A stretch of 21,569 nucleotides of DNA from positions 1 through 21,569 of the IMG/VR virus record IMGVR_UViG_3300027759_000487. One strand, written 5' to 3'. The stretch comes from a virus. A program made the translations under genes and the position numbers. Under the pieces are notes generated by a model, which was not told the origin of the DNA, made no database searches, and was given only the letters and a program-made list of their open reading frames with translations. Numbering within the stretch: the first letter of the stretch is position 1; each line of letters starts with the position of its first letter. Positions 1 through 21,569 of this stretch are shown piece after piece.

Positions 1-2
1 CT

Positions 3-734
3 ATCACAGATATTGAACAGTTGAAGTTTGATATGATGAAGCAGTTGGATGAGATCAATCGTAATGATAAAGTGGTCATTGTTATTGACTCAGTAGGTAA
101 CTTGGCATCTAAGAAGGAAGTCGATGATGCTAATGACGGCAAGTCAGTTGCAGACATGAGTCGTGCAAAGTCGCTCAAGTCGTTCTTTCGTATGGTCACA
201 CCTCACCTGACACTCAAAGACATTCCTTTGCTTGCGGTAAATCATACATACAAAGAAATTGGTCTGTATCCTAAAGACATCATCGGTGGTGGCACAGGCA
301 TCTATTACTCAGCAGATACAATCTGGATCCTTGGGCGTCAGCAAGACAAAGACGCAGATGGTATCAACGGATACCACTTCATTATCAACGTCGAGAAGTC
401 ACGCTATGTCAAAGAGAAATCTAAAATCCCAATCACCGTTTCATATGAAGGTGGTATCAAGCGTTGGTCTGGGTTACTTGACCTTGCCCTTGAAGGCGGC
501 TATGTTGCTAAGCCTTCTAATGGTTGGTATGCTCTCGTGGATCGTGCTACTGGCGAAATAACAGGCAACAAGATGCGTGCCGCAGACATTGCAGATAACG
601 GAACTATCTGGAAACAGATCTTGTCTGATACTGATTTTGCAGAATACATCAAGAAGAAATATACACTAGTAAGCGGCAACCTTGTTAGTGAAGATGAACA
701 ACAACCAATCAATGTGGAGAGTGATGATGAATAA
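3..734 (+). CDS. uvsX: UvsX RecA-like recombinase, C-terminal part (5' end outside window)
   Basis: The reading frame is open from the first bases, so the gene starts upstream; the Walker A loop is outside the window. The visible part begins just before the Walker B strand (VIVIDSVGNLASKKE), followed by the ADMSRAKSLKSFFRMVTP segment, the VNHTY strand, GGTGIYYSAD and NVEKSRYVKEKSKIPI, all of which I recognise from T4 UvsX. In T4-like phages UvsX forms filaments on single-stranded DNA and drives strand exchange for recombination-dependent replication, working with UvsY, gp32 and gp41. The acidic tail (SEDEQQPINVESDDE) is typical. Its stop codon overlaps the start of the next gene, so translation is probably coupled. 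Identification is firm. Confidence 0.95.
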   Translation: MTDIEQLKFDMMKQLDEINRNDKVVIVIDSVGNLASKKEVDDANDGKSVADMSRAKSLKSFFRMVTPHLTLKDIPLLAVNHTYKEIGLYPKDIIGGGTGIYYSADTIWILGRQQDKDADGINGYHFIINVEKSRYVKEKSKIPITVSYEGGIKRWSGLLDLALEGGYVAKPSNGWYALVDRATGEITGNKMRAADIADNGTIWKQILSDTDFAEYIKKKYTLVSGNLVSEDEQQPINVESDDE

Positions 735-1233
735 AATTACAGTTGGTATTGAATCTGATGCTTTTGATCTTATCATTCAGCAGACATTAGTCGAGGACTA
801 TCGTTCCTTGTGTGATGAGGTTCGCCGTCTTGAAAATAAGTTTCGGAAACCGTATGAACAAGAAGATCTCAATGATTCTCGTAGGTTCCGTGATGGGTTG
901 GAGGCGATACTTCCTTATTACTTAATGTCAGATAAAGCACAAGCAATTATTGATGAGGAATATATCAAGAATGAATATTCTGATGGTGTAACTAATGCTG
1001 AATTTATCGATCCAACAAATCCTATGGAGCATGAAGTTGAATATTTCAAGGACTTGAAAGAAAAGCGTATTCAGATGCTTGAAGAGCAAGTTGAGTATTT
1101 GATGAAAGCACATCATTCACATCCGCCTGAACCTACTTTCGATGGTCGCAAGATTCATAGCGATCAGTGGGGCAAACGCTATGTAATGAACGAAAACGGC
1201 ATCCGCACCTATCTTGAGCCATTCGATGATTGA
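727..1233 (+). CDS. Unknown phage protein between uvsX and gene 41
   Basis: The frame is open from further upstream, but GGAGA at 716-720 best fits the ATG at 727 (another ATG lies at 724), which overlaps the uvsX stop. The 168-residue product is soluble and acidic, with charged helical stretches near residues 12-40 and a likely coiled-coil helix near residues 100-128 (many E, K, L), followed by a His/Pro-rich segment. No catalytic motif is visible. It occupies the position of T4 gene 40 (a head-assembly initiator), but I see no similarity and do not transfer that function. It is cotranslated with uvsX, so a replication or recombination accessory role is possible but not shown. Confidence 0.8.
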   Translation: MNKITVGIESDAFDLIIQQTLVEDYRSLCDEVRRLENKFRKPYEQEDLNDSRRFRDGLEAILPYYLMSDKAQAIIDEEYIKNEYSDGVTNAEFIDPTNPMEHEVEYFKDLKEKRIQMLEEQVEYLMKAHHSHPPEPTFDGRKIHSDQWGKRYVMNENGIRTYLEPFDD

Positions 1234-1504
1234 GATCCTCGAAGGCGAAGAAGAACAAGCAATGCGATTAATTGATGAGAGAGAAGATATGAAGAAAAAA
1301 GGTTACGTATCAGAGGATCACAATTTCTTTAGTATACCTTCAGACAATGTTTTTCTTGAAACTGTATGTGTCCATATCATAGGTGATAAGGTATTCATTG
1401 AAACAGAAGATGATTCTATTTGTCTTTCGATAGATCAGGCAAAGCGGTTGACATATTTCCTAAATGATCGTATTGTAAGGGTTGTTGACTTTGGAGAAGA
1501 TTAA
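1226..1504 (+). CDS. Unknown small acidic phage protein
   Basis: The start ATG at 1226 overlaps the upstream stop codon by 8 bases, the usual coupling in this genome; in-frame ATGs at 1262 and 1289 are alternatives. The 92-residue product is acidic, with a helical N-terminus rich in E/R/K and a beta-rich second half (HIIGDKVFIETEDDSICLSI) resembling a small single-domain binding protein. No signal peptide, membrane segment or known motif was seen. It sits between a uvsX-linked gene and the replicative helicase gene, 5 bases upstream of the latter, so it is probably expressed with the replication block. I do not recognise the family. Confidence 0.72.
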   Translation: MIEILEGEEEQAMRLIDEREDMKKKGYVSEDHNFFSIPSDNVFLETVCVHIIGDKVFIETEDDSICLSIDQAKRLTYFLNDRIVRVVDFGED

Positions 1505-1509
1505 AGTAA

Positions 1510-2886
1510 ATGATAGAAAAAACAATTATCAGTCATCTTATATTCAACGAGGCATTTGCTCGAAAGACATTGCCGTTCTTGAAAGATGAGTATTTTCATA
1601 ACCAACATGAAAAGACAGTATACAAACTTATTGATACCTATGTAAAGAAATACAATAGCACACCAACAAAGGAGGTGTTGCATATTGAGTTAAAGAATAG
1701 GGAAGGATTGTCTGAGACGATCTATAAAGATTCGAAAGTCCTTATTGATGATCTTACAGTTGAAAACACAGAAGTTCAATGGTTGTTAGATTCAACAGAG
1801 AAGTTCTGTCAGGAGAAAGCGATCTACAATGCTATCATGGCATCCATTAAAATACTGGACGATAAAACGGGCAGTTCCACTACCGGATCTATACCTACTC
1901 TCTTGTCAGATGCCCTTGGCGTTAGTTTTGATGTTTCTATTGGTCATGACTACTTTGCTAATGCTGATGACAGATTTGATTTCTATCATCGCAAGGAAGA
2001 ACACATTCCTTTCGACTTGGAGCTACTCAATAAGATTACAAAGGGGGGTCTGGTTAGAAAGACTCTCAATATTGCATTGGCTGGTACCGGTGTTGGCAAG
2101 TCTCTATTCATGTGTCATTGTGCTTCTTATAATCTGACACAAGGAAAGAATGTTCTGTATATTACCTTAGAAATGGCAGAAGAAAAGATTGCAGAACGTA
2201 TTGATGCTAACTTGCTAGATGTGACTGTTGATGAACTATCAACACTTTCTAAAGATTCATATGACAAGAAGATCAGTCGCCTACGTGAGAAAACGCTAGG
2301 CAAGTTAATCATCAAAGAGTATCCTACAGCATCTGCGGGATCCGGTCATTTTAGGCATTTGTTAAATGAACTTAGAATCAAGCGAAATTTTACTCCTGAT
2401 ATTATCTACATTGATTATCTTAATATATGCTCTAGTAGTCGTATTAAGTCTGGATCTAACGTTAACAGTTATACATACATTAAAGCTATTGCTGAGGAAC
2501 TGCGAGGGCTTGCTGTTGAGTTCAATGTGCCTGTTGTTTCTGCTACACAAACCACTCGTGGTGGTTACGGGAATTCAGATGTTGAACTCACTGATACCTC
2601 AGAGTCTTTCGGATTACCTGCAACGGCTGATCTGATGTTTGCTTTGATCTCGACCGAAGAACTAGAAGATCGTGGTCAGTTGATGTTGAAGCAGTTGAAG
2701 AATCGCTACAATGATCCTACAATGCATCGCCGCTTTGTTGTCGGCATCGACCGTGCTAAGATGCGTCTGTTTGATGTTGACTCGTCAGAACAGACACTAC
2801 AGGATGACAAACCCGTCTTTTCTAAATCCTCGTTTGGTCAAACCATGGATGCGGAAAAGAAAGAAAGATTCAAAAAGTTAAATTAG
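1510..2886 (+). CDS. 41: Replicative DNA helicase, DnaB/T4 gp41 type
   Basis: The 458-residue length is close to that of T4 gp41. An N-terminal helical domain (about residues 1-140) precedes a RecA-like ATPase domain. Walker A is AGTGVGKS at residues 191-198, with K197 and S198 as nucleotide-binding residues; YITLEMAEEKIAERIDA follows, then Walker B DIIYIDYLNI from residue 297, and the VVSATQTTRGGYGNSD segment with the conserved Gln of motif H3. The C-terminal LKNRYNDP and RRFVVGID strands complete the DnaB pattern. The enzyme unwinds DNA 5' to 3' on the lagging strand and recruits primase (gp61) to the fork. Gene order after uvsX matches T4 and its marine relatives. The ribosome-binding site is weak. 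Confidence 0.95.
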   Translation: MIEKTIISHLIFNEAFARKTLPFLKDEYFHNQHEKTVYKLIDTYVKKYNSTPTKEVLHIELKNREGLSETIYKDSKVLIDDLTVENTEVQWLLDSTEKFCQEKAIYNAIMASIKILDDKTGSSTTGSIPTLLSDALGVSFDVSIGHDYFANADDRFDFYHRKEEHIPFDLELLNKITKGGLVRKTLNIALAGTGVGKSLFMCHCASYNLTQGKNVLYITLEMAEEKIAERIDANLLDVTVDELSTLSKDSYDKKISRLREKTLGKLIIKEYPTASAGSGHFRHLLNELRIKRNFTPDIIYIDYLNICSSSRIKSGSNVNSYTYIKAIAEELRGLAVEFNVPVVSATQTTRGGYGNSDVELTDTSESFGLPATADLMFALISTEELEDRGQLMLKQLKNRYNDPTMHRRFVVGIDRAKMRLFDVDSSEQTLQDDKPVFSKSSFGQTMDAEKKERFKKLN

Positions 2887-2900
2887 TTTAAAAAGATTGG

Positions 2901-2936
2901 TTGACATTATTCTCCTCATGTGCTAGATTGAATAAT
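2901..2936 (+). promoter_or_regulatory. Early sigma70-type promoter inside an inverted repeat
   Basis: TTGACA at 2901-2906, a 17-base spacer and TAGATT at 2924-2929 preceded by TGC (extended -10). Transcription should begin near 2936 and read the gene at 2956. The spacer holds the left arm of an 11-bp perfect inverted repeat whose right arm covers the ribosome-binding site. Confidence 0.85.
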
Positions 2937-2950
2937 AGGACATGAGGAGA
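2911..2950 (+). repeat. 11-bp perfect inverted repeat hiding a ribosome-binding site
   Basis: TCTCCTCATGT at 2911-2921 is the exact reverse complement of ACATGAGGAGA at 2940-2950, with 18 bases between. The right arm contains GAGGAG (2944-2949), the Shine-Dalgarno sequence of the gene at 2956. The left arm lies upstream of the expected transcription start, so only RNA reading through from the helicase side can form this hairpin. Confidence 0.85.
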
Positions 2951-2955
2951 GAACC

Positions 2956-3222
2956 ATGAAATTGAATCTGACAGCAGAAAAAATCTCAGAAATGAATGGT
3001 ATGAATTTCAATGATGCAGTGCAGTTCGCATTGTCCATCATTGATTCTGCACATAAGAATTCAGTAGATGTTACAGACAAGATGAAGATCGTCCGTCTGA
3101 AATATAATATCTCGACAAAAAAGAACACCGTTCAGTTGATGAAAATGTTCTATGATATCATGTTGTCCGGTGAAGGACATGCAGTAAAAGGTTCGAAGTG
3201 GAAGAAACACTATGCAAAATGA
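2956..3222 (+). CDS. Unknown phage protein (88 aa)
   Basis: The start is set by GAGGAG at 2944-2949, seven bases before the ATG. The product is a small, mostly helical, basic protein ending in a Lys/Gly/Trp-rich tail (GEGHAVKGSKWKKHYAK), which could bind nucleic acid. No enzyme motif, signal peptide or membrane segment is seen. It begins a short early operon and overlaps the next gene by 11 bases. Its expression is likely tied to the promoter embedded in an inverted repeat just upstream, with read-through RNA poorly translated. I do not know its function. Confidence 0.8.
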   Translation: MKLNLTAEKISEMNGMNFNDAVQFALSIIDSAHKNSVDVTDKMKIVRLKYNISTKKNTVQLMKMFYDIMLSGEGHAVKGSKWKKHYAK

Positions 3223-3766
3223 TCTCGCCTATAATCCCTATACAACTGAATCTTATTACAAGAACCTAGAAATGGGCGAGAAGGGTGAATGTTTCATCCT
3301 CGGCAATTTGTATGCAGAATTTCATCATTGTAAGATCATGCGTGCCGCAGAATATGGTCGTATTCTTAAGCAGCAGAACGCAGAAGTTATCTATACGGGA
3401 TCTGATTATAGATGGCGTAAGATGGTGTTACCTGACTTCTTGGTCGTCTTTCCTGGCGGAAGAAAAGTGTTAGTTGAGGTAAAATGCAAGAAAGGTTTCA
3501 ATGATAGTTTGAATCTTAGTTGCCATGAAGCAAAGCATTATCTGTCGATTGCTGAGTTGATTGATGCAGATTTTGAATTGAGATTTATCTGCAAAGGTGA
3601 CAAGACTATCTATAGATTGACACCTGAGGACCTCAAGAGACCGGCAGAGAAGCGGCAGAATCAGTTTAAACCTAATAGTCCTTACTTTCTCTATCGCAAG
3701 GAAGATCTCGAAGTTCTAATGACAGATGTGCCTGTGGATATCTTTACTCCTAGCAAAAATAATTAA
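3212..3766 (+). CDS. PD-(D/E)XK nuclease-like phage protein
   Basis: The start ATG at 3212 lies within the end of the upstream gene. The 184-residue product carries the spacing of a PD-(D/E)XK active site: LPDFLVVF gives P74-D75, and VLVEVKCKK gives E89-x-K91, in a beta-hairpin context, with an acidic residue in an N-terminal helix (GEKGE, about residues 22-26) that could complete the site. Such folds occur in resolvases, restriction-type nucleases and CRISPR-associated nucleases. Here it would be a small cytoplasmic early protein, perhaps acting on host DNA or replication intermediates. The fold call rests on motif and spacing only; substrate and role are unknown. Confidence 0.7.
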   Translation: MQNDLAYNPYTTESYYKNLEMGEKGECFILGNLYAEFHHCKIMRAAEYGRILKQQNAEVIYTGSDYRWRKMVLPDFLVVFPGGRKVLVEVKCKKGFNDSLNLSCHEAKHYLSIAELIDADFELRFICKGDKTIYRLTPEDLKRPAEKRQNQFKPNSPYFLYRKEDLEVLMTDVPVDIFTPSKNN

Positions 3767-3784
3767 TTTCTTTAAAAAATCTGC

Positions 3785-3824
3785 TTGACATAATTCCGAT
3801 AATGTCCTATATTTAATTATAGGA
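3785..3824 (+). promoter_or_regulatory. Early promoter, cassette copy 1
   Basis: TTGACA at 3785-3790, 17-base spacer, TATATT at 3808-3813. TCCTATA (3805-3811) and TATAGGA (3818-3824) form a 7-bp inverted repeat over the -10 and start region. The stretch from -10 through TTTAATTATAGGAT recurs at three other promoters in the window. Confidence 0.88.
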
Positions 3825-3843
3825 TATGATGAAGGGAAAAAAG

Positions 3844-4323
3844 ATGAACAAGTATTGGATCAAGAAGCAGCATAATTTCTTTGTTACAGATGCCGCTTGG
3901 TATGACAAGAAAACTTCTAGGAAGGTTCGTATCCTGGCAGAAACCGTTGAGCGTGTACTGCCTACCATTCGTGAGATCTTGGGTCTCAAAGAAGATGATG
4001 CCTATGTAGTCATCGGCGCTATCAAAGCACAACTCACTTCTGGTTGCTGGTATCCTTGCAAGAAAGAAGCCCGTGTTGACTATCGTGTCTATACGGTCAA
4101 TTCTTGCATCGAGACTCTCGCTCACGAACTGGTTCATGCTCAGCAGTATGCTCAAGGTCGCTTGACTCAAAAATGCGGTGTCTTCCATTGGAATGATCAG
4201 GCGATGGGCAAGCACCCAACCTCTCATGCAAAGTATCTTGCTCTGCCTTGGGAAGTAGAAGCACGCTCGAAGGCAAAAGAAATAATAATTATTTTGAAAG
4301 ATATGGGTCTTCTGAACAGCTAA
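3844..4323 (+). CDS. SprT-like zinc metallopeptidase-fold protein (first of two)
   Basis: GAAGGG at 3831-3836 selects the ATG at 3844 over in-frame ATGs at 3826 and 3829. The 159-residue product carries HELVH at residues 94-98 (zinc-binding histidines and catalytic Glu) in an AHELVHAQQYAQG helix, followed by a PWEVEA segment at about 135-140 that supplies candidate third ligands (E137, E139). This is the minigluzincin/SprT-like pattern known from phage and bacterial small metalloproteins. A paralogue with the same layout lies at 18602-19105. It is transcribed from its own early promoter. Substrate unknown; proteolysis of a host protein early in infection is inference. Confidence 0.75.
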   Translation: MNKYWIKKQHNFFVTDAAWYDKKTSRKVRILAETVERVLPTIREILGLKEDDAYVVIGAIKAQLTSGCWYPCKKEARVDYRVYTVNSCIETLAHELVHAQQYAQGRLTQKCGVFHWNDQAMGKHPTSHAKYLALPWEVEARSKAKEIIIILKDMGLLNS

Positions 4324-4327
4324 TCGG

Positions 4328-4361
4328 TTGACATTAATTCAAAACCGTGTATAATAATACA
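4328..4361 (+). promoter_or_regulatory. Early sigma70-type promoter
   Basis: TTGACA at 4328-4333, 16-base spacer, TATAAT at 4350-4355 with TG just upstream of the -10. It starts five bases after the preceding stop codon and serves the gene at 4389. Confidence 0.85.
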
Positions 4362-4388
4362 TGAAGATTCAAAAAAGGATATAATGAT

Positions 4389-4595
4389 ATGGCAAAAGTA
4401 GAACGTGATATCGCCGCTGAAGTCTCAACCTTCACGGCAAATGGTTACAAGAATGATGGTACCTATAACTTTGCATGTGGTGTAATGGAATCTGTATTGG
4501 TTCAAGCACTTCGTGATCTTCCTAAATTCAAGCGTGATATTCTCTTGGATCGCCTTGCATATCTTGATGCAACATATTTTCGAAAGAATGGTTGA
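4389..4595 (+). CDS. Unknown small phage protein (68 aa)
   Basis: AAGGA at 4375-4379 precedes the ATG by nine bases. The product is a soluble, helical 68-residue protein with an Ala/Asn/Gly-rich middle and a C-terminal helix (LPKFKRDILLDRLAYLDATYF). No motif is recognised. It is a single-gene early module: a promoter lies directly upstream, and the stop codon TGA (4593-4595) is inside the TTGACA of the next promoter, a compact arrangement that is repeated at 4783-4785. Confidence 0.75.
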   Translation: MAKVERDIAAEVSTFTANGYKNDGTYNFACGVMESVLVQALRDLPKFKRDILLDRLAYLDATYFRKNG

Positions 4596-4630
4596 CATTA
4601 TTATTAAAAGATCTTATATTTAATTATAGG
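4592..4630 (+). promoter_or_regulatory. Early promoter, cassette copy 2, overlapping a stop codon
   Basis: TTGACA at 4592-4597 contains the TGA stop of the preceding gene; 17-base spacer; TATATT at 4615-4620, followed by the repeated TTTAATTATAGGATGAATTGAA tract split here as TATAGG then ATGAATTGAA. It drives the 43-codon gene at 4654. Confidence 0.88.
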
Positions 4631-4653
4631 ATGAATTGAAACAGGAGATTGAC

Positions 4654-4785
4654 ATGTTTGTAGCTTATAACCACAATGGTACAGAAATTTGCCGCAACGC
4701 TGATCTTGGCAACCTGATGGAAGAAGTTATGTTCTATGAGGAAGTCACGGGAAATAAATGTTCAATTGAAAAAATATCTGATTGA
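4654..4785 (+). CDS. Unknown 43-residue phage peptide
   Basis: This gene is supported by its own early promoter (4592-4630), an AGGAG ribosome-binding site at 4643-4647 six bases before the ATG, and a stop codon (4783-4785) embedded in the next promoter's -35, the same design as its neighbour. The peptide is acidic and soluble with two cysteines (C13, C36) and no membrane segment. Very small early proteins of T4-like phages often bind host enzymes, but nothing here identifies a target. Confidence 0.65.
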   Translation: MFVAYNHNGTEICRNADLGNLMEEVMFYEEVTGNKCSIEKISD

Positions 4786-4816
4786 CATTAATTCGAATAT
4801 ATGCTAGATTAAATAA
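4782..4816 (+). promoter_or_regulatory. Early promoter upstream of a membrane peptide and the tRNA leader
   Basis: TTGACA at 4782-4787 overlaps the preceding TGA stop; 17-base spacer; TAGATT at 4805-4810 with TGC extension. No terminator is visible between here and the boxA leader, so it may also feed the tRNA operon. Confidence 0.85.
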
Positions 4817-4838
4817 CAGAAACAAAAAGGAGAATAAA

Positions 4839-4949
4839 ATGGGTCCGAATATCACACTTACTGCTTTTGATGGATTGGTCATGTTTGGTCCCGTATTGGT
4901 CCTTTTGACTTTCTTCTTCGTTGGCAATTATTTTGCACAAAGATCGTAA
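4839..4949 (+). CDS. 36-residue single-span membrane peptide
   Basis: AAGGAG (4827-4832) precedes the ATG at good spacing and a promoter lies just upstream. The peptide has one hydrophobic segment (about residues 12-32, VMFGPVLVLLTFFFVGNYF) with a short polar N-terminus and a basic C-terminus (QRS), so it should sit once in the inner membrane. It could modulate a membrane protein or act in exclusion; there is no direct evidence. It is the last protein gene before the boxA leader and the tRNA array. Confidence 0.65.
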   Translation: MGPNITLTAFDGLVMFGPVLVLLTFFFVGNYFAQRS

Positions 4950-4982
4950 AAAATTTACATATATAATACACGATATTAATAA

Positions 4983-5034
4983 CGCTCTTTGACAATTTAG
5001 GAAGAACAACAACAACAACGAAAGTTGTTTCTTC
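4983..5034 (+). promoter_or_regulatory. nut-like antitermination element: boxA plus boxB-like hairpin
   Basis: CGCTCTTTGACAATTTA at 4983-4999 differs at two positions from the boxA of E. coli rRNA operons (TGCTCTTTAACAATTTA) and also resembles lambda boxA. Just downstream, AACAAC (5014-5019), a GAAA loop and GTTGTT (5024-5029) form a hairpin with a GNRA loop; GAAGAA (5001-5006) can also pair with TTCTTC (5029-5034), giving a longer competing stem. BoxA followed by a small hairpin is the layout of nut sites that load NusB/NusE and other Nus factors. Placed at the head of a long untranslated and tRNA-rich transcript, it suggests antitermination. Function is inferred. Confidence 0.6.
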
Positions 5035-5036
5035 AC

Positions 5037-5171
5037 AGACACTACACGGGGTACCGCCTATGGACGCATAGGCTAATGAGCGATTGGGCCATCATACCGC
5101 TCTAAGACAACCTGACCAATGGCTAAGGAACGGAAGCACCGGACTCCGAAATTCGGTTCAATGTAGTGTCT
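5037..5171 (+). ncRNA. Structured non-tRNA RNA closed by a 9-bp stem
   Basis: AGACACTAC (5037-5045) pairs perfectly with GTAGTGTCT (5163-5171), enclosing 117 bases. Inside are a 7-bp hairpin GCCTATG-GACG-CATAGGC (5056-5073), a 5-bp stem GAGCG/CGCTC (5078-5082 with 5098-5102), a short stem near CGGAAGCACCG (5131-5141), and two competing long-range pairings (ATTGG 5083-5087 with CCAAT 5116-5120; GCCAT 5088-5092 with ATGGC 5119-5123). No open reading frame or tRNA fold fits. T4 encodes two stable RNAs of unknown role (species C and D) in its tRNA cluster, so this may be an analogue. I cannot match it to a known family; a tRNA-Asn gene follows 16 bases later. Confidence 0.6.
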
Positions 5172-5187
5172 TTGTAGAAACAATTAT

Positions 5188-5262
5188 TGGAATGTGGCGC
5201 AGCGGTAGCGCAGGTGACTGTTAATCACTTGGTCGCAGGTTCGAATCCTGCCATTCCAGCCA
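5188..5262 (+). tRNA. tRNA-Asn (GTT)
   Basis: Acceptor TGGAATG/CATTCCA, D stem GCGC/GCGC, anticodon arm GGTGA-CTGTTAA-TCACT, T arm GCAGG-TTCGAAT-CCTGC, discriminator G and encoded CCA. First tRNA after the structured leader; only three bases separate it from the next tRNA-like gene. Confidence 0.95.
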
Positions 5263-5265
5263 AGA

Positions 5266-5334
5266 TTGCGCTTAGTGTAATGGTAGCACAAGTGGTTTTC
5301 ATCACAAAAGAGCGGTTCGATTCCGCAGCGCAAA
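5266..5334 (+). tRNA. tRNA-Glu-like (TTC), degenerate anticodon arm, no CCA
   Basis: Acceptor TTGCGCT/AGCGCAA, D arm GTGT-AATGGTA-GCAC and T arm GCGG-TTCGATT-CCGC are all present, and TTTTCA reads as a TTC anticodon loop. The anticodon stem is defective: GTGG faces only TCAC, as if one C was lost, giving a 6-base loop or a G-U closing pair. It is the only one of the 22 without an encoded CCA. It may be a decaying tRNA-Glu or a tRNA-like RNA. Confidence 0.6.
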
Positions 5335-5341
5335 AGAGTTT

Positions 5342-5426
5342 GGACAGGTGGGTGAGTGGTTAATACCAGGAGACTGTAAATCTCCCGCCTCAGGCTACGT
5401 TAGTTCGAATCTAACCCTGTCCACCA
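5342..5426 (+). tRNA. tRNA-Tyr (GTA), class II
   Basis: Acceptor GGACAGG/CCTGTCC, anticodon arm GGAGA-CTGTAAA-TCTCC, a long variable arm (CGCCTCAGGC), T arm GTTAG-TTCGAAT-CTAAC, discriminator A and encoded CCA. The long arm is normal for bacterial tRNA-Tyr. Confidence 0.95.
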
Positions 5427-5641
5427 GTTACCGGTTCCAGTCGTCCGGTCTACTACTGGCAAGTTATCGTCCGCATGATTAAGTTGCATCGCTAGATAGC
5501 CCAAGGGTAAGATGTAGATAAAACTGGCAAGGTGTGCGCTAACCGTAAGGTGATGCGTATTGGTGTTGGTCGACACTCCAAATAGTCGACAAGTCCTGTT
5601 GATATCATGGTCGACCATGGTTAAGATGGGCACCAAATTTT
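5427..5641 (+). ncRNA. Structured 215-base spacer within the tRNA array, possible second non-tRNA RNA
   Basis: No start-to-stop gene and no tRNA T arm can be fitted here, although every other gap in the array is much shorter. Pairings include ACCGG/CCGGT just after tRNA-Tyr, GCATCGC/GTGATGC enclosing about 60 bases in the middle, GTCGAC repeated on both sides of a 10-base loop near 5569-5590, and the 14-bp palindrome CATGGTCGACCATG near 5608-5621; GTCGAC thus occurs three times within about 55 bases. The segment ends in GGGCACCA, like several tRNA 3' ends here, which may mark a tRNA remnant. Either a stable RNA or a decayed tRNA region. Confidence 0.4.
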
Positions 5642-5717
5642 GGGGAATTAGCTCAGTTGGGAGAGCGATTGCTTTGCAAGCAATAGGTCGTCGGTTCGAT
5701 CCCGTCATTCTCCACCA
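5642..5717 (+). tRNA. tRNA-Ala (TGC)
   Basis: Acceptor GGGGAAT/ATTCTCC, D stem GCTC/GAGC, anticodon arm ATTGC-TTTGCAA-GCAAT, T arm with one mismatch around TTCGATC, discriminator A and encoded CCA. Confidence 0.95.
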
Positions 5718-5719
5718 AT

Positions 5720-5727
5720 AATAAATA
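5720..5727 (+). promoter_or_regulatory. T4-type late promoter motif (AATAAATA)
   Basis: The octamer lies six bases before the AAGGAG ribosome-binding site of the capsid-targeted protein gene at 5746. NATAAATA is the late promoter of T4-like phages, read by the gp55 sigma factor. A late promoter fits a head-packaged product. Confidence 0.6.
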
Positions 5728-5745
5728 TCTAAAAGGAGTATCCAA

Positions 5746-6093
5746 ATGAAAAGCTTTTTAGATTTCATTAATGAAAGCACTGGTCCTAAAGAATTGCATC
5801 AGATTGGATTGAATAAATCTCAGTTAAAAACTCTTTATCGTCACCAATCATTCAATACATATGTAAACTCACACGAGCATCCAAAAGTTTATGCAAAATT
5901 AGATGACTATGATGGCGGATCAGGAAGAACACGAAATGTGATAGTAACTAACTCTGGTAATAAGCACAAGATGCATGTTGCTATTACTAATCGTGGTAAG
6001 ATCCTAGGGCATACAATATACCGTAAATCTGATAATCCCCCTAAGGATGCAAAGGTGCAGTGGGATCATGTTAAAACAGTAGATGGCGCATAG
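5746..6093 (+). CDS. Putative internal (injected) head protein with T4-style capsid-targeting sequence
   Basis: The first ten residues, MKSFLDFINE, match the pattern of the T4 capsid-targeting sequence of internal proteins IPI-IPIII (MKTYQEFIAE), which is removed by the gp21 prohead protease after the Glu; cleavage here would fall between E10 and S11 in an I-x-E site. The remaining 105 residues are basic, rich in K/R/H, with beta-like segments (NVIVTNS, MHVAITNRGKILGHTIYRK). T4 internal proteins enter the host with the DNA; IPI blocks a restriction enzyme. AAGGAG at 5733-5738 sets the start and a late promoter motif lies upstream. The stop codon TAG is positions 8-10 of the following tRNA-Ile. 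Function after injection is unknown. Confidence 0.7.
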   Translation: MKSFLDFINESTGPKELHQIGLNKSQLKTLYRHQSFNTYVNSHEHPKVYAKLDDYDGGSGRTRNVIVTNSGNKHKMHVAITNRGKILGHTIYRKSDNPPKDAKVQWDHVKTVDGA

Positions 6094-6158
6094 CTCAGAG
6101 GTAGAGCACTGTCCTGATAAGACAGGGGTGGAAGGATCGTTACCTTCTGTGCCAACCA
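6084..6158 (+). tRNA. tRNA-Ile (GAT), overlaps upstream CDS
   Basis: Acceptor TGGCGCA/TGTGCCA, D arm GCTC-AGAGGTA-GAGC, anticodon arm CTGTC-CTGATAA-GACAG, T stem GAAGG/CCTTC, discriminator A and CCA. The T loop is ATCGTTA, with A54 and T58 swapped relative to the usual T54/A58. The first ten bases overlap the preceding reading frame, supplying its stop codon. Confidence 0.93.
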
Positions 6159-6163
6159 AAATT

Positions 6164-6251
6164 GGAAGTGTGGCCGAGAGGCTTAAGGCGCCAGTCTTGA
6201 AAACTGGAGAACCGCAAGGTTCCGTGAGTTCGAATCTCACCGCTTCCGCCA
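6164..6251 (+). tRNA. tRNA-Ser (TGA), class II
   Basis: Acceptor GGAAGTG/CGCTTCC, anticodon arm CCAGT-CTTGAAA-ACTGG, long variable arm GAACCGCAAGGTTC, T arm GTGAG-TTCGAAT-CTCAC, discriminator G and encoded CCA. Confidence 0.96.
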
Positions 6252-6260
6252 AAATAACGC

Positions 6261-6296
6261 TTGACATTAAACTGAAGGTCCTATACATTATGAATA
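6261..6296 (+). promoter_or_regulatory. Early promoter inside the tRNA array, possibly giving a leaderless mRNA
   Basis: TTGACATTA at 6261-6269; with a 17-base spacer the -10 is TACATT (6284-6289), or TATACA (6282-6287) with 15. The expected start site is at or next to the ATG at 6296, leaving no leader. Confidence 0.7.
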
Positions 6297-6586
6297 TGAC
6301 AAATGATGAACAAGCAGCGTTAGACGCACTGAGCAAAGCATACAAGGCCTACTATCTCGTTTCCAAAGACAGAAAGGCAACGATGGATGCAGACGAGTAT
6401 GCTTTGCTCTGTGCAAAAGGATATATAGAATACGTGAAGTCGTGCCAAGAAACATATCCTCACTGGACAATTGTTGGCACAGCAAAGAATGAAATTCGTA
6501 TCCTCAGAGGTTTGATTGAGTGTTACGAAAAACGAGATTTCAAGGTGCGACCAAAGACGTCTAACAAGACAAGATGGTCGCTCTGA
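6290..6586 (+). CDS. Unknown phage protein (98 aa)
   Basis: The first in-frame ATGs are at 6290 and 6296, both within or right after the promoter at 6261-6296; a weak GAAGG (6274-6278) could serve RNA reading through from the tRNAs. The product is soluble and helical, with a basic C-terminus (KRDFKVRPKTSNKTRWSL) that might bind nucleic acid. No known domain was recognised. The gene lies between tRNA-Ser and tRNA-Pro, and its TGA stop is directly followed by the first base of tRNA-Pro, so RNase P cleavage would leave an mRNA ending exactly at the stop. Confidence 0.72.
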   Translation: MNMTNDEQAALDALSKAYKAYYLVSKDRKATMDADEYALLCAKGYIEYVKSCQETYPHWTIVGTAKNEIRILRGLIECYEKRDFKVRPKTSNKTRWSL

Positions 6587-6664
6587 CTGTGTGTGGTGTA
6601 GCCTGGTTAACATCCCTGATTTGGAGTCAGGTGAGCGTAGGTTCAAATCCTACCACACAGACCA
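6587..6664 (+). tRNA. tRNA-Pro (TGG)
   Basis: Acceptor CTGTGTG/CACACAG, anticodon arm CCTGA-TTTGGAG-TCAGG, T arm GTAGG-TTCAAAT-CCTAC, discriminator A and CCA. It abuts the upstream stop codon with no gap. Confidence 0.94.
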
Positions 6665-6669
6665 ACATA

Positions 6670-6744
6670 GCCCAAGTAGCACAGCGGTAGTGCAACGCAC
6701 TTGTAATGCGTAGGTCGGGAGTTCAATCCTCTCCTTGGGCACCA
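6670..6744 (+). tRNA. tRNA-Thr (TGT)
   Basis: Acceptor GCCCAAG/CTTGGGC, D stem GCAC/GTGC, anticodon arm ACGCA-CTTGTAA-TGCGT, T loop TTCAATC, discriminator A and CCA. Five bases after tRNA-Pro. Confidence 0.95.
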
Positions 6745-6750
6745 TCTAAA

Positions 6751-6827
6751 GGCCTGTGAGTCGGCATGGTGAAGACGTCTGCCTGTCACGCAGAAGACGA
6801 GGGGATCGTTACCCCTACAGGTCGCCA
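6751..6827 (+). tRNA. tRNA-Asp (GTC)
   Basis: Acceptor GGCCTGT/ACAGGTC, anticodon arm TCTGC-CTGTCAC-GCAGA, T stem AGGGG/CCCCT, discriminator G and CCA. The T loop is ATCGTTA, the same unusual A54/T58 loop as in the tRNA-Ile of this array. Confidence 0.93.
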
Positions 6828-6832
6828 ATAAT

Positions 6833-6906
6833 GCGGAGTTCGTATAGTGATAATACCTTAGCCTTCCAAGCTAAAGCGAGGGGTTTGATTCCCCTACTCC
6901 GCTCCA
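6833..6906 (+). tRNA. tRNA-Gly (TCC)
   Basis: Acceptor GCGGAGT/ACTCCGC, anticodon arm TTAGC-CTTCCAA-GCTAA, T arm GGGG-TTTGATT-CCCC, discriminator T and CCA. Last of four tandem tRNAs spaced 5-6 bases apart. Confidence 0.95.
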
Positions 6907-6928
6907 ATTTTGCAATAAAGGTGCAATC

Positions 6929-7414
6929 ATGTTTACTAAATTGAATCTATCAGAAGTAGCAGAGTTTATTGAGTCACAAACACCAGAGACAAAAATCTAT
7001 ATTGGCGGTGATTCTGAACGCTTTATGATAGGTGATGTTTGGTATGCAGATTATACCCTTGCTATTGTTGTTCACTACAATGGTAATCGTGGTTGTAAGA
7101 TCTTTGGTGAAGTTATGCGAGAGCGTGACTTTGATCAGCAAAAGAACAAACCACGTATGCGCTTGATGAACGAAGTATATAAGATTGCAGAACTTTATAT
7201 GAAACTAGCAGACGTATTAGAGGACAAATATGTGGAAGTTCATCTCGATATTAACCCTGACGAGCATCATGGTTCTTCTTGCGTTATTAATGAAGCTACA
7301 GGTTACATTCGGGGTATGTGTAATGTCGTTCCTCTGGTCAAGCCTAATGCTTTTGCTGCCTCATACGCAGCAGATAGATTGAAAGATATCTTGAGTGGTA
7401 GACGAGTAGCTTAG
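6929..7414 (+). CDS. YkuK/DUF458-family RNase H-like protein
   Basis: AAAGGTG (6917-6923) precedes the ATG at 6929. The 161-residue product shows the RNase H-fold pattern I associate with the YkuK (DUF458) family: KIYIGGDSERF (first strand with D28), TLAIVVHYNG, RMRLMNEVYKIAELYM, VEVHLDINPDEHHGSS (acidic cluster), GYIRGM, and KPNAFAASYAADR near the C-terminus. Members are small cytoplasmic proteins of uncertain nucleic-acid activity. D28, the HLDINPDE acidic residues and D150 are candidates for metal binding. Lying inside the tRNA array, it might act on RNA, but that is inference. Its TAG stop is made of bases 4-6 of tRNA-Phe. Confidence 0.8.
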   Translation: MFTKLNLSEVAEFIESQTPETKIYIGGDSERFMIGDVWYADYTLAIVVHYNGNRGCKIFGEVMRERDFDQQKNKPRMRLMNEVYKIAELYMKLADVLEDKYVEVHLDINPDEHHGSSCVINEATGYIRGMCNVVPLVKPNAFAASYAADRLKDILSGRRVA

Positions 7415-7484
7415 GTAGCTCAGTTGGTAGAGCATCGGTCTGAAGAACCGAGTGTCGGGGGTTCGAACCCCTCCCTAAGCACCA
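7409..7484 (+). tRNA. tRNA-Phe (GAA), overlaps upstream CDS
   Basis: Acceptor GCTTAGG/CCTAAGC, D stem GCTC/GAGC, anticodon arm TCGGT-CTGAAGA-ACCGA, T arm GGGGG-TTCGAAC-CCCTC, discriminator A and CCA. The first six bases are also the last codons and stop of the DUF458 gene. Confidence 0.96.
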
Positions 7485-7502
7485 AAAACAACGGATTGCA
7501 AT

Positions 7503-7733
7503 ATGACAAATGAAGATATGATACGAAGAAAAGAAGAACTATATGCTCCTATTCATCAACAGATCTTGATGACTGATGATGAAAATGATCTGTTGTTGTT
7601 AGCAACAAATATGTTCACTTCTAGTATGCATATCTTCTATACTCATTATGGTCATGTTGCAGGTACTGCCTTGATTGATTCTTTGTTTGATCAAGCACAT
7701 AAGGTCTATAAAGGAACGAAACCTAAAGAATGA
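7503..7733 (+). CDS. Unknown phage protein (76 aa)
   Basis: ATG at 7503 follows tRNA-Phe by 18 bases with only a weak ribosome-binding site. The product looks all-helical: an acidic N-terminal half (EDMIRRKEELYAPIHQQILMTDDENDLLLLA) and a moderately hydrophobic C-terminal helix (HVAGTALIDSLFDQAHKVYKG). There is no transmembrane segment or catalytic motif. Its C-terminal codons overlap the region supplying the GAGGA ribosome-binding site of the next gene, so the two are probably translated together. I do not recognise the family. Confidence 0.75.
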   Translation: MTNEDMIRRKEELYAPIHQQILMTDDENDLLLLATNMFTSSMHIFYTHYGHVAGTALIDSLFDQAHKVYKGTKPKE

Positions 7734-7743
7734 TGAGGAAGTG

Positions 7744-8112
7744 ATGTTACCTATTCAAGTTCAACCTTCTAACATGAAACAGTATCTTTCTTTGTATCAC
7801 GGATACGAAACTAAAGAACCTGACTATGAAGATTATACTGAATACGAAGTAATAAAAGCGGTTGACATTAAAACCAAAATCGTGCATTATTTAGGTAAGG
7901 TGTTGGCACGCTGTTGGATCAATCCTAAGTTGCTTGATGACTTAGAACATGATCCTCATCAAACACTCTTTGAGATGGGAATGATATTACCACAAGATTT
8001 GACTATTCATGTAGTCAAAGGCAATCGTCCCCGTCTTGTTGTCTATGAAACTCAAAGCGGTAAACCAAAGAAAATTTGTTATCTTCAACTGTCTATGCTT
8101 GCTTCTAAATAA
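7744..8112 (+). CDS. Small protein with NHLP-leader / nitrile-hydratase-alpha-like domain
   Basis: GAGGA at 7735-7739 sets the ATG at 7744. Residues about 52-95 (KVLARCWINPKLLDDLEHDP, then HQTLFEMGMILPQDLTIHVV) closely follow the pattern of NHLP leader peptides and the nitrile hydratase alpha subunit: A-x-x-W-x-(D/N)-P, L-x-x-D-P, L-x-x-x-G, P, V-x-V-V. NHLP leaders guide RiPP-modifying enzymes in bacteria. Here the tail after the domain is short (about 25 residues), has one Cys and no obvious Gly-Gly cleavage site, so a classic precursor is uncertain. Residues 1-45 are acidic and unrelated. A promoter-like TTGACATTA with a -10 lies inside the frame (7862-7890), perhaps marking a gene fusion. 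Three radical SAM genes occur further on. Confidence 0.65.
   Translation: MLPIQVQPSNMKQYLSLYHGYETKEPDYEDYTEYEVIKAVDIKTKIVHYLGKVLARCWINPKLLDDLEHDPHQTLFEMGMILPQDLTIHVVKGNRPRLVVYETQSGKPKKICYLQLSMLASK
7862..7890 (+). promoter_or_regulatory. Promoter-like sequence inside a coding region
   Basis: TTGACATTA at 7862-7870, 17-base spacer from the hexamer, CATTAT at 7885-7890 preceded by TG. It matches the other early promoters of this genome but lies within the gene at 7744-8112. It may be an internal promoter for the NHLP-like half and the following tRNA-Gly, or a relic. Confidence 0.4.
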
Positions 8113-8115
8113 TAT

Positions 8116-8189
8116 GCGACTATGATGTAGGGGTAACCTGTCACGTTGCCAACGTGAATTCGCCAGTTCGAATCTGGCTAGTCGCTCCA
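8116..8189 (+). tRNA. tRNA-Gly (GCC)
   Basis: Acceptor GCGACTA/TAGTCGC, anticodon arm TCACG-TTGCCAA-CGTGA, T arm GCCAG-TTCGAAT-CTGGC, discriminator T and CCA. Second Gly tRNA of the array; three bases after the upstream stop. Confidence 0.95.
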
Positions 8190-8196
8190 ATAAATA
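8189..8196 (+). promoter_or_regulatory. T4-type late promoter motif (AATAAATA)
   Basis: The octamer begins at the last base of the tRNA-Gly CCA and lies ten bases before the ATG at 8206. A start site 5-6 bases downstream would remove the AAGGA ribosome-binding site, so translation from that RNA would be leaderless or the motif is fortuitous. Confidence 0.4.
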
Positions 8197-8205
8197 AGGA
8201 CTACA

Positions 8206-8454
8206 ATGATTATGGATTGGGCAGTATCGTTCTTTGCTCTGTTCTTTGTTGATATTGGCTATGTCCTTTATATGCAAAACGTTCAAAAACGAAAGAAGAT
8301 TGTTGCTAGCACTTTTGCTACATTAATTTTTATCTTGAACAGTGTTGTTATCATTAACTTTACTGAAAATAAAACACTTCTCATTCCTGCAATCATTGGC
8401 GCCTTTGTCGGCACTTATGTAGGAATGATCATAGAAGATTATCGTAATAAATGA
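8206..8454 (+). CDS. Small three-helix inner-membrane protein
   Basis: AAGGA at 8196-8200 precedes the ATG at 8206. The 82-residue protein has three hydrophobic segments: about residues 5-22 (WAVSFFALFFVDIGYVLY), 34-52 (STFATLIFILNSVVIINF) and 57-76 (TLLIPAIIGAFVGTYVGMII), with a basic loop (KRKK) after the first and a basic end (DYRNK). This size and topology would suit a class I holin, and a transglycosylase and nuclease lie further on, but holin sequences are too diverse for a firm call. It could equally be an unrelated membrane protein of the phage. It sits between tRNA-Gly and tRNA-Cys. Confidence 0.75.
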   Translation: MIMDWAVSFFALFFVDIGYVLYMQNVQKRKKIVASTFATLIFILNSVVIINFTENKTLLIPAIIGAFVGTYVGMIIEDYRNK

Positions 8455-8459
8455 GTTAT

Positions 8460-8534
8460 GGTGTGCGGGTCAGATGGCAAGGCACGGGACTGCAAATCCT
8501 TGAGAACCCAGTTCGATTCTGGGGCACACCTCCA
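8460..8534 (+). tRNA. tRNA-Cys (GCA)
   Basis: Acceptor GGTGTGC/GCACACC, anticodon arm GGGA-CTGCAAA-TCCT (outer pair not closed), T arm CCCAG-TTCGATT-CTGGG, discriminator T as expected for Cys, and CCA. Confidence 0.94.
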
Positions 8535-8539
8535 ATAAT

Positions 8540-8616
8540 GGTCTCTTAGCTCAATTGGATAGATCACCTGACTACGAATCAGGGGGTTGGGAGTTCGAAT
8601 CTCTCAGAGACCGCCA
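8540..8616 (+). tRNA. tRNA-Arg (ACG)
   Basis: Acceptor GGTCTCT/AGAGACC, anticodon arm CCTGA-CTACGAA-TCAGG, T stem GGGAG/CTCTC, discriminator G and CCA. A34 would need host TadA to become inosine and read CGU/CGC/CGA. Confidence 0.95.
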
Positions 8617-8629
8617 TTTTAGGATAGCA

Positions 8630-9541
8630 ATGACTGATATACAAATATATGATTCTTTTGGAAATACAAAAAATGTATTGATAATCAAGGATGATATAGA
8701 TCTTAATAATGTTGATGGGCGAGTTGTGAAAGGAACCAATTGCTATTATAAAGGCATCGGTGTCCCGTATCAGTTTCATTTTATCCCTCCTACATCTTTC
8801 GATGATACCTATAACAAAATAAAAGAATCTGATGTCTTTTATATGGGTTGGCAAGTAGCAAAAAAATCTTTCATCGGAAAGCAAGGAATCTTTCAAGAAC
8901 CTTTTCAAACAATGTTTACAGATTTCATTGGCACATGTGGTGTTAAGGAATTGAGCATTATAGAAAATTCTATGTTCTTTGAAATGTCTTCTGCAGAAAT
9001 ATTAGAAAGTGTTAACTATGACACTGAAAATATGCAATACTATTTTAAAGTAAATTATAAATGTGAAAGATCAAAATATATTCAAACAGGTGATCCTTAT
9101 AAACTAAGATCACTTATCGAGTATATGCTAGACAGTAATTGGAATATTATTTGGGATAAGGATTCTATCACAGATATATCTGCAAATGGTATGGTAACAG
9201 ATGTTGGCGAATTATTTGTTTCTAACACAGTAGAAAACAAATTAGGAACTGTTTATTCTATTTTATATAGTTTAGGCAAAAGAAACTTTAATAAGTATAT
9301 AGAATTTATAAATGTATATAATCTTGAGCATGAAAATGATATGTCTTATATTTTTAATTCTGTAGAAATTTTAAAGAGAAACAACATCAATACAGAAAAT
9401 ATGTTTCCTACAAATTTTCTGGTTGACAATTATAAGTATATTGTGTTAAATTATCTTTTAACAGGTCGAAATTGTGGTCATTGTTCATTTATTGACTTTG
9501 GCGACAAGGTTAAAGAAGAGTATATCGCAAGGTATAAATAA
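8630..9541 (+). CDS. Unknown AT-rich phage gene (303 aa)
   Basis: The open frame extends back through tRNA-Arg, but AGGA at 8621-8624 marks the ATG at 8630 as the start. The 303-residue protein is soluble, rich in Asn, Tyr, Ile and Lys, with a beta-rich first half (IQIYDSFGNTKNVLIIKDDI; GVPYQFHFIPP) and a helical second half; a CxxC-type pair (NCGHC) sits near the C-terminus. It is clearly more AT-rich than the surrounding replication genes, like the glycosyltransferase and radical SAM genes, which suggests acquisition as cargo. I recognise no family. Its last codons contain the late promoter octamer TATAAATA. Confidence 0.75.
   Translation: MTDIQIYDSFGNTKNVLIIKDDIDLNNVDGRVVKGTNCYYKGIGVPYQFHFIPPTSFDDTYNKIKESDVFYMGWQVAKKSFIGKQGIFQEPFQTMFTDFIGTCGVKELSIIENSMFFEMSSAEILESVNYDTENMQYYFKVNYKCERSKYIQTGDPYKLRSLIEYMLDSNWNIIWDKDSITDISANGMVTDVGELFVSNTVENKLGTVYSILYSLGKRNFNKYIEFINVYNLEHENDMSYIFNSVEILKRNNINTENMFPTNFLVDNYKYIVLNYLLTGRNCGHCSFIDFGDKVKEEYIARYK
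9533..9540 (+). promoter_or_regulatory. T4-type late promoter, exact consensus TATAAATA
   Basis: The exact octamer spans the last codons and stop of the upstream gene and lies four bases before the ATG at 9545. It would transcribe the 57-codon gene, tRNA-Leu and the outer-membrane protein gene. Confidence 0.6.
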
Positions 9542-9544
9542 AAA

Positions 9545-9718
9545 ATGTTAGCTGATCAAATGGTCCAAACAATAAAAAGCAAAAGGTTCAAACGAGCGTT
9601 TTGGGACTGGTTTGATACGCTGCCTAGTCCTGACAAGAAAAGGTTTTGGGAATTCCCTCATGACTTCGCTTGTCTTTACTTCTATAATAAGTTCTACTCT
9701 AAACAACAGCCCCAGTAG
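9545..9718 (+). CDS. Unknown 57-residue protein ending inside tRNA-Leu
   Basis: ATG at 9545 opens a 57-codon frame rich in aromatic and basic residues (KSKRFKRAFWDWFDTLPSP; FPHDFACLYFYNKFYSK). It follows an exact late promoter octamer by four bases and has only a distant AAGG, so it may be translated without a leader. Its stop TAG (9716-9718) is positions 8-10 of tRNA-Leu, the same arrangement as the 5746 gene with tRNA-Ile. The aromatic composition is unlike random frames, which favours a real gene. Function unknown. Confidence 0.6.
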   Translation: MLADQMVQTIKSKRFKRAFWDWFDTLPSPDKKRFWEFPHDFACLYFYNKFYSKQQPQ

Positions 9719-9785
9719 TCCAATTGGTAGAGGCATCGGTTTTAGGTACCGAGTGTTGGGAGTTCGAGTCTCTCCTGGGGCACCA
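9709..9785 (+). tRNA. tRNA-Leu (TAG) with a short variable loop
   Basis: Acceptor GCCCCAG/CTGGGGC, anticodon arm TCGGT-TTTAGGT-ACCGA (anticodon 9743-9745), T stem GGGAG/CTCTC, discriminator A as expected for Leu, and CCA. The anticodon arm is typical for tRNA-Leu, but the variable region is only about five bases (GTGTT, 9753-9757) where bacterial tRNA-Leu has a long arm. Confidence 0.85.
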
Positions 9786-9806
9786 AAAACAAAAGAAGGA
9801 AAAGAA

Positions 9807-10358
9807 ATGAAAAATGTTATCACAGCAGTTGCTTTGATTTTGGTATCGTCTGTTGCATCTGCAGCAAACCTGCCTGAAAAGAAAGTAACACCTACAGCAC
9901 CAATTCCTGCTGTTACAGCACCGGAAAGCTGGTATGTTGGCGTCAATGCTGGCGGCAATGTTCGTTCAAATCAGAATGTCCAGAATACACCAGGGACTGC
10001 CGGATTTGTTGTAGGTTATAAGGTCAATCAGCATTTTGCATATGAAGCGACCTTAGATCAGGCATTCAAAAAGAATGACACTCAAGAACAAACTCGTGGC
10101 ATGATTAATGGGATTGTATCACCTTTTGGGTCTGTCTATGGATTCACACCTTACGCTCTAGGTGGTATTGGCACTCAGACAAATGATATCCGTGATGGTC
10201 GCAATGCAGCAAAGGCTGTCTATAATGTTGGTGGTGGCGTCAAATACGCAATCTCAACAAACTGGGAAGCAGATGCTCGTTACCGCTACGTGAATACGCT
10301 GAACAATACTAACCGTGATGCAAACATCTTCACATTGGGTCTTAACTATAAGTTCTGA
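9807..10358 (+). CDS. Outer-membrane beta-barrel protein (OmpA/porin-like) with signal peptide
   Basis: GAAGGA at 9795-9800 selects the ATG at 9807; the frame upstream runs through tRNA-Leu and is not used. The 183-residue precursor starts with a signal peptide (MKNVITAVALILVSSVASAA, cut near residue 19-20), then a Pro/Thr-rich linker and alternating beta strands (WYVGVNAGGN, GFVVGYKVNQHFAYEATLD, FTPYALGGIG, YNVGGGVKYAIS, WEADARYRYVN, ANIFTLGLNYKF). The final Phe is the usual recognition signal for the BAM complex. This is the eight-stranded small-barrel pattern. A phage gene of this kind could change the surface of the infected cell and block superinfection, as inference. Adjacent late promoter. 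Confidence 0.85.
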   Translation: MKNVITAVALILVSSVASAANLPEKKVTPTAPIPAVTAPESWYVGVNAGGNVRSNQNVQNTPGTAGFVVGYKVNQHFAYEATLDQAFKKNDTQEQTRGMINGIVSPFGSVYGFTPYALGGIGTQTNDIRDGRNAAKAVYNVGGGVKYAISTNWEADARYRYVNTLNNTNRDANIFTLGLNYKF

Positions 10359-10382
10359 CTCTATCACATAGGTGAAGATACT

Positions 10383-10457
10383 GTCCAGTTAGCTCAGCGG
10401 TAGAGCTCCTCGTTTACACCGAGATTGTCGGCGGTTCGATCCCGTCACTGGGCACCA
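10383..10457 (+). tRNA. tRNA-Val (TAC)
   Basis: Acceptor GTCCAGT/ACTGGGC, D stem GCTC/GAGC, anticodon arm CCTCG-TTTACAC-CGAGA with the outermost pair open, T loop TTCGATC, discriminator A and CCA. A terminator follows. Confidence 0.94.
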
Positions 10458-10463
10458 TATTAT

Positions 10464-10500
10464 AAATGTCAGCTGTAAGAAATTATAGCTGACATTTTTT
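10464..10500 (+). terminator. Rho-independent terminator between convergent tRNA-Val and glycosyltransferase gene
   Basis: AAATGTCAGCT (10464-10474) pairs with AGCTGACATTT (10487-10497) around a 12-base loop and is followed by more T residues to 10500. It ends plus-strand transcription after tRNA-Val; on the minus strand the same 11-bp stem follows the glycosyltransferase stop but with a weaker T tract. Confidence 0.85.
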
Positions 10501-11226
10501 CCATTCAAAGTTCAATATTTTTTTCTTAGAAAAGTCACCTGTATCATATCGATTTTTTACAAGCAATTTTTGCTCATCAAATACTTTATTGTCTATCAAT
10601 GGATGCCAAAGAGTATTATCATCTGGGTATATTGTTTTTTTATATTTTTGATCTTTTATGATAGTCCTACGCCCATCTCTAGGAGGTTTATATTTTATAT
10701 CTACTAGATGAGTATAATTGAATTTTTCTTTTATATAATAAAGAACTATTCTGTCACCATAGTGATTATTAACAAATTCCTCATCGTATCCCTTAAAAGA
10801 TAAAAATGTTTCTTTATGAATTAAAATAGTATTTGCATGATGATTAGAAAAACTAAATCCCCAAACGTTCTTTATATCTGATAAATCGCATTTTACTATA
10901 TTTTCAAAATCAAAATTTATTAATCTATGATCAATATCTGTAATAAAATTCCATTTAGATGTTGACTGAGTCACACCTAAATTTCTTGCACCATGAGCAT
11001 TGAATCCTAAATCTTCAGTTATAACATACAATGTGAAGTCCGGTATTTCTATGTCTAGATTATGATATACATCTAGCGCAGGCCAGATATTAGATCCATC
11101 ATCAACAATTATTAATTTAAAATTCAAATATGTTTTTTTAAGTTCTAAAAAATCTTCAAAGAAAGTAGTTAAAAATTTTTCATCATTATAATATGGCGCT
11201 ATAATTGTTAAATCAAGGGTTGACAT
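10483..11226 (-). CDS. Family 2-like glycosyltransferase, only minus-strand gene
   Basis: GGAGAT (11235-11240, minus strand) sets the start at 11226, giving 247 residues; the longer frame runs antisense through tRNA-His and is rejected. The GT-A fold is visible: LTIIAPYYNDEKFL at residues 6-19, LIIVDDGSN at 38-46, GFNAHGARNLG at 74-84 and the DID metal/nucleotide-sugar motif at 97-99 (FITDIDHRL), then GYDEEFVNNHYGDR as acceptor-side motif. It would transfer a sugar from a nucleotide sugar; the acceptor (host surface glycan, phage DNA base or protein) cannot be told. It is very AT-rich, points against all neighbours and is bounded by a terminator and divergent promoters, so it looks like an acquired cargo gene. 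Confidence 0.85.
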   Translation of the reverse strand: MSTLDLTIIAPYYNDEKFLTTFFEDFLELKKTYLNFKLIIVDDGSNIWPALDVYHNLDIEIPDFTLYVITEDLGFNAHGARNLGVTQSTSKWNFITDIDHRLINFDFENIVKCDLSDIKNVWGFSFSNHHANTILIHKETFLSFKGYDEEFVNNHYGDRIVLYYIKEKFNYTHLVDIKYKPPRDGRRTIIKDQKYKKTIYPDDNTLWHPLIDNKVFDEQKLLVKNRYDTGDFSKKKILNFEWKKCQL

Positions 11227-11255
11227 ATTTACTGATCTCCTATATACATAATATA
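11220..11255 (+). promoter_or_regulatory. Promoter for the His-Met-Trp tRNAs, overlapping the minus-strand start codon
   Basis: TTGACA at 11220-11225, 17-base spacer, TATACA at 11243-11248; the start site near 11255 is just upstream of tRNA-His (11260). The -35 contains the complement of the glycosyltransferase ATG, so the two transcription units face each other here. Confidence 0.75.
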
Positions 11256-11275
11256 TATTGCCGTTTTGGTGTAAA
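11248..11275 (-). promoter_or_regulatory. Possible minus-strand promoter for the glycosyltransferase
   Basis: On the minus strand TTTACA (11275-11270), a 16-base spacer and TATTAT (11253-11248). It lies inside tRNA-His and overlaps the plus-strand promoter; moderate match only. Confidence 0.4.
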
Positions 11276-11333
11276 GGTAGCACATGAGTTTGTGGCACTC
11301 ATAGCACAGGATCGATACCTGTAAACGGTACCA
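11260..11333 (+). tRNA. tRNA-His (GTG), alphaproteobacterial type
   Basis: Acceptor GCCGTTT/AAACGGT, anticodon arm TGAGT-TTGTGGC-ACTCA (anticodon 11292-11294), T arm ACAGG-ATCGATA-CCTGT, discriminator A and CCA. Position -1 is T, not G, and base 73 is A. Most bacterial tRNA-His have G-1:C73; A73 without G-1 is known from alphaproteobacteria. Confidence 0.93.
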
Positions 11334-11337
11334 ATAT

Positions 11338-11412
11338 GCGAGTGGGACGGTTCGGCATCGTAGCATCCTCATAAGATGCCCAAAGCTGGTTCGAAACCAG
11401 CCATTCGCACCA
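11338..11412 (+). tRNA. tRNA with CAT anticodon (elongator Met, or Ile2)
   Basis: Acceptor GCGAGTG/CATTCGC, anticodon arm GCATC-CTCATAA-GATGC, T arm GCTGG-TTCGAAA-CCAGC, discriminator A and CCA. It lacks the initiator features (1:72 mismatch, three G-C pairs in the anticodon stem). Whether C34 is turned into lysidine cannot be told. Confidence 0.92.
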
Positions 11413-11420
11413 TATAAATA
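11413..11420 (+). promoter_or_regulatory. T4-type late promoter, exact consensus TATAAATA
   Basis: The exact octamer starts directly after the CCA of tRNA-Met and lies eight bases before tRNA-Trp; it would transcribe tRNA-Trp and the amidotransferase-like gene. Confidence 0.55.
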
Positions 11421-11427
11421 AAATATT

Positions 11428-11505
11428 AAGGGTGTAGCTTAGCCTGGTCTAAAGCAGTGGTCTCCAAAACCATGATCGTGGGTTCGAATCCTACCACCTT
11501 TGCCA
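11428..11505 (+). tRNA. tRNA-Trp (CCA)
   Basis: Acceptor AAGGGTG/CACCTTT, anticodon arm GTGGT-CTCCAAA-ACCAT, T arm GTGGG-TTCGAAT-CCTAC, discriminator G as expected for Trp, and encoded CCA. Confidence 0.94.
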
Positions 11506-11524
11506 TTTATTATGTGGGGCGATT

Positions 11525-12178
11525 ATGTGTAGACCTGTTATATCATTATTCAATCATCATCCAGAATGTTCCAATCAATGCTGTGATGGGATGATAAAAG
11601 CGCTGTCTCCATATTACGACTTTAAGATCTTTTCTGTAAATGATATTGCACTAGACATGTTTGATGATATTGATATTGTCGCCTTTCCTGGTGGCATCGG
11701 TGATGCAGACAGTCATTATAAATTCTTCACAAGACGCTTTGCTAAACAGTTAGAAAAATATATCGATGATGGAGGAAGGTATCTTGGTATATGCATGGGT
11801 GCCTATTGGACTGATCAATGGTATTTTGATCTCATAGGAGATGTTCGTGCTGTTCAATATATCAAAAGACCTACCTCAGAGATAAAGAGATCTCACTCAA
11901 CAACAGCAAAAGTTAATTGGCAAGGCACAGAACAGGACATGTTCTTCTATGACGGATGTGCCTTGCTTTGTCCTCCTGATGATAGGTCTGTAAAGGTAGT
12001 TGCTACGTATCTAAACGGCGACCCGATGGCAATCTTTAGAGGTCGTGTAGGTATCATAGGTTGCCATCCAGAAGCAGATGAGTTTTGGTTTGACAAATCA
12101 CATCTTAAAAACTATTGGCATAAATATGAGCATCACAATCTATTATTAAACTTTGTAGATGAATTGATGCAGCAGTAA
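11525..12178 (+). CDS. Class I glutamine-amidotransferase-like protein (BPL_N-like)
   Basis: The 217-residue product is a single amidotransferase-type alpha/beta domain. FPGGIGDADSHYKFF (from about residue 54) is followed by the nucleophile elbow RYLGICMGAYW with C90, and GCHPEADEFW with H181 and E183, so a Cys-His-Glu triad is intact. The GGIGDA and GAYW pattern resembles the biotin-protein-ligase N-terminal-like group more than PurQ or CarA. No synthetase partner is fused or adjacent, so ammonia channelling to a phage enzyme or an unrelated hydrolase activity are both open. It lies between tRNA-Trp and tRNA-Ser (2 bases before the latter) and may be read from the late promoter at 11413. Confidence 0.8.
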   Translation: MCRPVISLFNHHPECSNQCCDGMIKALSPYYDFKIFSVNDIALDMFDDIDIVAFPGGIGDADSHYKFFTRRFAKQLEKYIDDGGRYLGICMGAYWTDQWYFDLIGDVRAVQYIKRPTSEIKRSHSTTAKVNWQGTEQDMFFYDGCALLCPPDDRSVKVVATYLNGDPMAIFRGRVGIIGCHPEADEFWFDKSHLKNYWHKYEHHNLLLNFVDELMQQ

Positions 12179-12180
12179 TT

Positions 12181-12270
12181 GGTGAGTTGGCTGAGAGGCC
12201 TAAAGCACTCGTTTGCTAAATGAGCGAAGCAGAAATGTTTCCGTGGGTTCGAATCCCACACTCACCGCCA
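12181..12270 (+). tRNA. tRNA-Ser (GCT), class II
   Basis: Acceptor GGTGAGT/ACTCACC, anticodon arm CTCGT-TTGCTAA-ATGAG, long variable arm, T arm GTGGG-TTCGAAT-CCCAC, discriminator G and CCA. Second serine tRNA of the array. Confidence 0.95.
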
Positions 12271-12288
12271 ACATTGGGATTTTTTAAG

Positions 12289-13092
12289 ATGCGCTTCTTT
12301 GTATTATTTCTTTTATTAATTGCTTCTCCTTATGCGCTTGGTGCAGATCAAGCAGCTCCGTTGCCTGTTGCATCATGTATGCCGCAGATGCCTTATGGTG
12401 CGCCAACAGCAAAACCTAATACCACAACCATTTGCCGTTCTGGTTATCTGTTGAACCATGATCCTGTTGCAAAGATTCCTGTGTGGGTTGCATATACTAT
12501 TCAACCAATGACTGCGATCTCATGCTTGCCTCGTGATGATGCTTTCGCACCTGATATGTCTTTGCCTAAAGGACAGCGTGCAGAACTTGTTGACTATCAA
12601 AAATCAGGATTTGACCAGGGTCACCTCGCACCTAATGCTGATATGTCATTCTCTGCAATTGGCGCAAAAGAAAGTTTTATTCTTTCTAACATGAGTCCTC
12701 AGTATCCAGGAGTCAATCGTGGTGTATGGAAACAACTAGAATCAACAGTTCGTGCTTTGACATTCCAGACAAAGCATCCATTGACTGTCTATGCAGGTAA
12801 CATCTGGCCTCCTGCAAATGCAAAAGCAATCGGTCCTAATAAAGTTGTTGTGCCTGATGCATTATGGAAAGTAGTGGTTGACAATAATACTAAAATGTCT
12901 TATGCTTACATGATACCAAATCGTGAAGGTTTGTCTACGAATATTACAGCATTTCAAGTAAATGTTGCAAGTGTTGAAAAAGCAACAGGATTAGTTATTC
13001 CTGTGCCTGATAATAAAATGTTGAAGAATGTATTGCCTGTGGTTGATCTTAATTCAGTCACTGTTGCAAAGAAATTAGCATGTAAATCATAA
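12289..13092 (+). CDS. Secreted DNA/RNA non-specific endonuclease (NUC1/Serratia type)
   Basis: The frame is open back through tRNA-Ser, but the ATG at 12289 begins a signal peptide (MRFFVLFLLLIASPYALG, cut after about residue 18-19). The 267-residue precursor has the beta-beta-alpha-metal nuclease core: DQGHLAPNAD with general base H112 (the usual motif is DRGH, so Arg is replaced by Gln at 110), and SNMSPQYPGVNRGVWKQLE, where N143 should hold the magnesium ion. Such enzymes cut both strands of DNA and RNA. Export to the periplasm suggests attack on incoming competitor DNA or clearing of DNA at lysis rather than host chromosome degradation. Four cysteines could form disulfides. Confidence 0.9.
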   Translation: MRFFVLFLLLIASPYALGADQAAPLPVASCMPQMPYGAPTAKPNTTTICRSGYLLNHDPVAKIPVWVAYTIQPMTAISCLPRDDAFAPDMSLPKGQRAELVDYQKSGFDQGHLAPNADMSFSAIGAKESFILSNMSPQYPGVNRGVWKQLESTVRALTFQTKHPLTVYAGNIWPPANAKAIGPNKVVVPDALWKVVVDNNTKMSYAYMIPNREGLSTNITAFQVNVASVEKATGLVIPVPDNKMLKNVLPVVDLNSVTVAKKLACKS

Positions 13093-13095
13093 ATA
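13088..13095 (+). promoter_or_regulatory. T4-type late promoter motif (CATAAATA)
   Basis: The octamer overlaps the nuclease stop codon and precedes two hairpins and the transglycosylase gene, a plausible late (lysis or entry) function. Confidence 0.5.
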
Positions 13096-13100
13096 TTAAA

Positions 13101-13150
13101 TCGCTCGTTTTCCTGCGAGCGAGAAATCAATAGGACAGTATTCTATTGAT
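13101..13150 (+). repeat. Two consecutive hairpins in a 76-base intergenic leader
   Basis: TCGCTCG (13101-13107) pairs with CGAGCGA (13116-13122) around TTTTCCTG, and ATCAATAG (13126-13133) pairs with CTATTGAT (13143-13150) around nine bases. Neither is followed by a T tract on the plus strand, so they look like mRNA-stabilising or regulatory structures rather than terminators. Confidence 0.65.
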
Positions 13151-13168
13151 CAACACTAAGGAGAAGGA

Positions 13169-13597
13169 ATGAAACGACTTCTAACCGTTTTATTCCTAGG
13201 ATCGTGTTTTTTTGTTTGCGAAGCGAAAGCGTTTGAGTTGTCAATTCAAGCGTTAGTAATCAAGAAAGCAATAGAACACAAAATAGATGCTACCTTTGCA
13301 AATGCTATTGTTAAGGTAGAATCAAACTACAATCCTAGGATTAGAGGTCGTCAAGGCGAATATGGCTTAGGTCAGATTAAATGCCAGACGGCAAGGGGCG
13401 TTGGTTTCAAAGAGAACTGTGATCTACTACTTGATCCAGAAACTAACCTAGAATACTCATATCGTTATTTAAAACAAGCGATTGAGCGAGCTAACGGTAA
13501 CGAGTGCTTTGCAGCAACACTCTACAATACCGGATTTAACGTCAGACCTTATAAATCTGCATATTGTAAGAAAGTGTTAGCTGCAATGATTATGTAA
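13169..13597 (+). CDS. SLT-family lytic transglycosylase with signal peptide
   Basis: AAGGAG at 13158-13163 sets the ATG at 13169. The 142-residue precursor has a signal peptide (MKRLLTVLFLGSCFFVCEAKA, cut near residue 20-21) and a compact lysozyme-like SLT domain: AIVKVESNYNP with catalytic E51-S52, GEYGLGQIKCQTA with the conserved G-L-G-Q-I, and ATLYNTG for the usual AYNxG. It would cut the glycan backbone of peptidoglycan by forming 1,6-anhydro ends, in the periplasm. As a separate exported enzyme it could act at lysis or help remodel the wall; virion transglycosylases lack such signal peptides. It is probably late-expressed (CATAAATA at 13088). Confidence 0.88.
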   Translation: MKRLLTVLFLGSCFFVCEAKAFELSIQALVIKKAIEHKIDATFANAIVKVESNYNPRIRGRQGEYGLGQIKCQTARGVGFKENCDLLLDPETNLEYSYRYLKQAIERANGNECFAATLYNTGFNVRPYKSAYCKKVLAAMIM

Positions 13598-13603
13598 TGG
13601 TTT

Positions 13604-13677
13604 TGAGGGATCGTCTAATGGTAGGATAGAGGACTTTGAATCCTTTGATCTAGGTTCGAGCCCTAGTCCCTCAGCCA
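13604..13677 (+). tRNA. tRNA-Gln (TTG)
   Basis: Acceptor TGAGGGA/TCCCTCA, anticodon arm GAGGA-CTTTGAA-TCCTT, T arm CTAGG-TTCGAGC-CCTAG, discriminator G and CCA. Six bases after the transglycosylase stop. Confidence 0.94.
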
Positions 13678-13692
13678 TCGTGAATCTAGGAT

Positions 13693-13700
13693 AATAAATA
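13693..13700 (+). promoter_or_regulatory. T4-type late promoter motif (AATAAATA)
   Basis: The octamer lies in the 61-base gap between tRNA-Gln and the SpeD-like gene, 24 bases before GAGGA and 39 before the ATG at 13739, well placed for a normal leader. Confidence 0.5.
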
Positions 13701-13738
13701 ATGTTTTACTTCTACGCTACGATGAGGATTTATGCAAA

Positions 13739-14101
13739 ATGAACGAGACATGGGGATATCACCTTTTACTTGATTGCACAGCAGGCAATCTTGAAGAAAT
13801 TAAATCAAAAGAAAACATCTATAATTTTATCAAAGAATTAGTTGTTGCTATTGATATGGTCGCTTTCGGTGAACCATGGATTGAGCGTTTTGCTACACAT
13901 GATGCAGAGAAAGCAGGATTCTCGCTCTGTCAGATGATTGAGACATCAAACATTACAGGTCATTTCTGTGACAAAGATGGCAACTTCTATATTGATGTTT
14001 TCAGTTGCAAACCTTTCGAAAATGATATAGTATTAAATGTGGTTGATAAATACTTTCATCCAACAAAGATAAGAACGCATTTCATATCTCGTGATGCATA
14101 A
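13739..14101 (+). CDS. SpeD-like (S-adenosylmethionine decarboxylase family) protein
   Basis: GAGGA at 13724-13728 supports the ATG at 13739. The 120-residue product has the SpeD layout: GYHLLLDCTAGN (strand and H8), a helix ending in MVAFGEPWIERFA, then QMIETSNITGHF and YIDVFSCKPF. In bacterial SpeD the proenzyme cuts itself before the Ser of an ESH motif to make the pyruvoyl cofactor; here S70 is kept but the next residue is N71 instead of His, while C90 (of the DVFxC motif) and H75 remain. It may decarboxylate AdoMet for spermidine synthesis, have changed substrate as reported for other SpeD homologues, or be inactive. A methyltransferase-like gene follows 18 bases later. Confidence 0.75.
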   Translation: MNETWGYHLLLDCTAGNLEEIKSKENIYNFIKELVVAIDMVAFGEPWIERFATHDAEKAGFSLCQMIETSNITGHFCDKDGNFYIDVFSCKPFENDIVLNVVDKYFHPTKIRTHFISRDA

Positions 14102-14119
14102 CAAGTAGGATTTTATATT

Positions 14120-14680
14120 ATGAGTATTCCAGTGAACTATGGTCCGATGACTGAAATCCAGATGCAATTGGATGAAGTTGAAGAAGTTACATCTCGTATT
14201 AAAGAAATGGGTCCTGATGGGCTTATGGTCGAGTGGGGTTCTGGTGGTTCATCTATCAAGTGGTTAGAAACATTGACAGACAACCAGCGGTTGGTTGCTA
14301 TCGAGCACAATCCTGAATGGCACATGAAGGTAGCAGAATATCTTACGACTCGACCAGAACTAAACAAGAAATTCAAGTATCATCTCAAGACAGAACTCTA
14401 TGGATTCCAGCATGGATATGCAACCGTTAATGAAGAAAATCCACACGGCTTGGATGATTACTTCGTACCACGCAGTGATATTCTTAATGCTGATATCTTT
14501 TTCGTTGATGGTATTGCCCGTGCTACTACTGCTCTACTTGTCAAGTTGCTTGCCACAAAAGAAGATCCTGTGATCTATATCCATGACTACTATGGTCGTG
14601 AGCAATGGTATTCATGGGCAACACAGTTTTTCTCTAAGAAAGAAAAAGTCGGACACACATTAGTGAGGTTGTGGAAGTAA
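14120..14680 (+). CDS. Class I SAM-methyltransferase-like protein
   Basis: The 186-residue product starts at ATG 14120. A Rossmann nucleotide-binding pattern is visible: VEWGSGGSSIKWLE (about residues 37-50; glycine-rich motif I), LVAIEHNPEWHMKVAEYL (motif II with acidic E62), and NADIFFVDGIARATTALLVKLLA (motif IV-V region, about 124-146), ending in VIYIHDYYGREQW. This is the arrangement of small Rossmann methyltransferases of the TylF-like kind. No target-recognition domain is present, so substrate (nucleotide, sugar or small molecule) is unknown. It is translationally coupled to the next gene through a TAATG overlap and lies beside a SpeD-like gene, both linked to S-adenosylmethionine. Confidence 0.7.
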   Translation: MSIPVNYGPMTEIQMQLDEVEEVTSRIKEMGPDGLMVEWGSGGSSIKWLETLTDNQRLVAIEHNPEWHMKVAEYLTTRPELNKKFKYHLKTELYGFQHGYATVNEENPHGLDDYFVPRSDILNADIFFVDGIARATTALLVKLLATKEDPVIYIHDYYGREQWYSWATQFFSKKEKVGHTLVRLWK

Positions 14681-15192
14681 TGAAAGTTCATATTGGTCCT
14701 TTTCCTGAAGGTGATGAAGAACGCAAAATTGAAGTTCAAATTGATAAGTATGACACATGGGGAATGGATCATACTTTATCATATATCATTCATCCTATGC
14801 TTATTCAGTTAAAAGCAACAAAGCATGGAGCACCACGGGTTGATAATGAAGATGTTCCTGAAGAATTAAAATCTACTTCTGCACCTCCTTTGACACAAGA
14901 AGAAATTGATTGTGGTTCAATTGATTCTTTTCACTTCAACCGCTGGGATTGGGTGCTTGATGAAATGATCTGGGCATTTGCTCAAGTGCTAGATGAAGAT
15001 GTAGAAAGTCAATTTCATACAGGTGAGCATGACTTTGACTTCGTTGAGGTTGAAGGATCAGAATTTAGCGAAATAAAATATGGACCTAACCATACTCATG
15101 TCTTTGATAGAGAAGGATATGACGTATGGGCAGAAAGAAAACAGAACGGATTTAGACTCTTCGGAAAATATTTTCAAAACCTCTGGGATTAA
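14680..15192 (+). CDS. Conserved T4-like phage hypothetical protein (170 aa)
   Basis: The ATG at 14680 shares its A with the upstream TAA stop. The acidic 170-residue product begins MKVHIGPFP and contains IDKYDTWGMDHTLSYIIHPM, LKATKHGAP, VDNEDVPEEL and FNRWDWVLDEMIWAFAQV, segments I associate with conserved unknown proteins of marine T4-like phages. Acidic and His residues (MDH, WDW, HTGEHDFDF) might bind metal. No signal peptide or membrane span. The conserved WDxW and DEMIWAF segments suggest an enzyme or a virion-related role, but no function is known to me. Confidence 0.8.
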   Translation: MKVHIGPFPEGDEERKIEVQIDKYDTWGMDHTLSYIIHPMLIQLKATKHGAPRVDNEDVPEELKSTSAPPLTQEEIDCGSIDSFHFNRWDWVLDEMIWAFAQVLDEDVESQFHTGEHDFDFVEVEGSEFSEIKYGPNHTHVFDREGYDVWAERKQNGFRLFGKYFQNLWD

Positions 15193-15196
15193 TCAC

Positions 15197-15373
15197 ATGC
15201 AACAAGATTCCTCTAACTATTCAGTAGATTATTTGAAACGTGCCGCCTTTACAGACGAAGTCAATAATTATCTGAAAGTTAGAAAGGAGAAGAAAGTGAT
15301 TAATGATAATGAAGAAATTGTTCTTAAGTATCTCGAAGAACGTGTAGCACAAATAGATAAAAAGTATAAGTAG
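15197..15373 (+). CDS. Unknown 58-residue charged protein ending on tRNA-Arg
   Basis: ATG at 15197, five bases after the upstream stop; the longer frame inside the preceding gene is rejected. The product is a highly charged helical peptide (FTDEVNNYLKVRKEKKVIND, then EEIVLKYLEERVAQIDKKYK), probably a helical hairpin or coiled coil. No motif known. The last G of its TAG stop is the first base of tRNA-Arg, so tRNA 5' cleavage would cut within the stop codon. Confidence 0.68.
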   Translation: MQQDSSNYSVDYLKRAAFTDEVNNYLKVRKEKKVINDNEEIVLKYLEERVAQIDKKYK

Positions 15374-15449
15374 GCCGCTTAGCTCAGCAGGATAGAGCAA
15401 CAGCCTTCTAAGCTGTGGGTCGGAGGTTCGAGTCCTCCAGCGGCCGCCA
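15373..15449 (+). tRNA. tRNA-Arg (TCT)
   Basis: Acceptor GGCCGCT/AGCGGCC, D stem GCTC/GAGC, anticodon arm ACAGC-CTTCTAA-GCTGT, T arm GGAGG-TTCGAGT-CCTCC, discriminator G and CCA. Last tRNA of the array and the second Arg tRNA; reads the AGA/AGG box. Confidence 0.96.
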
Positions 15450-15466
15450 ATTCATAATGAGGATCA

Positions 15467-16750
15467 ATGAAGAATCTTGATGATGTAAGTCCTACAATGT
15501 GTCTTGCAAAATGGGTAGAAGGGACTTTATATATTTCTTCTGGTATGACACACAGTTGTCATTTAGTTCCTAAAAATAAATCACCCATTGATCTTATCTT
15601 GAAGGACTCATCAAATTTATTTAATACACCTCATAAGAAAGAAGAACGTAAACTTATGCTTGATGGCATAAGGCAATCAGGATGTCTTTCTTGTAATAAA
15701 ATAGAATTAACAAAAAATGCTATAAGCGATAGGATGTTGAAAAACGACTATCATTTTGACCACAAAGAAAAAGTACTTGCTGTAGGATATGAAAACAATC
15801 TTTCTCCTATAGAATTAGAAATTGGATTTGATAATACATGCAATTTAAAGTGTATGTATTGTTCTCCTTTTAATAGTTCTAGTTGGACTAGTGAAACTTT
15901 ACAATACGGACCTTATGAAAATGGTCATGGTGCTATAAAAAAATATACTTCTGAAGAAGAAAAACAAATATATACAAATGCTTTTTGGGATTGGTTTCCT
16001 AGTATATATGATGATTTAGAAATTTTAAGGATAACCGGCGGAGAACCATTTTTATCAAAACAAACGATGAGGATGCTTGATTATATTATCGCACACCCAA
16101 ATCCTAAATTATCTTTTGCTATTAATAGCAATCTATCTATATCACACGATTTGCTTTCTCCTTATATTATAAAAATAAATGAAATGCTTGATAAGCAAGC
16201 AATTAAAGATTTTAAAATTTTTACAAGTATGGAATCAACAGAATCACGTGCTGAATATATAAGATATGGATTAGATTATAACTTATGGAAAAAAAATCTA
16301 ATTAATATTTTAGAAAATTATAAGAATATAGATATTGTTATCATGGCAACATATAACATCTTATCAGTAACTAGTTTTGATTCTTTATTAACTTTTGTAG
16401 AAACTTTAAAAAGTAAATACGGAAAATTTAAAATTTGTGTGGATACTGTGCAAATGAAAAGTCCTAATTTTCAATGTATAGATATTCTATATGACAGACC
16501 TGAATTGCTAGAATATATCAATAAAACTTTTCAAAAAATCAATGAAGGGGATTGCTATTCAAGATTTGAAAAGATGCGTATAGCAAGAGTGTATCAAGTC
16601 GCAAAAAAATTGCCTGCTGATAATCTTGTAGAAAAAAGAAACATGTTTGCAAAATTTGTTGATGAATATGACAGAAGAAAGAAAACAGATTTTCTTTCAA
16701 CTTTCCCAGAATTAGAATCATTTTACTATGATTGCTTTAAAACAAAATAG
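15467..16750 (+). CDS. Radical SAM protein with N-terminal twitch-like Cys domain (first of three)
   Basis: GAGGA at 15459-15463 sets the ATG at 15467; 427 residues. The N-terminal 80 residues carry cysteines C12, C31, C73 and C76 (MCLAKW, SCHLV, SGCLSCNK), the pattern of an auxiliary-cluster twitch domain placed before the radical SAM core. The core shows CNLKCMYC (C125, C129, C132 for the 4Fe-4S cluster) and RITGGEP with GGEP at 191-194 (AdoMet binding), then NSNLS and SMES strands. No C-terminal SPASM cysteines are seen. It would cleave AdoMet to a 5'-deoxyadenosyl radical and act on an unknown substrate, perhaps a peptide. The gene is AT-rich, suggesting acquisition; ThyX follows ten bases later. 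Confidence 0.87.
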   Translation: MKNLDDVSPTMCLAKWVEGTLYISSGMTHSCHLVPKNKSPIDLILKDSSNLFNTPHKKEERKLMLDGIRQSGCLSCNKIELTKNAISDRMLKNDYHFDHKEKVLAVGYENNLSPIELEIGFDNTCNLKCMYCSPFNSSSWTSETLQYGPYENGHGAIKKYTSEEEKQIYTNAFWDWFPSIYDDLEILRITGGEPFLSKQTMRMLDYIIAHPNPKLSFAINSNLSISHDLLSPYIIKINEMLDKQAIKDFKIFTSMESTESRAEYIRYGLDYNLWKKNLINILENYKNIDIVIMATYNILSVTSFDSLLTFVETLKSKYGKFKICVDTVQMKSPNFQCIDILYDRPELLEYINKTFQKINEGDCYSRFEKMRIARVYQVAKKLPADNLVEKRNMFAKFVDEYDRRKKTDFLSTFPELESFYYDCFKTK

Positions 16751-16760
16751 GTGAGATATT

Positions 16761-17450
16761 ATGAACGCTAGAATAGTTGCACTAACACAACCAATTATTA
16801 GCAATGATGGTAATGTTGGCACCGATGCACCGTTGATGACAGTCGATGAGTTTGTTGCTTATGTAGCACGAGTGTCCAATCCCGGAAACCAAACCAACAC
16901 ATTGACAGCAGCAAAGTTGCTTAAGTATCTTGCAAAGCACAAACACTGGTCACCATTTGAGATGGTTCACATTGTGATGGAAATAAATACTACAAGAGAT
17001 ATCGCTCGCCAGATCCTTCGCCATCGTTCATTCACCTTTCAGGAGTTTAGTCAACGCTATGCTGATGCTACACGAAGTCTTGGCTTTAGCCATCGAGAGG
17101 CTCGCCTCCAGGATACAAAGAACCGTCAGAACTCTATTGAAGTAGACGATGTTGAGTTAGATCAGCAATGGAAAGTTAAACAAGCAAACATAATCAACTA
17201 TGTTAGCAGAGCCTATGATTGGGCAATAGAGAATGGCATAGCAAAGGAACAGGCTCGTGCTGTTCTTCCTGAAGGTCTGACCAATAGTCGTATGTATATG
17301 ACAGGATCGCTTCGTTCATGGATTCATTATTGTCAGCTGCGTGCTTCTAATGGAACGCAGAAAGAGCATCGAGAAATCGCTATTGATTGCTGGTATCAAT
17401 TGATGAAACACTTCTCATGCCTTGAAGATATCGGATTAACTTCTGAATAA
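16761..17450 (+). CDS. thyX: Flavin-dependent thymidylate synthase ThyX
   Basis: ATG at 16761 follows GGTGAG. The 229-residue length is normal for ThyX. The signature RHRSFTFQEFSQRY (R87-H88-R89, S90, S97-Q98-R99) binds FAD and dUMP; other family segments are ARVSNPGNQTNT, HKHWSPFEMVHIVMEI, EQARAVLPEGLTNSRMYMTGSLRSWIHYCQLR. It makes dTMP from dUMP with methylene-tetrahydrofolate and FADH2, supplying thymine for phage DNA independently of host ThyA. In T4-like marine phages ThyX commonly replaces T4 Td. A strong terminator follows, so it ends its transcription unit. Confidence 0.97.
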   Translation: MNARIVALTQPIISNDGNVGTDAPLMTVDEFVAYVARVSNPGNQTNTLTAAKLLKYLAKHKHWSPFEMVHIVMEINTTRDIARQILRHRSFTFQEFSQRYADATRSLGFSHREARLQDTKNRQNSIEVDDVELDQQWKVKQANIINYVSRAYDWAIENGIAKEQARAVLPEGLTNSRMYMTGSLRSWIHYCQLRASNGTQKEHREIAIDCWYQLMKHFSCLEDIGLTSE

Positions 17451-17455
17451 AAATT

Positions 17456-17487
17456 ATAACCCCTTGGAAACTTGGGGTTATTTTTTT
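17456..17487 (+). terminator. Rho-independent terminator after thyX
   Basis: ATAACCCC (17456-17463) pairs with GGGGTTAT (17474-17481) around a ten-base loop and runs into seven T residues (17481-17487). A new early promoter begins ten bases later. Confidence 0.95.
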
Positions 17488-17496
17488 AAAATAAAG

Positions 17497-17535
17497 TTGA
17501 CATTATTTCTTTTTTATCTTATATTAAATTATAGG
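17497..17535 (+). promoter_or_regulatory. Early promoter, cassette copy 3
   Basis: TTGACA at 17497-17502, 17-base spacer, TATATT at 17520-17525, followed by the shared AAATTATAGGATGAA tract. It drives the three genes 17556-18314. Confidence 0.9.
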
Positions 17536-17555
17536 ATGAATTGAAGGAAATGAAA

Positions 17556-17807
17556 ATGCAAACTGAAACTTTTGAACTACCAACACATTGGGCAATCGCT
17601 CTCAACTATGGTGAGATGGATGGCTATGAAGAAGATGAATTAGAAGCAATCGAAGCCTTCGAGAAGTATATGGTTAAGAAATATGGTGGTTGTTGGTGCG
17701 TAGAAGTATCAAATGATCGCTGGTTTCAGCATCGCCATGATGCATCTGACTTTGGTGTTCTTGCTACTGACGTTTCTACTTTCACTTTTGATATTACTCC
17801 GGAGTAA
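17556..17807 (+). CDS. Unknown acidic phage protein (83 aa)
   Basis: GAAGGA at 17543-17548 lies one base from an ATG at 17550 but seven from the ATG at 17556, which is therefore preferred. The product has a PTHWAIALNYGEMDGYEEDE start, an acidic helix, a short Gly-Gly-Cys-Trp-Cys segment and FQHRHDASDFGVLATDVSTF, a layout I loosely associate with a small unknown family of phage proteins (PTHWA...HDA). No enzyme motif can be assigned. First gene of a three-gene early operon; GGAG at its 3' end serves the next gene. Confidence 0.78.
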   Translation: MQTETFELPTHWAIALNYGEMDGYEEDELEAIEAFEKYMVKKYGGCWCVEVSNDRWFQHRHDASDFGVLATDVSTFTFDITPE

Positions 17808-17811
17808 GACA

Positions 17812-18009
17812 ATGGCTAATTATGAGAATTGGATTGTTACTCTAAAACGAGATATGCCCAATAACTATGTGGTGCAAGCTCTAATTCGAATGATTGAAGA
17901 GCGAGAACAAATCATTCGAGAGATTGTCTCTCAGTGTGATCAGGGCGGCGACTTTGGTAAAGTGTTTGCTCGGGATAACTGTATTGTAGAAGCAAGAAAG
18001 GTATTATGA
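17812..18009 (+). CDS. Unknown small helical protein (65 aa)
   Basis: GGAG at 17801-17804 selects the ATG at 17812; the longer frame upstream lies inside the preceding gene. The product is mainly one or two charged helices (VVQALIRMIEEREQIIREIV) with two cysteines. No known motif. Its TGA stop overlaps the next gene's ATG (ATGA arrangement), indicating coupled translation. Confidence 0.72.
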   Translation: MANYENWIVTLKRDMPNNYVVQALIRMIEEREQIIREIVSQCDQGGDFGKVFARDNCIVEARKVL

Positions 18010-18314
18010 TGGCAAAGGTAGTATACAACGCCGACTATGGTGGGTTTGGCTTGTCGGAAGCAGCAGTCGCTCGATATGCAGAGCTAAAGGGGTTTGTTCT
18101 TAACAGGGAAGAATACTTAGAAAAACATTTAATCCCTCGCCATGATCCCTGTTTAGTTCAGGTTGTAGAAGAACTTGGCACGGATGTAAACACTGACTAT
18201 TCAGATCTTCGCATCCGTGAGGTTCCTGATGGCTCTCGCTATCGGATTCAAGAATATGACGGGTTTGAATCTGTGATCTTAGAATCAGAAGAAGAATGGT
18301 GTGTGGCTAAATAA
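18006..18314 (+). CDS. Conserved YGGFGLS-motif phage protein (102 aa)
   Basis: Two adjacent ATGs (18006, 18009) are possible; the first overlaps the upstream stop. The product begins MAKVVYNADYGGFGLSEAAVARYAEL, a motif I know from conserved uncharacterised proteins of many large phages, and continues with an R-H-D-P-x-L segment (IPRHDPCLVQVVEELG) and a C-terminal beta region (YRIQEYDGFESVI). These features are typical of the family, whose role is unknown to me. Early-expressed in a three-gene operon; the terminator stem begins inside its last codons. Confidence 0.82.
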   Translation: MMAKVVYNADYGGFGLSEAAVARYAELKGFVLNREEYLEKHLIPRHDPCLVQVVEELGTDVNTDYSDLRIREVPDGSRYRIQEYDGFESVILESEEEWCVAK

Positions 18315-18329
18315 GTCACACATTTTTTT
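18300..18329 (+). terminator. Rho-independent terminator overlapping the end of a CDS
   Basis: TGTGTGGC (18300-18307) pairs with GTCACACA (18315-18322), with one G-T pair, around TAAATAA that includes the stop codon, followed by seven T residues (18323-18329). Confidence 0.88.
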
Positions 18330-18339
18330 AAAATAGTGG

Positions 18340-18378
18340 TTGACATTATTTTAAAAAGATCTTATATTTAATTATAGG
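18340..18378 (+). promoter_or_regulatory. Early promoter, cassette copy 4
   Basis: TTGACA at 18340-18345, 17-base spacer, TATATT at 18363-18368, then the shared TTAATTATAGGATGAA tract. Nearly identical to copy 2 at 4592-4630. It drives the genes at 18399 and 18602. Confidence 0.92.
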
Positions 18379-18398
18379 ATGAAATGAAGGAACAAAAA

Positions 18399-18602
18399 AT
18401 GATTAATGTTTACACCTTGACTCTCGTTGATCCCACCCTCAATGAAGAAATTGTGGTCGGGATCTTCGAAGCAGAAGGCCTCGCAGAGATGGCACGCCAT
18501 GAAGCAATCATAAAAATGTCTGAACAAGCATCAGATCGTGGTGTGTTCTTCCGTGTTACGGCATATCAGATGGGCAAACTTTACACAGGGGCTTTCGCAT
18601 AA
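18399..18602 (+). CDS. Unknown small phage protein (67 aa)
   Basis: GAAGGA at 18386-18391 favours the ATG at 18399 over the one at 18384. The product is a compact alpha/beta-type protein (MINVYTLTLVDP, EEIVVGIFEAEGLAEMARHEAIIKMSEQ, GVFFRVTAYQMG), like a small single-domain binding protein. Nothing identifies its function. Its TAA stop shares the A with the next gene's ATG, so the two are translated together. Confidence 0.78.
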   Translation: MINVYTLTLVDPTLNEEIVVGIFEAEGLAEMARHEAIIKMSEQASDRGVFFRVTAYQMGKLYTGAFA

Positions 18603-19105
18603 TGATCAAGTTCAAAGGCATCGGTAAGTTCACGACTACAGAACAAGAACAGATCAGGAGTCTCTGTGACTTTGTCTATGACAAGTTCTTCTCAAAGCGT
18701 TTGCAGAATGTTCTCGAAGTTCGCATGAATTTTAGCAATTCTTTGTTTGAGAAAGAACGTGTCTATGGCGATTGCATCTGGGAAGATCAACATTACAAAC
18801 CACGTGAGTTCACGGTGCGGATCGATTCTACACAAAAGTTCAAGATGGTCCTCAACACTATTGCCCATGAGTTGACTCACGTAAAGCAATGGGCAAAGGG
18901 CGAGATGTTTGAGATGCAACGTCAGCGCAAGGTCTACAAGTTCAACAAGACAACAGTTGATACCAACAACATAGATTACTGGGACCTGCCATGGGAGATC
19001 GAAGCGCATGGTCGTTCTATCGGATTGATTGTGCAATGGGTTGATGATTCTTGTGCCAAAGGCAAGATGAAGGTCAAAGACACAAACCGACTTATTGTCC
19101 AATAA
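18602..19105 (+). CDS. SprT-like zinc metallopeptidase-fold protein (second of two)
   Basis: ATG at 18602 overlaps the upstream stop (TAATG). The 167-residue product carries HELTH at residues 89-93 in an IAHELTHVKQWAKGEM helix, and PWEIEAHGRSIGL at about 130-142 with E132, E134 and H136 as candidate third zinc ligands. It shares this two-part layout with the protein at 3844-4323 (HELVHAQQYAQG and PWEVEA), so they are probably distant paralogues. SprT-like proteins in hosts cleave DNA-protein crosslinks; in phages the role is unknown. Early-expressed; the following radical SAM gene starts eight bases later, apparently from a late promoter. Confidence 0.78.
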   Translation: MIKFKGIGKFTTTEQEQIRSLCDFVYDKFFSKRLQNVLEVRMNFSNSLFEKERVYGDCIWEDQHYKPREFTVRIDSTQKFKMVLNTIAHELTHVKQWAKGEMFEMQRQRKVYKFNKTTVDTNNIDYWDLPWEIEAHGRSIGLIVQWVDDSCAKGKMKVKDTNRLIVQ

Positions 19106-19108
19106 ATA
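19101..19108 (+). promoter_or_regulatory. T4-type late promoter motif (AATAAATA)
   Basis: The octamer overlaps the stop codon of the SprT-like gene and ends four bases before the ATG at 19113; transcription would start at or near that ATG, giving a leaderless mRNA for the radical SAM gene, which has no visible ribosome-binding site. Confidence 0.5.
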
Positions 19109-19112
19109 ATGC

Positions 19113-20198
19113 ATGAACAAACCACTTTGCTATGCACCCTTCTTAAATTTATATGCTACAGGTCACAACAGGGTTGCTCCCTGTTGTGTTGCGACAAAAA
19201 GTAATGTGCCGCCTAAGACCTATTGGGATAGCGAAGAGCTACAAGCAATTAGAACACAATTGCTTTCAAATGAATTCCCATCAATTTGCTCATACTGCAA
19301 AGCGCAATGCGGCAAAGGCTTGCCGGCAGAAAAAGACATATGGGATAAAGAATTTGCAAAGAATCCTGTAGATATCAACATTGCAACAGGAAACGATACA
19401 CACAATCCATTGTATCTTGACTATAGGCCTAGTCATGTATGTAATTTAAAATGTAGAATGTGTACTCCCTATTCAAGCACGTTGCTTGAGAAAGAAGCAA
19501 AAGACAATCCTGAATTGTTAGAATGGATGCCTTTGCCTAATAGTCATATTGATAGTTTTGATGAGTTCACAGATTATATCGATGGAATGACTTTTAAGAA
19601 AGTAAAACTGTTAGGTGGTGAACCTTCAATTGAAGAAAAAGCAATTTATTTCTTAGAAAAATTAGATAAAAAAATCCCGTTACAAATAACGACTAATGGA
19701 ACAAATCTCAACAAGAAATTCCAATCAATCCTTGCGTCTTTCAATGATTTGTCTATAAACTTTAGTGTTGATGGGACAGGCAAGACATATGAATATATTA
19801 GAACAAATGCTAATTGGAACAAGACAAGCAAATATATACAGACAGCGATAAAGAACAACATTGCTAAAGAGTTTTGTTTCAATATTGTCTTGACACCTTA
19901 CAACATCTTTGATATAATAAATCTGTTGAAATGGACACAACAATTTAAAAATGTAAGGTTGTTTATTGTAGAAAGTGATATTGCATTGACTAGTTTGTCT
20001 GCAGTGCATCCTGAAGATATTGATGAACTATTAATGTTGCTATACAAAAATCCTAACTATGAATTAATTGATATACTAGAAAATGTAACTTTTGATGATG
20101 AGATTCATAAGAACTTTGTAAGATATAATAACACACTCGACAGAATACGAAAAACAAAATTAACTGATTTGGATCCTCGCTTTGAAAAATACATCTGA
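19113..20198 (+). CDS. Radical SAM protein with N-terminal twitch-like Cys domain (second of three)
   Basis: ATG at 19113; no Shine-Dalgarno is visible. The 361-residue protein opens with a Cys-rich domain (CYAPF at 6-10, VAPCC at 21-25, CSYCKAQC at 59-66) that looks like the auxiliary-cluster segment usually found C-terminal in SPASM/twitch enzymes. The core has CNLKCRMC (C110, C114, C117) and LLGGEP (GGEP at 168-171), then TTNGT and SVDGTGKTYEYIR typical of radical SAM maturases. No C-terminal Cys cluster is present. Substrate unknown; peptide or protein modification is the family tendency. It overlaps the next radical SAM gene by 17 bases. Confidence 0.87.
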   Translation: MNKPLCYAPFLNLYATGHNRVAPCCVATKSNVPPKTYWDSEELQAIRTQLLSNEFPSICSYCKAQCGKGLPAEKDIWDKEFAKNPVDINIATGNDTHNPLYLDYRPSHVCNLKCRMCTPYSSTLLEKEAKDNPELLEWMPLPNSHIDSFDEFTDYIDGMTFKKVKLLGGEPSIEEKAIYFLEKLDKKIPLQITTNGTNLNKKFQSILASFNDLSINFSVDGTGKTYEYIRTNANWNKTSKYIQTAIKNNIAKEFCFNIVLTPYNIFDIINLLKWTQQFKNVRLFIVESDIALTSLSAVHPEDIDELLMLLYKNPNYELIDILENVTFDDEIHKNFVRYNNTLDRIRKTKLTDLDPRFEKYI

Positions 20199-21569
20199 TT
20201 TACCTTCTGATACTTTTTGTATTCTCCCATGGATTCATTTGAGCACTCGACCTAATGGTATATTGCGTCCTTGTTGTACCGCTAATGCTAGTTCTGCAAA
20301 GTCTAAAAATTCAGCATTGAATGATGGATTGCTATTAGATGATGAAGGCAGAGAAGTAAATTTAGGTGATACAGATTTGCTGTCTGCATGGAATGGATCT
20401 TATATGAGAAACATCCGCAGACAGATGTTTGCAGGTGAAAAACCTAAATCATGTTTGAAGTGCTACAAAGAAGAAGAATCAGGATTTAGATCAAAAAGAC
20501 AATGGGAAACAGATTACTGGAGATCCCGTGTTGATTATGATATGCTTATAGAAAATACAAATTATAGAACAGGTGAAGTCAAACCGCACATAACTTATAT
20601 TGATCTTCGTTTTGGATCAAAGTGTCAATTGGCTTGTGTTATGTGTAGTCCTCATGACAGCACAGGATGGATCAAAGAATGGAAAGAAATTCATCCACAA
20701 ATAACTGATAAAAATTTAAAAGAAAATTATAATTGGAATGATAAAGGACGTATCAACGGATCTTCTTTCAATTGGCATAAGAATAACCCTAAATTTTGGG
20801 AACAATTTTGGGATCAACTTCCTAACATGCAACAATTATATTTCGCTGGAGGAGAATCATTAATCATTGAAGAACATTATATGATTCTTCGTGAGTGTGT
20901 TAAAAGAGGATATGCAAAAAACATTGAACTACGCTACAATAGCAATGGCGTAGAATGGGAAGATGATCTGTTTGATCTTTGGGCACAGTTTAAACATGTT
21001 AGATTTTTCTTTAGCATTGATGACATTATGCAAAGAAATGAATATATCAGATACCCATCTAAATGGAGTCGCACAGAAGAAGTGTTACGAATTCTTGATG
21101 AACAAACTACAGACAATGTTCAAGTCAGGATTGCTTGTGCTGTGCAGTTATTGAATGTATATTATCTACCAGACTTCATAAAATGGAAGCATGCTCAGAA
21201 ATATAAAAAGATAAACATGTGGCCTATTGCTGGTGGGGGGGTTGATATGCATCTTGTATATCTCCCACCTCATCATAATATTAAAGTTTTACCTTCTTCA
21301 TTAAAACAACAAGTCACTCAAAAATTTGAAGAATTTTATCCATGGTGGGAAGAAAATTGGCAAGAAGGAATAAAAGATTCAACTGTAACTTTTTCTGAAT
21401 GGCGTAATGCTGCAGAAGGAATCAATGTCTTAAAAGGTATTGTAAATTTTATGAATTCAGAAGATTGGTCTGAAAGATTGCCCCAAACAAATCAATTTCT
21501 AAATTTATTAGATAAAACTAGAAAAATAGACAGGTGTAAAATATTTTTAGAAATTTCTGAGATATTTTA
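20182..21569 (+). CDS. Radical SAM protein with N-terminal twitch-like Cys domain (third of three, cut by window end)
   Basis: An open frame runs from a stop at 20161 to the window edge. No ATG lies near the front; TTG at 20182 is the likely start, with GGAT seven bases before it. At least 462 residues. N-terminal cysteines C13, C31-C32, C91 and C94 (FCILPWIHL, LRPCC, SCLKCYKEEE) form the twitch-like domain; the core has CQLACVMC (C148, C152, C155) and FAGGESLIIEEHY, where GGES replaces the usual GGEP (S226 for Pro). NSNG and SIDDIMQRNEYIR follow. It is translated with the preceding radical SAM gene, so the two enzymes probably act in one pathway. Confidence 0.85.
   Translation, partial: MKNTSDLPSDTFCILPWIHLSTRPNGILRPCCTANASSAKSKNSALNDGLLLDDEGREVNLGDTDLLSAWNGSYMRNIRRQMFAGEKPKSCLKCYKEEESGFRSKRQWETDYWRSRVDYDMLIENTNYRTGEVKPHITYIDLRFGSKCQLACVMCSPHDSTGWIKEWKEIHPQITDKNLKENYNWNDKGRINGSSFNWHKNNPKFWEQFWDQLPNMQQLYFAGGESLIIEEHYMILRECVKRGYAKNIELRYNSNGVEWEDDLFDLWAQFKHVRFFFSIDDIMQRNEYIRYPSKWSRTEEVLRILDEQTTDNVQVRIACAVQLLNVYYLPDFIKWKHAQKYKKINMWPIAGGGVDMHLVYLPPHHNIKVLPSSLKQQVTQKFEEFYPWWEENWQEGIKDSTVTFSEWRNAAEGINVLKGIVNFMNSEDWSERLPQTNQFLNLLDKTRKIDRCKIFLEISEIF

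Follow-up and report, generated by a model that had tools for sequence, protein, structure and literature searches.

A T4-type head-targeting tag on a putative injected protein family of uncultured T4-like phages

We analysed a 21,569-nucleotide (21.6-kb) stretch of DNA, here called the window, which is a fragment of an uncultured virus, and found in its tRNA array a gene for a small basic protein that begins with a ten-residue tag of the type carried by T4 internal head proteins. Based on its sequence, the window protein is very probably packaged into the phage head by the T4 internal-protein route, and the analogy with T4 makes its injection into the next host probable. An anti-defence role, drawn from the same analogy, is a tentative suggestion. 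The broader proposal is that an uncultured T4-like branch loads unrelated proteins by one portable tag, and that the window protein represents a new family of injected effectors with a conserved host target; we consider the chances of this proposal to be even. The packaging route is already known from T4. What is new is the cargo family (unseen among the isolated phages searched), the finding of this family in the uncultured branch, the three places that its gene occupies, and a connection of the tag with a cyanophage enzyme detected in virions. Proteins injected with the phage DNA act before phage gene expression, and those of T4 disarm host restriction. If the proposal is true, the effectors that T4-like phages inject could be read from sequence alone via the tag, which allows such effectors to be listed in uncultured phages and was highly specific in T4, in RB69 and in a check against a cyanophage virion proteome.

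The gene content of the window is of T4 type (UvsX, gp41 helicase, ThyX), and 22 tRNA genes were found in its array by ARAGORN. Head genes are absent from this 21.6-kb fragment. The gene and the features next to it are listed below, with a slash at the predicted cleavage site.

5642 to 5717, plus strand: tRNA-Ala(TGC), the upstream neighbour in the array (ARAGORN, Rfam)
5720 to 5727, plus strand: predicted T4-type late promoter octamer AATAAATA, identical across the five tRNA-array copies
5733 to 5738, plus strand: ribosome-binding site AAGGAG, read from the sequence and invariant in five homologues
5746 to 6093, plus strand: open reading frame of 115 aa (MKSFLDFINESTGPKELHQ...), beginning MKSFLDFINE/STG
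5746 to 5775, plus strand: tag MKSFLDFINE, residues 1 to 10, with a predicted prohead-protease site after E10
5776 to 6093, plus strand: basic mature cargo of 105 aa with a predicted alpha/beta fold, and stop codon
6084 to 6158, plus strand: tRNA-Ile(GAT), the downstream neighbour (ARAGORN, Rfam)

The open reading frame is a real gene, since it follows an AAGGAG ribosome-binding site, has no in-frame start further upstream and has 16 aligned family members, across which a dN/dS of 0.19 supports coding. By region, dN/dS was about 0.05 in the tag, the lowest of the protein, and about 0.15 in the cargo. The end of the reading frame, including its stop codon (6084-6093), coincides with the first 10 bases of tRNA-Ile, and the same arrangement was observed in two relatives (L002 and L009). 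Because of this overlap, RNA processing would cut the message at these bases.

The original prediction had described MKSFLDFINE as a T4-type capsid-targeting sequence resembling MKTYQEFIAE of the T4 internal proteins. We found that the two are identical at M1, K2, F7, I8 and E10 (five positions) and similar at S/T3, F/Y4 and D/E6 (three positions). This comparison is correct for IPII and IPIII and does not apply to IPI, the member that the original prediction named, which starts MKTFKEFTST. In T4 IPIII, packaging depends on residues 4 and 7, and cleavage by gp21 on residues 8 and 10 (PMC9026906). The window tag agrees with the T4 tag at these functional residues, with aromatic residues at 4 and 7, I/L at 8 and E at 10. 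In a profile comparison with IPI, IPII and IPIII, the aligned columns were only the first 9, 17 and 12, respectively.

The 16 homologues, all from IMG/VR, were retrieved through patterns in the cargo part and not through the tag. The tag is nevertheless present in every complete homologue (15/15), the 16th being truncated by a contig end. Positions 1, 2, 4, 7, 8 and 10 are conserved, with a single V for I at position 8, and the residue after the predicted cut varies (S, N, D, E), where T4 IPII and IPIII have A. The proposal of an internal head protein with such a targeting sequence withstood all the sequence-level tests.

A late promoter octamer had also been predicted to precede the gene. It was found at 5720-5727 and is conserved; it matches the T4 consensus TATAAATA at all but one base. 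The 21-nt block that holds the octamer and the ribosome-binding site (5718-5738) is identical in the five tRNA-array copies, of which L008 and L010 are near-identical in this region, and the sequence further upstream has diverged. The motif is common to capsid genes: in G013, a 104-kb relative, a NATAAATA octamer lies 5' of gp18, gp19, gp22, gp23 and the homologue of the window gene, and the opposite strand of G013 has none of these octamers. The plus strand of the window carries 10 octamers compared to 5.5 expected, and the minus strand 0. As this excess is moderate, the late-promoter claim leans mainly on conservation.

Three settings were found for the gene. The first is the tRNA array (the window, L002, L008, L009 and L010), which has a parallel in T4, where ipI adjoins the tRNA cluster. 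The second is a late operon before the primase and ribonucleotide reductase genes, among other tagged genes (L004, L050, L052 and L054); where a spanin was identified, an Rz-like spanin gene adjoins the homologue. T4 again offers a parallel, with the tagged gene 61.1 directly upstream of primase and tagged genes placed likewise in L004, L050 and L052. In the third setting, the G013 homologue is located directly between gp23 (major capsid protein) and gp19, with gp20 (portal), gp21 (prohead protease) and gp22 (scaffold) upstream. The G013 protease matched phrog_207 (E 1e-71), its scaffold matched phrog_237, and its gp23 has a TLTE/AG site. The cargo has kept the tag at all three positions.

Several other features were observed in the window. 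Just upstream of the tRNA array, 5028-5182 is a strongly structured RNA (z -4.4 compared to shuffles) that matches nothing in Rfam. The pairing is retained in the L002 counterpart, where 7 of the 41 predicted pairs have changed on both sides in a compensatory manner. The structure is a candidate phage RNA to be compared with T4 rnaC/rnaD at the T4 tRNA cluster. At 5266-5334 there is a tRNA, also found in L002, whose anticodon ARAGORN could not read ('tt') and which Rfam accepts as a tRNA. Between tRNA-Tyr and tRNA-Ala, about 215 bases (5427-5641) have no gene call and a folding z of -1.2, little above shuffles; the corresponding stretch of L002 holds tRNA-Lys. The array also contains a predicted exported DNA/RNA non-specific endonuclease (12220-13092, PF01223) and a transglycosylase-like protein (13169-13597). 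An outer-membrane beta-barrel protein with a probable signal sequence, unusual for a phage, is encoded at 9612-10358 (PF13505), and similar-looking genes are found in L049, L052 and L054. Two radical-SAM-type proteins (15467-16750 and 19113-20198), the first matching weakly, flank the region of ThyX (thymidylate synthase).

Other tag-like starts, for which the original prediction had suggested searching the genome of the window, are present in related phages. We used a degenerate DNA pattern for MK-x-[FY]-x-x-[FY]-[LIVMF]-x-E, which gave 24 matches in 13 homologue-bearing contigs and 0 with the reversed control; 12 belong to the window-protein family and 12 to other genes. When the N-termini of the genes in the window and in six contigs were compared with the pattern, 16 matched (11 outside the window-protein family), compared to a mean of 0.004 and a maximum of 1 in 2000 shuffles of the N-termini. 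The tagged proteins unrelated to the window protein include a cytidyltransferase with the motif FGRFNPPTxGH (phrog_3041), a DUF6267 protein and small proteins, and a DUF6321 protein starts with a near match (MISFKEFISE).

One gene upstream of the window-gene homologue in L004, we found a tagged 277-aa probable ADP-ribosyltransferase (5607-6440, MKTFINFISE/AKK). Its match to PF03496 (E 1.7e-4) scored 21.4 bits, below the cut-off of 23.4, and it has the ENE motif and LYSG at a place where ADP-ribosyltransferases usually carry arginine. The replacement of the arginine suggests that this protein may be divergent or inactive. No relatives of it were found in the viral contigs or isolated phages searched.

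As an external check, we scanned 14 complete genomes of named phages with the pattern. We obtained 14 matches, 13 of them exactly at annotated gene starts, and 0 with the reversed control; the match in HTVC008M lies inside a gene on the opposite strand and was rejected as chance. In the whole of T4, the pattern picks exactly IPII, IPIII and gp61.1. Gene 61.1 (L084 1967-2131) carries the full tag MKTFKEFIKE and is annotated in the record only as hypothetical; judging by this tag, gp61.1 may belong with the internal proteins of T4 as a fourth member. Two of the four matches in RB69 are annotated internal head proteins. The pattern is absent from the genomes of DLP6 (the closest cultured relative searched), phiM12, X1, S-PM2, RB49 and T7. 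The lack of a match in the first five indicates that not every T4-like phage has the tag.

The cytidyltransferase T4-GC190 was matched in P-SSM2, P-SSM4 and S-SM1, and in S-SM1 it is the sole match in the whole genome (MKKFSAFLNE/AERS). Mass spectrometry has previously identified T4-GC190 in virions of S-SM1 (PMC3037559). A cytidylyltransferase is also among the virion contents of S-CREM2 (PMC10665884). The tag would explain why tagged cyanophage cytidyltransferases are present in virions. Tagged cyanophage cytidyltransferases were located at L086 1144-2418 (P-SSM2), L087 1236-2384 (Syn9) and L102 457-1620 (S-SM1). A link between the tag and the virion-detected enzyme was not found in the literature searched, whose coverage was incomplete.

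These data bear on the simplest alternative, that the N-terminus resembles the T4 tag by chance and that the window protein is an ordinary cytoplasmic phage protein in a tRNA array, where small reading frames without assigned function are common in phages. This is extremely improbable given the shuffling and reversed-pattern controls, the retention of the tag in all three settings of the gene, and how precisely the pattern performs in T4, RB69 and S-SM1. The occurrence of the tag on unrelated proteins and on virion proteins, together with the position of the gene directly behind gp23 in G013, supports the reading of the window protein as an internal head protein, as originally predicted.

The predicted mature protein (residues 11-115) is small and basic, as had been expected, with 105 residues, 17 K+R compared to 9 D+E, and a pI of 9.84; the T4 internal proteins are likewise basic (pI 8.9-9.5 as precursors). 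AlphaFold2 predicted a confident small alpha/beta domain for the mature part (pLDDT 82.8, pTM 0.75), in the order two helices, four strands and a C-terminal helix, and in the full-length model the tag protrudes from this domain with low confidence.

Searches with the window protein gave nothing above noise in Pfam, PHROGs, NCBIfam or PADLOC, and no significant match by sequence in the PDB. BFVD contains a single close match, the uncharacterised A0A6J7X2W7 from an uncultured Caudovirales phage, which is 80% identical over 103 columns. In isolated phages, the only tblastn match was one piece of 43 residues at 40% (E 6), and the G013 copy matched nothing there. A single 24-residue match in bacterial genomes, on the strand opposite a gene, was judged to be chance. 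Foldseek found no PDB match at E <= 0.001 with the full or the mature model. The top VIA-align hit, 4k61 (DUF2874 family; Z 6.1-6.2, rmsd 3.6, 77-78 residues), is below the level meaningful for that tool. A RelE-type toxin, suggested by the helix-strand order, reached a Z of only about 3 and was dropped. Since no fold match was above noise, we claim no function from the fold. With the mature part on its own, the alignment to IPIII covered one column, and because the cargo resembles none of the known internal proteins, any function is extrapolated.

A second alternative is that the role of the tag ends with docking at the prohead core, so that the cargo serves head assembly, the core or DNA packing and has no task in the next host. 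An assembly or core function has been proposed as part of what IPIII does, and T4 IPIII mutants assemble heads more slowly (PMC9026906), the cargo is basic and strongly conserved, and one copy is located between capsid and tail-tube genes. However, the location of the gene varies and none of the isolated phages searched carries it, as expected for an accessory rather than an assembly gene, and other tagged cargoes are enzymes. We consider this alternative unlikely.

We favour packaging followed by injection, which may proceed in five steps. The gene would be transcribed late from the octamer at 5720, as suggested by the conserved motif common to capsid genes. The tag MKSFLDFINE would then pull the protein into the prohead core, a step consistent with the residues tested in T4 and with the recurrence of the tag on virion proteins. 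A gp21-type protease would cut after I-N-E, giving an 11.8-kDa basic mature protein from S11; this step is proposed because gp21, gp22 and a gp23 that has an L-T-E/A site are present in a relative. These three steps build on sequence signals that are conserved and whose T4 counterparts were tested. By analogy with T4 IPI-III and Alt, the mature protein would exit with the DNA through the tail and act at once in the new host. Finally, and weakly supported, it would most likely bind a conserved host target, disarming a defence or redirecting the host.

An anti-defence role is plausible because T4 IPI, IPII and IPIII each block a different GmrSD enzyme (PMC12373910), although the cargo shows no likeness to known inhibitors. 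A third alternative is that the cargo inhibits a type IV (GmrSD-like) restriction enzyme as the T4 trio does, and its size and charge are similar to theirs. However, it shares no sequence likeness with IPI-III beyond the tag, and ten ip genes assayed against further GmrSD systems gave no new inhibition (PMC12373910). We regard inhibition of such an enzyme as decidedly unlikely. For the main reading, the low dN/dS of the cargo is contrary to expectation for a fast arms-race inhibitor. The strong purifying selection suggests that the putative effector has a conserved host target rather than a fast-changing one.

Among known systems, the T4 internal proteins IPI, IPII and IPIII resemble the window protein in the tag at the functional positions, similar size and basic charge, and in a late promoter that is predicted for the window gene. 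They differ in that their cargo sequences are unrelated. T4 gp61.1 is likewise a tagged small protein, but it has 54 aa and a different cargo, and is not the same gene. T4-GC190 shares the N-terminal tag, but it is much larger, of nucleotidyltransferase type and not homologous to the window cargo; tagged homologues of it occur in relatives of the window. The probable tagged counterpart of T4 Alt, an injected ADP-ribosyltransferase, is the neighbouring gene in L004 and not the window protein. A review has already put forward the idea that tags of this kind enable T4-like phages to load a variety of proteins (PMC9026906).
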